Of a DNA stretch of 64,000 nucleotides, positions 1 to 64,000 are shown piece after piece (position 1 is the first letter of the stretch; every line of letters starts with the position of its first letter). This DNA comes from Dokdonella sp. (GTDB taxonomy: Bacteria > Pseudomonadota > Gammaproteobacteria > Xanthomonadales > Rhodanobacteraceae). A program made the translations under genes and the position numbers. The notes beneath the pieces are model-generated. The model was given only the letters and a program-made list of their open reading frames with translations. It made no database searches and had not been told where the DNA came from. The stretch covers positions 310,001 to 374,000 of the forward strand of contig NZ_JAHCAS010000002.1 of NCBI RefSeq assembly GCF_019634775.1. The letters run 5' to 3'.

Positions 1-768
1 CGCACAGCCGGCGATGGCGGTGTGCGCACCGATGTGCACGTTGTGGGCGATCTGGATCTGGTTGTCCAGGCGCACATCTTCCTCGAGCACGGTGTCCTCG
101 AGCGCGCCGCGATCGATGGTCGTGTTCGCGCCGATCTCGCAGTCGTCGCCAATACGCACGCCGCCGAGCTGCGGCACCTTGATCCAGTGGTCGCGCTCGA
201 AGGCGAGGCCGAAACCGTCGGCGCCGAGCACGGCGCCCGGGTGGACGAGCACGCGCCGACCGAGGCGCACGCGTTCGACCAGAGTCACCCGCGCGACCAG
301 GCGCGATTGCGCACCGACCGTGCAGTCACGGCCGACCAGGCAATGCGCACCGAGCACGGCACCATCCTCGATGACCGCGCCGTCCTCGACGACGCACAAC
401 GGTCCGATCGAGGCGCCGGCGGAAATGACTGCCGTGGCGGCGATGATCGCACTGGGATGCACGCCCGGGCTCGGTGCGGGGCGGTGCTCGAACAGCGCGG
501 CGATCTTGGCAAAGGCGACGTAGGGGTCGCTGGCGATGAGGCGTACCGGGGCGCCTTCGAGGTCGGCGTCGGCTGCGCGCACGATCACCGCGGCGGCGGT
601 GCTCGTCTGGAGTTGTGCGCGATAACGCGGATTGGCCAGGAAGGACACCTGTTCCGCGCCGGCATGGGCCAGTGTGGCCACCCCGGTGATGCGGCACGTA
701 CCATCGCCGCGCACGCCAAGGTCGAAGCGTTCGGCCAGTTCGGCAACGGTGAAGGCCACGCCGTTCAT
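1..768 (-). CDS. lpxD: UDP-3-O-acylglucosamine N-acyltransferase LpxD (3' end outside window)
   Basis: Adds the second 3-hydroxyacyl chain to UDP-3-O-acyl-glucosamine from acyl-ACP, the third step of lipid A synthesis in the cytoplasm. The reading frame opens at ATG 768 with [19 protein letters not shown] and continues without a stop to base 1, about 256 codons. An N-terminal substrate-binding region is followed from about residue 100 by hexapeptide repeats of the left-handed beta helix. The conserved [10 protein letters not shown] stretch and the catalytic His segment ([17 protein letters not shown]) lie close to the edge. Roughly a quarter of the protein is missing because the window ends. 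The ATG overlaps the stop of skp (ATGA), so the two are translationally coupled, as usual in the bamA-skp-lpxD cluster. Confidence 0.95.
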
Positions 769-1286
769 GGCGATGGTCGGCTCGCATACTGGCGCTTGAG
801 GCGTTCGAGCACCTGGTCGGTGATGTCGATGCGCGGATTCGCGTAGACGACCGGGCTCGGCACGATCAGGTCGATGTTGTGTTCGCGCGCGAATTCGACG
901 ACGGCGTTGTTGATCTCGCGCCAGCTGCGATCGAGTTCCTGGTCGCTGCGCGCCTTGAGCTCGCTGCGCATGTTGTCGCGATTGCGCCGGATCGCGCGGT
1001 CGAGCGCATCGATCTCGCGCTTGAGTGCATCGGCCTGGTTGCGTTCGAGCGATGCGCCTTCACGGTCTTGGCGTGCACGCAATTCGGTGAGGCGCCGTTC
1101 ATCGGCATTGAGTGCGTCGTCACGCGGGGCGAACTCGCGTTCAAGCTTCTGCCGGCCGGCCACGACTTGCGGTGCGTTGTCGAGCAGGCGCTTCATGTCG
1201 ACGTAGCCGATGCGGACGGCAGCATCCTCGGCCGGCGCCGGCGCAGCGACCGTCAACGCGATCGCGGCGAGCAGCGCCCGGGGCAT
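765..1286 (-). CDS. skp: Periplasmic chaperone Skp/OmpH
   Basis: Trimeric periplasmic holdase that carries unfolded outer-membrane proteins to the BAM complex. The 173-residue product begins [20 protein letters not shown], a typical signal peptide, followed by [12 protein letters not shown], the conserved first strand of the Skp body. A long charged helical stretch (the tentacle coiled coil) spans about residues 40-130. A longer in-frame extension upstream to 1427 exists, but it lacks signal-peptide character and runs toward bamA, so ATG 1286 is preferred. It lies between bamA (upstream) and lpxD (downstream, overlapping by four bases), the standard gammaproteobacterial order. Confidence 0.93.
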
Positions 1287-1377
1287 TGCTGTCCATGGAC
1301 CGCTTCGCGCCACTCGTACCCCCTCGCCAGACGATCTTGCCTCGTTGTGCCGAGTTCCTGCTCGGCATGCTACCCGT

Positions 1378-3729
1378 TCAGAACTGCGGCCCGAAGCTGA
1401 ACTGGATGGTTTCGGTATCGTCGCCATCCTTCTTGCGCAGAGGTCTGGCGAGGCTGATCACGATCGGGCCGACCGGCGCGCGCCACTGGAAAGACAGGCC
1501 GGTCGAGGCGCGCAGTTCGCTCGCTTCGAACGCGCTGTAATCCTTGAACACGTTGCCGACATCGAGGAACCACGATAGGCGTGTGGTGTTGTCGCTCTCC
1601 TTGACGAACGGGGTCGGGAAGATGATCTCGGCCGTGGCCACGGTCTTGAACGCACCGCCGAGCGGCTGGCGGAAGCCGCGAGTCTCGTCGACCGGGCCGA
1701 GCGTGTTGTCGCGGAAACCGCGCACGTCGGAGGTGCCGCCGGCATAAAAGTTCTCGAAGAACGGCAGGCCGCGGGCGCCGTATTCGGTCGTCACAGGCGG
1801 ATCCTGGCCCTCGTCGACGACGGTGCGGTAGCGGCCGTTGTAGCTGCCGCCATAGCCGATCGAAGCGGTGCCGAGGAAGGTCAGCCTTTCCGTGATCGGC
1901 AGGTACTGCGAAAAGCGGTAGTTGAACTTGAAGTACTCGACCGTCGATCCGGGCAGGGTGGTCTCGAACGAGACCGTCTGCAGCGAACCGCGAGTCGGGT
2001 TCCAGTACTTGTTGCGTGTGTCATGTGCCCAGGACAGCTCCACGTTCCAGACATGGAAGGTGCGGTTGCCGAGCGCGAACACGTAGTCGACGAACTGCTG
2101 GGGCGTACTGGCAAACGTGTTGATCGAGGTCTGGCTGATGCCGAAGCGCGTGTTCAGCGTGTCATTCTCGGTCAGCGGAAAGCCGAGGTAGGTGCTGAAC
2201 GAGTCGGAGTTGGTGAAGTAGTTGGCGATGTTCGCCTCTCCGGCGTCGAGTTCACGGTGGCTGATGTCATAGCCGAGGCCGAGGCCGTCGTCGGTCAGGT
2301 AGGGTTCGAAATACGACAGGTTGTAGCGTTTCAGGTACGCGCTGCGCTGCAGGGTCACGCCGATACGGTCGCCGGTGCCGAAGAAGTTGTTCTGCTGCAC
2401 GGCGATGCTGGTGATCAGACCCTGCACCTGTGAATAGCCCAGACCAAACGTGAAGCTTCCGGACGGCTGCTCCTCGATGGTCACGGCGACGTCGACCTGA
2501 TCGTCGGAGCCGGCCACGCGCGGTGTCTCGATGCTGACGGTCTTGAAGAAGCCGAGCCGCTGCAGGCGGATCTTCGAGCGGTCGATCGCGGCCTGCGAGT
2601 ACCAGGCGCCTTCGAGCTGGCGCATCTCGCGGCGCAGGACCTCATCCTCGGTGTGCAGGTTGCCCTTGAAAGTGACGCGGCGCACGTACACACGCTTGCC
2701 CGGCAGGACCTGGAAGTTCAGCGCGACTTCGCGCTTGTCGCGATCGATCTCCGGGACAGGGTTGACCTGGGCGAACGCGTAGCCGATGTTCGAGAGCACG
2801 GCGGTGATCGCATCGGCTGATTGTTCGACCTTCTTGCGCGAGAACATCTCGCCGGGGTGGATCGACAACTGCTTGCGCAGGTCTGCGTCCTTCAGGATGA
2901 GGTCGCCGGTGAGCTTGATGTCGTTGACCGTGTAGACCTCTCCCTCAACGATGTTGGCGGTGACGTACATGCGCCGCTTGTCGGGGCTGATCGACACTTG
3001 GGTCGAGTCGATCGCGAAGTCGACATAGCCGCGGTCGAGGTAGAACGAAGACAGGCGCTCGAGGTCACCCGACATCTTCTCGCGCGAGTACTGGTCGTCC
3101 TTCGAGTACCACGATGTCCAGTTCGTCGTGTCGGACTGGAAGTCCTCGCGGATCGCCTTCTCCTTGAACGATTCGTTTCCGACGATGTTGAGGTGCTTGA
3201 TCTTGGCCGGCCTGCCTTCGGTGATGTTGATCGCGACCTCGACGCGGTTGCGGTCGAGGTTGACCACAGCGGTCTTGACCGCAACGTTGTACTTGCCGCG
3301 GTTGTAGTACTGGCGGGTCAGTTCCTGCTGTACCGAGTCGAGCTTGAGGCGGTCGAAGGTTTCACCCTCGGCCAGGCCGATGCCCTTGAGGCCCTTGCGC
3401 AGGTCGTCTTCCTTGAGATCCTTGTTGCCGCGGATCGCGATCTTGGAGATCGATGGCCGCTCCTGCAGGGTGATGACGAGGATATCGCCCTGGCGTGACA
3501 GGCTGACGTCGTGGAAGAAGCCGGTCCGGTAAAGAGCGCGGATCGCCTCTTCGGCGCGCTCGGTGGTCAGGGTATCGCCACGCTCGACCGGCAGATAGGT
3601 GAACACAGTTCCCTGGGCGATACGTGACAGGCCGTCGATGCGGATGTCGGCGATGCGGAACGCTTCGAAGGCGAGGGCGTCCTTGGAACTGAGCCAGGCA
3701 AGCAAAAGCAGGGCGGCGATACGCTTCAT
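1378..3729 (-). CDS. bamA: Outer membrane protein assembly factor BamA
   Basis: Central insertase of the beta-barrel assembly machinery in the outer membrane. The start at 3729 gives 783 residues with signal peptide MKRIAALLLLAWLSSKDALA, then five POTRA domains (about 21-420; the first begins FRIADIRIDGLSRI) and a C-terminal 16-strand barrel. The barrel part contains the Omp85 signature region around GARGLPFFENFYAGG and VRGF (about residues 650-680), and ends in FSFGPQF, with the terminal Phe expected of a BAM substrate. An upstream in-frame start (3774) would destroy the signal peptide and was rejected. It lies between rseP and skp on the same strand, so the outer-membrane biogenesis genes are probably co-transcribed. 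Confidence 0.97.
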   Translation of the reverse strand: MKRIAALLLLAWLSSKDALAFEAFRIADIRIDGLSRIAQGTVFTYLPVERGDTLTTERAEEAIRALYRTGFFHDVSLSRQGDILVITLQERPSISKIAIRGNKDLKEDDLRKGLKGIGLAEGETFDRLKLDSVQQELTRQYYNRGKYNVAVKTAVVNLDRNRVEVAINITEGRPAKIKHLNIVGNESFKEKAIREDFQSDTTNWTSWYSKDDQYSREKMSGDLERLSSFYLDRGYVDFAIDSTQVSISPDKRRMYVTANIVEGEVYTVNDIKLTGDLILKDADLRKQLSIHPGEMFSRKKVEQSADAITAVLSNIGYAFAQVNPVPEIDRDKREVALNFQVLPGKRVYVRRVTFKGNLHTEDEVLRREMRQLEGAWYSQAAIDRSKIRLQRLGFFKTVSIETPRVAGSDDQVDVAVTIEEQPSGSFTFGLGYSQVQGLITSIAVQQNNFFGTGDRIGVTLQRSAYLKRYNLSYFEPYLTDDGLGLGYDISHRELDAGEANIANYFTNSDSFSTYLGFPLTENDTLNTRFGISQTSINTFASTPQQFVDYVFALGNRTFHVWNVELSWAHDTRNKYWNPTRGSLQTVSFETTLPGSTVEYFKFNYRFSQYLPITERLTFLGTASIGYGGSYNGRYRTVVDEGQDPPVTTEYGARGLPFFENFYAGGTSDVRGFRDNTLGPVDETRGFRQPLGGAFKTVATAEIIFPTPFVKESDNTTRLSWFLDVGNVFKDYSAFEASELRASTGLSFQWRAPVGPIVISLARPLRKKDGDDTETIQFSFGPQF

Positions 3730-3806
3730 CGTCACTTCCGTAGGGGTGCGGAACCGGCAGGCGGTGGGACTCACCGCATCCGTTGTTGTTTTTGGGCGGT
3801 TTTGGG

Positions 3807-5144
3807 TCAGAAAGGGAGCTTGAGGATGTCGTTGAAGATCACCAGCCCCATCAGGCCGACCAGCATCACCAGGCCAAGATACTGGCCGGCAATCATCGTG
3901 CGTTCGCTCACCGGGCTGCCTTTTATCGACTCGATAAGGTAATACAGCAGGTGTCCGCCGTCCAAGATCGGAATCGGCAACAGGTTCATGATCGCCAGCG
4001 ACAGCGAGATGATGGCGAGGAACTGCACGAACCAGGTGAAGCCGAGCTTGGCCGAACTGTTGGCCACGCGCGCTATCGTGATCGGCCCGGACAGGTTCTC
4101 GAGGCTGGCCTTGCCGACCACCAGCATCTTCAGCAGGTTGAGCATGCTCGCTGCGGAATCCCGAGTCTCCGCGAGCGCGCGTGGCACGGCTTCCAGCGGA
4201 CCGAAGCGCAAGGTGGCGTCTTGTGGGGCGCGGGCGCCGATGCCGACGCGGTGACGGGTCTTGCCGGTGGCGTCGGTGACTGACGCGGCGGTGACGTCCA
4301 GATCGATGGCCCCGCCGTCGCGGCGTACGGAAAAGACCAGTCGCGGATTGGTCGCGGCTTCGAGGGGGATCAGGCGGCTCACATCCTCGAAACTCGTCAC
4401 CGCATGGCCGTTGATGCGCAGCACCTCGTCACCCTCGCGCAGGCCGCCGCGGGCGGCCGGACCGTCCGCTTCGACCAGGCCTATCACGGCCGGCGCGTAC
4501 AGGCGCAGGCCGATGTGGTCGAACAATTCCTTCTCCGGCACGTTGGCCGGCAGGCTGCCGAAGGCCAGCCGGCGGGTCGCCGCCGCTCCCTCGGCGGTGA
4601 CGACCTCGACGGTCGCGTCGCTGCGCCCGACTGCTGCTTCGGCCAGCTTCTGCATGGCCTTGGTCCAGGTGTCGGTCGCGGTACCGTCGACGCGCATGAT
4701 GCGGTCGCCAGCCAGCATGCCGGCCTCGGCGGCGACACCCTGGGGCGGTCCGACCAGCGGCAGGAAATCGGGTTTGCCGACCACGAACATGAGCCAGAAC
4801 GCGGCGATCGCGAAGACCAGGTTGAAGACCGGGCCGGCCGCCGCGATCGCCATGCGCTGGCCGACCGGCTTGCGGTTGAAGGCTTGCGCGACTTCGGCAG
4901 GGGCGACCTCACCCTCGCGTTCGTCGAGAAACTTCACGTAGCCGCCGAGCGGGATCGCGGCGATCGCGAACTCGGTGCCGTCGCGGTTGCGCCGCGACCA
5001 CAGCGGTTTGCCGAAGCCAACCGAGAAGCGCAGCACCTTGACCCCGCACAGACGCGCGACGAGGTAGTGGCCGTATTCGTGGAAGGTGATGAGCAGGCCG
5101 AGCGTGACGATGAGCCACCACACGGAGCCGAAGAAGTCGTTCAT
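3807..5144 (-). CDS. rseP: Site-2 intramembrane zinc metalloprotease RseP
   Basis: Inner-membrane protease that cuts the anti-sigma factor RseA after DegS, releasing sigma-E; it also removes signal-peptide remnants. The 445-residue product starts MNDFFGSVWW at ATG 5144 (an in-frame TTG nine bases upstream is possible). The first membrane helix carries the zinc site HEYGH at residues 22-26, two PDZ regions occupy about 115-310, and the last helices contain the third-ligand motif LDGGHL. The order rseP between dxr and bamA is conserved in this group. No own promoter is evident; only 21 bases separate it from dxr. Confidence 0.96.
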   Translation of the reverse strand: MNDFFGSVWWLIVTLGLLITFHEYGHYLVARLCGVKVLRFSVGFGKPLWSRRNRDGTEFAIAAIPLGGYVKFLDEREGEVAPAEVAQAFNRKPVGQRMAIAAAGPVFNLVFAIAAFWLMFVVGKPDFLPLVGPPQGVAAEAGMLAGDRIMRVDGTATDTWTKAMQKLAEAAVGRSDATVEVVTAEGAAATRRLAFGSLPANVPEKELFDHIGLRLYAPAVIGLVEADGPAARGGLREGDEVLRINGHAVTSFEDVSRLIPLEAATNPRLVFSVRRDGGAIDLDVTAASVTDATGKTRHRVGIGARAPQDATLRFGPLEAVPRALAETRDSAASMLNLLKMLVVGKASLENLSGPITIARVANSSAKLGFTWFVQFLAIISLSLAIMNLLPIPILDGGHLLYYLIESIKGSPVSERTMIAGQYLGLVMLVGLMGLVIFNDILKLPF

Positions 5145-5165
5145 GGAGTCCAACCGGGGCCGGAG

Positions 5166-6344
5166 TCAGCCCGCCATCGCCGCAATGATACGTTGGGCCT
5201 CGCGGCGCGCGGTTAAATCACTGTCAAGCAAACCGGCGAGATCACGGACCGGTTCAGCCGCGAGGCGGTCCAGGCATCCGGCGACGACCTCGGCAATGGC
5301 AAGGAAGGGCAGACGGCCGTCGAGGAAGGCGGCCACCGCCTCCTCGTTGGCTGCGTTGAGGATGGCCGGCGCCGTGCCGCCGGCGCGCAGCGCGGCATAG
5401 GCGAGGTCGAGGCAGGTGAAGGTGGCGCGGTCGGGGGCTTCGAAGCCGAGCTGGCCGAGCGCGACCAGGTCGAGCCGGCGCACGCCCGCGTCTACGCGCC
5501 CGGGCCAGGCCAGGGCATGGGCGATTGCCGTGCGCATGTCCGGATGGCCGAGCTGGGCGAGCACCGAGCCGTCGAGGTATTCGACCAGCGAGTGCACGAT
5601 GCTCTGCGGATGCACGACGACGTCGATCGCCTCGGCCGGCGCGCCGAACAGGAAATGCGCTTCGATGACTTCGAGGCCCTTGTTCATCAGGGTGGCCGAA
5701 TCGACCGAGATCTTGCGGCCCATGCTCCAGTTCGGGTGCGCGCAGGCCATTGCCGGCGTGACTGCGGCGAGGTCGGTGCGCGTGCGCCCGCGGAACGGCC
5801 CGCCCGAGGCGGTCAGCACGAGGCGGCGGACGCCGGCCGTCGTCAGTTCCGGGCGTCCGCCCGGCAGGCACTGGAACACCGCATTGTGCTCGGAATCGAG
5901 CGGCAGCAGCTCGCCGCCGCCTGCGGACAGCGCCGCCAGCAGCAGCGGGCCGGCCATCACGATCGCTTCCTTGTTGGCCAGCAGCAGGCGCTTGCCTGCG
6001 CGTGCCGCGGCCAGGGTCGATTCCAGTCCTGCCGCGCCGACGATCGCAGCGACCACGGTGTCGACTTCGGTCAGCGTGGCCGCCTCGGTGAGCCCGGCCG
6101 AGCCCGCGAGCACGCGTGTCGACAGGCCGTGGCCGGCGAGGCGCTGGCGCAGGTCCGCTTCGAATGCGGCATCGGCGATCACCGCCCAGGCCGGACGGAA
6201 GCGCAGGCACAGTGCAACCAGTGCCTCGACGTTGCGGTGCGCGGCGAGCACGTGCGCACTGAAGCGATCAGGGTGGCGCGCGATCAGGTCGAGCGTGCTG
6301 GCGCCGATCGAACCGGTCGCGCCGAGAACGGCGATGCGCTTCAT
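5166..6344 (-). CDS. dxr: 1-deoxy-D-xylulose 5-phosphate reductoisomerase
   Basis: Converts 1-deoxy-D-xylulose 5-phosphate to 2-C-methyl-D-erythritol 4-phosphate with NADPH, the committing step of the MEP isoprenoid pathway. The 392-residue protein starts [20 protein letters not shown] (NADPH-binding GxTGSIG) and carries NKEAIVMAG in the middle and the metal/substrate loop region [13 protein letters not shown]. Length and motifs match the family. The ATG overlaps the stop of cdsA by four bases, and it feeds the same lipid-carrier branch as the downstream uppS product. Confidence 0.97.
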
Positions 6345-7165
6345 CGTGTGCAGAAGTCGATCACCAGCTTGCCGGCAGCGAATACCGGCATCGCCGCGAA
6401 CACGCTGTCGAGACGGTCGAGCAGGCCGCCATGGCCGGGGAACAGCGCCCCCGAGTCCTTCACGTTGGCCTGGCGCTTGGCCAGGCTCTCAAACAGGTCG
6501 CCGATGATCGAGGCCGCCAGGGTCAGCAGGGCAACGATGACCAGCAGGGCGAGGCCGAGGCCGCGCTCGCCGAGCAGCCAGCCACCAGTCAGGGCGACCA
6601 GGGCGCCGCCGACGAAGGCGCCGATCGCGCCTTCGACGGTCTTGCCCGGGCTGATGCGCGGAGCGAGCTTGCGTCGCCCGAAGCGGCTGCCGGCGAAGTA
6701 GGCGAAGGTGTCGGCAGCCCAGACCAGGGCAAGGGCGAACAGCGCCCACCAATGGCCGAGCGGTTCGAGATCATGGATCGTCATCAGGGCAACCCACGCC
6801 GGCACGATGAGCAGATAGCCGACGACCAGCTTGAGCACGCGGTTGCCCGGAGACGGTGATGCGGCGAACGAGAAATGGCGCAGCCAGGCCAGAGAAACCA
6901 GCCACCAGACCAGCCCGAGGCCGATCACCATCGGCCACACGGCGGCATGATCGGCGTACCACAGTCCGGCCAGCAGCAGCGCGCCAGCGACGACCGCAGT
7001 GACGCGGCTGGCCATCGATTCGAGTCCGACCAGGCGTGTCCATTCCCACAACGCGAGCAGGAAGGTGGTGCCGACGATCACCGCGAAGACCGGTGTCGGC
7101 AGCAGCAGGATGATCGCGACCGCGATCGGGGTCAGCACGAGGGCGGTGATGATGCGTTGTTTCAC
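6341..7165 (-). CDS. cdsA: Phosphatidate cytidylyltransferase
   Basis: Makes CDP-diacylglycerol from CTP and phosphatidic acid at the inner membrane, the precursor of all phospholipids. The 274-residue protein is built of hydrophobic helices. Near the C-terminus it has the CDP-DG synthase signature region beginning [12 protein letters not shown] and ending LDRLDS, preceded by [19 protein letters not shown]. The start codon is GTG at 7165 (GTG AAA CAA CGC). It sits between uppS and dxr, with a 13-base gap to uppS and a four-base overlap with dxr. Confidence 0.95.
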
Positions 7166-7178
7166 GAGCCGGGTCCCC

Positions 7179-7931
7179 TCAACCGCTGGCGGCGACTTGC
7201 GCCGAGGTCATGCCGAAGCGCCGCTCGCGCCGCGCGAACTCGTCCAGCGCGCCCTGCAGCACGGCGGCATCGACGTCGGGCCACAGGGTGTCGAGGAAAA
7301 CGAGCTCGGCGTAGGCGATCTGCCAGAGCAGAAAGTTGCTGATGCGCAACTCGCCGCCAGTGCGGATGAAAAGGTCGACCGGGGGCTGTTCGGCAAGGCA
7401 GAAGTACGCTGCCAGGCTGCGTTCGTCGATCGCGGTGGCGTCGAGTTCTCCGCGCTGCACGGCTTCCGCGGCGCGGCGCGCGGCGCGGGCGATGTCCCAG
7501 GCGCCGCCATAGTTGACCGCGACGTTGGCCTTCAACGCACGGTTGCCGGCGGTGCGTCGCATCGCCTTCTCCATGCGCTCGCGCAGGTCGCTCGAGAACG
7601 CCGACAGGTCGCCGATGAACTCGATGCGCACACCGTGGCCGTGCAGTTCCTCGACTTCGTTGTCAAGCGCCTTGAGGAACAGCTGCATCAGCGCGCCGAC
7701 CTCGCCGGCGGGGCGCTTCCAGTTCTCGCTGGAGAACGCGAACAGGGTCAATGAGCCGATGCCTCGGCGCAGGCAGAACTCGACAGTCGCGCGCAGCGCC
7801 TTCTGACCCTCGCGGTGGCCGAAGCTGCGCGGACGATGGCGGCGTTCGGCCCAGCGGCCGTTGCCGTCCATGACGATGGCGACGTGGCGCGGCACGCGCG
7901 GCGCCACGTCGGGCGTGGTGTTCTCGGTCAT
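7179..7931 (-). CDS. uppS: Undecaprenyl diphosphate synthase (cis-prenyltransferase)
   Basis: Condenses isopentenyl diphosphate onto farnesyl diphosphate to give C55 undecaprenyl diphosphate, the lipid carrier of peptidoglycan and O-antigen synthesis. The 250-residue protein has the family signature HVAIVMDGNGRWAE with catalytic Asp22, the GHREG motif, SSENWKRP, and the C-terminal RTGGELRISNFLLWQ..YAE block. Length is normal. It is in one run with frr upstream (25-base gap) and cdsA downstream. Confidence 0.97.
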   Translation of the reverse strand: MTENTTPDVAPRVPRHVAIVMDGNGRWAERRHRPRSFGHREGQKALRATVEFCLRRGIGSLTLFAFSSENWKRPAGEVGALMQLFLKALDNEVEELHGHGVRIEFIGDLSAFSSDLRERMEKAMRRTAGNRALKANVAVNYGGAWDIARAARRAAEAVQRGELDATAIDERSLAAYFCLAEQPPVDLFIRTGGELRISNFLLWQIAYAELVFLDTLWPDVDAAVLQGALDEFARRERRFGMTSAQVAASG

Positions 7932-7956
7932 GCGCGACGCTCCAGGGCGACCTCGA

Positions 7957-8514
7957 TTACATCGCCAGGAGTTCGTCTTCCTTCTTCTTCACCACCTCGT
8001 CGATGTCCTTCACGGCGCGGTCGGTCAACTTCTGGATGTCGTCCTCGGCACGGCGCTCCTCGTCCTCGGTGATCTTGCGCTCCTTGAGGAGCTCCTTGAC
8101 GTGCTGGATCGCGTCGCGACGCACGTTGCGCACGGCAACCTTGGCGTTCTCGCCCTCGCCGGAGACATGCTTGGCCAGTTCCTTGCGGCGCTGCTCGGTC
8201 AGGGGCGGGATGTTGATGCGGATGACCATGCCGACCGTGGTCGGGGTGAGGCCGAGGTTGGAGGCGAGGATCGCCTTCTCGATCGCGGCGATCATCGGCT
8301 TTTCGTACGGGGTGATCGTCAGGGAGCGAGCGTCGGCGATGGCGACGCTGGCGACCTGGTTCAACGGTACCTCCGAGCCGTAGTAGCTCACCCGCAACGG
8401 TTCGACGAGTGAGGCACTCGCCCGGCCCGTGCGCAGGTGGGTGAGTTCATGGCGCAAGGCTTCGACGCTCTTGGCCATGCGTTGTTGGGCGTCCTTCTTG
8501 ATCGGGTCGAGCAT
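7957..8514 (-). CDS. frr: Ribosome recycling factor
   Basis: Acts with EF-G to split the post-termination ribosome. The 185-residue product starts MLDPIKKDAQQRMAKSVEAL and shows the RRF hallmarks LRTGRAS near residue 30, an L-shaped three-helix-bundle composition and the C-terminal DIQKLTDRAVKDIDEVVKKKE coiled-coil helix. Length equals the family norm. A gap of 147 bases with a REP pair and an extended -10 box separates it from pyrH, so it may start its own transcript leading into uppS. Confidence 0.97.
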   Translation of the reverse strand: MLDPIKKDAQQRMAKSVEALRHELTHLRTGRASASLVEPLRVSYYGSEVPLNQVASVAIADARSLTITPYEKPMIAAIEKAILASNLGLTPTTVGMVIRINIPPLTEQRRKELAKHVSGEGENAKVAVRNVRRDAIQHVKELLKERKITEDEERRAEDDIQKLTDRAVKDIDEVVKKKEDELLAM

Positions 8515-8547
8515 GGGCGCTGTTCCTGCGGTTTCGTTATCCGCCGG

Positions 8548-8556
8548 AGTATACCA
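8548..8556 (-). promoter_or_regulatory. Possible extended -10 promoter for frr
   Basis: On the minus strand the sequence TGGTATACT occurs 34 bases upstream of the frr ATG. It contains TATACT (one mismatch from TATAAT) with the TGn extension. No convincing -35 hexamer is seen at 16-18 bases, which fits an extended -10 promoter. This is inference from consensus only. Confidence 0.4.
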
Positions 8557-8596
8557 GTCGCGCTCGATCTGCCCGCGCCGCGCGGAAGTTTGGAGA

Positions 8597-8656
8597 TCAC
8601 GGCTGAAGCCGTTCCTGCGAAAACAAGGCCCTGCAGGAGCGCCTGCAGCCGCGATG
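8597..8656. repeat. Pair of inverted REP-type hairpins (GCAG-headed)
   Basis: Two short palindromic units in opposite orientation sit between pyrH and frr. The plus-strand unit at 8633-8656 reads GCAGGAGCGCCTGCAGCCGC then GAT. The minus-strand unit at 8597-8619 reads GCAGGAACGGCTTCAGCCGT then GAT. Each has a GCAG head and a GC-rich stem-loop. Similar units recur at 9467, 30523 and 38336, so these are REP elements rather than a gene-specific site. They could form one large cruciform or act as a transcription stop. Confidence 0.75.
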
Positions 8657-8661
8657 GGGCC

Positions 8662-9378
8662 TCAGTCGGTGACGAGAGTGCCGACTGGCTCGCCGCGCAT
8701 GATGCGCATCAGGTCGCCCTCACGCGACATGTCGTAGATGCGCAGGGGTACGTGGTGGTCGCGGCACAGCGCGATCGCGCTGGTGTCCATGACCTGCAGG
8801 TTGCGTCGGATGACCTCTTCGTAGCTGAGGTGGTCGTAGCGCGTGGCGCTGGCGTCCTTGGCCGGGTCGGCCGTGTAGACGCCGTCGACCTTGGTCGCCT
8901 TGAGCAGCAGGTCGGCACCGATCTCGATCGCACGCAGCGCAGCGGCCGAGTCGGTGGTGAAGAACGGGTTGCCTGTGCCGGCGGCGAACAGCACGATGCG
9001 GCCCTTCTCGAGATGGCGCATCGCGCGGCGACGGATGAAATCCTCGCAGACCTCGTTGATCTTGATCGCACTCATCGTGCGCGCGGTTCCGCCGGCTTTC
9101 TCGATTGCATCCTGCATGGCCAGTGCGTTCATGACAGTCGCGAGCATGCCCATGTGGTCGCCGGTGACGCGGTCCATGCCGCTGGCGGCCAGGCCGGCGC
9201 CGCGGAAGATGTTGCCGCCGCCGATGACCACGCCGACCTCGATGCCGGCGCTGCGCACCTCGAGGATCTCGCGGGCGAGGCGGCCGATGACCTTGGGGTC
9301 GATGCCGTAGTCGCCATCACCCATCAGGGCTTCGCCGGAGAGCTTGAGCAGGATGCGCTTGAACTGGACCTCGGCCAT
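8662..9378 (-). CDS. pyrH: UMP kinase
   Basis: Phosphorylates UMP to UDP in pyrimidine synthesis; hexameric and allosterically controlled in bacteria. The start at ATG 9378 gives 238 residues beginning [20 protein letters not shown], with the phosphate-binding LKLSGE, the glycine loop [29 protein letters not shown], and the C-terminal [11 protein letters not shown] block, all typical of bacterial PyrH. A ten-codon upstream extension is in frame but lacks conservation. It lies between tsf and frr, the usual tsf-pyrH-frr order. Confidence 0.97.
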
Positions 9379-9406
9379 GTCTCTCTCCGTGCAGGCAAAC
9401 CGACGC

Positions 9407-9412
9407 ATTGTA
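9407..9412 (-). promoter_or_regulatory. Possible -10 box for pyrH
   Basis: On the minus strand CTACAAT lies 28 bases upstream of the pyrH ATG, with a weak -35 candidate (TTCGCG) 17 bases further. The same CTACAAT core appears upstream of rpsB and of the gene at 50611-51054. Consensus match only. Confidence 0.35.
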
Positions 9413-9466
9413 GATGACCTCGCGCCCGCCGCGAACCACTGGCGACGAAACGCACTTCCCTTGCCC

Positions 9467-9540
9467 GCAGGAGCCCCTTCGGGGGCGATGCGTCTTCCGG
9501 CATCCTCATGCCGCGCGATCGCCCGTGAACGGGCCCCTAC
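9467..9540. repeat. Pair of inverted REP-type hairpins
   Basis: The plus-strand unit 9467-9490 reads GCAGGAGCCCCTTCGGGGGC then GATG. The minus-strand unit 9518-9540 reads GTAGGGGCCCGTTCACGGGC then GAT. The second has the GTAG head known from Stenotrophomonas and Xanthomonas REP (SMAG-type) sequences. The pair fills most of the gap between tsf and pyrH and lies directly beside the tsf terminator hairpin. Confidence 0.8.
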
Positions 9541-9572
9541 GAAAACAGCCGCGGTTTCCCGCGGCTTTTTCT
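9541..9572 (-). terminator. Rho-independent terminator after tsf (bidirectional form)
   Basis: The stem GCCGCGG with loop TTTC/GAAA (9548-9565) is perfect. On the minus strand it is followed by TGTTTTC, just downstream of the tsf stop; on the plus strand it is followed by TTTTTC. It should end the rpsB-tsf transcript before pyrH. Confidence 0.75.
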
Positions 9573-10445
9573 TCAGGCCAGGCCGGCTTGCTTCATGACC
9601 TCGGCTGCGTAGTCCTCGACGACCTTCTCGATGCCCTCGCCGACCGCAATGCGGTGGAACGAAACCACCTCAGCGCCTTCTTTCTTCAGCACGGCGCCGA
9701 CGGTCTGGTCGGTGTCGATGACGAAAGGTTGGCCGGTCAGGGTCACCTCGTTGATGATCTTGTTGATCTTGCCGCTGATGATCTTCTCGAGGATCTCGGC
9801 CGGCTTGGCCTTGTCCTTCTCGGACATCTTGGCGAGTTCGATTTCCTTCTCCTTGGCGATGAAGTCGGCCGGGACATCCTTCTCGGCGATGTACGGCGGG
9901 TTCATCGCGGCGATGTGCATGGCGAGGTTGCGGGCAAGTTCGGGCGAGCCGCCCTTGACCTCGACAAGCACGCCGATGCGGCCGCCGTGCAGGTAGCCCG
10001 CCAGCGTGTTCGCACTGTCGATGCGCACGAGGCGGCGCAGCTGAACGTTCTCGCCGACCTTGGCGATGATCGCGGCACGCGCTTCCTCGACATTGCCTCC
10101 GCCCGGGAAGGCGGCGGCCTTCAGTGCCTCGACGTCCTTCGCATCGATCGCCGATTTGGCGACGTTGTCGGCGAAGGCGAGGAAGTTCTCGTCCTTGGCT
10201 ACGAAATCGGTCTCGCTGTTGATCTCGACGAGCACGGCCTTGCCGGGCGCCTGGCCGAGCACGATGCGGCCTTCCGCGGCGACGCGGTCGGCCTTCTTGT
10301 CGGCCTTGGCGAGACCTTGCTTGCGCAGCCACTCGACCGCGGCCTCGATGTCGCCACCGGTCTGGGTCAGGGCCTTCTTGCACTCCATCATGCCGGCGCC
10401 GGTGCGCTCGCGCAGTTCCTTGACGGTCTGGGCAGTGATTTCCAT
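9573..10445 (-). CDS. tsf: Elongation factor Ts
   Basis: Guanine-nucleotide exchange factor for EF-Tu. The 290-residue product opens [20 protein letters not shown], whose [15 protein letters not shown] is the N-terminal UBA-like signature, followed by the TDFVA core motif in [15 protein letters not shown], which inserts into EF-Tu. Length matches family members. It is preceded by rpsB with a 156-base gap and followed by a clear terminator, so rpsB-tsf form the expected two-gene operon. Confidence 0.97.
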
Positions 10446-10601
10446 TGGAATACCTCACGTGAAAGCGCGGCGACGGGCGCCGCGCGGAAAGGGGATCGGG
10501 GCGGTGCGCCGGCACGCTGCCGGCGTCACCTGGACATCATCACCGGGCCTGGTGACGGGCCCGTGGCGGAACCATGCTGAGCGGTGGTCCCGCGACCGGT
10601 C

Positions 10602-11480
10602 TCACTCGGCGGTCTCGGCCTTGGCTTCGCCGCGCGGCTTGCTGCCGGCGGCAGGACGACGGCCCGACGGCGCCGCACCGCGCTTGGCCGGCGCCTTGCC
10701 GCGCGGAGCCTGCTTGCGGCGGTCGTCGACCTTGGCGACCGGGTTGCCTTCGGCGTCGAGCTCGACGAACTCGTCGTTGCCGACGGCGACGGCCGGAGCC
10801 GCGGCCTTGCCTTCGAGCACGGCGTCGGCGACGGCGCTGGCATAGAGCTGCACGGCGCGGATCGCGTCGTCGTTGCCGGGGATCGCGTAGTCGACCAGGC
10901 TCGGGTCGTAGTTCGTGTCGACCACGGCAACGACCGGAATGCCGAGTTTCTTGGCTTCCTCGATCGCGATGTTTTCGTGACCGATATCGATGACGAACAA
11001 CGCGTCCGGCAGGCGGTTCATATCCTTGATGCCGCCGAGCGACTTCTCGAGCTTCTCGCGCTCGCGCTCGATCTGCAGCACTTCGTGCTTGACCAGCTTG
11101 TTGAAGCTGCCGTCGGCGGCCATCGCCTCGATTTCCTTGAGGCGTGCGATCGACTGCTTGACCGTGCGGAAGTTGGTCAGCATGCCGCCGAGCCAGCGTG
11201 CGGCGACATAGGGCTGGCCGCAGCGTGCGGCTTCTTCCTTGATCGCCTCGCGCGCCGAGCGCTTGGTGCCGACGAACAGCAGGGTGCCGCGCTTCTGCGC
11301 GAGGCCCGACACGAAGTTCATCGCGTCGTTGAACAGCGGCAGCGTCTTCTCGAGGTTGATGATGTGGATGCGACCGCGTGCGCCGAAGATGTACGGCGCC
11401 ATGCGGGGATTCCAGTAACGGGTCTGATGGCCGAAGTGGACGCCCGCTTCGAGCATCTGGCGCATGGTGACTTGAGGCAT
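10602..11480 (-). CDS. rpsB: 30S ribosomal protein S2
   Basis: Small-subunit ribosomal protein. The start at 11480 gives 292 residues beginning [20 protein letters not shown], with the signature regions [31 protein letters not shown] and [16 protein letters not shown]. The core ends near residue 235. The last ~55 residues are a low-complexity basic tail rich in K, R, A and P, longer than in E. coli but common in Xanthomonadales S2. Start choice is fixed by the conserved N-terminus; a longer open frame upstream is the leader read as codons. Confidence 0.97.
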
Positions 11481-11671
11481 GGTGCGAAAACTCCATCGAT
11501 GGGCAATCGCGCCGGTTGCATGTGCGGCGGACGAAGCCCGGGGTTGGGACCTCCACGTTCCCAGCGTTGACGACCTCCATCCGGGCGGCATGGCGCGCGG
11601 TGGAAGCACCCCGACAACGGTATCGGAACGTGTGTGGATTCGTTCCCTGGCGAGGGAACTGCGGGATTGTA
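11481..11671 (-). promoter_or_regulatory. rpsB promoter and structured leader
   Basis: On the minus strand CTACAAT (TACAAT at 11666-11671) is a good -10 box. Right after the expected start point comes a perfect hairpin, GTTCCCT-CGCC-AGGGAAC (11643-11660), and then about 160 further untranslated bases before the S2 ATG. A long leader with an early hairpin fits the known autoregulation of rpsB-tsf by S2, but the binding structure itself was not verified. Confidence 0.5.
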
Positions 11672-11800
11672 GCGTGAGACCGCGGTCCAGGGCCAGAGCG
11701 TCCCCGATCGATCCCGCGGTGGCGTGCGCGACCCGGTTGGCCCGCCGCGGTCCCAGCTGCACCGTGCCTTCGCGCCTCGCACCCCGTATCGCTCAGGGAC

Positions 11801-11950
11801 GCTCTGATCAATCCCGCAACGGCGTCACCGTGCTGGGCGGGCGCAGCCCGGCCTTGCGCCGGCTCGACAGACGGCCAGATTGGCATTGCCGTCGCGCCTT
11901 GATCTGCGCCCGCTCAGAACGGTGACGCCGTTGTGGGATCGATCGGAACA
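11801..11950. repeat. Palindromic MITE-like element, copy 1 of a dispersed family
   Basis: About 150 bases with long inverted arms. The left arm (11806-11851) starts GATCAATCCCGCAACGGCGT; the reverse complement of the right arm starts GATCGATCCCACAACGGCGT. The arms stay alike for roughly 45 bases, through the inner GGGCGCAG, with few mismatches. The core GCCGGCTCGACAGACGGCCA followed by GCCGTCGCGCCTTGAT recurs at 43541 and 49107. There is no coding frame with family character. It lies between the divergent rpsB and map. Confidence 0.7.
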
Positions 11951-11988
11951 TCCTTAAACTGTGCGGCCCTCTGCCACCCGCTATCACA

Positions 11989-12756
11989 ATGGCTGTGACC
12001 ATCAAGACCCCCGAACAGATCGAGAAGATGCGTGTCGCCGGCCGTCTGGCCGCCGAGGTGCTCGAGATGATCGGGGCGTACGTCAAGCCGGGCGTCAGCA
12101 CCGAGGAACTCGACCGCCTCTGCCACGACCACATCGTCAACGTGCAGAAGGCGATTCCGGCAAACGTCGGCTACAAGGGCTTTCCGAAGACCGTGTGCAC
12201 GTCGGTCAATCACGTGATCTGCCACGGCATTCCGGCACCGAACAAGATCCTCAAGGACGGCGACATCCTCAACATCGACGTCACCGTCATCAAGGACGGC
12301 TGGCATGGCGATACCAGCCGCATGTACTTCGTCGGCGAGCCTTCGGTCCTGGCCAAGCGCCTGGTCGAGACGACGTTCGAGGCGATGATGAAGGGCATCG
12401 GTGTGGTGCGTCCGGGCGCGACTCTCGGCGATATCGGCCACGCCATCCAGCGCGTCGCCGAGGCGCGCGGATTCTCGGTGGTGCGCGAGTATTGCGGGCA
12501 TGGCATCGGTCAGATCTACCACGAGGATCCGCAGGTGCTTCACTATGGCCAGGCCGGAACCGGCCTGACCCTGCAGAAGGGCATGACCTTTACCGTCGAG
12601 CCGATGATCAATGCCGGCAAGCCGCACACTCGCCTGCTCCCGGACGGCTGGACCGTGGTCACACGCGACCATTCGCTGTCGGCGCAGTGGGAGCACACGA
12701 TCACCGTCACCGACGATGGCTACGAGATCCTGACTCCCTGGCCACGGGCAGCCTGA
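11989..12756 (+). CDS. map: Methionine aminopeptidase type I
   Basis: Removes the initiator Met from nascent proteins; dinuclear metal enzyme of the pita-bread fold. The 255-residue protein starts MAVTIKTPEQIEKMRVAGRL. Metal ligands are seen in order: Asp of DVTVIKDGWHGD and the following Asp, His of GHGIG, Glu of FTVEPM and Glu of QWEHTI. VNHVICHGIP carries the substrate-side His. Length fits the type I family. It is divergent from rpsB and reads toward glnD with an 11-base gap, the conserved map-glnD order. Confidence 0.97.
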   Translation: MAVTIKTPEQIEKMRVAGRLAAEVLEMIGAYVKPGVSTEELDRLCHDHIVNVQKAIPANVGYKGFPKTVCTSVNHVICHGIPAPNKILKDGDILNIDVTVIKDGWHGDTSRMYFVGEPSVLAKRLVETTFEAMMKGIGVVRPGATLGDIGHAIQRVAEARGFSVVREYCGHGIGQIYHEDPQVLHYGQAGTGLTLQKGMTFTVEPMINAGKPHTRLLPDGWTVVTRDHSLSAQWEHTITVTDDGYEILTPWPRAA

Positions 12757-12767
12757 GGCACGCTGCC

Positions 12768-15458
12768 ATGGCCGCCACCGCCGAGGTGCCGGTCCCGCCC
12801 TTGCCGCGTCTGGCCGCAGCTGTTCCGCGCGGTGGTGTGGTTGGTCCGGCGCGGCTCGCCCTGCGTCAGTTCCTTGCCGACTACGACCGCGACCTTGCCG
12901 GTGCCTTCCGGGATGGTGTCGCGGCGACCGCGTTGGTGCGGGCGCGCGCCGAGGCCGTGCGTCGCCTGCTCGACTACGCCTGGTGCTCCTGGCTCGGCGA
13001 CACCGACCAGGCGGCCCTGCTCGCGGTCGGTGGCTTCGGCCGTGGCGAGTTGTTCCCGCACTCCGACGTCGACATGCTGATCCTCACGGTCGACGCGCCG
13101 CAGCCGCACCTCGTGCGTGCGATCGAGGCTTTCGCAGCCTGTCTGTGGGACATCGGGCTCAAGCCCGGCCTGGCGGTGCGTGATCTTGGCGGTTGCCGTG
13201 CACTCGCCGCCGAGGACGTCAGCGTCTACACCAATCTGCTCGAAGCCGGCTGGATCGGCGGCGCGCGCCCGCTCGCCGACGCCTTGCTCAGCCGTCTGCC
13301 CGACGAAAGCCTGTGGACACCGGCGCGATTCCTCGCCACCAAGCAGGCCGAGCAGACGGCGCGCCACCAGCGCTTCGGCGACACCGCCTACAACCTCGAG
13401 CCGCATCTCAAGGATGGCCCCGGTGGCCTGCGCGACCTGCACATGATCGGCTGGCTTGGTCGCGCGATCGTCGGCTCCGGTGATCCGGCGACGATGGTCG
13501 AAGCCGGCCTGCTCGATCCCGTCGACGCCGATGCGCTCGGGGCGGCGCGGGCGACGCTGTTCCGCATCCGCCATGCGCTGCATCTGCTCGCGCGGCGCGC
13601 CGAGGAACGCCTTCTGTTCGACTACCAGCGCGACCTGGCCGCTGCGCTCGGCTACCGCGACGAGCACGCCGACAACCTCGGCGTCGAACAATGCATGCAG
13701 GACTATTTCCGTGCCGCGCGTGCCATCGGCGGCATCAACGAGGAACTGCTCGTGCGCTGCGGCGAACGGCTGTCGCCGTCAGTGGATGCACCGGTCGTGC
13801 TGGCGGAGGGGGTCGTGCGCGTCGGCGACCGTCTTGACGTGATCGAAGCACAACGCCTGCGCGAGGCACCCGAGGCGCTGATCGAACTGTATGCACTGTT
13901 CGCACGTGAGCCGGGCCTGCGTGGCCTGCGTGCGAATGCCCTGCGCCTCGTGCGCCTGACCCTGGCCGAGCCCGGCTTTGACCTCGAACACCCGGCCGTG
14001 TATGCGGCCCTGCGCGAGCTGCTCGACCTCGGCGCGCCGGCGGTGGAATCGCTGGCGGCGATGGCGCGCCACGGCGTGCTTGCACGGCTCATTCCAGGTT
14101 TCGCCCGCGTCACCGGGCGCATGCAGTACGACCTGTTCCATGTCTACACGGTCGACGAACATACCTTGCGCGTGCTGCGCTTCATCGCGCGCTTCGCCGA
14201 CGAAACCGGTGCGGAGGCATTCCCGCTCGCGCATGCCGTGTTCAGGCGCCTGCCCAAGGTGTCGCTGCTGCTGCTTGCAGGCTTGTTCCATGACATCGCC
14301 AAGGGACGCGGTGGCGACCATTCGGTGCTCGGCGAGGAGGATGCGCGCGCGTTCTGCGCGAAGCTGGGCCTCGGCAGTGCGGCCATCGAACGTGTCGCCT
14401 GGCTGGTGCGCTGGCATTTGCTGATGAGCGTCACTGCACAACGCCAGGACATCACCGATCCGGACGTGATCGCGCGCTTCGCCGAGCAGGTCGGTGACTG
14501 GGAACGCCTGGACTACCTCTATCTGCTGACCGTCGCCGACATCAACGGCACCAGTCCGAAGCTGTGGAACGGCTGGCGTGACCGCCTCCTCGCGGAGCTC
14601 TACGCGGCGACACGTTACGTGCTGCGCGGGGGAGCCGGCGAGCTGCCGCAGGCCGACGAACGCATGGCCGAGACACGCCAGCGCGCCGAGGCGATCCTGG
14701 TAGCCCAAGGTGTCGATGCCGTGCATGCGGCGCGTGTGCTCGATGGCTTCCCCGACGAAAGCTTCCTGCGCTACCGGCCGGAGCAGGTGGCCTGGCAGGC
14801 CAGTGCGATGGCTGCGCATGCCGATCCGGCACAGCCGCTCGTGCACGTGCGGGCACAGGGCGCGCGCGGTACCAGTGAAGTGTTCGTGCATACGCGCGAC
14901 CGCGACGGCCTGTTTTCGACGATCACCGCGGTGCTCGACCGCCTGCAGCTCGATGTGGTCGAGGCACGCCTGCTTCCGGGCCAGGCCGGCCGCGTGTTCG
15001 ACACGTTCTATGTACTCGATGCGCATGGCCGGCCGCTCGGCTCGGACGAGGATGTGGCCGCGATAGAGGCTGCGTTGCGCAATGCGTTGTCGCGCGAGCG
15101 GCTCGACGAGACAGCGCCACGGCGCACGGTGCCGCGCAGGCTGCGCCACTTCCATATCGCGCCGCGCCTCGTCTTCAGCAGCGAGGGCGAACGTACCCGC
15201 GTCGGTTTGGTCTGTTCGGACCGCCCTGGTCTGCTCGCTGCGGTCGCGCAGGCCTTCCGTGCGACCGGCGTGCGCGTGCATGATGCACGCATCGCGACGT
15301 TCGGCGAGCGCGTGGAAGACTTCTTCCTCGTCTCCGATACGCACGACCGGCCGCTCGACGCGATCATCGAAAGCGCCCTGCGCGAGGCGTTGAGCGAACG
15401 CCTCGATGCCGCACCCGTACCGAAGGCCCAGCATGCCAGCCATCGAATCGATCATTGA
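12768..15458 (+). CDS. glnD: Bifunctional uridylyltransferase/uridylyl-removing enzyme GlnD
   Basis: Nitrogen sensor that uridylylates PII proteins when glutamine is low and removes UMP when it is high. The 896-residue product contains the nucleotidyltransferase motif [18 protein letters not shown] (about residues 85-105), a PII-UTase middle region with [16 protein letters not shown], an HD domain with [13 protein letters not shown] (about 505-515), and two C-terminal ACT domains beginning [16 protein letters not shown] and [21 protein letters not shown] 12768 was chosen; the frame is open upstream through map, but those codons are shadow. Its end overlaps dapD by 26 bases. Confidence 0.97.
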
Positions 15459-16254
15459 ATCTGCCTGGGAACGCCGCAACCAGCTCGATGCCGGCGAGGT
15501 CGAGGCCGAGATCCGTCCAGCCGTCGAACAGGTGCTCGATGGGCTCGAGTGCGGGCGACTGCGCATTGCCGAGCGCGGCGACGATGGCCATTGGCAGGTG
15601 CATGCCTGGCTCAAGCAGGCGGTGTTGCTGTACTTCCGCATCAATCCAAACCGGGTCATGGATGGTGGTCCGGCCGCGGCCTGGGACAAGGTGCCGCTGC
15701 GGTTCGCCGGGGACGGCGCACAAGCGCTGGCCGGGCTCGGTGCGCGCGTGGTGCCGGGAGCGCTGGTACGTCGCGGCGCGCATGTCGCGCGCGATGCCGT
15801 ACTGATGCCGAGCTACGTCAACATCGGTGCACACGTCGGTGCCGGCACGATGGTCGATACCTGGGCCACGGTCGGTTCCTGCGCGCAGATCGGCGCGCGC
15901 GTGCATCTTTCCGGCGGAGTCGGCATCGGCGGCGTGCTCGAACCCCTGCAGGCGAACCCGACCATCATCGAGGACGACTGCTTCATCGGCGCACGCTCGG
16001 AGGTCGTCGAGGGCGTGATCGTCGAGCAGGGCAGCGTGATCGGCATGGGCGTCTTCCTCGGTCAGTCGACGAAGATCTTCGACCGCACGACCGGTGAAAC
16101 ACGCTACGGCCGCGTGCCGGCCGGCAGCGTGGTCGTCGCCGGGTCCTTGCCGGCCGCCGATGGCAGCCACAGCCTGTATGCCGCCATCATCGTCAAGAAG
16201 GTCGACGCCAAAACGCGCGCCAAAACCGCGATCAACGAATTGCTGAGGGCCTGA
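15433..16254 (+). CDS. dapD: 2,3,4,5-tetrahydropyridine-2,6-dicarboxylate N-succinyltransferase
   Basis: Succinyl-CoA-dependent step of the succinylase branch of lysine/diaminopimelate synthesis. The 273-residue protein starts [19 protein letters not shown]. An N-terminal helical domain is followed by hexapeptide repeats, with the conserved run [20 protein letters not shown] then [23 protein letters not shown] and [16 protein letters not shown]. Length matches DapD. The start lies inside the glnD 3' end; an earlier in-frame ATG at 15406 is possible but the extra nine residues are not family-like. Confidence 0.96.
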
Positions 16255-16258
16255 CGAC

Positions 16259-16621
16259 ATGGCGATCGAGGTCTACGGCCTGGACAAGTGCAGCACCTGC
16301 GTCAAGGCACGCAAGTGGTTGGATAGGCACGGCGTCGACTATCGTTTCGTCGACTACCGCGAGCAGCGCGTGCCGGCGGAGAAGCTGAAGCGCTGGGCCG
16401 AGGCGGTCGGTGGTTTCGACCAGTTGGTCAACCGCAGCGGCATGACCTGGCGCAACCTCGCGCCGGCGCGCAAGGCGCCGGGTTCCGATGCCGAGTGGAC
16501 CCTGCTGATCAGGGAATACCCGGCCCTGGTGCGCCGGCCGCTGGTGGTGCTCGCCGATGGCGACATCAGCCTCGGCTTCAGCGACGCCTTGTTCGCGCGG
16601 CTGTTCGGCAAGGCGAAATGA
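16259..16621 (+). CDS. ArsC/Spx-type thioredoxin-fold protein (YffB-like)
   Basis: A 120-residue protein of the arsenate-reductase-like family that contains YffB. The sequence [20 protein letters not shown] carries CSTC, a two-cysteine thioredoxin-type pair close to the N-terminus; [15 protein letters not shown] is the family's conserved C-terminal block with the cis-Pro region. It lies between dapD and dapE, as yffB does beside dapE in many gammaproteobacteria, but a role in lysine synthesis is not established. Arsenate reduction is also unproven. Its stop overlaps the dapE ATG. Confidence 0.85.
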
Positions 16622-17766
16622 GCGGGCACTCGCTGGTATTCGAGCTGACGTCGGATCTGATCCGGCGCGTCTCGGTGACGCCGGACGACGCCGGCTGCCA
16701 GGCCGTGCTCGCCGCACGTCTGGCCACCGCCGGTTTCCAAATCGAGCAGCTGCGCTACGGCGAGGTCGACAATCTGTGGGCGACGCATGGCCGGGGCCGT
16801 CCGGTGTTCGTCCTGCTCGGCCATACCGACGTGGTGCCGAGCGGGCCGCCCGAGGCCTGGACGAGTCCGCCGTTCGAGCCGGCGATCCGTGATGGTCGCC
16901 TGTACGGGCGCGGCGCCGCCGACATGAAGTCCGGCGTGGCGGCGATGGTCGTCGCCGCCGAGGATTTCGTGCGCCGCCATCCCGATCACACCGGCACCCT
17001 GGCAATCCTCGTGACCAGCGACGAGGAAGGGCGCTCGATCGACGGTGTGCGCCGCGTTGTTGAGGAGTTCCGCCGGCGCGGCCAGCCGATCGACTTCTGC
17101 CTGGTCGGCGAACCTTCCTCGCAGCGGGCGCTTGGTGACCTGATTCGGGTCGGCCGGCGTGGCTCCTTGAGCGGGCATCTGGTCGTGCGCGGCGTGCAGG
17201 GCCATGTCGCCTACCCGGAAAAGGCGCGCAACCCGATCCACGCCGCCGCGCCTGCGCTGGCCGAGTTGGCAGCGACGCGCTGGGACGAGGGTGATGCGGA
17301 TTTCCCTCCGACCTCGTTCCAGATATCGAACCTCAGCGCCGGGACCGGTGCCGGCAATGTCATTCCGGGCGCGCTGACCGTGCTGTTCAATTTCCGCTTC
17401 GGCACCGCGAGCAGCGCGGCGGGTCTGCGCGCGCGCGTGGAGGAATGCCTGCAGCGTCATGGTCTGGACTTCGTGCTCGACTGGGACCTGTCGGGCGAGC
17501 CGTTCCTGACCCCACCCGGATCATTGCGCGATGCGGTCGAGGCGGCCGTGCAGGCCTGCTGCGCTCGCCGGCCCGAGGCCAGTACCGGTGGCGGCACCTC
17601 GGACGGGCGCTTCATCGCGCCCCTCGGTGCGGAAGTGGTCGAACTCGGCCCGGTCAATGCCAGCATCCACCAGGTCGACGAGCACATCGACCTGGCCGAA
17701 CTCGAGGCCCTGCCGGTGCTGTATGGCGAGGTCATTGCGCGCTGCCTCGAAAAGCATCGCCCGTGA
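16618..17766 (+). CDS. dapE: Succinyl-diaminopimelate desuccinylase
   Basis: Zinc M20-family hydrolase that frees LL-diaminopimelate from its N-succinyl form. The 382-residue protein has [12 protein letters not shown] (metal His and catalytic Asp), [12 protein letters not shown] (bridging Asp), [11 protein letters not shown] (catalytic Glu and metal Glu), VGEPSS, and the C-terminal metal His in [23 protein letters not shown] is the DapE-specific block. The ATG overlaps the upstream stop (ATGA). The 298 bases downstream to 18064 hold no gene; an AT-rich TGGTAATAAT around 17840 could be a -10 region for the next operon, but this is weak. Confidence 0.96.
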
Positions 17767-18064
17767 GCGGGCTCCGGCGGGCGTCTGCCCATTCAGGTTG
17801 TGAGGATGCGCCCCATTCGGCGACTTCGGTCGGCCGTTTGTGGTAATAATCGCGAGTCGGTCCGCACCGATGTGCGCTGCCGACCTCCGGACGATCATCC
17901 ATGGACACTCGCGGGCGCGTTCCCTTTCATCGGAAGCGTGCGCTGACTTGCAGGTTGCGCCGGATGGTTTCAGGGGAAACTCTCGCGCCATGCCGGCGGA
18001 GTGCCGGTCGCATATCGGGGTAAGTGCGTTGTCGTACGAAGTGGTTTCGGCTGTGCGGGCCCGG

Positions 18065-19936
18065 ATGGCGATCGGGCGCCTGCTTATTCTTCTGTGCCTT
18101 TCCTGCGTCGCCGGGATGGCGATCGCTCTCGATTTCACGCCGCACGGTACCCAGCCGGGCCTGCTGTGGGGGCTGGAGGAGCCGGAAGGCTGTTCATCCT
18201 GCCATCGCGGTTTCAGCGGCACCCGGCCGTCGTTCATGCCGCAGAACACCTGGGGTGGCTCGATGATGGCAAATGCCGCGCGCGACCCTTTGTTCTGGGC
18301 TGCGCTCGATGTCGCCAACAAGGACTTCCCCGGCGCCGGCGATTTCTGCCTGCGTTGTCATACGCCGCCGGGCTGGCTCGGCGGTCGCGTGGTCAAGGCC
18401 ATCGGCGGCGGCAACAATGGCCCGACGGGTGCCATGGGCTGCAAGCTCGGCGGTGACTATGATGACTTCGACTTCAAGGGCAACGACTTCGCCGGCATCA
18501 CCTGCCATTTCTGCCATCGCATGATGCCGACCGGCCCGGCCGGCGAGCCCGGCATGATCGGCAACGCGAACATCTGGATCGACAACACGACCGAATGCTT
18601 CACCCCGGACGGCTCGAGCTACGGCGGCCCTTGCCGGTATGGCCCCTACACCTACAGCGACGGCTTCCTGACCCCGCCGCATGGTTGGGTCCAGTCGAGC
18701 TACCACACGAAGTCGGCGCTGTGCGGGACCTGCCATGACGTCACCTCGCCGGATACCGACAAGGGCCCGCTCAAGACCCTCGTGCTCGAAGGTGGCGTGG
18801 CGACCACGCGGCCGTTCCCGATCGAGCGTACCTATTCGGAATGGACACGCAGCCTGTTCGCCGACCTGATCTTCCGTGACGGCCTGGGCGAGGGTGCGTC
18901 CGGCACACCGGCGCTGGCACGCGAGCAGCACTGCCAGGACTGCCACATGCGCAGTTCCGAGGATCCGACGGCGCTGGCCTGCAACCAGAATCCGCCCGGT
19001 TCACGCACGGGCAACCTGCCGATGCACGAGTTCGTCGGCGCCAACGCCTGGATTCCCGAGATCCTCAAGAACGAATACGGTGGTTCGGGAGGTCTGGATC
19101 GCGAAGCCGATTTTGACCGCACGATTGCCGCGGCAAAGGCCATGCTCACCTCGGCGGCCCAGGTCGAGACGACGATCACCGCTTACACCGCGCCGACCGT
19201 GTCGACGGCCGGCTCGATCAGCGTGCGGGTCAAGGTGACCAACCTCGGTGGACACAAGCTGCCGACCGGATACGGCGAAGGCCGGCGCATGTGGCTGAAT
19301 GTGAAGGCGGTCAGCGCAACGGACACCGTGCTCGCCGAGAGCGCGGCCTGGGACGCCACGACCGGGGTGCTGACCGAGGATGCGCAGGCCAAGGTCTACG
19401 AAGTCCTGCAGGGCATCTGGACGCCAGGTTCGCCGGGCGAGTGCGTGGTCGAGGTCGGCGGCAAGAAGAAGTTCCACTTCGTGCTGAACAACTGCGTGCG
19501 CAAGGACAACCGCATCCCGCCGCTCGGCTTCCGCCCGAAGACGGCAAGTGACCCGAATGGCGACGAAGTGCGCCCGGTCGCCTATGCCTATCCGGAGACA
19601 TCCCCAGGCTCGGGCGTGCTGGTCAACTACGACGTCACCGATTACACCTTCCCGCTGCCGGCTGGCGCGGCCCGCCCGATCCGCGTCGATGCGCGCCTGC
19701 AGTTCCAGACCGCGAGCAAGGAATACATCGAGTTCCTGCGTGACCAAGCCATCACCGCGCCGGTGATCCCGGCCGAGAACACCATGTGTGCGGGCGAACC
19801 GAATCGTCCGTTCGATGTCGGCCCGCAGTCGCTCTCGCGCGGGGAATACATGTACGAACTCTGGTCGAACCCGGCCTACGGCAAGTCGCCACCGGAGACG
19901 GCCGGCAATCCATCCAGCGTGACGACGGCGAATTGA
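18065..19936 (+). CDS. Secreted five-heme c-type cytochrome
   Basis: A 623-residue exported protein. The start at 18065 gives signal peptide MAIGRLLILLCLSCVAGMAI; a longer frame back to 17840 lacks signal character in its extra part. Five CxxCH heme sites are visible: CSSCH 43-47, CLRCH 95-99, CHFCH 147-151, CGTCH 220-224 and CQDCH 290-294. The C-terminal half (from about 370) has no heme site and looks like beta-sandwich domains, with NLGGHKLPTGYGEGRRMWL. It should sit in the periplasm or at the outer membrane and move electrons. It heads a compact operon; the next ATG is only 7 bases away. The specific partner is unknown. Confidence 0.85.
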   Translation: MAIGRLLILLCLSCVAGMAIALDFTPHGTQPGLLWGLEEPEGCSSCHRGFSGTRPSFMPQNTWGGSMMANAARDPLFWAALDVANKDFPGAGDFCLRCHTPPGWLGGRVVKAIGGGNNGPTGAMGCKLGGDYDDFDFKGNDFAGITCHFCHRMMPTGPAGEPGMIGNANIWIDNTTECFTPDGSSYGGPCRYGPYTYSDGFLTPPHGWVQSSYHTKSALCGTCHDVTSPDTDKGPLKTLVLEGGVATTRPFPIERTYSEWTRSLFADLIFRDGLGEGASGTPALAREQHCQDCHMRSSEDPTALACNQNPPGSRTGNLPMHEFVGANAWIPEILKNEYGGSGGLDREADFDRTIAAAKAMLTSAAQVETTITAYTAPTVSTAGSISVRVKVTNLGGHKLPTGYGEGRRMWLNVKAVSATDTVLAESAAWDATTGVLTEDAQAKVYEVLQGIWTPGSPGECVVEVGGKKKFHFVLNNCVRKDNRIPPLGFRPKTASDPNGDEVRPVAYAYPETSPGSGVLVNYDVTDYTFPLPAGAARPIRVDARLQFQTASKEYIEFLRDQAITAPVIPAENTMCAGEPNRPFDVGPQSLSRGEYMYELWSNPAYGKSPPETAGNPSSVTTAN

Positions 19937-19943
19937 GGTGACC

Positions 19944-20582
19944 ATGGCAATGCGTGCGCGCGGGGACATCGACTCGTTTCCATGGGTGGGCACGCGCGTC
20001 GGCGTCGCGATGCTCGCCATGCTCGGCGCAGCGCTCATCACCGGCTGCACGCATGCACCATTGCAGGTGTCCGCAAAGCCGCATTCGCTCGATCCCGAGG
20101 GGCGCATGCGCGGCTATGTCGAATCGGCCCGCACCTCCGATTTCTGTCCTGACCAGGCGAGCCGACCCGAGACCGACCGCTGCATGGTCACACGCGGCTT
20201 CGACTACGCGAGCGGCACCACCGTCGTGCGCATGTACGACCCGAGCGGTGCCCTGATCCGTACCGACCATCCGCCCGGCGCAGACCTCAGCCTGACGCCG
20301 CCCGAACAGGGGCGCGTCGAGGCGCTGGTGCGCGCCGACCCGCGCACTGCGTCGATCGTCAATCGACCCGACGTGATGCTTTGGTCGGGTGGTTTCGTCA
20401 TGCGTGAGCCGGGTGATCGCTACTGCGACCGCGGCAGCCGCTGTATCCGAGTGATCGCCGCTACCGATGGTGGCAATGACGTGGTCCTGCACTCGGTGGT
20501 CGATTTGATGACGGACCGCGTCGTCTATCCGTCCTATGAGCCTTCCGGCAAGGAAACGGCCGGCCTTGCCGGGAAACCCTGA
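19944..20582 (+). CDS. Small lipoprotein resembling a copper amine oxidase N2/N3-type domain (copy 1)
   Basis: 212 residues. A GAGG ribosome site five bases upstream selects ATG 19944 over the GTG at 19938. The N-terminus has a helix ending in AALITGC, a lipobox, so the protein is probably lipid-anchored. The part after about residue 110 (LTPPEQGRVEALVRADPR, then SRCIRVIAATDGG, then HSVVDLMTDRVVYP) follows the layout of the small N-terminal domains of copper amine oxidases, in which E..A..L...DPR leads to a conserved VVDL...VV strand pair. This is inference from pattern. It is a paralogue of the gene at 21803 and stands 3 bases before a catalytic-domain-like protein. Confidence 0.6.
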   Translation: MAMRARGDIDSFPWVGTRVGVAMLAMLGAALITGCTHAPLQVSAKPHSLDPEGRMRGYVESARTSDFCPDQASRPETDRCMVTRGFDYASGTTVVRMYDPSGALIRTDHPPGADLSLTPPEQGRVEALVRADPRTASIVNRPDVMLWSGGFVMREPGDRYCDRGSRCIRVIAATDGGNDVVLHSVVDLMTDRVVYPSYEPSGKETAGLAGKP

Positions 20583-20585
20583 CCC

Positions 20586-21794
20586 ATGCGCAGTGTGTAC
20601 GCGTTCCTGTTGTTGATTCCTGTCCTCGTCGGGTTTCCGGTGCCGGTACTTGCCGCGTCGCCAACCTGCGTCGCGCCGGAAGTGAAACTCAGCTGGCCGG
20701 CAGTCGACCCGATCTGGGAAATGTGCTGGCTCGGGCCGAACCAGAGCGTCGGTCCGCGTGGCTCCGGCATGGAACTGCGCAACGTGCACTGGAATGGTCA
20801 GCTCGTCCTGCGCCGCGCGCATGCGCCGATGCTGTTTGCCGAGTACAAGGGCGGCGCAGGCGGCGACTGCTATCGTGACTGGAAGGACGCCCGCACACCG
20901 ATCCTTGCTGCAGCCGGCGTGCAGAACCAGCTCGGCGTGATTCCGCCGGGTGGAGAACCGGCCAAGACTTCATGTGACCGGTCGCTGGATGCGACCGCAT
21001 CGTACGGCGTGTGCCCGTATGCCCTGCCGACACCGCCCGGCTACAGTTGCGCGAATGGTGTGATGATCGAGGACATGGGTAGCCATGTCCTGCTGACGAC
21101 CCAGTACATCGCCGACTGGTACATGTACAGCTCGCGCATCGAGTTCCATGCCGACGGCCGCATCGCGCCGACCTTCGGCTTCGGCAATCGCAACGGCACG
21201 TTCAACCACGTCACCCACTGGCACCACAACTACTGGCGCTTCGAGTTCGACATCGATGGCCTCGGCGACAACGTGGTCAGCACGAACGGTGTCGACCAGG
21301 CCACCGAGTTCAGCGACGTGCGCGATGCCAGTGGCGGACCCGGCGGCGGCCCGAAGACCTGGGAAGTGCGCAATGCCACCAGCGGCAATGGTTTCCGCCT
21401 GATCCCCGGCACCAACGACTACCTCGTGCCGGCGAACCAGTCGGGTCGCGGCTTCCACATGACCGACTTCATGGCCACCCGTGCCAACGCCGGTGAGTAT
21501 GGCGACACGCCGGATTACAACCTGTTCGATTGTTCGATGCATGCGGGCAACCTCGTTAACGGCCAAAGCATCGCAAACACGAATCCGGCCTTGTACTACC
21601 GCGTGGCCGTGCGCGACACGACCGCCAACGACTGGCCGCCCGGCTGCAGCGGTGCCGGCTGCCAGGCGCAGGATTCGATGGTGTGCAAGAGCGCCGGGCC
21701 GGTATGGGTGCCGTTCGGCCCATGGGTGGACCTGATCTTCGCCAACGGCTTCGACGCGCTCGTGCCGGGTGCGCGACCACACCTTTTCCGCTGA
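20586..21794 (+). CDS. Secreted copper-amine-oxidase-like catalytic domain protein (copy 1)
   Basis: 402 residues with signal peptide MRSVYAFLLLIPVLVGFPVP. GMELRNVHWNGQLVLRRAHA then MLFAEY matches the start of the copper amine oxidase catalytic domain (GL.L..V.Y.G.PVLYR.S..EM.VPY). GVMIEDMG corresponds to the ICIHEED.G segment, DWYMYSSRIEFHADGRI to the cofactor strand (Tyr179 at the TPQ position, but with Trp instead of Asn before it), and HWHHNYWRFEFDIDG to the HxH copper site (His211, His213). ANDWPP matches the EDWP motif, yet the third copper His is replaced (Arg343). Length is far below the 600-700 of true enzymes. The tail has LIFANGFD. Activity is doubtful; family assignment is reasonable. 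Confidence 0.65.
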   Translation: MRSVYAFLLLIPVLVGFPVPVLAASPTCVAPEVKLSWPAVDPIWEMCWLGPNQSVGPRGSGMELRNVHWNGQLVLRRAHAPMLFAEYKGGAGGDCYRDWKDARTPILAAAGVQNQLGVIPPGGEPAKTSCDRSLDATASYGVCPYALPTPPGYSCANGVMIEDMGSHVLLTTQYIADWYMYSSRIEFHADGRIAPTFGFGNRNGTFNHVTHWHHNYWRFEFDIDGLGDNVVSTNGVDQATEFSDVRDASGGPGGGPKTWEVRNATSGNGFRLIPGTNDYLVPANQSGRGFHMTDFMATRANAGEYGDTPDYNLFDCSMHAGNLVNGQSIANTNPALYYRVAVRDTTANDWPPGCSGAGCQAQDSMVCKSAGPVWVPFGPWVDLIFANGFDALVPGARPHLFR

Positions 21795-21802
21795 GTCGAC
21801 CG

Positions 21803-22492
21803 ATGACTGCATTTCGACACCAGCGTGGTGCCGCATTGGCCTTGCGGACGGGCGTGCTGGCGCTGATGGCGTTCGGCGTGATCCTGTCCGCCGGTTGCCG
21901 CCAGGCTGTCGTGCGCGACGACAGCGGCGCAGGCCCGGCAGCCGTCGATCTCGGCCCGCTCTCCGCCTCGGCCGGCGTTGGTGGCGGCGCCGTCAACGTC
22001 GACCTCGCCGCATCGAGCATCGTTCTGCCGGAGTACGTCGCGGTGCGTCGCTACCAGGACGTGTTCACCATCGATGGCAACAACCGCCGCGTGTTCGTCG
22101 AGTATGGCTGGGACTATCGTCGCGGCATCGTCGTCGAAACCGTCTATGAGACCGACGGTACGGTGTCCTCACGCACCGACATGCCGGCCCATACGCTCAA
22201 CTTCACCGACCGCGAACTCGAGTTGGCGATCGCCCTGGCCCGCGAGGATGAGCGGCTGCGTGACGTACTCGCCGAGCCGGGTCTGCACTACTACGCCGGT
22301 TTCCCGTATCGCCAGGTCGAGCAGCCAATGTGCGCGGCGCATTCGCGCTGCGTGCATGTGATCGTGTCCGCCGACGACGGCCAGCGCCACGTCGCACATG
22401 CGATCGTCGACCTGATGACGCGCAAGGTCGTGCTGCCGAAGCTCGATGAATGGCGCAATCCCGATCCTGTTTCGAATGAAAAGAACTCCTGA
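21803..22492 (+). CDS. Small lipoprotein resembling a copper amine oxidase N2/N3-type domain (copy 2)
   Basis: 229 residues from ATG 21803, eight bases after the preceding stop. A membrane segment ends in VILSAGC, a lipobox. The mature part carries LNFTDRELELAIALAREDER, a CAAHSRCVHVIVSADDG segment and HAIVDLMTRKVVLP, aligning with the first lipoprotein (RCIRVIAATDGG ... HSVVDLMTDRVVYP). The pair of Cys residues before the VIV strand is shared. A longer in-frame extension to 21683 runs inside the previous gene and is rejected. Role inferred only: the missing N-terminal domain of the amine-oxidase-like protein encoded next. Confidence 0.6.
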   Translation: MTAFRHQRGAALALRTGVLALMAFGVILSAGCRQAVVRDDSGAGPAAVDLGPLSASAGVGGGAVNVDLAASSIVLPEYVAVRRYQDVFTIDGNNRRVFVEYGWDYRRGIVVETVYETDGTVSSRTDMPAHTLNFTDRELELAIALAREDERLRDVLAEPGLHYYAGFPYRQVEQPMCAAHSRCVHVIVSADDGQRHVAHAIVDLMTRKVVLPKLDEWRNPDPVSNEKNS

Positions 22493-22503
22493 GGAGTGGC
22501 GTG

Positions 22504-23673
22504 ATGAAGTGTCTGATTCTGCGCGTGCTGGCTGTGCTGATCGCGGCTTCGGCGGGGCAGGCCATCGCAGCCGGCGCCGACTGTGCCACCTGGGGTGGGA
22601 CCCTGCTGAAATGGCCGGCCGCGGCGCCGGTGTGGGAGATGTGCTGGGTGCGCCCGAGCCAGAGCGTGGCCAGCGACGGCTCCGGACTCGAGCTGCGTGA
22701 CGTCCACTACAAGGGCATCCTCGTCGCCAAGCGTCTGCATGCGCCGATCCTGTTCGCCGAGTACCGTGGAAGCTCGACCTGCTATCGCGACTGGAAGGAT
22801 GCCAACGCGAACTTCGCGGCCACGCCGCCGGTGCGCAACCAACTCGGCGTGCCGGGCACCTTCATCGCCACCACCACCTGCGACGTGTCGAACGCGGCAA
22901 CGGCTTCGTACCAGAACTGCCCGTGGAACACGCTGCCGGGCTCCACCTTCACCAGCGCCGACTGCATCGGTGGCGCCGGCGGCGTGGCGATCGAGGACAT
23001 GGGGGACCATGTCGTCCTGACCACGCAGTATTCGGCATCGTGGTACCAGTACACGAGCCGTTACGCATTCTGGGAGAACGGAGACATCCAGCCAGAATTC
23101 GGTTTCGGCAACTCGAACGGCACGAACAACAATCTGACTCATTGGCACCACAACTACTGGCGTTTCGACTTCGACATCGATGGTTCGGACAACAACGAGA
23201 TCCGCGCCAACGGTGTGCCGCAGTCGACCGAATTCACGGGTCTGCGCAGTCTGACCGGTGGGCCGGGCGGGGGGGTGACCTATTGGGATGTCGTCACCAC
23301 GAAAGGTGGATTCGGCTACCGCATCGTGTCCGGCAACGGCGATTACACGCCGGCCAACGAGTCAGGGCGCAATTTTCACACCGTCGACGTGATCGGCAGC
23401 CGCTTCATCAACAACGAGTATGCGGACCGCGCCAACAACAATCTCGGCGATTGCGAGATGCAGGCCGGAAACATCGCCAATGGCCAGAGCATCGCCGATA
23501 CCGACGTGGTGTTCTGGTACCGCACGAGCGTGCGCGACGCCAATGGCAACAACTGGCCGCCGAACTGCTCCGGCGCAAGCTGCGAACCGCAGAATTCGAT
23601 GGTCTGCAAGTCCGGTGGGCCGACCATGACGCGCATCGGTGACTGGCCGATCTATCGCAACGGTTTTGAATGA
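22504..23673 (+). CDS. Secreted copper-amine-oxidase-like catalytic domain protein (copy 2)
   Basis: 389 residues; ribosome site GAGGAG seven bases before ATG 22504 favours it over GTG 22501. The signal peptide is MKCLILRVLAVLIAASAGQA. It is clearly paralogous to the 20586 product: GLELRDVHYKGILVAKRLHA, VAIEDMG, SWYQYTSRYAFWENGDI (Tyr181 at the cofactor position, again preceded by Trp), THWHHNYWRFDFDIDG (His213, His215), and NNWPP preceded by VRD, so the third copper His is again absent. Several Cys residues suggest disulfides and an extracytoplasmic place. The protein ends exactly in IYRNGFE. Confidence 0.65.
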   Translation: MKCLILRVLAVLIAASAGQAIAAGADCATWGGTLLKWPAAAPVWEMCWVRPSQSVASDGSGLELRDVHYKGILVAKRLHAPILFAEYRGSSTCYRDWKDANANFAATPPVRNQLGVPGTFIATTTCDVSNAATASYQNCPWNTLPGSTFTSADCIGGAGGVAIEDMGDHVVLTTQYSASWYQYTSRYAFWENGDIQPEFGFGNSNGTNNNLTHWHHNYWRFDFDIDGSDNNEIRANGVPQSTEFTGLRSLTGGPGGGVTYWDVVTTKGGFGYRIVSGNGDYTPANESGRNFHTVDVIGSRFINNEYADRANNNLGDCEMQAGNIANGQSIADTDVVFWYRTSVRDANGNNWPPNCSGASCEPQNSMVCKSGGPTMTRIGDWPIYRNGFE

Positions 23674-23730
23674 GATACCCACTTCATCCGCGGCATCTTC
23701 GGATTCCAAGAACCTCAGGAGATTTGCAAC

Positions 23731-25749
23731 ATGCGTGCTTCGAACAGATTCCTTGCCTTCACAATCCTGGCCACAGCGATCTCGCTGGCGCTGCCCGTGG
23801 CGGTTTGCGCTGAAGAGGGTGAAGGCCCCGCGGCGAGCAGCGAGCAGTTGTGGGCGGCCTGGGGCGGCACCGTCGGCGTGCGCTGGAACCGCGAGCTTGC
23901 TGCCGATCTCGGCCTGCGTTTCGAGACGCCGACATCGCTGCTCGAGGGTCTGAGCTGGATGGGGCACGAACGTTTTGCGTTGCGCAACAGCGGCAGCCTC
24001 GAATTCCATGTGGCCAACGGCAACCTGCGCGCCTTCGCCGGCGGTTCCGTGCAGGCGCGCGGCGGCTACGTCCTGGTGATCGGCGAGGATCGCATCGACC
24101 TGACCGATTTCCGCCTGCGGCCGCGCGCAGACGACCCGCTGATCCTTGATCTCGTCGGTGCCGACGGCAAGGCCTGGTTCTACATCGATCGCCTGATGTA
24201 CGAACTGGTCGACGACAACAAGGTGCTCGCCGTGCGCACCATGGATCTGCGCATCAGCACGGCCCTCGCGCAGCGCCTTGGCCATGCCGAGGCGGCAAAC
24301 TGGGCGATCGCCGACATGGAGATGACCACCGAGGTGCAGCGCCAAGGTCCGGGCATCGAGCCGTTTGGCGCCAGCTATCGATGGCATGGCACCAGCGCTC
24401 CTGGCGGCAACATCTACCAGGCCGACCTGTTCATGCAGACCTTCAACGCCCAGTACTCCCGTTGCAGCGGCTGCACGGGCACGTCCTCGTCGAGCCAGGT
24501 CGTCTTCACGCCGTCGTCGACGCTGCGCAACAACGTCAACAACGGAACGATTTCGGCTACCGTGCCGGGCGATCCGCTCGGTACCAGCACCGCGCTCTAC
24601 GCCGCCGATATTCCGTGGTGGCAGAAGTTCTCGGGCAACCACGAACCTTACGGCAACGACCAGCATCCCTACCTGATCTGGAATCTGTACCGCATCAATG
24701 CCAATGGCTCGATCGACCAGATCGGCCGCTCGGGCGTGAAGCACGCCTTCCTGACCACGAATACGGGCTGCATCGAGAATCCCAACAACGGCCACGTCCT
24801 CGGCCTTGGCTGCATCGACACCTACAGCACCGGCAACAACGACAGCAACAACGCGCTTGGTCCGCGCTCGGAAATCATTCCGGCGACGAACGAATGGGGT
24901 CGTTGCGGCTCGATCTACGACATCGACTGCAACGGTGTCGCCAACAGCTCGGGCAACACCAACTATTCGCAGCGCCTCATCGTCGCCGAGTCGCAGATCG
25001 CCCCCGGCCTCAACCCCGGTGCGACCTTCCTGTTCGAGTCGTGGTACCTGGCACGAGAGGACATCAATATCTACAACTCGATGGCAAGCAAGTCGTTCAC
25101 CGCGACCTGGACGGGCAGCACCTGGGCGGTCGGCGGCAATGCCAACTACCGCCTCGGTCCGGCCATCGACCGCTGGGTCGACCCGGCGATTCCGACGGCC
25201 AATGCGCAGTCGATCGAATTCGCCTCGGTCGAGGGCCATGTGAAGGTAGCGGTCAAGGCGACCGACCTCGGCGGCGGCAACTGGCGCTACGACTATGCGG
25301 TGATGAACCTCGACTTCGCGCGTGGCGTGACCGAAGGCGCGTCGCCGAACCTGCGCGTCGTGCACAACTACGGCTTCGACCGCTTCAGTGTCACCGCGCC
25401 TGGCGTGGCGATCTCGGACATCGTGTTCAGCGATGGCGACCTCGACGCGGCGAACGACTGGGCCGGCACGGCTACCGCCAGCGGCATCGAGTGGAGCGCA
25501 CCGGTCAACCCGGCGCCTCCGGCGAACACGCCGGCGGTGCTCAATCCGCTGAACTGGGGCACGCTGTATCGCTTCTCGTTCACGGCGAACTCGGCACCGA
25601 CGGCGGCCGCGATCGACTTGCACATCGCCCAGGCCGGCATGCCGGCATCGTTGACCAACACCATCCTCGGCCCGACACCGATGCTTGCCGACCTCATCTT
25701 CCGGGATGGTTTCGAGCAGGATGATTCCGAGCAGGCCGGATCCGAGTAA
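23731..25749 (+). CDS. Large secreted protein of unknown function with IFRDGFE tail
   Basis: 672 residues after an AGGAG ribosome site. The signal peptide is MRASNRFLAFTILATAISLA. The rest is rich in Asn, Ser, Thr and Gly with beta character and no catalytic motif I recognise. A CSGCTG pair near residue 245 and further Cys residues suggest disulfides. The C-terminal ~150 residues (WRYDYAVMNLDFARG to LYRFSFTAN) look like one compact beta domain, followed by ADLIFRDGFE and a short acidic tail. It is the last gene of the cytochrome/amine-oxidase-like operon (57-base gap) and is followed by a strong hairpin. Function unknown. Confidence 0.8.
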   Translation: MRASNRFLAFTILATAISLALPVAVCAEEGEGPAASSEQLWAAWGGTVGVRWNRELAADLGLRFETPTSLLEGLSWMGHERFALRNSGSLEFHVANGNLRAFAGGSVQARGGYVLVIGEDRIDLTDFRLRPRADDPLILDLVGADGKAWFYIDRLMYELVDDNKVLAVRTMDLRISTALAQRLGHAEAANWAIADMEMTTEVQRQGPGIEPFGASYRWHGTSAPGGNIYQADLFMQTFNAQYSRCSGCTGTSSSSQVVFTPSSTLRNNVNNGTISATVPGDPLGTSTALYAADIPWWQKFSGNHEPYGNDQHPYLIWNLYRINANGSIDQIGRSGVKHAFLTTNTGCIENPNNGHVLGLGCIDTYSTGNNDSNNALGPRSEIIPATNEWGRCGSIYDIDCNGVANSSGNTNYSQRLIVAESQIAPGLNPGATFLFESWYLAREDINIYNSMASKSFTATWTGSTWAVGGNANYRLGPAIDRWVDPAIPTANAQSIEFASVEGHVKVAVKATDLGGGNWRYDYAVMNLDFARGVTEGASPNLRVVHNYGFDRFSVTAPGVAISDIVFSDGDLDAANDWAGTATASGIEWSAPVNPAPPANTPAVLNPLNWGTLYRFSFTANSAPTAAAIDLHIAQAGMPASLTNTILGPTPMLADLIFRDGFEQDDSEQAGSE

Positions 25750-25775
25750 CCAGCGGTCTGAACCGTCGATGCGAG

Positions 25776-25799
25776 CGGACCCCGCCATGGCGGGGTCCG
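25776..25799. terminator. Hairpin terminator between convergent genes
   Basis: The perfect palindrome CGGACCCCGCCATGGCGGGG then TCCG lies between the stop of the 672-residue gene and the stop of the convergent acylase gene. It is followed by a modest T-containing stretch (TTCGTTTC). It probably terminates both transcripts. Confidence 0.7.
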
Positions 25800-25805
25800 T
25801 TCGTT

Positions 25806-28175
25806 TCAGGGGGTGAAGCGCAGGCTGTGGCGCGCCGGGCCGGGCAGGAACGGCGTCTTCTCGCCCTTGACCCAAGCGGCATGGCCGGCACCGTAGAATG
25901 GCGACAGTGGATGACCGCTCTGGCCGCCCGGCATCTCGAAATACCCGTTGGCCTCATCGCCGGGGGCAACGGCGAAACGTTCCGAAGCGCCGAAACCCGG
26001 TGCCTGCACACGTGGCATGTTGGCGTCGCCCGGCAGTGGCTCGGCCGGCATGTCGAGGTGGCGTGCGATGAAGCCGGGCAGGGCGCGTGACAGCGGATGG
26101 GCGATGCGTGCGGTATTGCGTTCGCCCCAGCTGCGTGCGGCGATGCCGCCTGCCTGCTGGTCGAGGCGTTCGGCGACGCGGTCGGCGCAGGCCAGCAGCA
26201 GCGCGTTCCAGTCCTCGTAGCCGGGCGGCAGCAGATGCGGCGGGCGGCGCTCGATCAGCATCCACACCGCGTGTTCGGCCTGCGACAGGCGCGGCAGGTT
26301 GAAATCGTCGTGTTGCGCGCGCACGGCGGCGGCGAAGCCGTCGAGCACGGTGGCGATCACTTCGCTGCGCCAGGCGCGCACGATGCGGTAGCTCACCGAA
26401 CCGGTCGAGGCGCTGCGGTCCCAGTCGCCGAGGCCGGCACGCAGCGCTTCGCGCTGTGCCGGCAGCGTGTCGTTGCCGAGGGTGAGCGCGAGCAGGGCCT
26501 GCCAGCGTTCGAGGAACATGGCGCGGTCGTCGAGCTGGATCGCCAGCATGTCGTCGATGCCGATGCGCTCGCGCATAAGCAGGCCGTCGCGGATCTGGCG
26601 CTGGCGTGCGCCGAGGTCGTAGCCACCGTCGCCAAAGGCGTCGAGCAACGGCCCCTCGTCGAGCAGGCGCGCATTGGCGGTCCACAGGCGGTGCCTCGGT
26701 GGATTCGACAGCAGCGGATAGTCGTCGGGATCGACCCAGCCATTCCAGCCGGTGCCGGGTTGGCTCCAGTCGGCCGGCAGGCGCGGGTCGTAGCCGCCTT
26801 CGCGTTTCGGGATGCGCCCGGCGATGGTCCAGGCGATGTTGCCGTTGCGGTCGCCGACGACGAAGTTTTGCGCCGGCATGCCGGCGCGCTGGGCGATGGC
26901 GACGCCCTCGTCGACGGTTTCGGCGCGTTCCAGGTTCATCAGTTCGAGGTTGACCGCGCCTTCGCGGTGCGCGGTCCAGGCCAGCGCGAGTTCGCTGCCG
27001 TCGACGTCCTTCGCCGTGATCGGCCCCCAGCGCGTTTCGCGCACGCTGAGCCGTTCCGGCTCGCCACCATGCACGGCGATCGATTCCTCGATCAGGCTGA
27101 TCGCCTCGCTGCCATCGGCGGTGAGGTATTTCGCGGCATCGGCTTCGTCGGTCCGCACACGCACCCAGTCGGTGAAGTCGCCGTAGCTGTTGGTGAAGGC
27201 CCAGGCGATCCTGCGGTTGCTGCCGGCGACGATGGCCGGCGTCCCGGGCAGGCTGGCGCCGCTGACGTCCACGGTTTCGCCGGCGCGGCGCGGATTCGGG
27301 TAGACCAGGCGCGCACGGAACCAGATGTTCGGCACGCGCAGTTCGAGGTGCATGTCGTTGGCGACGATTGCCGCGCCACCGGTCACTGCACCGCCGGCAG
27401 CGAAGCTGTTGCTGCCTGGGATGATACTGGTCGGCGCCTCGGTGCCGCGCAGCAGCGAGGGATCGAAGGCGCGCAGGTCGATGTCGGCGATGCCGGGCGG
27501 ATCGGGCCAGCGCATCGGCGGGCCGGTCAGTGGCGCATCCCAGGAACCACCGATCGCGGTCAGGAATCGCCACGCCGGTTCCGGCAGGGCCGCGTGCATC
27601 GTCGAGAAGGCGAGTTCGCGGCGGTTGCTGGCGTCGTTGAGGGCGAAGTACATCGCATCGACGACGAGGATCGTGTCCTCGCTGCGCCACGGCACCGGCT
27701 TGTTGCGCGTGAGCAGGTAGGCGAACGGGCGCGCGCTGAGTGCGGCGAGGCCGGCATTGACGCCGTCGCGGTAGCGGTCGATCACGGCACGCTGTTCGGG
27801 TGGGGCCAGGGCCAGCGCGGCCTCGGCGCGGGCGCGCAGGCGATGCACGCGCGCCTTGCGGTCGGCCGGCAGCGCAACCTTGCCGAACAGTTCGGCCAGT
27901 TCACCGGCTGCGCTGCGACGCATGAGATCCATCTCGAAGTAGCGCTCCTGCGCGTGCACAAAGCCGAGAGCCCAGGTCACGTCGGCACGATCCTGGCCAC
28001 TGACGGTGACAGTGCCGAGCGCGTCGCGGTCGATCGTCACCGGCGCGCCGAGCGAGGCCTCGCTGACATTGCCGTCGAGCATTGGCAGGCTGGCGCGCAG
28101 GACGAGCCAAGCGCCAAGTGCGAGCGCGATGGCCAGGACGACGATCAGGGCGAGCAGGCGGCGCAACCAGCGCAT
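25806..28175 (-). CDS. Penicillin acylase (N-terminal nucleophile hydrolase) family protein
   Basis: 789 residues. ATG 28175 opens with a basic stretch and one membrane helix (about residues 6-27), so it is anchored or exported to the periplasm. Members are made as one chain that cuts itself, and the new N-terminal Ser is the nucleophile; here IPGSNSFAAGG places it at Ser255. VHAQERYFEMDLMRR near residue 75 is the conserved alpha-subunit block, and NDMHLELRVPNIWF and SLPGTPAIVAGSNRRIAW fit the beta subunit. Substrate cannot be told: penicillins, acyl-homoserine lactones and other amides are all possible. It is convergent with the preceding operon and 31 bases after parC. Confidence 0.9.
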   Translation of the reverse strand: MRWLRRLLALIVVLAIALALGAWLVLRASLPMLDGNVSEASLGAPVTIDRDALGTVTVSGQDRADVTWALGFVHAQERYFEMDLMRRSAAGELAELFGKVALPADRKARVHRLRARAEAALALAPPEQRAVIDRYRDGVNAGLAALSARPFAYLLTRNKPVPWRSEDTILVVDAMYFALNDASNRRELAFSTMHAALPEPAWRFLTAIGGSWDAPLTGPPMRWPDPPGIADIDLRAFDPSLLRGTEAPTSIIPGSNSFAAGGAVTGGAAIVANDMHLELRVPNIWFRARLVYPNPRRAGETVDVSGASLPGTPAIVAGSNRRIAWAFTNSYGDFTDWVRVRTDEADAAKYLTADGSEAISLIEESIAVHGGEPERLSVRETRWGPITAKDVDGSELALAWTAHREGAVNLELMNLERAETVDEGVAIAQRAGMPAQNFVVGDRNGNIAWTIAGRIPKREGGYDPRLPADWSQPGTGWNGWVDPDDYPLLSNPPRHRLWTANARLLDEGPLLDAFGDGGYDLGARQRQIRDGLLMRERIGIDDMLAIQLDDRAMFLERWQALLALTLGNDTLPAQREALRAGLGDWDRSASTGSVSYRIVRAWRSEVIATVLDGFAAAVRAQHDDFNLPRLSQAEHAVWMLIERRPPHLLPPGYEDWNALLLACADRVAERLDQQAGGIAARSWGERNTARIAHPLSRALPGFIARHLDMPAEPLPGDANMPRVQAPGFGASERFAVAPGDEANGYFEMPGGQSGHPLSPFYGAGHAAWVKGEKTPFLPGPARHSLRFTP

Positions 28176-28206
28176 GCAGGGATTCCTCGATGGGTGGTGG
28201 GACGGA

Positions 28207-30447
28207 TCAGGCCGTGGTCTCGATGCGCTCGACACGTTGCAGGCCGCGCGGCAACAGGCTGCCGCGCGTGGCGCGGTTGCCACCGTATTCGACGAGATCG
28301 GCCCAGCGCAGGATCAGCTTGCGCTGGCCGGCGTAGACGGTGACTTCGCCCTTGCCCTCCGCGACCACGGCGACACCGCTGACGCGCTCGCCGGCGGCGA
28401 GCTTCGGCTTCGGGATCTCGATCAGCTTGTTGCCCTTGCCGCCGTTGTCGAGCTCGGGCAGTTCGGCCACCGAGAACATCAGCAGGTGCCCCGCGCTGGT
28501 AGCCACGACGATGCGGTCGCGCGCCGAGTCGGCGACCAGCGCGGGTGCCAGCACGTGCGCTTTCGCGTCGAGGTTGACGAGCTGTTTGCCGGCCTTCTTG
28601 TTGGCGAGCAGCGCCTCGAAGCGCGTGACGAAGCCGTAACCATGGTCGGTGGCGACGACGACCTTGGTCGCCGCATCGGCAATGACGACGGCGTCGATCT
28701 CCGCACCCGCCGGCAGGCTGAAACGCCCGCTCAAGGGTTCGCCATTGCCGCGCGCCGAGGGCAGCGTATGTGCCGGCGTCGAATAGCTGCGCCCGCTCGA
28801 ATCGATGAAGGCGACCTGCTGGGTCGTGCGCCCGCGCGCCGAGGCGTGGTAGCCATCGCCCTCGCGATAGGCCAGCGCGGCGGCATCGATGTCGTGGCCC
28901 TTGGCCGCGCGTACCCAGCCTTTTTCCGACAGCACGATCGTCACCGGCTCGCTGGCGACGAGAGCGGCCTCGTCGAGCGCCTGAGCGGCGGCGCGCTCCA
29001 CCAGCGGCGAGCGGCGCTCGTCGCCGTATTTCTTCGCGTCCTCGCGCAGCTCGTCCTTGATCAGCGTCTTCAGGCGCGCCTTCGAGTTCAGCAGCACGTT
29101 GATGCGCGCGCGTTCCTCTTCCAGTTCATCGCGCTCGGCATTGATCTTCATTTCCTCGAGGCGGGCGAGCTGGCGCAGGCGCGTCTCGAGGATGTAGTCG
29201 GCCTGCTCCTCGCTGAGCCTGAAGCGCGCCATCAACACGGGCTTCGGTTCGTCCTCGCTGCGGACGATGCGGATCACTTCGTCGAGGTTGAGGTAGGCGA
29301 TGCGCAGGCCTTCGAGCAGGTGCAGGCGACGCTCGACCTTAGCCAGGCGGTGCTGCAGGCGGCGCGTGATCGTATCGGTGCGGAAGCGCAACCACTCGCC
29401 GAGAATCTGCTTGAGGTGCTTGACCTGCGGCCGGCCGTCGAGACCGATCATGTTGAGGTTGATGCGGTAGCTTTTCTCGAGGTCGGTGGTGGCGAACAGG
29501 TGCGGCATGACCTCGTCGGCATCGATGCGGTTCGAGCGTGGGATCAGCACGAGGCGGATCGGATTCTCGTGGTCCGACTCGTCGCGGACGTCCTCGATCA
29601 TCGGCAGTTTCTTCGCGCGCATCTGGTTGGCCAGTTGCTCGACGATCTTCGACGGCGATACCTGGTAGGGCAGGGCAGTGATGACGATGTTGCCGTCCTC
29701 GCGCATCCAGGTCGCGCGCGCGCGCACCGAGCCGGTGCCGTTCGCGTACATGGCGAGGATCTCGTCGCGCGGCGTGATGATCTCGGCGCTCGACGGGAAG
29801 TCCGGCCCGCGCACGTGTTCGCACAGTTCGGCGATGCCGGCCTCGGGATGGTCGAGCAGGTGGATGCAGGCGGCGGCGATCTCGCGCAGGTTGTGCGGCG
29901 GGATGTCAGTGGCCATGCCGACGGCGATGCCGGTCGAGCCGTTCAGCAGCACGTGCGGCACGCGCGAGGGCAGCCACGAAGGCTCCTGCTGGCTGCCGTC
30001 GTAGTTGGCGACGAAATCGACCGTGCCCTGGCCGAGTTCCTCGAGCAGAAGTTCGGCCAGCGGGGTCAGCTTGGCCTCGGTGTAGCGCATTGCCGCGAAC
30101 GACTTCGGATCGTCCTGCGAGCCGAAATTGCCCTGGCCGGTGATCAGCGGATAGCGGTACGAGAACGGCTGCGTCATCAGCACCATCGCCTCGTAGCAGG
30201 CGCTGTCGCCGTGCGGGTGGTACTTGCCGAGCACCTCGCCGACGGTCAGCGCCGACTTGCGCGGCTTGGCGCTGGCGGCCAGGCCGAGTTCGCCCATGGC
30301 GTAGACGATGCGCCGCTGCACGGGCTTGAGGCCGTCGCCGACGAACGGCAACGCGCGGTCGAGCACGACGTACATCGAGTAATCGAGGTAGGCGCGCTCG
30401 GCGTAGTCCTTGAGCGCGATCTGTTCGTGGTTGCCTTGCAGGGTCAT
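28207..30447 (-). CDS. parC: DNA topoisomerase IV subunit A
   Basis: Breaks and rejoins DNA to unlink daughter chromosomes, with ParE. The 746-residue protein follows E. coli ParC closely: [20 protein letters not shown], the quinolone region [12 protein letters not shown] with the sensitive-type Ser and Glu, the catalytic Tyr in [15 protein letters not shown]-like [16 protein letters not shown], and a C-terminal beta-pinwheel that is shorter than in GyrA and lacks the GyrA box, which separates it from gyrA. parE is not in the window. Confidence 0.96.
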
Positions 30448-30522
30448 GCGGTATCCGGAAACGGGGTGTGTCGCAGCCCATCATTTTGCCGCATCCGGGG
30501 CAAGGGATGTCGTGTGTTCTTC

Positions 30523-30545
30523 GCAGGAGCCCGTTCCGGGCGATC
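30523..30545 (+). repeat. Single REP-type hairpin upstream of parC
   Basis: GCAGGAGCCCGTTCCGGGCG followed by AT has the same GCAG head, stem and GAT end as the pairs at 8597 and 9467. The remaining bases between parC and the IS fragment (30448-30659) hold nothing else recognisable. Confidence 0.6.
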
Positions 30546-30659
30546 GGTTGTGGATCCCACGCCGGGCTACCTGGTCTACATGGCCCACCCGGCCGGTGCG
30601 TGCACGCACATCACGCGCGACGTGCTGGCTACGGGCGTTGGACCTTGTAGCGTGCAAAG

Positions 30660-30718
30660 TGATCTTGCTCCCGCTCGACGGACACCCGGTTAAGCGATTC
30701 ACTATCGCAAACCGAGGT
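30660..30718 (+). repeat. 59-bp perfect direct repeat, copy 1 (IS end fragment)
   Basis: Starts TGATCTTGCTCCCGCTCGAC and is identical over 59 bases to 34025-34083, where it is the left end of an IS3-type element. Here it stands alone and is fused at 30718/30719 to the remains of a different IS. It therefore marks a second, almost wholly deleted insertion of the same element. Confidence 0.85.
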
Positions 30719-31172
30719 CTCAGCCTCGGGCGAGCTCGGGCGGCCCCGGCATCGACGCCGCTGCGTCGCTCGCGGCTGGCGCACGACCCGGCACGCCAGC
30801 CGCTCGCTCACCGTCCTTTCTTCCCGCAGCCAGCCCACCGCCTCGCGGCGCTGTGCTGGCGTCACCACTTTTTTGCGACGACCTCCTTCATCAGCTCGAG
30901 CTCCAGGCACTGGTTCGCGACCAGCCGTTTGAGTCGCGCGTTTTCCTGTTCCAGCTCGCGCAGGCGCTGCAGGTCCGACACGCTCATCCCGCCGTACTAG
31001 GAACTCCACGCGTAGAACGTCGCCGCGCTGATCCCGTGCTTGCGCGCGACATCCGCCACGCCCATGCCGGCCTCGGCCTCTTTCAGGATCCCGGCGATCT
31101 GACTCTCGCTGAACTTCGACTTGCGCATGGAAACCTCCGTTTGGGGACGTTTCCAGAAATCCGTGGACTCAC
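30719..31172 (-). mobile_element. Remnant of an IS3-family element (IS407-like)
   Basis: On the minus strand this has a left end beginning TGAGTCCACGGATTTCTGG (31172), an orfA with an internal stop, and the first ~45 codons of orfB (PAQRREAVGWLREERTVSER), which then breaks off at the junction with the 59-bp repeat. No right end is present, so the element cannot move itself. Confidence 0.75.
30862..31128 (-). pseudogene. IS3-type transposase OrfA, interrupted by an amber codon
   Basis: The frame from ATG 31128 reads MRKSKFSESQIAGILKEAEA, then GVADVARKHGISAATFYAWSS, then TAG, then in the same frame YGGMSVSDLQRLRELEQENA to KEVVAKKW and stop. IS407-group OrfA proteins have K-Y-G-G here, so the stop replaces a Lys codon (AAG to TAG). 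The HTH part and the leucine-zipper part are otherwise intact. Product is non-functional unless the codon is suppressed. Confidence 0.8.
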
Positions 31173-31285
31173 TCTACGGGGGAAGGACCGCGGGGCCGGG
31201 CTTTGCTTCAGACTTTTTCAAACGGGCGTATGTGAACCTGGAACCGTTTTTGTTCTAGCGTCAGACGGACGGATGGATGGCCAAA

Positions 31286-31316
31286 TGCAATGCCCGGCGC
31301 GGGGCCGGGCTTTGCA
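31286..31316 (-). terminator. Hairpin behind immunity gene A
   Basis: On the minus strand GCAAAGCCCGGCCCCGCGCC then GGGCATTGC forms a strong stem 57 bases after the stop of the gene at 31373. The same design (GCAAAGCCCGGC..GCGCCGGGC) occurs behind immunity gene B at 32920. The T tail is weak. Confidence 0.55.
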
Positions 31317-31372
31317 AGGTAATTAGATTAGACGAGAAATTCGACTCTGACCACATCTTTTTCAGCCTACGC

Positions 31373-31930
31373 CTATAGCCCGTCATCTCTTTCTGATAAC
31401 CATAACGAGAAATGCTCTCTCGCCTTCACCAAACTAAAATGCGAAGAAAATATTAAATCAGCCCCTCCATCATAAGGAGCATAAGCGCTACCAGCTGGCA
31501 CATTGGCGAATAGGACAGGGCAAGCTCTGTCATTGGCTATTTCAACGACCAATTCTTCATACCTAGCTGCATTCCATACAATGCGAGAAAATATAATTTC
31601 AAAATCGCCATGATCATCTGAATTATTAATGTAAGTATTAAAATCAATATCCTTAGGAAAAATTTTAATAAATTCAGATTTCAAGCCTCGATCAAATATA
31701 GAGGCGAATAAAATACATTCACTCTGATCACCAAGAACGTAGTTTGAAACACTTCTTTGCCGCAACAATACCTCGTGGCGCTCACAGTCAGTGCTTGCGT
31801 ATCTTTTGGCGCCTGGAAGGCTATGAATTCTCAGCCATCGATCGGAAAGCAATTCTCTACATGAAAAGCCAATAGGTAGTGAATTGCCGAATGATCGATG
31901 CCATTCCTCTTGTAGAGATAAATTATCCAT
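31373..31930 (-). CDS. Probable immunity protein for the Rhs toxin tail (cassette A)
   Basis: 185 residues, no signal peptide, so cytoplasmic. It begins MDNLSLQEEWHRSFGNSLPI and has a conserved-looking block LSDRWLRIHSLPGAKRYAST. It starts 31 bases after the end of the toxin tail and is visibly AT-richer than flanking chromosomal genes, both typical of Rhs/CDI immunity genes. I cannot place it in a named immunity family with certainty. Its job, inferred from position, is to bind and block the toxin whose C-terminus ends KWIGD. Confidence 0.65.
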   Translation of the reverse strand: MDNLSLQEEWHRSFGNSLPIGFSCRELLSDRWLRIHSLPGAKRYASTDCERHEVLLRQRSVSNYVLGDQSECILFASIFDRGLKSEFIKIFPKDIDFNTYINNSDDHGDFEIIFSRIVWNAARYEELVVEIANDRACPVLFANVPAGSAYAPYDGGADLIFSSHFSLVKAREHFSLWLSERDDGL

Positions 31931-31960
31931 TGGGCGCCTCTGAAAATGAGTAAATTGACC

Positions 31961-32909
31961 TCAATCTCCTATCCATTTCAGATCTTGATCATAAGTACCC
32001 ATACGAGTTTCCTTAGAGCCAAGGTTTCTAACAGAGTCAGCCATCTTCCAAGCGCCACCATTATGCCAATCTATATCTCTCGTTATAAATCTGACGCCAT
32101 CCGTGAATATCGCCTGACCATTAATCGTATCGTTGATTCTCTTAAAGCCAAGTTTTTCAGCGGCCGTCACCGCCTCCTTCGTTGTTCTAAATATTGCCGC
32201 TCTAGCAGAGGCACCTTTTATACCTATGCCAAAAAAATTTACCGACAGGTCCTAGCCACCAATACTTCACCGTATCTGTGGCCTGCTCATCTACAACATC
32301 TGCAATTTCAGATGCGCCGGTGGCTACTTTCTGCCCAACCTCGTTCTGCTTGCCAATAAAGTCATGATGAATCTCAGCAGCGATTTCGGATGCCTCATCG
32401 CGTCCTCCTTGCGCTCCATACACGTGCGCAGATGACGCTCCATATTCTCCATTCTCAAAACGACAGGTTGTGTCTTTTCCACATGCCTGCCGCCCGTCCG
32501 GGTCTACGTTTTTGTACGGATTGTTATTGGCATACCAATACCGATTGAAGTTCGCCCCGGTCGCCGCCTCCGGCACGACCGGGTCGACGGACAGGAACCT
32601 GCCCGCGACCGGATCATAGTAGCGCTGCTGCATGTAGTAGATGCCGGTCTGGGCATCGTAGACGTGGCCGGTGAAGCCGGGGCCCTGGGTCGGCGTGCCG
32701 ACCGACACGAGGCCGTAGGGTTCATGAAGCTGGCGGCTGCCGGTGATGAGGGTGCCGGTGGCGTCGGTCTCGGCGGTGGGGCTGCCGATGCCATCGGTAT
32801 GCTGGTACCGCACCGTGGTCGTGCCGCCCGCGCCGGTGATCCGCTTGGCGACCAGGTGCTTGCCGAGATAGATCACCTCGGCCGGCGGGATATAGGGGAC
32901 CCCGGCGCG
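31961..32909 (-). pseudogene. Orphan Rhs C-terminal tail with nuclease-type toxin domain, frameshifted (cassette A)
   Basis: The sequence enters at PYIPPAEVIYLGKHLVAKRI, passes the Rhs-associated core (TGHVYDAQTGIYYMQQRYYD, GRFLSVDP, NRYWYANNNPYKNVDPDGR) and goes on into a variable toxin. The frame stops after about residue 225 because a run of seven A (plus strand 32231-32237) carries one base too many. Dropping one base restores an open frame through FFGIGIKGASARAAIFRTTK to AAEKLGFKRINDTINGQAIF, HNGGAWKMADSVRNLGSKET and KWIGD-stop, which resembles the Ntox21-type toxin domain. The large N-terminal Rhs body and start codon are absent. Confidence 0.75.
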
Positions 32910-32919
32910 CCGACAGCCA

Positions 32920-32950
32920 AAACAACGCCCGGCGCCAGGCCGGGCTTTGC
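32920..32950 (-). terminator. Hairpin behind immunity gene B
   Basis: On the minus strand GCAAAGCCCGGCCTGGCGCC then GGGCGTTGTTTTGG: a stem of at least seven GC pairs followed by a T-rich tract, 31 bases after the stop of the gene at 32981. A good intrinsic terminator, alike in sequence to the one behind cassette A. Confidence 0.65.
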
Positions 32951-32980
32951 ATGGACAGCGAGCTCAAGCGCGAAAAACGA

Positions 32981-33439
32981 TTACGATCCAGGTATTTCGC
33001 GTTCAATATCGACATTTAAGTTGTTAGATTCGACCAAGGAAAGCTCACCATCCAGGTAGACGCCATTGTACGAGCCATGCACGACATATCTGCCTGGAGA
33101 AAGACAATACAGCATCTTCAGAATTCCGAAGGTCTCATGAACTGAGATTTTGTGCCGAAAGTATAGGGTCGATCTCCTAGGCATATTGGCGTAGTTGATC
33201 TGTGCGCACAGCGGATATCGCTTACCGTTGGCGCCAACAAACCTCAACGAAACTCCCTTATCCTGAACGCTTGGGGAGATCACAATGGGCAGTTCGATCG
33301 TCGAGTTGTATATCGAATTACTTTCGATGCTAATTGTTATCCCGCCCGACTCTTCTTTGAGCGAAAGAACAACATCATCCTTTGCCATCAAGGCCATTGG
33401 GAGGAGTGCGAATGAAGCGATCAGCAGGCTTCTTCTCAT
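32981..33439 (-). CDS. Probable exported immunity protein (cassette B)
   Basis: 152 residues from ATG 33439, which overlaps the toxin stop as TGATG. The N-terminus MRRSLLIASFALLPMALMAK is a signal peptide; the rest is a small beta-rich domain with two Cys (LCAQINY, LYCLSPG). A periplasmic immunity protein fits a toxin that works in the periplasm or is neutralised there. It is AT-rich and matches no family I can name. The function is inferred from overlap with the toxin gene. Confidence 0.6.
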   Translation of the reverse strand: MRRSLLIASFALLPMALMAKDDVVLSLKEESGGITISIESNSIYNSTIELPIVISPSVQDKGVSLRFVGANGKRYPLCAQINYANMPRRSTLYFRHKISVHETFGILKMLYCLSPGRYVVHGSYNGVYLDGELSLVESNNLNVDIEREIPGS

Positions 33440-34024
33440 CACTTCAACCTCGCGGCTGCCTTATAGGAATCAAGACGCTCCTGCATCTCTTTCACTTCAT
33501 CCGGAGTATTTCCGAATCGCCGTATATTTTCTGTCCTGAGGTTGTACATGTACGCCTCAACTTCGCGAAGATTGTAGCCCTTGCTGAAGTCATGTCCCAG
33601 AGCTTTCATCACAGCGAACTGCCCCACGTGAACTTCGATTTCATGACTCAGAACATAGCCCACGAAGCTCCACGACCTGTAAGCGGAAGGCCCCGCGCTC
33701 ACCATAATACTACCATTGTATTGGGTTAAACCATTGTCCTGAAGGTTGCTGTTATAGTACGGACCATCGTACGTCGCCTTCGATTTTATTCCGAAGATCG
33801 AAACCGCCGCATCGGCCGCTTTTTGCCTGTCTGCGGGGTTCGTAGACTCCATTGCTCTCTGCAGTTCTTGCGTAGGAGCATTCTGACGACCAAATCCCGT
33901 GCTGTGCGTGTTATGGGCCGTGTACCGAACGGCAGTGGACGAGCCCCTCTCGCCATTTTCCAATCGAAACGTTGTGTCTTTTCCACACGCGCGCCTGCCA
34001 TCCGGATCAATGTTTTTGTAGGGA
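33439..34024 (-). pseudogene. Orphan Rhs C-terminal toxin tail with metallopeptidase-like motif (cassette B)
   Basis: The 5' end is cut by the IS element at 34024/34025. It enters at PYKNIDPDGRRACGKDTTFR, the end of the Rhs core, nearly the same as cassette A (PYKNVDPDGRQACGKDTTCR). The toxin part ends in SHEIEVHVGQFAVMKALGHD then NLREVEAYMYNLRTENIRRF. HEIEVH resembles a zinc-type HExxH site one residue out of register, with Glu residues about 20-25 residues on (EVEAY) as possible further ligands. No start codon remains, so it is silent unless recombined onto a full Rhs gene. It is followed by its immunity gene with overlap. Confidence 0.65.
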
Positions 34025-34083
34025 TGATCTTGCTCCCGCTCGACGGACACCCGGTTAAGCGATTCACTATCGCAAACCGAGGT
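34025..34083 (+). repeat. 59-bp perfect direct repeat, copy 2 (left end of IS3-type element)
   Basis: Identical to 30660-30718. It begins with TG, as IS3-family ends do, and runs to just before orfA. The insertion point is inside the Rhs core sequence, immediately before the Pro-Tyr-Lys-Asn codons. Confidence 0.85.
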
Positions 34084-34090
34084 GGACATC

Positions 34091-34390
34091 ATGGCAACGA
34101 AGACGGCAGGACGGAAGGCGCGGCGGTCGCGCTTCAGCGCGGAGTTCAAGCAGCAGGCATTGCTGAGGGCGGTGAAGGACGGGGTGCCGGCGGCGGCGCA
34201 GGAGCTGGGCCTGGCGCCGGCGCAGCTGTACGCGTGGCGATCCAAGGCGCAGCAGCAGGGCCAGAACGACGAAGCGCAGCGGCTGCAGCAGTCAGAGCTG
34301 GCGCGGCTGCGGCGTGAGCCGGCGCGGGTGGAAGAGGAGAACGCCTTCCTAAAAAAGGCGGCGGCGTACTTCGCGAAGCAGCCGAAGTGA
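34091..34390 (+). CDS. IS3-family transposase OrfA
   Basis: 99 residues, [20 protein letters not shown], a helix-turn-helix of the transposase 8 family followed by a heptad-repeat region ([14 protein letters not shown]). At 34351-34357 the slippery string AAAAAAG sits near the end of orfA. Reading in the -1 frame from there stays open into orfB, so the element kept the usual IS3 programmed frameshift signal. ATG 34091 is preferred over GTG 34082. Since orfB is truncated, no active transposase can be made from this copy. Confidence 0.85.
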
Positions 34391-34710
34391 AGTACGCAAC
34401 GATGAGGGAACACGAGGGCGAGTTCGCGGTGCGGTTGATGTGCCGGGTACTGTCGGTGTCGGCGAGCGGGTACTACGACTGGCGCAAGCGGGGCGCATCG
34501 AAGCGGGCACAGGCGCGAGCCGCGCTGGATGCGCAGGTGGAAGCGGAGTTCAAGGCCCACAAGGGCCGCGCCGGTGCGCCGCGGCTGTCGCGTCACCTGC
34601 ATCGAGGACGTCGGCAGGTGGCGATGAGCCTGCGTCGTCAGGGCCTGCGTGCCAAGGCCGCGCGGAAGTTCACGGCGACGACGAACTCGGGAGAAGGGTG
34701 TGGTAACTGA
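34387..34710 (+). pseudogene. IS3-family transposase OrfB, truncated
   Basis: The frame begins at GTG 34387, overlapping the orfA stop, with [20 protein letters not shown] and [14 protein letters not shown], the N-terminal HTH_21-type region of IS3 OrfB. It ends shortly after RKFTATTNS in unrelated codons. The DDE integrase core is completely missing. Confidence 0.85.
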
Positions 34711-34754
34711 GCCGTTGGGCTTGTCAGGAATGTGATCGGGTCGCACGTGGCAGA

Positions 34755-35987
34755 ATGGGCGACCTCGCGATGACACCGCGCACCGACATCGTTCCTGCCA
34801 CCGCGCCGCGTCGCCGCCGGCTCGCGCCGCTGCTCGCCGCGCTGGCGATGTTCGGTCCGTTCGCGATCGACACGATGTTCCCGGCGTTCCCGGTGATCGC
34901 CGAGGAACTGCGCACGACGCCGCTGGCGATGCAGCAGACGCTGAGCGTCTACATGATCGCCTATGCGCTGATGTCGCTTGCGCATGGTCCGCTGTCGGAT
35001 GCGCTCGGCCGCCGCGGCGTGATCCTCGTCGGCGTCGCCGTGTTCACCCTCGCCTCGATCGGCTGCGCGCTGTCGGATTCGATCGGCATGCTGCTCGCGT
35101 TCCGTGCGTTGCAGGGCATCTCGGCCGGGGCCGGCCTCATCGTCGGCCGCGCGATCATCCGTGACTGTTTCGAGGGCGCCGATGCGCAGCGCCTGATGTC
35201 GACCGTGTCGATGATTTTCGGCGTGGCTCCGGCGGTCGCGCCGATCGTCGGAGGCTGGGTGGTCGGCCATGCGCACTGGTCGATGATCTTCTGGCTGCTT
35301 GCCGCGTTTGCCGGCGTCCTGTTCGCGGCCTGCTTCGCCTGGCTGCCGGAGACGCATCCGCCGGCGCGGCGCCTTGCGTTGTCCCCGCGAGCGATCGGCG
35401 GTGCTTATCTGTTCGTGGTGCGCGACCGCGCCTTCCTGCCGCTGGTGTTCGCCGGCAGCCTCGGTTTCAATGCGCTGTTCGTCTACATCGCCTCGGCGCC
35501 GGCCTTCGTGCTAGGTCTGCTGAAACTCGGGCCGCAGCAGTTCGCCTGGCTGTTCATCCCAGCGATCGGCGGCCTCATGCTCGGCTCGTTCCTGTCCGGC
35601 CGGCTGGCGGGCAGGCTCAATGCGCGCAACACCGTGCGCCTCGGCTACACGATCATGCTGGTCGCCTGCGCGGCCAACCTGGCCGTGGCCGTGCTGCTGG
35701 ACACGCCGCGCGTGCCGTGGTCGGTGCTGCCGATCGGCCTGCATTCGGCCGGTATCGGCATCGCCTTCCCGACCGTCACCCTGCAACTGCTCGACCGTTT
35801 CCCGCAACACCGTGGCGGCGTTTCGTCATTGCAGGCCTTCGTCAGCCTGCTCGCCAGCGCGCTGATCGCTGGCGCGATTTCGCCACTCGTGTCGCATTCC
35901 GCGTTGGCGCTTGCGGCGACGGCGGCTGGCGTTACCGTGCTGGGATTTGTTGCCTGGCGGGCGAGCCTGCGTTTCGGGGAGGCGTGA
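34755..35987 (+). CDS. Bcr/CflA-family MFS drug exporter
   Basis: 410 residues with twelve predicted membrane helices. The first helix shows the family's FGPFAIDTMFPAFPVIAEEL, loop 2-3 the GPLSDALGRRGVILVG motif of proton antiporters, and helix 5 a motif-C-like stretch APAVAPIVGGWVVG. It should export drugs such as bicyclomycin or sulfonamides, or small peptides; the real substrate is unknown. An alternative ATG at 34770 (MTPRTD) is equally plausible. It lies just after the truncated IS, so its original upstream region may have been replaced. Confidence 0.9.
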   Translation: MGDLAMTPRTDIVPATAPRRRRLAPLLAALAMFGPFAIDTMFPAFPVIAEELRTTPLAMQQTLSVYMIAYALMSLAHGPLSDALGRRGVILVGVAVFTLASIGCALSDSIGMLLAFRALQGISAGAGLIVGRAIIRDCFEGADAQRLMSTVSMIFGVAPAVAPIVGGWVVGHAHWSMIFWLLAAFAGVLFAACFAWLPETHPPARRLALSPRAIGGAYLFVVRDRAFLPLVFAGSLGFNALFVYIASAPAFVLGLLKLGPQQFAWLFIPAIGGLMLGSFLSGRLAGRLNARNTVRLGYTIMLVACAANLAVAVLLDTPRVPWSVLPIGLHSAGIGIAFPTVTLQLLDRFPQHRGGVSSLQAFVSLLASALIAGAISPLVSHSALALAATAAGVTVLGFVAWRASLRFGEA

Positions 35988-36010
35988 TTGGTGATTCGTG
36001 ATAGGCAAAA
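35983..36010 (+). repeat. 28-bp spacer repeat, copy 1
   Basis: GTGATTGGTGATTCGTGATA followed by GGCAAAA, almost identical (one mismatch) to 52718-52744. Both copies are followed within 30 bases by the reverse-type sequence (CCGAA..CC..), so they may form hairpins. It overlaps the last codon and stop of the MFS gene. Confidence 0.6.
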
Positions 36011-36042
36011 GCGATGCTCTACCCGAAATCCCAAATGCCAAA

Positions 36043-36306
36043 TCAGGCCGACTCGACCTTCGGCTCGGCCGGCGCGGCCACGGAAGCGCCAAGCAGGGCG
36101 CGCATCAGCGCGTAGATTTCCTCCTTGGTGCCTACCACGTTGGTGTGGCTTTCCCGGGTGAGATCGGTACCGAGGCTCACCGAATAGGCAAGACCGAGGT
36201 CGGTGCCGTCTTCGTCGATGCGCATGAAGCTGTCGATGCGACCGATGCTGGCGATGCGGTTGCCGTCGATGAAGCGGCCGTCGGGAAGTTTCAGCCAGCG
36301 TTGCAT
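36043..36306 (-). CDS. Small conserved-looking protein of unknown function
   Basis: 87 residues from ATG 36306: MQRWLKLPDGRFIDGNRIAS, then a charged beta-rich middle and a helical end (KEEIYALMRALLGASVAAPA). No signal peptide and no known motif. The LPDGRFID start and even codon use suggest a real gene; the frame extends upstream but the extra residues are Arg-rich shadow. It follows the M2 peptidase gene on the same strand with an 85-base gap. Confidence 0.65.
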   Translation of the reverse strand: MQRWLKLPDGRFIDGNRIASIGRIDSFMRIDEDGTDLGLAYSVSLGTDLTRESHTNVVGTKEEIYALMRALLGASVAAPAEPKVESA

Positions 36307-36391
36307 GGTGGGCCTCGATGGATTCGTTGAGCGTGCATTGGATCGGGTTTCGCGCGCACGCACAAGGCGGCGTGCGTGCGCGCGGTCGGGT

Positions 36392-38236
36392 TTACCAGCC
36401 GCAGGACTTGCCCTTGTTCTGTTCCTTGAGCCAACCCTGCAGCGGGGCGAAGTAGTCGAGGATCGCGCTCGCGTCCATTTCGTCCTGGCCGGTCATGTCC
36501 TTCAGCGTCTGCTGCCACGGCTGGCTCGCGCCGGCCTTCAGCATCGCCCAGAACTTCGCGCCGGCTTCCTTGTTGCCGTAGATCGAGCATTCGTGCAGCG
36601 GGCCGTCGAAGCCGGCCTCCCTGCACAGCGCGCGCTGGAACTGGAACTGCAGGATGTGGGCAAGGAAGTAGCGCATGTACGGCGTGTTGCCGGGCACGTG
36701 GTACTTCGCGCCGGGATCGAAGTCGTTTTCGTCGCGCGCGACTGGCGAGGAAACGCCCTGGTACTTGCGGCGCAGTTCCCACCAGGCCGCGTTGTAGCGG
36801 TCGGTCGGGATCGAGCCGTCGAACACGCCCCAGCGCCATTCGTCGATCAGCTTGCCGAACGGCAGGAAGGCGACCTTGGCCAGGGCGAGCTGCATCTGCG
36901 AGTTGATCACCGCCTTGTCGCTCGAGCGCGCGCTGTCGACGAGGCCGACGCCGTGCAGGTAGGCCGGCGTCAGGTTGAGCTGGACGGTGTCGCCGATCGC
37001 CTCGTGGAAGCCGTCATGCGCGCCGTTCTGGAACAGTAGCGGCTGGTCGTTGTAGGCGAGGAAATAGTAGATGTGGCCGAGCTCGTGATAGATCGTGGTG
37101 AACTCTTCCTCGTTCGGCACGATGCACATCTTGATGCGCACGTCACCGCTGAGGTCGATGTCCCAGGCGCTGGCGTGGCAGACCACGTCACGGTCGCGCG
37201 GACGCACCAGCATCGAACGCTCGTAGAACGAGGCCGGCAAGGCGGGCATGCCGAGCGAGGTGTAGAAGTCCTCGGCGCGACGCACCATCTTTTCCGGCGT
37301 GTACTTCTGTTTCTTGAGCGCAGAGTCGAGGTCGACGCCGGCGACGCCGGGGAATGGCTGCACCAGTGGATACAGCGCCGACCAGTCCTGCGCCCACATG
37401 TTGCCGGTGATGTGCGCGGGAATGGTTCCGTCCTTGGGCATGCGCGTGCCGTACTTCTTCTCGAGGCGACTGCGCACATAGCACTGCAGGTCGGAATAGA
37501 GCGGCTGCACCTGGCCCCACAGGCGGTCCGTTTCGGCACGGAAGGCCTCGGAATCCATGTCGTAGCCGGTGCGCCAGCCCTGGCCGGCGTCGGCGAAGCC
37601 GGTGTCGCGCGCGCCCTCGTTGAGCAGTTCGGCGAAGCGCTGGTAGTCGGCGCGTGAGGCACGGGCGACGTTGTGCCAGCCTTGCCAGGCCTCAAGGCTG
37701 GCATCCCAGTCGCGGTTCTTGGCCATCACCTCGGACAGCTCGTTGAGGTTGCGGCAGGTCTTTGCATCATTCGGATCGCGACACGACTTGCCGGCGCCGT
37801 ACGCGGCACCGAGCTTCGAGCCGAGTGCGGCGAGCTCGGCGAGGTGGGCCGGATCCTTCGGTGCCGGCATCGGGCTCTGCCGGCGCAGCAGTTCGATCTG
37901 GCGCGCGGTGGCCGGCGACAGGCCGGCGATGCCGTCGAAACGACGCGAGGCTTCGATCGAATCCTTGAGGCGGATCAGCGCGCGCTCGCTGGCCTTGGCC
38001 TCGAGCAGGCCGGTGTCCTGGGTGATGTAGGTCGCCGCCACCCACTGCGAGGCAACTTCCTCGGCGTAGTGCTCGCGGGACGTCTTTTCCACGCTGGAGA
38101 TGAAGGCGTCTGCTTCCGCGGGCGTGGCTGCGACCGGCACGGCGGCCTTCTCGGGCGTCGCCTTCGGCGTGGTCGGCGTCGACGCGCAGGCGGCGAGGCC
38201 GAGTGCGATGGCGAATGGCAACAGGCTGGACTTCAT
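36392..38236 (-). CDS. M2-family metallopeptidase lipoprotein (ACE-like dipeptidase)
   Basis: 614 residues. The N-terminus MKSSLLPFAIALGLAACAST is a lipoprotein signal (Cys17). The zinc site HELGH is at 384-388 and the third ligand is Glu412 in HEAIGD, 24 residues on, exactly the M2 (angiotensin-converting-enzyme) spacing. Flanking blocks such as DGTIPAHITGNMWAQDWSAL and NTPYMRYFLAHILQFQFQRA are those of bacterial ACE homologues known in Xanthomonas (XcACE). It removes C-terminal dipeptides, probably in the periplasm. The start at 38236 sits at the lipobox; longer frames upstream are discarded. Confidence 0.94.
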   Translation of the reverse strand: MKSSLLPFAIALGLAACASTPTTPKATPEKAAVPVAATPAEADAFISSVEKTSREHYAEEVASQWVAATYITQDTGLLEAKASERALIRLKDSIEASRRFDGIAGLSPATARQIELLRRQSPMPAPKDPAHLAELAALGSKLGAAYGAGKSCRDPNDAKTCRNLNELSEVMAKNRDWDASLEAWQGWHNVARASRADYQRFAELLNEGARDTGFADAGQGWRTGYDMDSEAFRAETDRLWGQVQPLYSDLQCYVRSRLEKKYGTRMPKDGTIPAHITGNMWAQDWSALYPLVQPFPGVAGVDLDSALKKQKYTPEKMVRRAEDFYTSLGMPALPASFYERSMLVRPRDRDVVCHASAWDIDLSGDVRIKMCIVPNEEEFTTIYHELGHIYYFLAYNDQPLLFQNGAHDGFHEAIGDTVQLNLTPAYLHGVGLVDSARSSDKAVINSQMQLALAKVAFLPFGKLIDEWRWGVFDGSIPTDRYNAAWWELRRKYQGVSSPVARDENDFDPGAKYHVPGNTPYMRYFLAHILQFQFQRALCREAGFDGPLHECSIYGNKEAGAKFWAMLKAGASQPWQQTLKDMTGQDEMDASAILDYFAPLQGWLKEQNKGKSCGW

Positions 38237-38335
38237 GGTGGCGACTCCCCGCGAAATGGTCAGGAAGGCTAGTCCGCGGCATGCGGTGCTGGCAAGGCCG
38301 TTTGGCCGTGCGCAATGGCATCGCGAAATTCTTCC

Positions 38336-38414
38336 GTAGGAAGCGCCTTCAGGCGTGATGCTTTGCCTTTGAGGGGTTGTACAGCCAGAGCAGCGCGGCG
38401 AAAGCCGCTTCCTA
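38336..38414. repeat. Inverted pair of GTAG-headed REP elements
   Basis: The plus unit 38336-38359 reads GTAGGAAGCGCCTTCAGGCG then TGAT. The minus unit 38394-38414 reads GTAGGAAGCGGCTTTCGCCG then C. Together the ends make a perfect 12-bp inverted repeat (CCGTAGGAAGCG). This is the classic REP pair layout of Xanthomonadales. The stop codon TAG of the gene at 38412 is formed by the GTAG head itself. Confidence 0.85.
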
Positions 38415-38876
38415 CGGTGACGATAAGCTGGGCAACAGCCCGCGCTCGGCGAGCCAGGCACGGGCGTCCTCGGCATCGGATTCGAACCAGGCACGGGTCG
38501 AGCCGAGGCGGAAGCTGTAGCCCCAGGCGTCCATGTCCTGCATCAGGCGCTCGCGGCCGACGCCCGGCAGGGCATCGGCGAGGACGATCTGCAGATAGCA
38601 GGTGGCGTCCTCCTCGGCGACGGAGTCGCTGGCGTCGGTGTGCACGCGCGCGCGCCGCTCCCGCGGCAGTACGATCAGGTGGGAACTTTCATGCAGCAGC
38701 GAATGCACGGGCGTATCGGCACGTGCGTAGACGGTGTTGCCGATCACGCCGGCTTCCGGCTCGCCCCAGTAGCTGCCTGGGATGGGGGCGCCATCGGCGA
38801 CGCGTTCGAGCACGAGGCCATGGCACGCAAGCAGGGCATCGACCGCAAGTGCGTCGATGTCGGCGAGCCGAAGCAC
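38412..38876 (-). CDS. Uncharacterised protein with HESSH motif, linked to min operon
   Basis: 154 residues from a GTG start, four bases after the minE stop, so probably in the min transcript. LLHESSHLIVLP at residues 61-71 gives HESSH (62-66), which has the HExxH form of zinc peptidases; EEDATCYLQI some 30 residues later supplies acidic residues that could be the third ligand. No signal peptide, so cytoplasmic. I do not recognise the family; peptidase activity is a guess from the motif. Confidence 0.75.
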   Translation of the reverse strand: MLRLADIDALAVDALLACHGLVLERVADGAPIPGSYWGEPEAGVIGNTVYARADTPVHSLLHESSHLIVLPRERRARVHTDASDSVAEEDATCYLQIVLADALPGVGRERLMQDMDAWGYSFRLGSTRAWFESDAEDARAWLAERGLLPSLSSP

Positions 38877-38880
38877 CGGC

Positions 38881-39165
38881 TCAGTCCTCGTCCGCGACGG
38901 CGGCCTTGTTCCGCTCTTTTTCCGGCAACGTGACCGACAGCTCCAGCACCTCGTGTTCGCCGTCGCGTTCGACGCTGATCAGCACGGCATCGGGGTCGAC
39001 GTTGACGTACTTCTTGATGACCTCGAGAAGCTCGCGACGCAGGGTCGGCAGGTAGTCCGGTGTGCCGCGCTGGGCACGCTCCTGCGCGACGATGATGCGC
39101 AGGCGGTCCTTGGCCACGCTGGCGGTGTTCTTCGGCTTGTTCCTGAAAAAGTCGAGGATACCCAT
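38881..39165 (-). CDS. minE: Cell division topological specificity factor MinE
   Basis: 94 residues, [20 protein letters not shown]: membrane-targeting helix, then [13 protein letters not shown], the MinD-binding stretch that stimulates its ATPase, then the dimerisation domain. With MinC and MinD it produces pole-to-pole oscillation that keeps the division site at mid-cell. It lies two bases after minD; the operon order minC-minD-minE is standard. Confidence 0.97.
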
Positions 39166-39167
39166 GC

Positions 39168-39980
39168 TCAGCTCCCGAACAGGCGGGCGAGGATGCCCTT
39201 CTTCTGCGCATCCACGAAGCGTAGTGGCCGCGTTTCGCCGAGCAGGCGCGCGACGGCGTCATCGTAGGCCTGGCCGGCGTTGGAGGATTCGTCGAGGATG
39301 ACCGGCACGCCGGCATTCGACGCGGCGAGCACCCCTTCCGATTCGGGGATCACGCCGATCACCTCGATGCCGAGGATCTCCTGCACATCCTTGATGCTCA
39401 TCATGTCGCCGGCCTCGACACGCACCGGGTTGTAGCGGGTCAGCAGCAGGTGCTGGGCGACGCCGCCCTCGCCGAGTTCGGCGCGGCGGGTCTTGCTCGA
39501 CAGCAGGCCGAGGATGCGGTCGGAGTCGCGGACGCTCGACACCTCCGGATTGACCACGACGATCGCGCGATCGGCGAAGTACATGGCCAGCGCGGCGCCT
39601 TTCTCGATGCCGGCCGGCGAATCGCAGATGACGAAATCGAAGCCTTCGGTCTTCAGTTCGTCCAGCACCTTGCCCACGCCTTCCTTGGTCAGCGCGTCCT
39701 TGTCGCGCGTCTGCGATGCGGCGAGCACGAACAACGTCTCGTGGCGCTTGTCCTTGATGAGCGCCTGCTTGAGCGTGCACTCGCCGTGGATGACGTTGAC
39801 GAAGTCGTACACCACGCGCCGCTCGCAACCCATGATGAGGTCCAGGTTGCGCAGGCCGACGTCGAAGTCGATTACCGCGACCTTCTTGCCATGTCGGGCG
39901 AGGCCGACCGCGAGCGAGGCGCTCGTCGTGGTCTTGCCCACGCCACCCTTTCCGGATGTGACGACGATGATTTCAGTCAA
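39168..39980 (-). CDS. minD: Septum site-determining ATPase MinD
   Basis: 270 residues. The N-terminus [16 protein letters not shown] is the deviant Walker A motif with signature Lys. [14 protein letters not shown] and [10 protein letters not shown] follow, and the end carries the amphipathic helix [11 protein letters not shown] that binds membrane. The start codon is TTG at 39980 (TTG ACT GAA ATC), fixed by the conserved N-terminus; a GGAG ribosome site lies close upstream. Use of TTG may lower MinD output relative to its neighbours. Confidence 0.97.
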
Positions 39981-40016
39981 GGACGTTCTCCATGCGGCTC
40001 TTGTCGTTGTCCGCCG

Positions 40017-40793
40017 TCAGCCGAGCCTGGCCAGCAGCAGCTTTTCCCCCTCCAGCCAGACCTGCACGGGTTTGCCGCGCAGATCCGATGGAAGATCCTC
40101 GAACACACGGTAGTGGCCGGCGATCGACACCAGCTCCGCGTGGAATTCCTGGCAATGGATGCGCGCCGAGGTGTCGCCCTGCGCGCCGGCGAGCGCGCGT
40201 CCGCGCAATGCGCCGTAGACGTGGATCGAACCGTCGGCGATGACTTCGGCGCCGTTGGCGACCATCTTCGTCAGGACCAGGTCGCCGCCTCGCGCATAGA
40301 CCTGTTGGCCGGAGCGCACCGGCGCATCCTGGTACAGCGTGCCGCCGCTCTGGCGTGGGGGCGGCGGTGGTGTGTCCGTGCTCTGCGCAACGGGTGGTGT
40401 GGCCGGCGCTGGTGCGGGTGCAGGCGCCGGGTCGACCGACCCGCCCGCGCGTTCGAAGGCGGCCCGGAACTTGGCGAACAGCGGCACGTCGAGCTCACGC
40501 GCAAGTGCCTCGTTCGCACTGGTGCCGTAGGAAAGCCCCACCGGCATCATGCCGGCGTCGCGGATGCGCTCGAACAGGTCGCGCACGTGGTCCGCATCCG
40601 GCAGGGCGGGCAGGTGGCTGAGGTCGAGCACGACCGGAGTGCGCGCGAACAGTTGCGGTGCAGTCTGCATCTTTTCGGCGAGTTCGGCCGACATCGCTTC
40701 CGGATCGTCGCGCTTGAGGCGCAGGTTGGCGATGCCGACCTGGCCGAACTTCAGTTCGGCCGCTGGTTCGAACGGTTTCTGCGTGCCGGACAT
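40017..40793 (-). CDS. minC: Septum site-determining protein MinC
   Basis: FtsZ-assembly inhibitor recruited by MinD. 258 residues from ATG 40793. The N-terminal domain contains FAFxxKG-like ELKFGQVGIANLRLKRDDPE and VVLDLSHL; a Pro/Ala linker (PAPAPAPAPATPP) separates it from the C-terminal beta-helix domain (GGDLVLTKMVANGAEVIADG then SIHVYGALRGRALAGAQGD), the MinD and septum-binding part. It is seven bases after the GNAT gene stop, so that gene may be co-transcribed. Confidence 0.95.
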   Translation of the reverse strand: MSGTQKPFEPAAELKFGQVGIANLRLKRDDPEAMSAELAEKMQTAPQLFARTPVVLDLSHLPALPDADHVRDLFERIRDAGMMPVGLSYGTSANEALARELDVPLFAKFRAAFERAGGSVDPAPAPAPAPATPPVAQSTDTPPPPPRQSGGTLYQDAPVRSGQQVYARGGDLVLTKMVANGAEVIADGSIHVYGALRGRALAGAQGDTSARIHCQEFHAELVSIAGHYRVFEDLPSDLRGKPVQVWLEGEKLLLARLG

Positions 40794-40799
40794 TGCCAC

Positions 40800-41411
40800 T
40801 CAGGCTCCACTCGCACGACGCGCCGGAGCCTCGTCGTTGCCGGCGCGTTCGGCCAGCCACGGCAGGTTCGGCAGGCGACCGTTGCCGGCGCGCAGCCAGG
40901 TGTCGCGCACGAACTCATAGCTGCACAGCGTCTTCGCCAACAGGCTTACCGGACGACCGACGCCGGGCATGAGTTGCTGGCCGACCTCGTTGAAACCGTA
41001 GGTTCCATGGAATAGCACGGCGACGTCGTCGCGAGGCTCGAGGAAAACCTCGCAGGTCAGCAACGGCACGCGCACTTCGGCATAGCTCGTCACGTCGCAA
41101 TAGAACACACGGCCGAGCCCGTGGCCGCGAAAGGGTTCGGCGACGACGATGCGGTCGATGTAGACGAATTCGGGATAGCGCTCGCGGAACCAGAGGAAGT
41201 TCGGGCTGGAATAGTCGGCGCTCTCGCGCATGGCGATGAGGAAGCCAGCGAGGCGGCCGTCGATCTCGGCAACGCGGAAGTACGAGGCGTTTTCGAAGAA
41301 CCAGCGCATGCGCGCCGCATCGAGGGCGAGGATACTGGGTCCGACGGCGTTGTTCAGCGCGAGCACCGAATCGAGTTCGTGCTCGAGCACGTCTCGGATG
41401 ACGAGGGACAT
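40800..41411 (-). CDS. GNAT-family N-acetyltransferase
   Basis: 203 residues. The acetyl-CoA binding signature is visible as YIDRIVVAEPFRGHGLGRVF (Q/RxxGxG/A type: RGHGLG), preceded by a typical GNAT beta-meander (VAEIDGRLAGFLIAM) and followed by VFLEPRDDVAVLFHGTYGFN. Substrate unknown. It is upstream of minC with seven bases between, an arrangement that suggests joint transcription but not shared function. Confidence 0.85.
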   Translation of the reverse strand: MSLVIRDVLEHELDSVLALNNAVGPSILALDAARMRWFFENASYFRVAEIDGRLAGFLIAMRESADYSSPNFLWFRERYPEFVYIDRIVVAEPFRGHGLGRVFYCDVTSYAEVRVPLLTCEVFLEPRDDVAVLFHGTYGFNEVGQQLMPGVGRPVSLLAKTLCSYEFVRDTWLRAGNGRLPNLPWLAERAGNDEAPARRASGA

Positions 41412-41518
41412 GCGGGTGAGGGCTCCAGGCGGACACGGATCGGCCGGAAGTCCGGCGACGGGCCGGAATTATCGCACGGCCCCTGCTGCGGGGCCATGAA
41501 GAAATCGTTGCCGTCGCG

Positions 41519-41610
41519 CAATGCGGGAATGGGGAATAGGGAATGGGGGATGGTTGAGGCCGCTCCGCTCTTCGCTCCCTGCTCCTGACCACTCCCCATT
41601 CCCGGCCGCA
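41519..41610. repeat. Spacer repeat of GGGAATGGGGAAT type with inverted end
   Basis: GCGGGAATGGGGAATAGGGA then ATGGGGG, followed 50 bases later by CCACTCCCCATTCCCGGC, the inverted form. These imperfect tandem and inverted G-rich runs lie between the divergent GNAT and sensor kinase genes and hold no gene. They resemble, in style, the GTGATTGGTGATTCG spacers at 35983 and 52717. Confidence 0.5.
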
Positions 41611-41658
41611 ATGACTTCGGACAGATGGCGCCGACGGGGACCGGGCTATCATGCGGCC

Positions 41659-42849
41659 ATGCCGATGCCGCATTTCAATCACATCCAGCTGCTGCGCTAC
41701 GCAAGCCTGTTCACCTACGCCTGCGTCGGCATCCCGTTGCTGCGCCGCTCCACGCTGGTTGCCGAGATGCTCGACCGTGGCTGGCCAGCTTGGTACTACG
41801 GCTTGTGCCTGTGCTGCTACCTCGTGTTCGGCCTGGTGTTCTGGTTCCTTACCCATGACATGGGTGTGCGTCATCCGACACGCCTGCGCAGGATTGGGCA
41901 GATCGCCCTTCTGCTGCTGCTGATCGCCCTGGCGATGGCGATAGGCTGGTTGAGCCAGAGTGCGTTGTCCTCGCTGCTGCTCGTCGTCGTCTCGGTGGCG
42001 CTGCCGTGGATCCTGCCGGTCCCGGTTGGTATCGCATGGATGGTGCTGCAGAACTTCTTCATGCTGCCTCAATTCGCCAGTCTGCAGGGCTATACCCTCG
42101 GTCTCGCCTTCCTGCAGTCGAGCCTGTACGTCGGCACTTCGGCGCTGAGCTTCTTCACTTCGCTGGTCGCGCGCCAGCAGGTTGAGGCGCGCGACGAGCA
42201 GCGCCGCCTCAATGCCGAACTGCGCGCGACACGCGCACTGCTCGCCGAGTCGAGCCGGCTCGGCGAGCGCATGCGCATCTCGCGCGAGTTGCACGACCTG
42301 GTCGGCCACCACCTGACCGCGCTCAGCCTCAATCTCGAGGTGGCCAGCCATCTCGTGCAGGGCCAGGCGCTGGAGCACGTGCGTCAGGCACAGTCGGTGG
42401 CGAGGCTGCTGCTGTCGGACGTGCGCGAAGTGGTCAGCCAGTTGCGCGAGGACGGTGACATCGACCTCACGGGCGCCCTGCAAACCCTGATCGAGGGTGT
42501 CCCGGGACTCGATATCCACCTCGAAATCCCGCCGCGCTTTGCTGTCGAGGACCCGCGCCGTGCCCAGGTGCTGTTGCGCTGCGCTCAGGAAATCATCACC
42601 AATGCGGTGCGTCATGCCGGTGCCCGCAATCTATGGCTCGTCTTCGAAGCCACCAGTGATGGCGAACTCGCGATCCATGCGCGCGATGATGGTCGCGGTT
42701 CCAGCCAGGTCAAGCCGGGCAACGGCCTCAGCGGCATGCGTGAACGCCTGTCGCAGTTCGGTGGCCGTCTCGATATCGTCACTGCCAGGGACCAGGGCTT
42801 CGTGCTCGACGTCTGGCTGCCAGCCTATGCCGAAGGGGGGACATCATGA
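41659..42849 (+). CDS. Sensor histidine kinase, NarL/DesK type
   Basis: 396 residues from ATG 41659. The N-terminal part has about five to six membrane helices (residues ~15-155) with short loops, a DesK-like membrane sensor. The HisKA_3 motif RISRELHDLVGHHLTALSLN carries the phospho-acceptor His, followed by the ATPase region with NAVRHAGARNL (N box) and DDGRGS..GNGLSGMRERL (G box). It is paired by a four-base overlap with the response regulator. The signal sensed is unknown; a membrane-embedded input is likely. Confidence 0.92.
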   Translation: MPMPHFNHIQLLRYASLFTYACVGIPLLRRSTLVAEMLDRGWPAWYYGLCLCCYLVFGLVFWFLTHDMGVRHPTRLRRIGQIALLLLLIALAMAIGWLSQSALSSLLLVVVSVALPWILPVPVGIAWMVLQNFFMLPQFASLQGYTLGLAFLQSSLYVGTSALSFFTSLVARQQVEARDEQRRLNAELRATRALLAESSRLGERMRISRELHDLVGHHLTALSLNLEVASHLVQGQALEHVRQAQSVARLLLSDVREVVSQLREDGDIDLTGALQTLIEGVPGLDIHLEIPPRFAVEDPRRAQVLLRCAQEIITNAVRHAGARNLWLVFEATSDGELAIHARDDGRGSSQVKPGNGLSGMRERLSQFGGRLDIVTARDQGFVLDVWLPAYAEGGTS

Positions 42850-43487
42850 TTTCCGTCTGTCTAGTTGATGATCAGACGCTGGTTCGGCAGGGCATCCGTT
42901 CGCTGCTCGAGCTTTCTGACGCGATCCGCGTGGTTGCCGAGGCTGCTGATGGTGCACAGGCGGTGCGCCTGATTCCCGAAGTGAAACCCGACGTCGTCCT
43001 GCTCGACATGCGCATGCCCGGCATGTCGGGCCTCGACGTACTCAATGCGCTGGCCGCCGAGGACAGGCTGCCGCCGACGATCATCCTGACCACGTTCGAT
43101 GATGATCAGCTCGTGCTGGCCGGGTTCAAGGCCGGCGCGCGCGGCTACCTCCTCAAGGACGTCTCGCTCGACCAGCTCGTCGATGCGGTCAAGGTCGTCG
43201 CCGGCGGTGGTTCGCTGGTCGCCCCGGTGGTCACCCAGCGCCTGCTGTCCGGCCTCGAGCGCATGCACAATGATTTCACCAGCCTGGACCGCCCGGATCC
43301 GCTGACCGAACGCGAGACCGAGATCCTGCGCCTGATGGCTGGCGGCTACAGCAACAAGGAGATCGCCAACTCGCTTGGCGTGGCCGAGGGCACGGTCAAG
43401 AATCACGTCTCGAACATCCTGTCCAAACTTGGCGTGCGCGACCGCACCCGCGCGGTGCTGAAGGCATTCGAGCTTGGGGTCGTTTAG
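42846..43487 (+). CDS. Response regulator, NarL/FixJ (LuxR-type HTH) family
   Basis: 213 residues. The receiver domain has the acidic pair in LVDDQ, phospho-acceptor Asp54 in VVLLDMRMPGMSG, Thr in LTTFDDD and Lys in YLLKD. A LuxR-type HTH follows (LTERETEILRLMAGGYSNKE, VAEGTVKNHVSNILSKLGV). It is the partner of the kinase just upstream (ATGA overlap). Targets are not visible here; the SRPBCC gene 437 bases downstream is a possible but untested target. Confidence 0.94.
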   Translation: MISVCLVDDQTLVRQGIRSLLELSDAIRVVAEAADGAQAVRLIPEVKPDVVLLDMRMPGMSGLDVLNALAAEDRLPPTIILTTFDDDQLVLAGFKAGARGYLLKDVSLDQLVDAVKVVAGGGSLVAPVVTQRLLSGLERMHNDFTSLDRPDPLTERETEILRLMAGGYSNKEIANSLGVAEGTVKNHVSNILSKLGVRDRTRAVLKAFELGVV

Positions 43488-43540
43488 GGGGCGCCGACCA
43501 CCCCCATCCACGGACATGAACAGTGGTTGGGGGCGTCGTG

Positions 43541-43717
43541 TGCGGACGCAACCCGGCGTTGCGTCGGCTCGACAACAGGCCAGGCTGCCTTCGCCGTCGC
43601 GCCTTGACCTGCGCCCATGCATGACGGCAATGCGGTCGCGGGGTTGATCGGAGCATCATTGCGGATTCCCTGGTTGCGACTTGAGTTGCTCCCGCAATAT
43701 CAAGACCTTGCGGGAGC
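43541..43717. repeat. Dispersed repeat, copy 3, plus GCTCCCGCAA hairpin
   Basis: 43541-43655 aligns with the core and right arm of the 11801 element (GTCGGCTCGACA, TTCGCCGTCGCGCCTTGACC, ending GGGTTGATCGGAGCATC); the left arm is missing. At 43686-43716 GCTCCCGCAA and TTGCGGGAGC form a perfect 10-bp inverted repeat, with a near copy at 49259. A further hairpin (GACCACCCCC..GGTTGGGGGCGTC) lies at 43498-43537. Together they fill the 437-base gap between the response regulator and the next gene; no coding frame is credible there. Confidence 0.65.
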
Positions 43718-43924
43718 CAGATCGGCCACGACGGAGGTTCGCCGGAGCGCCTGACGACGCTCCCGGGCAGGCATAGCCAGCGCCGGGCGGACCAAGTACC
43801 ATGCCCGGCCTGACGCACGGGGGCCCGGCGTCGGCATCTGCGCATGTCCGTGGCCGCTCACGTCGTTCACGTGCCCCGCGCGGGCGGTGGCTGCCGTGTT
43901 GGTCATAGTCTGGAGAAGTCCTGA

Positions 43925-45115
43925 ATGGTTCGTCTGCTCGAGTTGCTGGTTTCCCTGGTGATCGTGGCCGTCCTGATCCTCGTGATCGGCGTTCTGCTGC
44001 CCGATCGCGGCCACGTGGAGCGTTCCGTCGAGGTATCGAATCCGGTCCGCCAGATCTACGACTCCATCAATACGCTGCACCGCTTCCCCGATTGGTCGCC
44101 TGAGCGTCGCCTCGATCCGGCTCTGTCGTTCGACTATGCCGGTCCGCGTGATGGCGTCGGTGCCGCACTGACCTATCGTGGCAACGACCTGGTTGGCAGC
44201 GGCCGCCTCGAGATCATCGAGTCCGACACCGACAGCCAGGTAAGGATGGCCGTCGAGAACAACTTTGCCGGCAAGAACAAGAGCTACACGATCCGCCTCG
44301 ATCCCGCACAGAACGGCAAGACCACGCGCATCTACTGGCGCTACGATGCCGAATACGGCTGGAACCTGTTCTGGCGCTATGCCGGCCTGTATATCCACGG
44401 CGCGCCTGACGCCAACGTGCAGACCGCGGTCGGCAGCCTGTCGAACATGTTGGCCACGTTCCCGAATGTCGATTACAAGGACCAGAACATCGAGGTCGTC
44501 GATGTCGTGGGCAGCCCGATGATCTATGTCAGCCTTAAGGCGCCACGCACGCTCGACGATGTCGCCACCGCCACCGACGAAGCGACGGCGAAGCTCGAAG
44601 CCTTCATGAAGAAGGCGGGCCTCGCTGCGTCCGGCCCGCGTCGCACGATCACCACGAACTGGGGCGACGAGAGTTACGTGTTCGATGTCGCCATTCCGGT
44701 CAACTCGACGACCTTCACGTTCGACCGCAAGGAGTTCACGATCCCGGCGGCACCGGCGATGAACGGCAACGACGATGTGCTCGAGGGCCTCGACGACAGC
44801 GACGAGCCGAGGACCTATGCGGTAGGCGACATCGACGACAACGGCCACCTCATCCTCGAGGATGGCATCAAGGCGACAACGAGCTATACCGGCAAGGCGC
44901 TGGCCAGCCAGTACGACGGCAGCGCCGCTTCGATCCCGTTGCTGCGCGTGATGGAAAAGGCCTGGGCCGAAACCCACGGTTACGAGTACAGCGAGATGGA
45001 CAACGGCCGTTTCTGGGACGAGATCGTCCCGCCGACACCAAACGAGGACGGCAGCATGCCGGCAGCCGAGGAAGGTGTGAACACCTGGCGCGTGTATTTG
45101 CCGGTCATGGAATGA
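43925..45115 (+). CDS. Membrane-anchored SRPBCC / effector-binding-domain protein
   Basis: 396 residues. One N-terminal helix (MVRLLELLVSLVIVAVLILV) is followed by a START/polyketide-cyclase-like domain (VERSVEVSNPVRQIYDSINT and FPDWSP, about 30-180) and a second half like the GyrI/AraC effector-binding fold (IEVVDVVGSPMIYVSLKAPR, later DVAIPV). This domain pair occurs in uncharacterised proteobacterial proteins that may bind small hydrophobic ligands at the membrane surface. The acidic C-terminal insert (DDVLEGLDDSDEP) is unusual. It is followed by a strong terminator. Confidence 0.75.
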   Translation: MVRLLELLVSLVIVAVLILVIGVLLPDRGHVERSVEVSNPVRQIYDSINTLHRFPDWSPERRLDPALSFDYAGPRDGVGAALTYRGNDLVGSGRLEIIESDTDSQVRMAVENNFAGKNKSYTIRLDPAQNGKTTRIYWRYDAEYGWNLFWRYAGLYIHGAPDANVQTAVGSLSNMLATFPNVDYKDQNIEVVDVVGSPMIYVSLKAPRTLDDVATATDEATAKLEAFMKKAGLAASGPRRTITTNWGDESYVFDVAIPVNSTTFTFDRKEFTIPAAPAMNGNDDVLEGLDDSDEPRTYAVGDIDDNGHLILEDGIKATTSYTGKALASQYDGSAASIPLLRVMEKAWAETHGYEYSEMDNGRFWDEIVPPTPNEDGSMPAAEEGVNTWRVYLPVME

Positions 45116-45139
45116 TGGTGCGGGAGCGTCGGATCGAGG

Positions 45140-45172
45140 AACGGGCGGACCGCGAGGTTCGCCCGTTTTTTC
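45140..45172 (+). terminator. Rho-independent terminator
   Basis: AACGGGCG, a 12-base loop, CGCCCGTT and a run of T (ending TTTTTT) 25 bases after the stop of the SRPBCC gene. Textbook intrinsic terminator on the plus strand. Confidence 0.85.
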
Positions 45173-45315
45173 TGGAGGGTCGAGGTGAAAGGCGGGGCGC
45201 GACAATCGTCGCTTGCTGCATGGTCGACATGCCACGAGGACTGCCGCTGCACCGCGTTCCGCGATCATGACGGCGCGCCTGTCGCGCCGTTGCACCTCAT
45301 GGCTCTCTTTTGTCG

Positions 45316-45813
45316 CTACTCATACGCCACCGCCACCACGCAACACATTCGCACTCCGGTCGGCGTGGCCACCTCGAATTCATCGTCGATGCGGCGACCC
45401 AGTGCAGCGCGGGCAAACGGTGAGTCGATGCTGATCCAACCACGCCGGGCGTCGCTCTCGTCCGGGCCGACGATGCGATAGGCGTGCTCTGAACCATCCG
45501 CGTCTTCGACGCGGAAGTACGCGCCGAAGTAGATCACGGCCTGGTCCGCCGGCAGTTCGTGCGAGGCGCGCAGGCTCGGGATGCGCTTGCCGAGGTAACG
45601 AACGCGGCGATCGATTTCGGCAAGCTGCTTCTTGCGGTAGATGTACTCGGCGTTTTCCGAGCGGTCGCCTTCGGCCGCGGCGGCGCTCAGGGCGGCGACC
45701 ACTTCGGGTCGGCGCCGCGTCCACAGGTCGGTCAGTTCCTCCTGTAGTCGGCGCAGGCCCTCGGGTGTGATCAGCACCGAGGAGGCCGCTCCCGGTGCGC
45801 GCCAGCGTCCCAT
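45316..45813 (-). CDS. greB: Transcription elongation factor GreB
   Basis: 165 residues. The N-terminal coiled coil ([20 protein letters not shown] through [20 protein letters not shown]) carries the acidic tip ([10 protein letters not shown]) that helps RNA polymerase cut backtracked RNA. The C-terminal domain includes [20 protein letters not shown] and [30 protein letters not shown] is GreB-like rather than GreA-like. The ATG overlaps the stop of the YjgR-type gene by one base (TGATG), so the two are coupled. Confidence 0.92.
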
Positions 45814-47300
45814 CAGCGTGACTTGAAGATGCCGCCGAGGACGCCGCGCATGATCGAGCGGCTGATCTGGTTGCCGGCGTTGCGTGCGGCCGATTTCGCC
45901 ATCGATTCGAGCATGCCCTGGCGGCGTTTGGTACCGAACAACAGGTCCTTGGCCGCGCCCATCAGTCCGCCTTCTTCGGCCGGAGCTTGTTTCGCCTTGT
46001 CCTTGCTGGTGGAGGTCTGCTCGGCTGCATTCTGCGCACGTGCGGCAAGCAGTTCGAAGGCCGACTCGCGATCGAGCTCGGTATCGTACTTGCCACCAAC
46101 CGGCGAGCGCGAACGGATCGTCGTGCGCTCCTCGTCACTGATCGTGCCGATGCGACAGCCCGGCGAGGCGATCAGGGTGCGCTGCACGGGCAAAGGCTTG
46201 CCGCCGTCCTGCAGCGTCGTCACCAACGCCTCGCCGACGCCGAGTTCGGTGATCGCCTTGACCACGTCGACCTGCGGGTTCGGTGGAAAGGTCTCCGCGG
46301 CTGCACGTACGGCCTTCTGGTCGCGCGGCGTGAATGCGCGCAGTGCGTGCTGCACGCGGTTGCCCATCTGGCCCAACACCACCTGCGGCACGTCGTCGGG
46401 ATTCTGCGAGCAGAAGTACACGCCGACGCCCTTCGAGCGGATCAGGCGCACGACTTGCTCGATGCGCTGCACCAGTGCCGCCGGCGCATCGGCAAACAAC
46501 AGATGCGCCTCGTCGAAGAAGAACACGAGTTTCGGCCGGTCGAGATCGCCCGCCTCGGGCAGGTTCTCGAACAATTCCGAGAGCATCCACAGCAGGAAGG
46601 TCGAATACAGCTTCGGCTTGAGGATCAGTTGGTCGGCGGCGAGTATGTTGATGATGCCGCGCCCGGACATGTCCTGACGCATGAAGTCGGCGAGGTCGAG
46701 TGCCGGCTCGCCGAAGAAATGATCCGCGCCGGCCTGTTCGAGTGAGAGCAGGGCGCGCTGGATCGCGGCCAGCGAGGCCGGGCTGATCAGGCCGTACTGC
46801 TGCGAGATCGCCTTGGCGTTTTCCGACGCGAAGGCCAGCATCGAGCGCAGGTCCTTGAGGTCGAGCAGGAGCAGGCCTTCGTCGTCGGCGCACTTGAACA
46901 CGACCTCGAGCACGCCTTGCTGGGTGTCGTTGAGTTCGAGCAGGCGGCCGAGTAGGGTCGGGCCCATCTCCGAGACGGTCGCGCGCACCGGATGGCCGAG
47001 CTTGCCGTAGATGTCCCAGAACACCACCGGGTTCGCGTTCGGGCTCCATTCGATGCCGAGCTGGTCGATGCGCGCCTTGAGTCGGTCGCTCATCGCGCCG
47101 GCCTGGCAGAGCCCGGCCAGATCGCCCTTGACGTCGGCAAGGAAGACCGGCACGCCCAGCCTCGAGAAGCCTTCGGCGAGCAGCATCAGGGTGACGGATT
47201 TGCCGGTGCCGGTGGCACCGGCGACCATCCCATGGCGGTTCGCATAGCGCGCGCGCAGCCACACCTCGATGTCGCTCTTGCCGATCAGGATGTCATCCAC
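45813..47300 (-). CDS. HerA/FtsK-like ATPase of the YjgR (DUF853) family
   Basis: 495 residues from a GTG start at 47300, chosen because GAGGG lies about nine bases upstream and the product length equals E. coli YjgR; ATG 47357 would add 19 residues. Walker A is GATGTGKSV near residue 28, Walker [31 protein letters not shown] and [20 protein letters not shown] are family blocks. The role of YjgR proteins is not settled; they are thought to be DNA- or nucleic-acid-linked motors. The open frame continues upstream antisense to the transglycosylase gene and is not real there. Confidence 0.88.
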
Positions 47301-47417
47301 TTCGTAGGCCCTCGTTGCCGGAACAGCGCGCGAATTGTAGAGCGTGGCGCCGTGCATTTGCCCACGTGCGATGCCTCGGGTACCGTGCTGTGTCGTCCAG
47401 CCGGAGTTTCTCCACAC

Positions 47418-48938
47418 ATGAGTTCCGTCCTGCGTTGCCTGCCGATCGCCCTTGGCCTCCTGCTGGCTGCCTGCGCAACGGCGCCGGCGAAGACCTCCGG
47501 CCGGCCCACCCCCGGCAACAAGGGCAAAGTCGACGAGATCGCGCTCAACCGGCTGTACGGCGAGTTCGATGCAGCCAGCCAGCGCCACCTCTCGGCGCTC
47601 GACCTCGCCGCGCATGGTGAGGTCGAGCGGGCGCGCGTCGAATTGAACGGCGCGCTCGACGAATTGCAGGCCGCCGCCGTACGTTGCACAACCTTGCCGG
47701 GTTGCGACGGCGCACGCTTCTTTTCGACCTACGACCGCCTGTTGCGTGCGGGCCTCGAAACGCCGGACGACGTCGATGGCGAGGAGCCTGTCGTCGTCGG
47801 CGACGAAGGGGGCGTGGCCGGGAGCCCGCTCGTCGCCGCACTGCCGGCGATGGATCGCACCATCACCCTGCTCAATGGCCGCGAACTGGCCGACATCCTT
47901 GTGCTCAACGAGCCGGTCAAGGCCGGCATCGAGCAGTGGCTCACGCAGTATCGGCCGAACCTCGTGACGGCCTACGTCAACTACCAGATCATGCGCTATC
48001 GCATGTGGCCGGAGTATCACAAGGTTGGTCTGCCCGAGGCCTTGCTGTTCGGCATCCTCGCCAAGGAATCCGGCGGACGGGTCCACGCGGTGTCGCGTGC
48101 GGGCGCCTCGGGGCCTCTGCAGTTCATGTACGCGACCGGTCTGCGCTTTGGCCTGACGCGTCGCGATGGCTTCGACCAGCGCTTCGATCCGGGTCTGTCG
48201 GCGCGCGCGAACGCGGCCTATATCAATGAGCAACTCGCCATATTCAACGGCAACCTCGAGCTGGTCATCGCTGCCTACAACGGCGGGGAAGGGCGCATGC
48301 AGCGATTGGCCGGGCGTGGCGGGCAAAAGAGCTTCTGGGATCCCGACATCTATGCCGCCCTGCCGGCGGAGACCCGCGACTACGTGCCGATGGTGCTCGC
48401 CGCGGCCTGGTTGTTCCTGCATCCGGAGCGCTACAACCTGCAGTTCCCCAAGGTCGATGGTCGTCCGGGCAGCATCATGCTGGCCGAGCCGGCGACACTG
48501 GCGGAACTGACGGTCTGTCTCGGCAACGAGGGCGCATCGGCCGACGGCTGGTTCCGCGCCTTGCGCAATCTGAATCCCGCCCTCGATCCGGCCGAGCGCC
48601 AGCCGGCAGGGACGCGCATCGAACTGCCGGCACAACTCGAGCCGATATATCGTCGGTCATGTGTCGAAGGCCAATGGGGCCAGCTCGCCGCAGACCTGCA
48701 TACGGCGAGCCTTGCTGTGGCCGCGACGACGCCGAAAGCGACACGTGTCGCCACCGTGCGCGGCAGTGGTACGCACAGCTATGTCGTGCGCAAGGGTGAC
48801 AGCCTCGCCGCGATCGCGCGTCGCTCCGGCTGCGCGCGTATCGAGGAAATCGCGCGCCTCAACGGACTGCGTGCGCCGCGCTATGCCATTCGCGCAGGGC
48901 AGACGCTCAAACTGCCTGCGTGCGCCGCCGGACGCTAG
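47418..48938 (+). CDS. Membrane-bound lytic murein transglycosylase with LysM domain (MltD-like)
   Basis: 506 residues. The signal ends in LGLLLAACA, a lipobox at Cys19. The GH23 transglycosylase domain holds the catalytic Glu217 in ILAKESGGR, with SRAGASGPLQFM and VIAAYNGGEGRM (about 205-340). A C-terminal LysM repeat (HSYVVRKGDSLAAIARRSGC to YAIRAGQTLKLP, about 455-500) binds peptidoglycan. Only one clear LysM is seen, while E. coli MltD has two. It cuts glycan strands with 1,6-anhydro product formation at the outer membrane. It is divergent from the YjgR-type gene. Confidence 0.92.
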   Translation: MSSVLRCLPIALGLLLAACATAPAKTSGRPTPGNKGKVDEIALNRLYGEFDAASQRHLSALDLAAHGEVERARVELNGALDELQAAAVRCTTLPGCDGARFFSTYDRLLRAGLETPDDVDGEEPVVVGDEGGVAGSPLVAALPAMDRTITLLNGRELADILVLNEPVKAGIEQWLTQYRPNLVTAYVNYQIMRYRMWPEYHKVGLPEALLFGILAKESGGRVHAVSRAGASGPLQFMYATGLRFGLTRRDGFDQRFDPGLSARANAAYINEQLAIFNGNLELVIAAYNGGEGRMQRLAGRGGQKSFWDPDIYAALPAETRDYVPMVLAAAWLFLHPERYNLQFPKVDGRPGSIMLAEPATLAELTVCLGNEGASADGWFRALRNLNPALDPAERQPAGTRIELPAQLEPIYRRSCVEGQWGQLAADLHTASLAVAATTPKATRVATVRGSGTHSYVVRKGDSLAAIARRSGCARIEEIARLNGLRAPRYAIRAGQTLKLPACAAGR

Positions 48939-48950
48939 GGATGCGCATAT

Positions 48951-49320
48951 GATCAATCCCGCAACGGCGTCATGACATCCGCGAGGTTCGCAGCGCGGTG
49001 GACGTGGCGAAGTGCAGGCTGGTTGCCTGGACGAGCCGCGCACGCCGCGCTGCGGGCCTTGCGGATGACACCCCGTCATTGGGACTCAAAGATTGGGGCC
49101 GTCCGGTGCGGGCGCAGTTCGGCGTTGCGCCGGCTCGACAGACGGCCAGCCTGCCTTCGCCGTCGCGCCTTGATTCCCGTCCGCCCAGGCCGGTGATCCC
49201 GGTGCGGGACCGGTCAGCGCCCCTTGGGGATGGCCTGTTCAACCGAATCGCTACTGAAGTTGCTCCCACTGAATCAAGATCTTGCGGGAGCGCCTTCAAG
49301 CGTCACGGGAATTGATCGGA
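48951..49320. repeat. Dispersed repeat, copy 2 (enlarged)
   Basis: Begins TGATCAATCCCGCAACGGCG and TCATGAC, like the left arm of the 11801 element, and ends AATTGATCGGA like its right end. The shared core is at 49107-49180 (GCGCCGGCTCGACAGACGGC then CA..CTTCGCCGTCGCGCCTTGATT). Two extra blocks make this copy about 370 bases long; one of them, at 49258-49310, holds the GCTCCC..GCGGGAGC hairpin and a REP-like GCGCCTTCAAGCGTCAC. No gene in it. From 49321 to 49610 nothing else is recognised apart from the likely leader of the next gene. Confidence 0.65.
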
Positions 49321-49610
49321 GTCCCCCGGCACAATGTATCGACCGCCCCGCATTGGTGGCCCGTCCCGCGCTGGATTCCCGGGCAAAGCGCGAACTTGAA
49401 CTCGGTGGACATGTGCGTTAACGTTCCGCTCATATCTGGTGGTGGCTTCAACGAAGCCGATACCCGTTCCGTGTCATGCATCGAACCGGACCGTTCGCAT
49501 GATCGTGGAATGTGGCGGGAGCCTCCGGTGGTTGTGCGTTTGGGGCATCCATCCCCGTGCTTGGTGGTAAAAACCCGGTTATCCGAACTCTGGCTGTGGA
49601 GACAAATCCA

Positions 49611-50219
49611 ATGAATCATGAGAAGAAACTGAGTCGCTCCATCCGCAACAACTTGGGGCTTATGGCGGGAGCGGCCCTGCTTCTTGCTGCGACCACGGGC
49701 AATGCGGCAATCGTCTGCGATACGCCGCCACTTGGTGGTGCCTTGCCGTACTCCATCCCCGACAATATTGATGGCGTGTACGCCAATCTCGTCACGGGCG
49801 CGTACAACAACGGCTCCGTGGCCAACTGGGACATCAATTTCTACAACAATAGCGCGGGCCTGTCGTTCTGGACCAACCCAGGCACCGGTCCCGGCACCAA
49901 CCAGGTCGTGTCGTCGACGCCCGGTACCGCAGACGTTCTTGCCGCTGGCGCGACCATCGGACCGGGCCAGACCTACAATACATCGAACGTCACCGGCGGG
50001 ACGGTCCCAGACGCACTCCTTGGTGGTGGATCGGGCTATATCGGCGTCAGGTTCTACAATGAAGTCACGTCAGCCCAGAACTACGGCTGGGTTGCGCTGA
50101 CGACAACGGGTCCTAACGGCTTCCCGGCAACGATCACCGGTTTCTGCTACGAGAATACGGGTGCTGCGATCACGGCCGGTACCACGCCGGTCACCCTGCA
50201 GGGTTTCTCGGTGGACTGA
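49611..50219 (+). CDS. Small secreted protein of unknown function
   Basis: 202 residues from ATG 49611. The signal region is MNHEKKLSRSIRNNLGLMAG and AALLLAATTGNAA. The mature part is Gly/Asn/Thr-rich and beta-like, with FYNEVTSAQNYGWVALTTTG and GFCYENTGAAITAGTTPVTL near the end. This resembles the surface-domain layout of choice-of-anchor or PEP-CTERM-type proteins (..GWV....TI..FAYE..G..I.AG), but no sorting tail is present. Transcription probably starts in the repeat-rich upstream region and ends at the strong hairpin downstream. Function unknown. Confidence 0.75.
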   Translation: MNHEKKLSRSIRNNLGLMAGAALLLAATTGNAAIVCDTPPLGGALPYSIPDNIDGVYANLVTGAYNNGSVANWDINFYNNSAGLSFWTNPGTGPGTNQVVSSTPGTADVLAAGATIGPGQTYNTSNVTGGTVPDALLGGGSGYIGVRFYNEVTSAQNYGWVALTTTGPNGFPATITGFCYENTGAAITAGTTPVTLQGFSVD

Positions 50220-50247
50220 TCCACTGTTCCATGCGGTGTGTTTCCGA

Positions 50248-50279
50248 GCAGGCGCCCCAGGTGGGCGCCTGCTTTTTTT
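50248..50279 (+). terminator. Rho-independent terminator
   Basis: GCAGGCGCCC, loop, GGGCGCCTGC and seven T, 28 bases after the stop at 50219. Very strong. Further on, 50280-50287 and 50332-50340 form a GCGGGAGC / GCTCCCGC inverted repeat; the rest of the gap up to 50610 holds nothing I recognise. Confidence 0.9.
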
Positions 50280-50610
50280 GCGGGAGCGGGTCCGCACCGG
50301 GGCAGGTCGCTGCGGTCGCCTCGGGTTGTCGGCTCCCGCAGTGCGTTGATAAACGGGCGTGGGATACAGTCGCCAAGATTCGCAGGCGCGGTCCGACGAG
50401 CAGCCTCATCCGGTGCGCGATGGGCGTGGTGCGGAGACGTGCCGTGGGCATCGTGCGGACTGGAGTTTCCGGCTCCCGACAGCCGCACGAGCACGAAGGA
50501 CCACCGGTTGGTGGTACTTCGTGGCGACGATCAGGGGAATCGTACGGTGCGCTGCGACCTGAGGGGAACCTGCCGGATCGCTCGGCTTTGCCGCCTGGAA
50601 CGCGGGGGTT

Positions 50611-51054
50611 TCAGGCGGCGCGAGGGCTGTTCTTGAAGTATTCGCTGGCAGTGTCGGGGGCGTCGCCAGCCGACTCCTTCAGCGTACGCAGGGTGCGCAT
50701 GACCTGGCGGTGCAACTCGCGCTGGTCGGGGAATGGCGAATCCTTGGTCTCGTGGAAGCTGACGATCAGCCAAAGGGCAAGGCCACGCAGGCGCACCTGC
50801 AGGCTGTCGGATTTCATGCGCTCGAAACCGATTGCGGTGCCGGAGCCCCACGGCGCGTACTTCTCTTCGGGTGGGGTGGCGTAGAGGTGCGGGAACTCGC
50901 TCTTCGATGCGGCGGAGAACTCGCGCATGGCAATCGCGGCAAGCTGGCGGCGCGCACCGGGTGCGAGCTGCTCGAGCGCTTTTTCAATGTCCTTGAACTG
51001 GCGCTTCAACTGCATGCCGCGAGTCAGCGCGATCAAACGGGTAAGGATCTGCAT
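50611..51054 (-). CDS. Conserved-looking protein of unknown function
   Basis: 147 residues from ATG 51054, MQILTRLIALTRGMQLKRQF. Mostly alpha-helical, with a Lys/Arg-rich N-terminal part, LRGLALWLIVSFHETKDSPF in the middle and LHRQVMRTLRTLKE near the end; no signal peptide, no catalytic motif. Codon use is ordinary for the chromosome. The earlier frame start (51126) would cover the promoter-like region and is rejected. It sits downstream of psd on the same strand but with its own promoter signals. Confidence 0.75.
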   Translation of the reverse strand: MQILTRLIALTRGMQLKRQFKDIEKALEQLAPGARRQLAAIAMREFSAASKSEFPHLYATPPEEKYAPWGSGTAIGFERMKSDSLQVRLRGLALWLIVSFHETKDSPFPDQRELHRQVMRTLRTLKESAGDAPDTASEYFKNSPRAA

Positions 51055-51083
51055 GGTCGCCCCCTGTGGACTCGTGGAGCGGC

Positions 51084-51140
51084 GATTGTAGCCGGGTCGG
51101 CAGTGATTTTGGTCACTTCCTGCCAATTTTCGTCACATTT
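51084..51140 (-). promoter_or_regulatory. Promoter with 20-bp-phased direct repeats
   Basis: On the minus strand a -10-like CTACAAT (51084-51089) lies 30 bases before the ATG at 51054. Upstream are two copies of GTGAC(C/G)AAAAT, at 51105-51115 and 51125-51135, exactly 20 bases apart, and a third partial AAAAT at 51136. Two repeats about two helical turns apart next to a promoter suggest an operator for an activator or repressor. The binding protein is unknown. Confidence 0.45.
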
Positions 51141-51170
51141 TCGCGGAACCGGTCACGCTCCGGAGCGTAC

Positions 51171-52007
51171 TCAGGCGTGGCCAATGCGCTGACCGACGCG
51201 CACGGACTGTTCGGGGGTCAGCGCGTCGAGGTGCGGGCCGCCAGGCGGCAGCAGCAGGATGACAGTCGAACCCATGTTGAATCGTCCCATTTCATCGCCC
51301 CGACCGAGATGCAGGTCGCGGCTGCGCCAGTCGCGTGCGACCGGTCGCGAGGCATAGGGCGGGATCTCCAGGCCATTCCATACCGTCGACACGCTCGACA
51401 CGAGCAGGGCGCCGACCAGGACGAGGACAAACGGGCCGTGCTCGCCCTCGAAATGGCAGACCAGGCGTTCATTGCGCGCGAACAGCCGCGGGATCCCCGC
51501 AACCGCAAACGGAGCCACGCTGAACAGGCGCCCCGGCACGTGCAGGGTCGAGACCAGGCGCCCGGCCAGAGGCATGTGTACCCGGTGGTAGTCGCGGGGT
51601 GAAAGGTAGACGGTCACGAAGGCGCCGTCGGCATAGGGCGCAGCGGACGCGTCGTCGCCGAGCAGTTCGGCGGCACTGTAGTCCTGGCCCTTGGCCTGGA
51701 ACACGCGTCCGGCACGGATCGGGCCGGCCTGGCTGATCCGGCCATCGGCCGGGCACAGCAGGCTGGCAGGGTCGGCATCCTGCGGGCGTGCACCGGCCTT
51801 CAGTGCGCGGGTGAAAAAGGCGTTGAAGTGTTCGTAGGCGTCGGAGTCAGGTTCCGCGGCTTCGTCGAGGTCGACGTGATAGCCCTTGGTGATCCGGCGG
51901 ATCAGCCAGTTCTTCCATGGCCGCCAGGTCCGGCGTGTGGCCCAGTGGACCACACGCGAAAGAAATCGGTGCGGCAGCACGTACTGCAGGAGGATCGACG
52001 GCGTCAT
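51171..52007 (-). CDS. psd: Phosphatidylserine decarboxylase proenzyme
   Basis: Makes phosphatidylethanolamine from phosphatidylserine at the inner membrane. The 278-residue precursor contains ADGRISQAG, the catalytic region YLSPRDYHRVHMPLAG with Asp-His, and near the C-terminus FNMGSTVILLLP. The usual cleavage motif is LGST; here the Leu is Met, but the Gly-Ser bond where the chain splits to form the pyruvoyl group is kept. Its ATG overlaps the SCO1-type stop (TGATG). Confidence 0.95.
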   Translation of the reverse strand: MTPSILLQYVLPHRFLSRVVHWATRRTWRPWKNWLIRRITKGYHVDLDEAAEPDSDAYEHFNAFFTRALKAGARPQDADPASLLCPADGRISQAGPIRAGRVFQAKGQDYSAAELLGDDASAAPYADGAFVTVYLSPRDYHRVHMPLAGRLVSTLHVPGRLFSVAPFAVAGIPRLFARNERLVCHFEGEHGPFVLVLVGALLVSSVSTVWNGLEIPPYASRPVARDWRSRDLHLGRGDEMGRFNMGSTVILLLPPGGPHLDALTPEQSVRVGQRIGHA

Positions 52008-52648
52008 CAGTGCTTTCCGGCCAGGGTGGCAAGGTCAGTGGCGATGGGCTCCACCTCCAGCGGCGGGCGGAACAGGCCGATGACGCGACCGTCGGGATCG
52101 ATGATGACGACCGATGCGCTGTGGTCGACCGAGTAGCCTCCCTTGTCGTCCGGCACATGCGTGTAGACCAGGCCGAGCGAGCGTGTGAAGCGGGTGAGGT
52201 CATCGTTGCTGCCGGTCGCAGCTTCGAAGTCCGGGTGGAAGTAGCGCACGTAGTCGGTGAGGCGCGTACCGTTGTCGCGCTCCGGGTCGACCGAAATGAA
52301 AGCGAAACGCAGCCTCGCCGTCAGGCCCTGTGCGTCGAGCCGGTTCCAGACCTGGCGGAACACGGCGAGCGTGTTCGGGCAAACGTCCGGGCAGTGCGTG
52401 AAACCGATGAAGACAAGGGTCCAGCGGCCCTTCCAGTCGGCCGCGGTCAGCGGTTTGCCGTCGGCGGCGGCGAGGTTGAACGCTGGAACCTCGCGCGGCG
52501 CCGGATAGAGCACGGCGGTCGTCATGGCGGGTGCAGGCGGTGCGCCAAGAAAACGCGAACCGACGAAGAAGCCGATGGCGACTGCCACGGCGGCGATCAG
52601 GATCAGCGGTGTCGCACCGATGCGCGTGCGGGTAGGGGGGGCGGTCAT
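52007..52648 (-). CDS. SCO1/SenC-family copper chaperone
   Basis: 213 residues with an N-terminal membrane anchor (LILIAAVAVAIGFFVGSRFL) and a thioredoxin-fold periplasmic domain. The copper pair is CPDVC in FIGFTHCPDVCPNT; the third ligand is the His in YSVDHSASVVIIDPDG. Members deliver copper to cytochrome c oxidase CuA or reduce its thiols. The start at 52648 is fixed by the anchor; longer frames upstream are spacer. It overlaps psd by one codon, so both are on one transcript. Confidence 0.93.
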   Translation of the reverse strand: MTAPPTRTRIGATPLILIAAVAVAIGFFVGSRFLGAPPAPAMTTAVLYPAPREVPAFNLAAADGKPLTAADWKGRWTLVFIGFTHCPDVCPNTLAVFRQVWNRLDAQGLTARLRFAFISVDPERDNGTRLTDYVRYFHPDFEAATGSNDDLTRFTRSLGLVYTHVPDDKGGYSVDHSASVVIIDPDGRVIGLFRPPLEVEPIATDLATLAGKH

Positions 52649-52716
52649 CCGCCCAGTATAGCCGCCATGTCGCGGAAGGTCGGCAGGTCCACACGGCTGC
52701 CGGTACACTGGTAGGC

Positions 52717-52744
52717 CGTGATTGGTGATTCGTGATCGGCAAAA
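52717..52744 (+). repeat. 28-bp spacer repeat, copy 2
   Basis: CGTGATTGGTGATTCGTGAT then CGGCAAAA, matching 35983-36010 with one change. It is followed at 52769 by CCGAATCACCAGTCACCATT, a degenerate inverted copy, so the stretch between the SCO1-type gene and prmB can fold back on itself. Confidence 0.6.
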
Positions 52745-52812
52745 TGCACAAGCCCGCACGAAGCTACTCCGAATCACCAGTCACCATTCACCGCTGCCAA
52801 GCACCGCTACCA

Positions 52813-53733
52813 ATGACCGCCGAACTCGCCACGATCATCGATTTCATCCGCTACGGAGCAAGCCGCTTCGGTGAGGCCGACGTCACCTTCGGGCACAGCT
52901 ACGACAATGCGCTCGACGAGGCCACGCACCTCGTCCTGCAGACCCTGCATCTGCCGCATGATCTTTCCCCGGCCTATGGCCAGGCGCGCCTGACCAGCGC
53001 CGAGAAACAGGCCGTCCTCGACCTGTTCGAGCGCCGCGTGCGCGAACGCACGCCGGTCGCCTACCTGACCGGCAAGGCCTGGTTCGCCGGCCTCGAGTTC
53101 ATCACGGACCGCCGTGCGCTGGTGCCGCGTTCGCCGATCGCCGAGTTGATCCAGAACGGCTTCTCGCCTTGGCTCGATGGGCGCGACGTCGGACGTGCGC
53201 TCGACCTGTGCACGGGCTCGGGCTGCATCGGCATCGCCATGGCCTCGTACAACCCGGACTGGCAGGTCGATCTGGTTGACATCAGCGACGAGGCGCTGTC
53301 GCTGGCGCGCGAGAACATCGATTACCAGGACGTCGGCGCATGCGTGCGCGCGATCTGCTCCGACCTGTTCACCGGCATCCCGGGCGAGAAGTACGACCTC
53401 ATCGTCAGCAACCCGCCTTACGTGACCGAAAGCGAGTTCGCCGCCCTGCCGGCCGAATATGCGCATGAGCCGAAGCTCGGCCTCACCGCCGGCAGCGATG
53501 GCCTCGACTTCGCGTTGCGCATCCTCGCTGAAGCACCGGCCCATCTGACCGAGCATGGCGTGCTGATCGTTGAAGTCGGCGAGAGCGAGCGTGCCTTGGT
53601 CGAACGGTTGCCCGAGGTGCCGTTCAACTGGGTCGAATTCGCCGTCGGCGCAATGGGTGTGTTCGTGATCGACCGTGCCGATCTGGTGGCGCATGCGCCC
53701 GCCATTCTCGCTGCGGCGGCGGCGCGAGGTTAG
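52813..53733 (+). CDS. prmB: Ribosomal protein L3 N5-glutamine methyltransferase
   Basis: 306 residues from ATG 52813. The SAM-binding loop is LDLCTGSGCIGIA, and the substrate motif SNPPYV marks N5-glutamine methyltransferases. RRVRERTPVAYLTGKAWFAG and LVPRSPIAELI agree with PrmB rather than PrmC, as does the genomic position directly upstream of aroC, which is conserved in gammaproteobacteria. The upstream in-frame codons from 52732 fall in the spacer repeat. Confidence 0.94.
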   Translation: MTAELATIIDFIRYGASRFGEADVTFGHSYDNALDEATHLVLQTLHLPHDLSPAYGQARLTSAEKQAVLDLFERRVRERTPVAYLTGKAWFAGLEFITDRRALVPRSPIAELIQNGFSPWLDGRDVGRALDLCTGSGCIGIAMASYNPDWQVDLVDISDEALSLARENIDYQDVGACVRAICSDLFTGIPGEKYDLIVSNPPYVTESEFAALPAEYAHEPKLGLTAGSDGLDFALRILAEAPAHLTEHGVLIVEVGESERALVERLPEVPFNWVEFAVGAMGVFVIDRADLVAHAPAILAAAAARG

Positions 53734-53897
53734 AGGACAAGGTTGGGGAGGAGATTCGAGTGCCGTGGACCATTGCGGGATCGAAGCTGTTGCTGCAAAG
53801 GTCGCTGCGCTGCCCTCCTGAACATGACCATGCCCGGTTGTCGTGCCCGCGCGTCCCGCTCTTCGTCGCCGTGTCCCAGTAGCAGGCCTCGCACTCC

Positions 53898-55013
53898 ATG
53901 AGCAATACATTCGGCAAGCTCTTCACCGTCACCACCTTCGGCGAAAGCCACGGTCCGGCAATCGGCTGCGTGATCGACGGCTGTCCGCCGGGACTGGCGA
54001 TCGCGCCCGAGGAGTTCCGCCACGATCTCGAGCGCCGTGCGACCGGACGCTCGCGCTACACCTCGCAGCGCCGAGAGGCCGACGAGATCGAGATCCTGTC
54101 GGGCGTGTTCGAGGGGCGCACGACCGGCACGCCGATTGCGCTGCTGATCCGCAACACCGACCAGCGCTCGAAGGACTACGGCGAACTGCTCGAAACGTTC
54201 CGTCCCGGCCACGCCGACTACACCTACTGGCAGAAGTACGGCATCCGCGATCCGCGCGGTGGCGGTCGTTCGTCTGCGCGCGAGACGACGATGCGCGTCG
54301 CTGCCGGTGTGGTTGCCAAGAAGTGGCTGGCTGAACACCACGGCATCTGCGTACGCGGGTGCGTCGTGCAAATCGGTGATCTGGTGCCGCGCTCGTTTGA
54401 TTGGAAGGCGGTCGAGGGCAATCCTTTCTTCTGGCCCGATGCGGCGATGGTCGGCGAGCTCGAGGCGTTCATCGACGCGCTGCGCAAGGCCGGCGACTCG
54501 GTCGGTGCGCGTGTCGACGTGCTCGCCGACGGCGTGCCGCCAGGCTGGGGCGAGCCGATCTACGGCAAGCTCGACGGCGATCTCGCTGCGGCGCTGATGT
54601 CGATCAACGCAGTCAAGGCGGTCGGTATCGGCGATGGTTTCGATGTCGTGACTCAGAAGGGCACGCAGCATCGCGACGAGCTGACCCCGGAAGGGTTCCT
54701 CTCCAACCATGCCGGTGGCATCCTCGGCGGCATCAGCAGCGGCCAGCCCGTCGTCGCCAGTGTCGCCTTCAAGCCGACCTCGAGCATCCTGGTGCCGGGA
54801 CGCAGCGTGAACCTTGCCGGTGCGGCGGTCGACGTGCGCACCAAGGGCCGCCACGATCCCTGCGTAGGCCTGCGCGCCGTGCCGATCGTCGAGGCGATGG
54901 TGGCCCTCGTGCTGATCGACCACGCCCTGCGTCACCGCGCGCAGTGCGGCGACGTCGGTGCGGTCACGCCGCGCGTGCCCGGCGTCGCGGGGCTCGTACC
55001 ACGCGGCAATTGA
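53898..55013 (+). CDS. aroC: Chorismate synthase
   Basis: Last step of the shikimate pathway, 5-enolpyruvylshikimate 3-phosphate to chorismate, with reduced FMN as helper. 371 residues; signatures are [18 protein letters not shown], the Arg-rich region [45 protein letters not shown] and [10 protein letters not shown]. Full length. The product feeds the tryptophan branch encoded 5 kb downstream. It is 164 bases after prmB. Confidence 0.97.
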
Positions 55014-55069
55014 GCCGCAACCTCGTTCCTCCGCACAATGTGCGGAGTGGACACCTTTCCGGACATCCC

Positions 55070-56098
55070 ATGAGCCAGAAGTCGAGCTACAACGTCGCCC
55101 TCGTCGGTGCCACTGGCGCGGTTGGCGAGGCACTGATCGAGATCCTCGCCGAGCGGCGTTTTCCGATCGGCCAATTCGTGCCGCTGGCCAGCGCGAAAAG
55201 TGCCGGTGGAAAGGTTTCGCTCGGCGCCAAGCAGGCCACGGTGCGCGAGTTGGACAGCTTCGACTTCAAGGACATCGACATTGCCTTCTTCTCGGCCGGC
55301 GGCGCGGTCAGCCGGGTGCATGCGCCGCGCGCGGCGGCCGCCGGTGCGGTGGTCATCGACAACACGTCGGAGTTCCGTCGCGCCGAGGACGTGCCGCTGG
55401 TGGTCAGCGAGGTCAATCCGCAAGCGATCGCCGGCTATGCGCAGCGTGGCATCATCGCCAACCCGAACTGTTCGACCATGCAGATGTTGGTTGCGCTGGC
55501 GCCGATCCATCGAGCTGTCGGCATCGAGCGCATCAACGTGGCCACCTACCAGTCGGTGTCCGGCGCCGGGCGTTCGGGCATCGAGGAACTCGGCCGGCAG
55601 ACCGCCGCCCTGCTCAATTTTCAGGATCCGGCGCCGACGAAGTTCCCGAAGCAGATTGCCTTCAATGTCATCCCGCACATCGACGACTTCCAGGACAACG
55701 GCTACACCCGCGAGGAAATGAAGATGGTGTGGGAGACGCGCCGCATCCTTGGTGACGATACGATCCAGGTGAACCCGACCGCGGTGCGTGTGCCGGTCTT
55801 CCTCGGTCACGCCGAGGCCGTGCACATCGAGACACGCGAAAAGATCAGCGCGGGGCGCGTGCGCGAACTGCTCGAAGGAGCGCCCGGAGTGCGCGTGATC
55901 GACGAGCGCAAGGCCGGCGGCTATCCGACGCCGGTAGGCGACGCGGCCGGCGCCGATCCGGTCTTCGTCGGCCGCATCCGCGAGGACATCTCGCATCCAC
56001 GTGGCATCGCTTTGTGGGTCGTTGCCGACAATATCCGCAAGGGGGCTGCCCTCAATGCGGTCCAGATTGGTGAGCTATTGGTGAAAACGTATCTCTGA
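55070..56098 (+). CDS. asd: Aspartate-semialdehyde dehydrogenase
   Basis: NADPH-dependent reduction of aspartyl phosphate, the branch point of lysine/DAP, threonine and methionine synthesis. 342 residues with VALVGATGAVGEALIEIL, the catalytic Cys in ANPNCSTMQM, SVSGAGRSGIEEL and the His/Arg region RVPVFLGHAEAV. Short inverted sequence TCCGCAC-AAT-GTGCGGA (55029-55045) precedes it but has no T tail. It works with dapD and dapE at 15-18 kb. Confidence 0.96.
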   Translation: MSQKSSYNVALVGATGAVGEALIEILAERRFPIGQFVPLASAKSAGGKVSLGAKQATVRELDSFDFKDIDIAFFSAGGAVSRVHAPRAAAAGAVVIDNTSEFRRAEDVPLVVSEVNPQAIAGYAQRGIIANPNCSTMQMLVALAPIHRAVGIERINVATYQSVSGAGRSGIEELGRQTAALLNFQDPAPTKFPKQIAFNVIPHIDDFQDNGYTREEMKMVWETRRILGDDTIQVNPTAVRVPVFLGHAEAVHIETREKISAGRVRELLEGAPGVRVIDERKAGGYPTPVGDAAGADPVFVGRIREDISHPRGIALWVVADNIRKGAALNAVQIGELLVKTYL

Positions 56099-56200
56099 TA
56101 TAGAGTTACGATTGTGTTATAAGGCGTTTTCGAGCTTTTTCCGGCCGTTCCCAGGGGAGCGGTCGACCGTTGCAGACCACGCTTCCGGGGAGCGCTGTAC

Positions 56201-58759
56201 ATGAAACGACCGCTGAAATTGTCGCTGGCCATTGCGCTCGCGCTGGGAGCGACCGATGCGTTCGCGCTGGGTCTGGGTTCGATCCAGGTCCGTTCCGGCC
56301 TCAACCAGCCACTGGTGGCCGAGATTCCGGTCATCCAGGGGACACCGGGCGAGGCCGAAGGCCTGATCGTCCAACTGGCCTCGGCCGACGACTTCGACCG
56401 CGTCGGCTTGAACCGCGCGAACGTAGGCGTGCCGCTGGAATTCACGCTGGGCAAGAACGCGAGCGGCGAGACGGTGATCCGCGTGACCAGCCGCGAAATC
56501 ATCCGCGACCCGTTCCTCAATCTGCTGCTCGAGGCGAATTGGCCAAAGGGCCGGTTGCTGCGTGAGTACGCGGTTCTGCTCGATCCGCCGATCATGGCGC
56601 CGGCAGTCAAGGGTTCGAGCGCTATCGCTGCGGCCGCGAGCGAGCCCGAGCGTGTCGCCGTGCAGCCGATTCCGGAGAGCAAGCCGAAGCCCGCCGTGGC
56701 TGCGCCCAAGCCGGCTCCGGCCAGGCCTGTGGCGGCTGCCGAACCCCCTCCGGCCGCCGCGCCGCGTGTTGCCGCGGCCGGCGAATACGGCCCGGTGGCC
56801 GCCGGCGAGACGCTCGGAGAAGTCGCGCGCGCCACGCGTCCCGACGAGAGCGTCAGTGTCAACCAGATGATGCTGGCCCTGCTCAAGGCCAATCCGAACG
56901 CGTTCTACCGTGACAACATCAATGCGCTGAAGCGCGGAGCCGTGCTGCGCATTCCAAGTGCCGATGAGATCGGTGCGGTCGGATCGGCGCGCGAGGCGGC
57001 TGCAGCGGTTCGCGCCCAGGTCGACGAATGGCGTGGCGGCTTCGCTGCAACACCGACCCTCGTCGCCGACAGCACGCCGACGACAACGAGCGCGCCGCCT
57101 CGCTCGACGTCGACACCGGCACCCAAGGGCGAACGCCTGGCCCTCGTGCCGCCACGCGAAGGAAAGGCCGGTGACAGCGCGGCCGATCGCCCGAGTGGCG
57201 GTACCTCGAGTGGCGGGGATGCGGCAACCAAGGCCGAACTCGCGCGCGTGCGCGAGGCCTTGGCCAGCCGTGAGCAGGAGTCCGGCGAGCTGAAGTCGAG
57301 GGTTCGCGATCTCGAGGACATCAAGAACAAGAACGAGCGGCTGATCTCGCTGCAGAACAGCGAGCTCGCCGAGCTGCGCGACAAGCTGAAGGCTCTGCAG
57401 GCCGCTTCGACGACCGCCACGCCGGTGGCTGATCCGGCGGCGGCCGTGCCTGCCGCTGCGACGGCGACGCCTGCCGCCACCGCGCCAGCGATCACCAAAG
57501 ACGACATCTGGGGTGACGGCGACAAGGCGGCGGCGCCGCCTGCGGCTTCGGCCACACCGACAGCGGAACCTGCGCCCACACCGGCTGCGGCAGAAGACAG
57601 CGTGACCTCACCTGCGACGACCGAACCTGTGCCGGCAGCAGGTGACGCGACGCCGGCCGAACCGGCACCCGCAGCAACCGCCGTGGATACGGATGCCACA
57701 CCCGCAGCCGATACCCCGGCTGTGGCCACGCCGCCCGCGGCGTCTCCTGCGCCGGCAACCTCCGAAGCGGCCAAGCCGACGCCGCCGCCGGCTCGGCCGG
57801 TCGCTCCGGTACCGGCGCCCGATTCGGCCACGCCGTGGTATCTCGAGCCGTGGGCGCTTGCGGCCGGCGGCATCGGTGGCCTGCTGCTGGTCTTGCTGGG
57901 CCTGTTTGGTCTGCGCAAGCGCAAGGCGCCGGCGCAGGCTGCGGGTCGTCAGTCGATTGCCGACAGCTTCGGTGCCGCGCCGGTCGGCGGTGCATATGTG
58001 GCCGCCAGCGATGCATTCGGCGAGGAACAGCAGCTGATCGACCAGGTCCAGCGCGATCCGTCCAACGCCGGCTCGCATCTCGAGTTGCTGAGCCTCTACT
58101 ACGCGCAGCGCGATGCAGCGAAGTTCGAGGCTGCCGCCGAGGAAATGTATGCCTCGATCGCCGATCCAAACCAGGCGGAATGGCGCGAAGCGCGTGCGAT
58201 GGGCGAGGAACTCGTGCCGCACAATCCACTGTTCGGGGGCGATCCGTTGTTTGGCGGCGAATCCGGTGGTGAGTCGTTCGGCGGTCATGCCCCCGCGACG
58301 CCTGCGTCCGGCGCGGATTTCGGCTTCGATGGCCTGGACACCGCGGCGGGCAGCCATGGCGGCTACGGCTTCACCGATGAGCCGAAGCCGCTACAGCCGG
58401 AAGATTCGCTCGCGACCGCCGAGTTCACCGCCGTCGAGTACGACTTCGACACGCCGAAGTCGGGCACCACCTCCGGGGCCGATGAGGGGTTCACCTTCGA
58501 CGAGGTACCGCCAATCGCGCCGGTCGAGGCGTCGCATGTGGTGACCGAATTCGAACCCGACGACAAGTCTGGCGGGGGTGAGGGCGACGACGATTTCTTC
58601 GCCGGCGAGGATGCGATCGGAACCAAGCTCGATCTGGCCAAGGCCTACCTCGACATGGGCGATCCCGATGGGGCGCGCGCGATGCTCGAGGAGGTGCTCG
58701 GCGAGGGCAGTCCGTCCCAGCAGGATGAGGCGCGCAGGCTACTCGGCGAAATCCGCTGA
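56201..58759 (+). CDS. fimV: FimV-like pilus-assembly and polarity protein
   Basis: 852 residues. The signal peptide (MKRPLKLSLAIALALGATDA) is followed by the FimV N-terminal domain (LGLGSIQVRSGLNQPLVAEI to LLLEANWPKGRLLREYAVLL), a LysM-like stretch (YGPVAAGETLGEVARATRPD to ILRIPSADEI, where A precedes VLRIPS), a coiled coil (about 345-400), a long Ala/Pro/Thr linker, one membrane helix (GGIGGLLLVLLGLFGLRKRK, about 555-575) and an acidic cytoplasmic part ending in the TPR-like KLDLAKAYLDMGDPDGARAM. It organises type IV pili and the cell pole. An AT-rich stretch around 56098-56130 with TTATAAG may hold its promoter. Confidence 0.9.
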   Translation: MKRPLKLSLAIALALGATDAFALGLGSIQVRSGLNQPLVAEIPVIQGTPGEAEGLIVQLASADDFDRVGLNRANVGVPLEFTLGKNASGETVIRVTSREIIRDPFLNLLLEANWPKGRLLREYAVLLDPPIMAPAVKGSSAIAAAASEPERVAVQPIPESKPKPAVAAPKPAPARPVAAAEPPPAAAPRVAAAGEYGPVAAGETLGEVARATRPDESVSVNQMMLALLKANPNAFYRDNINALKRGAVLRIPSADEIGAVGSAREAAAAVRAQVDEWRGGFAATPTLVADSTPTTTSAPPRSTSTPAPKGERLALVPPREGKAGDSAADRPSGGTSSGGDAATKAELARVREALASREQESGELKSRVRDLEDIKNKNERLISLQNSELAELRDKLKALQAASTTATPVADPAAAVPAAATATPAATAPAITKDDIWGDGDKAAAPPAASATPTAEPAPTPAAAEDSVTSPATTEPVPAAGDATPAEPAPAATAVDTDATPAADTPAVATPPAASPAPATSEAAKPTPPPARPVAPVPAPDSATPWYLEPWALAAGGIGGLLLVLLGLFGLRKRKAPAQAAGRQSIADSFGAAPVGGAYVAASDAFGEEQQLIDQVQRDPSNAGSHLELLSLYYAQRDAAKFEAAAEEMYASIADPNQAEWREARAMGEELVPHNPLFGGDPLFGGESGGESFGGHAPATPASGADFGFDGLDTAAGSHGGYGFTDEPKPLQPEDSLATAEFTAVEYDFDTPKSGTTSGADEGFTFDEVPPIAPVEASHVVTEFEPDDKSGGGEGDDDFFAGEDAIGTKLDLAKAYLDMGDPDGARAMLEEVLGEGSPSQQDEARRLLGEIR

Positions 58760-58778
58760 GGGATACCCGCTGCTTCAC

Positions 58779-58816
58779 ACGACGAGGCCGGGAGCGATCC
58801 CGGCCTCGTCGTTTCC
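58779..58816 (+). terminator. Intrinsic terminator after fimV
   Basis: A 15-bp perfect stem ACGACGAGGCCGGGA / TCCCGGCCTCGTCGT with a GCGA loop and a short TT tail, 20 bases after the fimV stop. Stem strength is exceptional, T tail is weak. Confidence 0.75.
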
Positions 58817-58881
58817 GCACGCCGCGCCACGGGGCGGCGGAAGCGGGATACTTCCGGAACCTGTCACGGCGGACCTGACCC

Positions 58882-59652
58882 TTGCGCCTTGCTCTCGGCA
58901 TCGAATACGACGGCACCGACTTCCTCGGCTGGCAGCGCTTGAGCCATGGCGCCACCGTGCAGGGCGCAGTCGAGGATGCACTGTCGGTGGTGGCCGATCA
59001 TCGTGTCGAGGTCACCTGCGCAGGGCGGACCGATGCCGGTGTGCACGCAATCTGCCAGGTCGTGCATTTCGACACCGCTGCGGAGCGTTCACCGCGCGGC
59101 TGGATGCTCGGTGCCAACTCGCGCCTTCCGGCGAGCGTGGCGGTGCGCTGGGTCGTGCCGGTCGCCGACGACTTCCATGCCCGGTACGGTGCGCGTGCAC
59201 GGCGCTACCGCTACTCGATACTGAACCGCGCCGCGAGGCCGGCACTCGAGGCGCGCTATGTTGCCTGGGAACGCCGATCGCTCGACGCTGCGGCCATGCA
59301 TGCTGCCGCGCAGGCTCTGGTCGGCGAGCACGATTTCAGTGCGTTCCGCACGATCGCCTGCCAGGCGCGGACGCCGTTCCGCAACGTGCATGCGATCTCG
59401 GTCGGTCGCACCAGCGAACGCGTCGACATAACCATCGAGGCGAATGCCTTCCTGCACCACATGGTGCGGAACATCGTCGGCTCGTTGCTGCCGGTCGGAC
59501 GTGGAGAACGTCCGACCGGCTGGCTCGAGGAACTACTGGTCGGGCGCGATCGCAGCGTGGCCGGACCGACCGCGCCGGCAGCGGGCCTGTGTTTCATCGC
59601 TCCGCGCTATCCACGCGAGGCCGGCTTGCCGGACGAGGCCTGCCTGTCATGA
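58882..59652 (+). CDS. truA: tRNA pseudouridine(38-40) synthase TruA
   Basis: 256 residues. The start is TTG at 58882 (TTG CGC CTT GCT), fixed by the family N-terminus [18 protein letters not shown]; there is no nearby ATG in frame. The catalytic Asp is in [11 protein letters not shown]. Later blocks [24 protein letters not shown] and [16 protein letters not shown] are all TruA. It stands between fimV and trpF, the typical order here, and its stop overlaps the trpF ATG. Confidence 0.95.
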
Positions 59653-60263
59653 TCCGGACGCGCATCAAATTCTGCGGAATCACACGTGCCACGGATGCAC
59701 AGTCGGCCTGCGCACTCGGTGTCGATGCACTCGGTTTCGTGTTCACGCGGCGCAGCGCACGCTTCGTCGAACCGGCAACGGCGAATGCAATCCGCCGCGA
59801 CCTGCCGCCGTTCGTGTCGGCTGTGGCCCTGTTCATGGACGACGATCCGGCCTGGATCGCGCACGTGGTCTCGATCGTCGCGCCCGACCTCGTGCAGTTC
59901 CACGGCAGCGAGGCCGCGCTGGATTGCGCGCGCGTCGGTCGGCCCTGGATCAAGGCCGTGGCGATGGCTTCGCACGAGGATGTGGCAAGCTATGCGGCCC
60001 GATATGCCGGTGCCAGCGGGTTCTTGCTCGATGCCCATGCGGTCGGCGAACAAGGGGGCAGCGGCCGTCGTTTCGATTGGTCGCGCGTGCCTGCACTCGA
60101 TCGGCCCGTGATCCTTGCCGGCGGGCTCGATGCCGGCAACGTTGCCGAGGCGATCGTGCGCGCACGGCCGTACGCGGTCGACGTGTCGAGTGGCATCGAA
60201 TCGGCGCCCGGCATCAAGGACGTGGCGCGCATGCGCGATTTCATCGCTGCGGTGAAGGGCTGA
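59649..60263 (+). CDS. trpF: Phosphoribosylanthranilate isomerase
   Basis: Tryptophan pathway step turning N-(5-phosphoribosyl)anthranilate into CdRP. 204 residues with the TIM-barrel signature [17 protein letters not shown] (catalytic Cys), [10 protein letters not shown], and the catalytic Asp/phosphate region [20 protein letters not shown] and [17 protein letters not shown] overlap with truA. The gene is separate from trpC, which is not in the window. Confidence 0.95.
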
Positions 60264-60307
60264 CGTCGGATGGAAGGGCAAGGCAATCAGGCGGGTGAGA
60301 GGGTTCA

Positions 60308-61543
60308 GTGAACGCAGTGGGCAATAACGAACCGATCGTCGTCACCGACTTCCACGCGTATCCGGATGCGCGTGGACGCTTCGCCGATTTCGGCGGCATC
60401 TACATGCCCGAGACGCTGATGCCACCGCTGGAGGAACTGACTGAAGCATATCTCTCGATGCGCGAAGATCCGGCTTTCATTGCCGAATTCGAGCGTGACC
60501 TCAGGCACTACGTCGGCCGGCCCTCGCCGATCTACCACGCCGAGCGCCTGTCGAGGAAGATCGGAGGCGCACAGATCCTGCTCAAGCGCGAGGATCTCAA
60601 TCACACCGGCGCGCACAAGATCAACAACACCATCGGCCAGGCGCTGGTCGCGCGGCGCATGGGCAAGCGCCGCATCATCGCCGAGACCGGTGCCGGGCAG
60701 CATGGCGTGGCCACTGCCACGGTGTGCGCACGTTTCGGACTCGACTGCATCGTCTACATGGGCGCGGTGGACATCGAGCGGCAAAAGATCAATGTCTACC
60801 GCATGAAGCTGCTCGGCGCCGAGGTCGTGCCGGTCACTTCGGGCTCGAAGACGCTCAAGGACGCCCTGAACGAAGCCATGCGCGACTGGGTGACACATGT
60901 TGCCGACACCTTCTACATCATCGGCACGGTCGCCGGTCCGCATCCGTATCCGATGATGGTGCGGGACTTCAACGCCGTGGTCGGTCGCGAGGCGCGCGCG
61001 CAGATGCTCGAACAGTACGGCCGTCTGCCCGATGTGCTGACGGCCTGCGTTGGTGGCGGATCGAATGCGATTGGCCTGTTTCACGCGTTCCTCAACGACC
61101 GCGATGTCGCCATTGTCGGCGCCGAGGCGGCCGGCGAGGGCATCGATACCGGCCGCCATGCTGCCTCGCTGGCCGCCGGCCGCAAGGGCGTGCTGCATGG
61201 CAATCGCACCTACGTGATCTGCGACGATCACGGCCAGATCACGGAAACGCATTCGATTTCTGCCGGCCTCGACTATCCCGGCGTCGGTCCCGAGCATGCC
61301 TTCCTCAAGGACAGCGGCCGTGCAACCTATGTCGGCGTGACCGATGACGAAGCGCTGGCCGCGTTTCATGAACTCGCCCGCACTGAAGGCATCCTCGCCG
61401 CCCTCGAATCGAGTCATGCGGTTGCCCAGGCGATCAAGCTGGCCCGCGAGCTGCCGCCCGACAGGCTGGTCTTGTGCAATCTGTCCGGGCGCGGCGACAA
61501 GGATGTGCATACGATCGCCGCGCGCGAGGGGATCGCGCTGTGA
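60308..61543 (+). CDS. trpB: Tryptophan synthase beta chain
   Basis: PLP enzyme that joins indole and serine. 411 residues from a GTG start at 60308. Motifs: [37 protein letters not shown] with the PLP Lys, [12 protein letters not shown] with the catalytic Glu, and the phosphate loop [10 protein letters not shown]. It overlaps trpA by four bases (GTGA), as expected for two subunits made in equal amounts. No attenuator or TrpR-like operator is evident upstream. Confidence 0.97.
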
Positions 61544-62367
61544 CCTGGCTTCGTCCCTTGACTCGCATCGACCGTCGATTCGCCGAACTGCGTGCGCGCG
61601 GCCGCAAGGGTTTGGTGCCATTCATCACCGCCGGCGATCCGCTGCCGGAGGCGACCGTCGACATCATGCACGCCTTGGTCGAAGGCGGTGCCGATCTCAT
61701 CGAGCTGGGTGTGCCGTATTCGGATCCGGTCGCCGATGGGCCGACGATCCAGCATGCGAGCGAGCGCGCGATCGCGCACGATGTGGGCATCGAGGCGATC
61801 CTCGGATGGGTGCGTGCGTTCCGCGAACGCGACACCGATACGCCGGTCGTGCTGATGGGTTATCTCAATCCGATCGAGATTCACGGCCATGCGCGCTTTG
61901 CTGCCGAGGCCGTGGCCGCCGGCGTGGATGGCGTGCTCGTGGTCGATGTGCCGGTCGAAGAAGCCGACACCTTGCATCCTCTCATCGAGGCCGGACTCGA
62001 GCAGATCTTCCTGGTTGCGCCGACGACCACCGATGCTCGCCTAGCGGCGATCCGCGCGCGTGCACGCGGCTTCATCTACTACGTCTCGTTTGCCGGCATC
62101 ACCGGCGCCGACCGACTCGACCCCAAGGCGGTGCGTGCGCGCATCGCGCACATCCGCGCGGGTGGTGACATTCCGGTCGCGGTCGGCTTCGGCGTGCGCG
62201 ATGCCGCGACCGCGGTCGCGGTCGGCGAACTGGCGGACGCCGTCATCATAGGCAGCGCGCTGGTGGCGAAGCTTGCCGAAGCGAAGGACGCCGCCGCCGC
62301 GGCGACCATCGCGCGCAACACGTTGGCGCCGATCCGCGCGGCGCTCGATGCCATGCTGCCGACATGA
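61540..62367 (+). CDS. trpA: Tryptophan synthase alpha chain
   Basis: Splits indole-3-glycerol phosphate to indole, passed by tunnel to TrpB. 275 residues from GTG 61540 inside the trpB stop. Catalytic Glu is in [20 protein letters not shown], catalytic Asp in [23 protein letters not shown] and IIGSALV form the phosphate site. A longer frame back to 61474 is rejected because it lies inside trpB. Confidence 0.96.
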
Positions 62368-62428
62368 ACACGAACGATGCGGGGCGCCGCGAAACCATGC
62401 CCCACATCATTGACCGGAGCGCTTCACG

Positions 62429-63292
62429 ATGAACTGGTTGCAGAAACTCATGAGTCCGCGCATCCGCACGCAGAACGCAGGCAAGGGCAAGGTTCCCGAA
62501 GGTCTGTGGGAGAAGTGCGATGGTTGCGGTGCCGTGCTGTACGGGCCCGAACTCGAGAAGAACCTCATGGTCTGCCCGAAATGCACGCACCATCACGCCA
62601 TTGGCGCGCGCAAGCGTCTCGTGGCGCTGTTCGATGCAGGCAGCGCGAGTGAGGTTTTCGGCGAGCTCGAGGCTGTCGACGCGCTCAAGTTCAGGGACAC
62701 GAAGAAATACAAGGATCGCCTGGCCGCCTCGCAGAAGCAGACCGGTGAAAGGGATGCACTGCTTGCCATGCGTGGTGCGCTCAAGGGCCGCCCACTTGCT
62801 GCTTGCGCCTTCGAGTTTGCCTTCATGGGCGGCTCGATGGGCTCGGTCGTCGGCGAGAAGTTCACGCGCGTGGCCGAACTTGCGCTGGCCGAACGCATGC
62901 CGATGGTCTGTTTCTCGGCGACCGGCGGTGCACGCATGCAGGAAGGTCTGTTCTCGCTCATGCAAATGGCCAAGACCTCGGCCGCGCTGGCGCGCCTGCG
63001 CGCGGCTGCAGTGCCGTTCATCTCGGTGCTCACCCACCCGACCACCGGCGGCGTGTCGGCGAGTTTTGCCATGCTCGGCGAGATCAACATCGGCGAGCCA
63101 AAGGCCTTGATCGGCTTCGCCGGTCCGCGCGTGATCGAGCAGACCGTGCGCGAGACCCTGCCGGAGGGCTTCCAGCGTTCGGAGTTCCTGCTCGAACACG
63201 GTGCTCTCGACCTCATAGTCGATCGCCGCGAGATGCGCGACCGCCTCGCCGATCTGTTCAACCTGCTGATGAAGCAACCGCGCGCGGCGTGA
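62429..63292 (+). CDS. accD: Acetyl-CoA carboxylase carboxyltransferase subunit beta
   Basis: With AccA transfers the carboxyl group from biotin to acetyl-CoA, giving malonyl-CoA. 287 residues. A zinc ribbon at the N-terminus (CDGCG ... CPKC) is followed by the crotonase-like carboxyltransferase domain with [27 protein letters not shown] and [13 protein letters not shown]. It follows trpA by 61 bases, the common gammaproteobacterial order. A GC-rich hairpin (GCCGCGCCG / CGGCGCGGC, 63312-63333) lies between it and the convergent ispB. Confidence 0.96.
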
Positions 63293-63449
63293 CGGCGGAG
63301 TACCCGCTCGGGCCGCGCCGAGTCCGGCGCGGCGTGACTGCGGTATCGATGACCTGGGCGAGGCGACCGATGTGGAGCAGGGACGGCCGCGGCTGAGGGC
63401 GCGCGCAGCGAGGTTGCCGCGGTGGCGCCCTTGCATCGGCCCGGACGGT

Positions 63450-64000
63450 TCAGGAACTGCGGTCGACCGAGTAGTCGGCAAGCACGGCCAGCGCCTCGCG
63501 GGCGGGTGAGGCGGGCAGGGCTTCGAGGGCCGATTTGGCTGATCTCGCATAGGCCTGCGCGCGGGCCTGCGCGTAGTCGATCGCGCCCGAATGGCGGATC
63601 GCCTCGACGATGTTGTCGAGCGAATCGACGCCGCCGCTCTCGATTGCGCGGCGCAGGCTGGCGGCCTGTTCGGGCGTGCCGTGGGTGATCGCGTGGATGA
63701 CCGGCAGGGTTGGTTTGCCTTCGGCGAGATCGTCGCCGATGTTCTTGCCGAGCGTGTCGGCATCGGACACGTAGTCGAGCACGTCATCGGCGATCTGGAA
63801 CGCGTAGCCGAGGTCCATGCCGAAGCGTGCGAGGGCTAGTTCCTGCGTTTCGGGCAGGCCGGCCAGCACGGCGCCGAGACGCGCGGCGGCGGAGAACAGC
63901 ACGGCGGTCTTGCGTTCGATGACATCGAGATAGGCACGCTCGGTCGTATCGGCGTTGCCGATGTTGAGCAGTTGCAGCACCTCGCCCTCGGCGATGCGGT
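63450..64000 (-). CDS. ispB: Polyprenyl (octaprenyl) diphosphate synthase, N-terminus outside window
   Basis: Trans-prenyltransferase that makes the ubiquinone side chain. The visible C-terminal ~180 residues contain the second aspartate-rich motif in GYAFQIADDVLDY, preceded by YLDVIERKTAVLFSAAARLG with the conserved KT, and followed by GKNIGDDLAEGKPTLPVIHA, which is typical of IspB. The frame is open to the right edge (EGEVLQLLNIGNADTTE), so the first aspartate-rich motif lies outside. Convergent with accD. Confidence 0.93.
   Translation of the reverse strand, partial: RIAEGEVLQLLNIGNADTTERAYLDVIERKTAVLFSAAARLGAVLAGLPETQELALARFGMDLGYAFQIADDVLDYVSDADTLGKNIGDDLAEGKPTLPVIHAITHGTPEQAASLRRAIESGGVDSLDNIVEAIRHSGAIDYAQARAQAYARSAKSALEALPASPAREALAVLADYSVDRSS

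Follow-up and report, generated by a model that had tools for sequence, protein, structure and literature searches.

Four adjoining genes in a 64,000-nucleotide stretch of Dokdonella sp. DNA (hereafter the window) raise the question of whether a copper amine oxidase (CAO) can exist as two separate polypeptides and, if so, what such a protein would do. CAOs are described as single chains that form homodimers, generate their quinone themselves by means of three histidines and copper, and deliver electrons to oxygen. A first-pass annotation of the window had instead read a small lipoprotein and a secreted protein, occurring twice with gaps of 3 to 11 bases, as a CAO that was split and then tandemly duplicated. 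The gene order is as it described: four open reading frames on the forward strand encode LpA (19944..20582, 212 aa), SecA (20586..21794, 402 aa), LpB, a paralogue of LpA (21803..22492, 229 aa), and SecB (22504..23673, 389 aa), with spacers of 3, 8 and 11 bases. SecA shares 55% identity with SecB. Since homologues occur in the same order in 28 other loci and crude dN/dS values against three relatives are well below 1 (0.08-0.41), these genes are real. The module extends further than the annotation had drawn it. On the same strand, the gene of a pentaheme c-type cytochrome with five CXXCH motifs and a signal peptide (17840..19936, likely start ATG at 18065) ends 7 bases before LpA, and that of a 672-aa secreted protein (23731..25749) starts 57 bases after SecB. 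The latter is an accessory component, occurring in roughly two of every three first-set loci, and of unassigned family, with no relative in Pfam, the PDB or the plasmid collection.

The Sec proteins are supported as remote relatives of the CAO catalytic domain. Single-sequence searches of the window proteins returned sub-threshold matches only, and families were therefore built. SecB remains below the gathering cut-off of Pfam Cu_amine_oxid (PF01179; 17.1 versus 27 bits) and SecA gives no match to PF01179 in the Pfam search. A bridge is offered by G174, a relative from a third lineage in which the N-domain and the catalytic domain are fused in one chain: SecB matches it at 9.8e-28, and it lies above the PF01179 cut-off (9.9e-12, 44.9 bits). 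The AlphaFold model of SecB (pLDDT 88) displays the supersandwich catalytic fold of CAOs and its best 50 Foldseek matches in the PDB are all CAOs (E 5e-13), with TM-scores that are moderate (about 0.5) despite the strong E-values. A control profile built without the bridging relatives revealed that our first PDB profile search owed part of its strength to them. Indeed, this Sec-only profile gave a weak match to the CAOs of the PDB, located at the HxH strand (E 0.33). The homology thus rests on the G174 bridge, the models and the direct profile comparison, in which the Sec-only profile is colinear with nine CAOs across 279 columns (1.9e-6). This comparison, together with the SecB model, supports the motif order that had been proposed from the letters. 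The quoted motifs are present and invariant or nearly so in 35 homologues, except WPP, which several of them lack. The equation of VxIEDMG with the CAO motif HEED.G does not stand, as the profile alignment places VxIEDMG on the strand directly preceding the TPQ strand.

The upstream partners carry a lipobox (LITG/C in LpA, lipid Cys35 at 20046-20048; LSAG/C in LpB, lipid Cys32 at 21896-21898) whose cysteine is kept in complete family members. This marks them as bacterial lipoproteins, and by modelling they have the N2/N3 fold seen in CAOs. The LpA model, made from its own relatives only, has CAOs as all of its best 50 PDB matches (best E 3.1e-5, probability 1.00), and profile comparison sets the family on N2/N3 at 3e-4 alone and at 1.4e-6 when combined with a related N-domain family. 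The N2/N3 likeness proposed by the first-pass annotation is thereby substantiated, and so is the split into an anchored N-domain and a free catalytic-like domain, which folds, profiles and the natural fusion in G174 support. In the window, the N2/N3-type part is not in the same chain as the catalytic domain and stands as a separate lipoprotein. The helix that opens N2 is apparently absent from it. Of the checks that the annotation had proposed, models of single proteins pointed to CAOs for both SecB and LpA (best 50 matches each), whereas the domain searches succeeded in part: profile comparisons reach the CAO domains, but the Pfam-A library yielded no significant match for any of 36 Lp members tested, in addition to the Sec results given above.

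The core module consists of the pentaheme cytochrome c, Lp and Sec, in that order. The neighbourhood survey, also advised at the outset, found an Lp gene directly before every Sec gene in 29 first-set and 15 later loci, and, among the 42 loci that extend far enough to include it, the cytochrome ahead of the first Lp in 41. Lp and Sec trees are correlated (r 0.82, compared with 0.26 for the best of 2000 permutations). The cytochrome itself has a weak Cytochrome_C7 match, and a profile search of solved structures returned no relative of it. For the flanks, tblastn was used in place of ORF clustering, which was dropped because antisense frames of high-GC DNA dominated the result. As to the claimed tandem duplication, the window does hold two pairs, but duplicated pairs are limited to certain genera; the event is old and not universal.

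Whether the Sec proteins could work as CAOs depends on their active site, which was inspected in 49 sequences, 35 from the first set and 14 fetched later (38-66% identical to the window's proteins). According to the alignment, four features are kept in 35/35 and 14/14 proteins: the TPQ-precursor tyrosine, the HxH copper ligands (SecA His211-x-His213, 21216..21224; SecB His213-x-His215, 23140..23148), the catalytic base Asp (SecB Asp96, 22789..22791) and the partner tyrosine that bonds TPQ. Two others are replaced throughout. The third copper histidine is an aspartate in 35/35 and 14/14 members (SecA Asp344, 21615..21617; SecB Asp345, 23536..23538), and the asparagine before the precursor tyrosine is a tryptophan in all 49 (SecA Trp178-Tyr179, 21117..21122; SecB Trp180-Tyr181, 23041..23046). 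Hence, of the CAO consensus T-x-x-N-Y-D/E (PMC3382800), N-Y-D/E is replaced by W-Y-x in the 35 first-set proteins. In the third-histidine region the hhalign gap falls one column off the MAFFT gap; an ungapped reading from the preceding conserved D-V-V sets Asp345 on the third histidine, and the intermediates agree. These are G174 and the canonical copies of a second gammaproteobacterial order (23/23), which retain this histidine. With two defining residues changed in every member, the Sec proteins are non-canonical by the CAO definition, and the term "catalytic-like" used by the first-pass annotation was well chosen.

Both substitutions fall on residues without which the CAOs studied do not form TPQ normally (PMC3382800, PMC9491219), and a TPQ enzyme is therefore not assured. 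An ordinary oxygen-reducing TPQ amine oxidase that is merely split, the cytochrome having a separate or protective role, would account for the invariant tyrosines, base and HxH motif, and the AGAO variant N381A does form TPQ, though slowly (PMC9491219). However, it fits poorly with the two replacements in 49/49 Sec proteins and with a cytochrome adjacency that is near universal, and we regard it as unlikely. An opposite possibility is that the metal chemistry has changed. The His2-Asp site would be mononuclear and might bind a metal other than copper, the tyrosine would be unmodified or a radical, the substrate would not be an amine, and electrons would pass to the cytochrome. The constancy of Asp345 and Trp180 speaks for this view, since in the 14 later proteins Asp345 persists while the residue before it varies (VRD, VND, VMD, VWD, VKD), as does the pentaheme cytochrome as a partner. 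Nevertheless, G174 combines three copper histidines with the tryptophan, so the latter does not by itself mean copper loss, and an aspartate could ligate copper too. This second alternative also appears improbable.

The reading that we favour, with slightly better than even confidence, is that of a diverged two-polypeptide CAO in which Lp anchors, Sec oxidises and electrons reach the pentaheme cytochrome. The lipobox and fold of Lp indicate that it carries the N2/N3-type domain and would fix the complex to a membrane. Sec, the secreted catalytic domain, would be seated on Lp as the two domains are within one ordinary CAO chain, a docking suggested by the folds, the strict gene pairing, the agreement of the trees and the one natural fusion. 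Its predicted centre combines a mononuclear metal with a tyrosine-derived or tyrosyl group and would most likely oxidise an amine or a similar reduced substrate. Electrons would then pass to the cytochrome encoded upstream and not solely to oxygen, as the gene neighbourhood suggests. Since its genes nearly always adjoin that of a five-heme carrier, this two-piece CAO relative may represent a novel type of electron-donating enzyme. Being old paralogues, pairs A and B may combine into a mixed dimer or may each act on a substrate of its own.

A related arrangement exists in the second order (G074, G608-G669), where an N-domain, which has the N2-opening helix, occurs with two catalytic copies, the first seemingly inactive and the second intact, and with two further proteins, one YtkA-like and the other a MauG-like diheme protein. 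The degenerate copies lack the catalytic Asp and HxH in 16/16 cases, which means that the CAO fold has been kept there without catalysis. On this basis, a non-catalytic use of the fold could be imagined for the window as well, for instance in surface binding or as a structural scaffold for the cytochrome, but active-site residues belong to the best-conserved portion of the Sec proteins and we find this quite improbable. Like the window, the second-order operon has a separate N-domain adjoining tandem catalytic domains. Unlike it, one copy is degenerate and the other intact with three histidines, and YtkA-like and CCP_MauG neighbours take the place of the pentaheme cytochrome. In this order, an inactive subunit may be paired with an active one, and the MauG-like protein may mature or serve the system. 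A bolder reading, to which we give rather less than even odds, is a distinct redox class of the CAO fold. It would be a dehydrogenase of two chains, anchored to the membrane, whose His2-Asp metal site and Trp-Tyr centre supply a pentaheme cytochrome with electrons; its sister system in another order would pair inactive and active subunits and may be matured or served by the MauG-like diheme protein.

The first-pass annotation knew of no described system of this form, and we likewise found no account of a split bacterial CAO in the searchable literature, beyond which most subscription papers lie. Compared with the CAO enzyme domain (PF01179; AGAO, ECAO TynA), Sec shares the fold, motif order and retained residues, and differs by its N-domain on another chain, the His-to-Asp and Asn-to-Trp replacements, a score below the Pfam cut-off and its cytochrome neighbour. 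Similarly, Lp resembles N2/N3 of chains such as AGAO (1ui8) in fold match and profile alignment, and departs from them as a free-standing lipoprotein without an evident N2-opening helix. From a CAO that is split in nature, has a fixed His-to-Asp replacement and works with a multiheme cytochrome, one would learn which elements of the CAO design can be dispensed with; such a system may prove to be a quinone or tyrosyl enzyme connected to respiration and not to peroxide production. Methylamine dehydrogenase and quinohemoprotein amine dehydrogenase are periplasmic enzymes with protein-derived quinones that donate electrons to a carrier such as c-type haem; their folds and cofactor residues are unrelated to those of the window system, and the likeness would be functional only. 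The methanethiol oxidase MtoX, a periplasmic copper enzyme with SCO1 and MauG neighbours in its operon (PMC5739008), belongs to another enzyme family and shares with the second-order operon a MauG-like maturation candidate. Finally, the AGAO heterodimer engineered from wild-type and Y382F subunits (PMC4497604) would have a natural parallel in the active/inactive pairs of the second order.

The first-pass annotation read a split and tandemly duplicated copper amine oxidase (CAO)-like pair, and its four forward-strand open reading frames were recovered at the same positions: the lipoprotein LpA (19944–20582), the secreted protein SecA (20586–21794, 402 residues), the lipoprotein LpB (21803–22492) and the secreted protein SecB (22504–23673, 389 residues), separated by gaps of 3, 8 and 11 bases. 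The lipobox is LITG-C in LpA and LSAG-C in LpB; both SecA and SecB, which are 55% identical and the only Sec copies in this genome, start with a signal peptide. A search of the same genome found no ordinary CAO.

The proposed likeness of the lipoproteins to the N-terminal N2/N3 domains of CAOs held up in structure matches and in profile comparison. The LpA structure, predicted from Lp relatives only (pLDDT 82.7), matched a CAO in every one of its 50 top-ranked PDB hits (3.1e-5, probability 1.00, ~165 aligned columns). The Lp family profile reached CAO N2/N3 at 3e-4, or at 1.4e-6 together with the N-domain family of a related split CAO operon from another gammaproteobacterial order; that N-domain family itself matches Lp at 3.6e-7. 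On this model and these profiles, Lp has the CAO N2/N3 fold.

Similarly, profile and model evidence identifies Sec as a relative of the CAO catalytic domain, as had been suggested from shared motifs. SecB alone matches Pfam Cu_amine_oxid below the cut-off, at the HxH strand (E 0.0028). A Sec profile including five distant relatives matched exclusively CAOs in the PDB (best 3.2e-15); since these relatives strengthen the result, the test was repeated with 35 close homologues only, and this profile aligned colinearly with nine CAOs over 279 columns (1.9e-6) and reached CAOs in the PDB at just 0.33. A bridge is provided by a 555-residue protein of lineage G174 (L045:986–2653, minus strand), which SecB matches at 9.8e-28 and which matches Cu_amine_oxid at 9.9e-12, above the cut-off. 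Finally, the 50 best PDB matches of the SecB model (pLDDT 88, pTM 0.88) are CAOs without exception (5e-13).

The G174 chain probably joins an N-domain to the catalytic domain; its N-terminal part was so called from by-eye alignment and its location ahead of the catalytic domain, and the Lp profile alone gives no significant match to it. This protein has Trp before the Tyr precursor of the TPQ quinone, all three copper His and no obvious signal peptide. It clusters with Sec in the tree, CAOs and the second order forming groups of their own, and the split may have arisen once or several times.

In an alignment of 35 Sec with nine CAOs, the partner Tyr, base Asp, precursor Tyr and both HxH His are present in all 35 Sec. 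The third copper His position is Asp in every one, placed there because an ungapped stretch runs from the conserved D-V-V, and the Asn before the precursor Tyr is replaced by Trp (35/35). The same pattern recurs in 14/14 Sec fetched later, with identity down to 38% and variable residues around the site. For CAOs that have been studied, strict conservation of the three copper His is described, and the Asn plays an important part in forming TPQ: HPAO N404A reaches 5–10% TPQ (PMC3382800), and AGAO N381A forms it 180 times more slowly (PMC9491219). Read against these reported roles, the Sec site is strongly constrained yet non-canonical.

In the second order, relatives occur in 27/63 genomes. The typical locus (L047, L091–L094, L096, L097, L099, L105–L107) encodes a free N-domain protein, a degenerate and an intact catalytic copy, a YtkA-like lipoprotein and a CCP_MauG diheme protein. 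Every degenerate copy (16/16) is missing the base Asp and both His of HxH; every intact one (23/23) retains Tyr, Asp and three His, the residue ahead of the Tyr being Ala, Ser or Glu. This operon appears to be a naturally occurring pair of active and inactive CAO, and genome G074 also carries a conventional full-length CAO (L102:7627–9714) alongside split operons.

A genome scan yielded 28 loci besides that of the window; their named members are Dokdonella, Tahibacter and Pseudofulvimonas, the remainder being mostly Lysobacterales metagenome bins. A Sec homologue was present in 42 of 399 sampled genomes of the window's order. Lp directly precedes every Sec on the same strand in all 29 loci of this first set, and the pentaheme cytochrome comes just before the first Lp in 26 of the 27 with room for an upstream gene (exception, L028); the order cytochrome, Lp, Sec was found in 15/15 loci fetched later. 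Tandem double pairs occur in the window, in L007–L011 and, separately, in L022. Because SecA and SecB fall in different clades that also include single-copy genomes, the trees indicate that the Lp–Sec duplication is old. The Lp and Sec trees are congruent (r 0.82, against a best of 0.26 in 2000 permutations); common ancestry of the genomes accounts for part of this value, but the way LpA tracks SecA and LpB tracks SecB is specific to the pairs.

In the window, the pentaheme cytochrome (17840–19936, five CXXCH) ends 7 bases upstream of LpA. A second cytochrome of this family in the genome (L111:7985–10048, 37% identical) has no adjoining Lp or Sec and ends in a hydrophobic stretch plus arginines. 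Next after SecB comes a 672-residue secreted protein (23731–25749) of a family without assignment, with strongly conserved DQHPxLxWN and KHA motifs and numerous Cys and Trp; Pfam and PDB searches gave no relative. It accompanies the module in many loci, at times in several copies with additional cytochromes. A C-terminal tail like [IL]F-x-(N/D)-G-F-[ED] is common to SecA (21720–21794), SecB (23640–23673), the 672-residue protein (25690–25749) and an unrelated protein of this genome (L111:2882–4222), and is perhaps a sorting or secretion signature.

We propose that Lp would be an anchor that completes the catalytic chain, as suggested by its fold, pairing and probable natural fusion. Sec would oxidize a substrate at a putative metal–tyrosine centre, as residue conservation suggests, and, from gene neighbourhood only, might pass electrons to the pentaheme cytochrome. 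Searches of the open literature turned up no account of a CAO split in this way in bacteria. The component parts are of already known kinds; what is new to us, as far as the open literature was searched, is how they are arranged and the invariant residue replacements.
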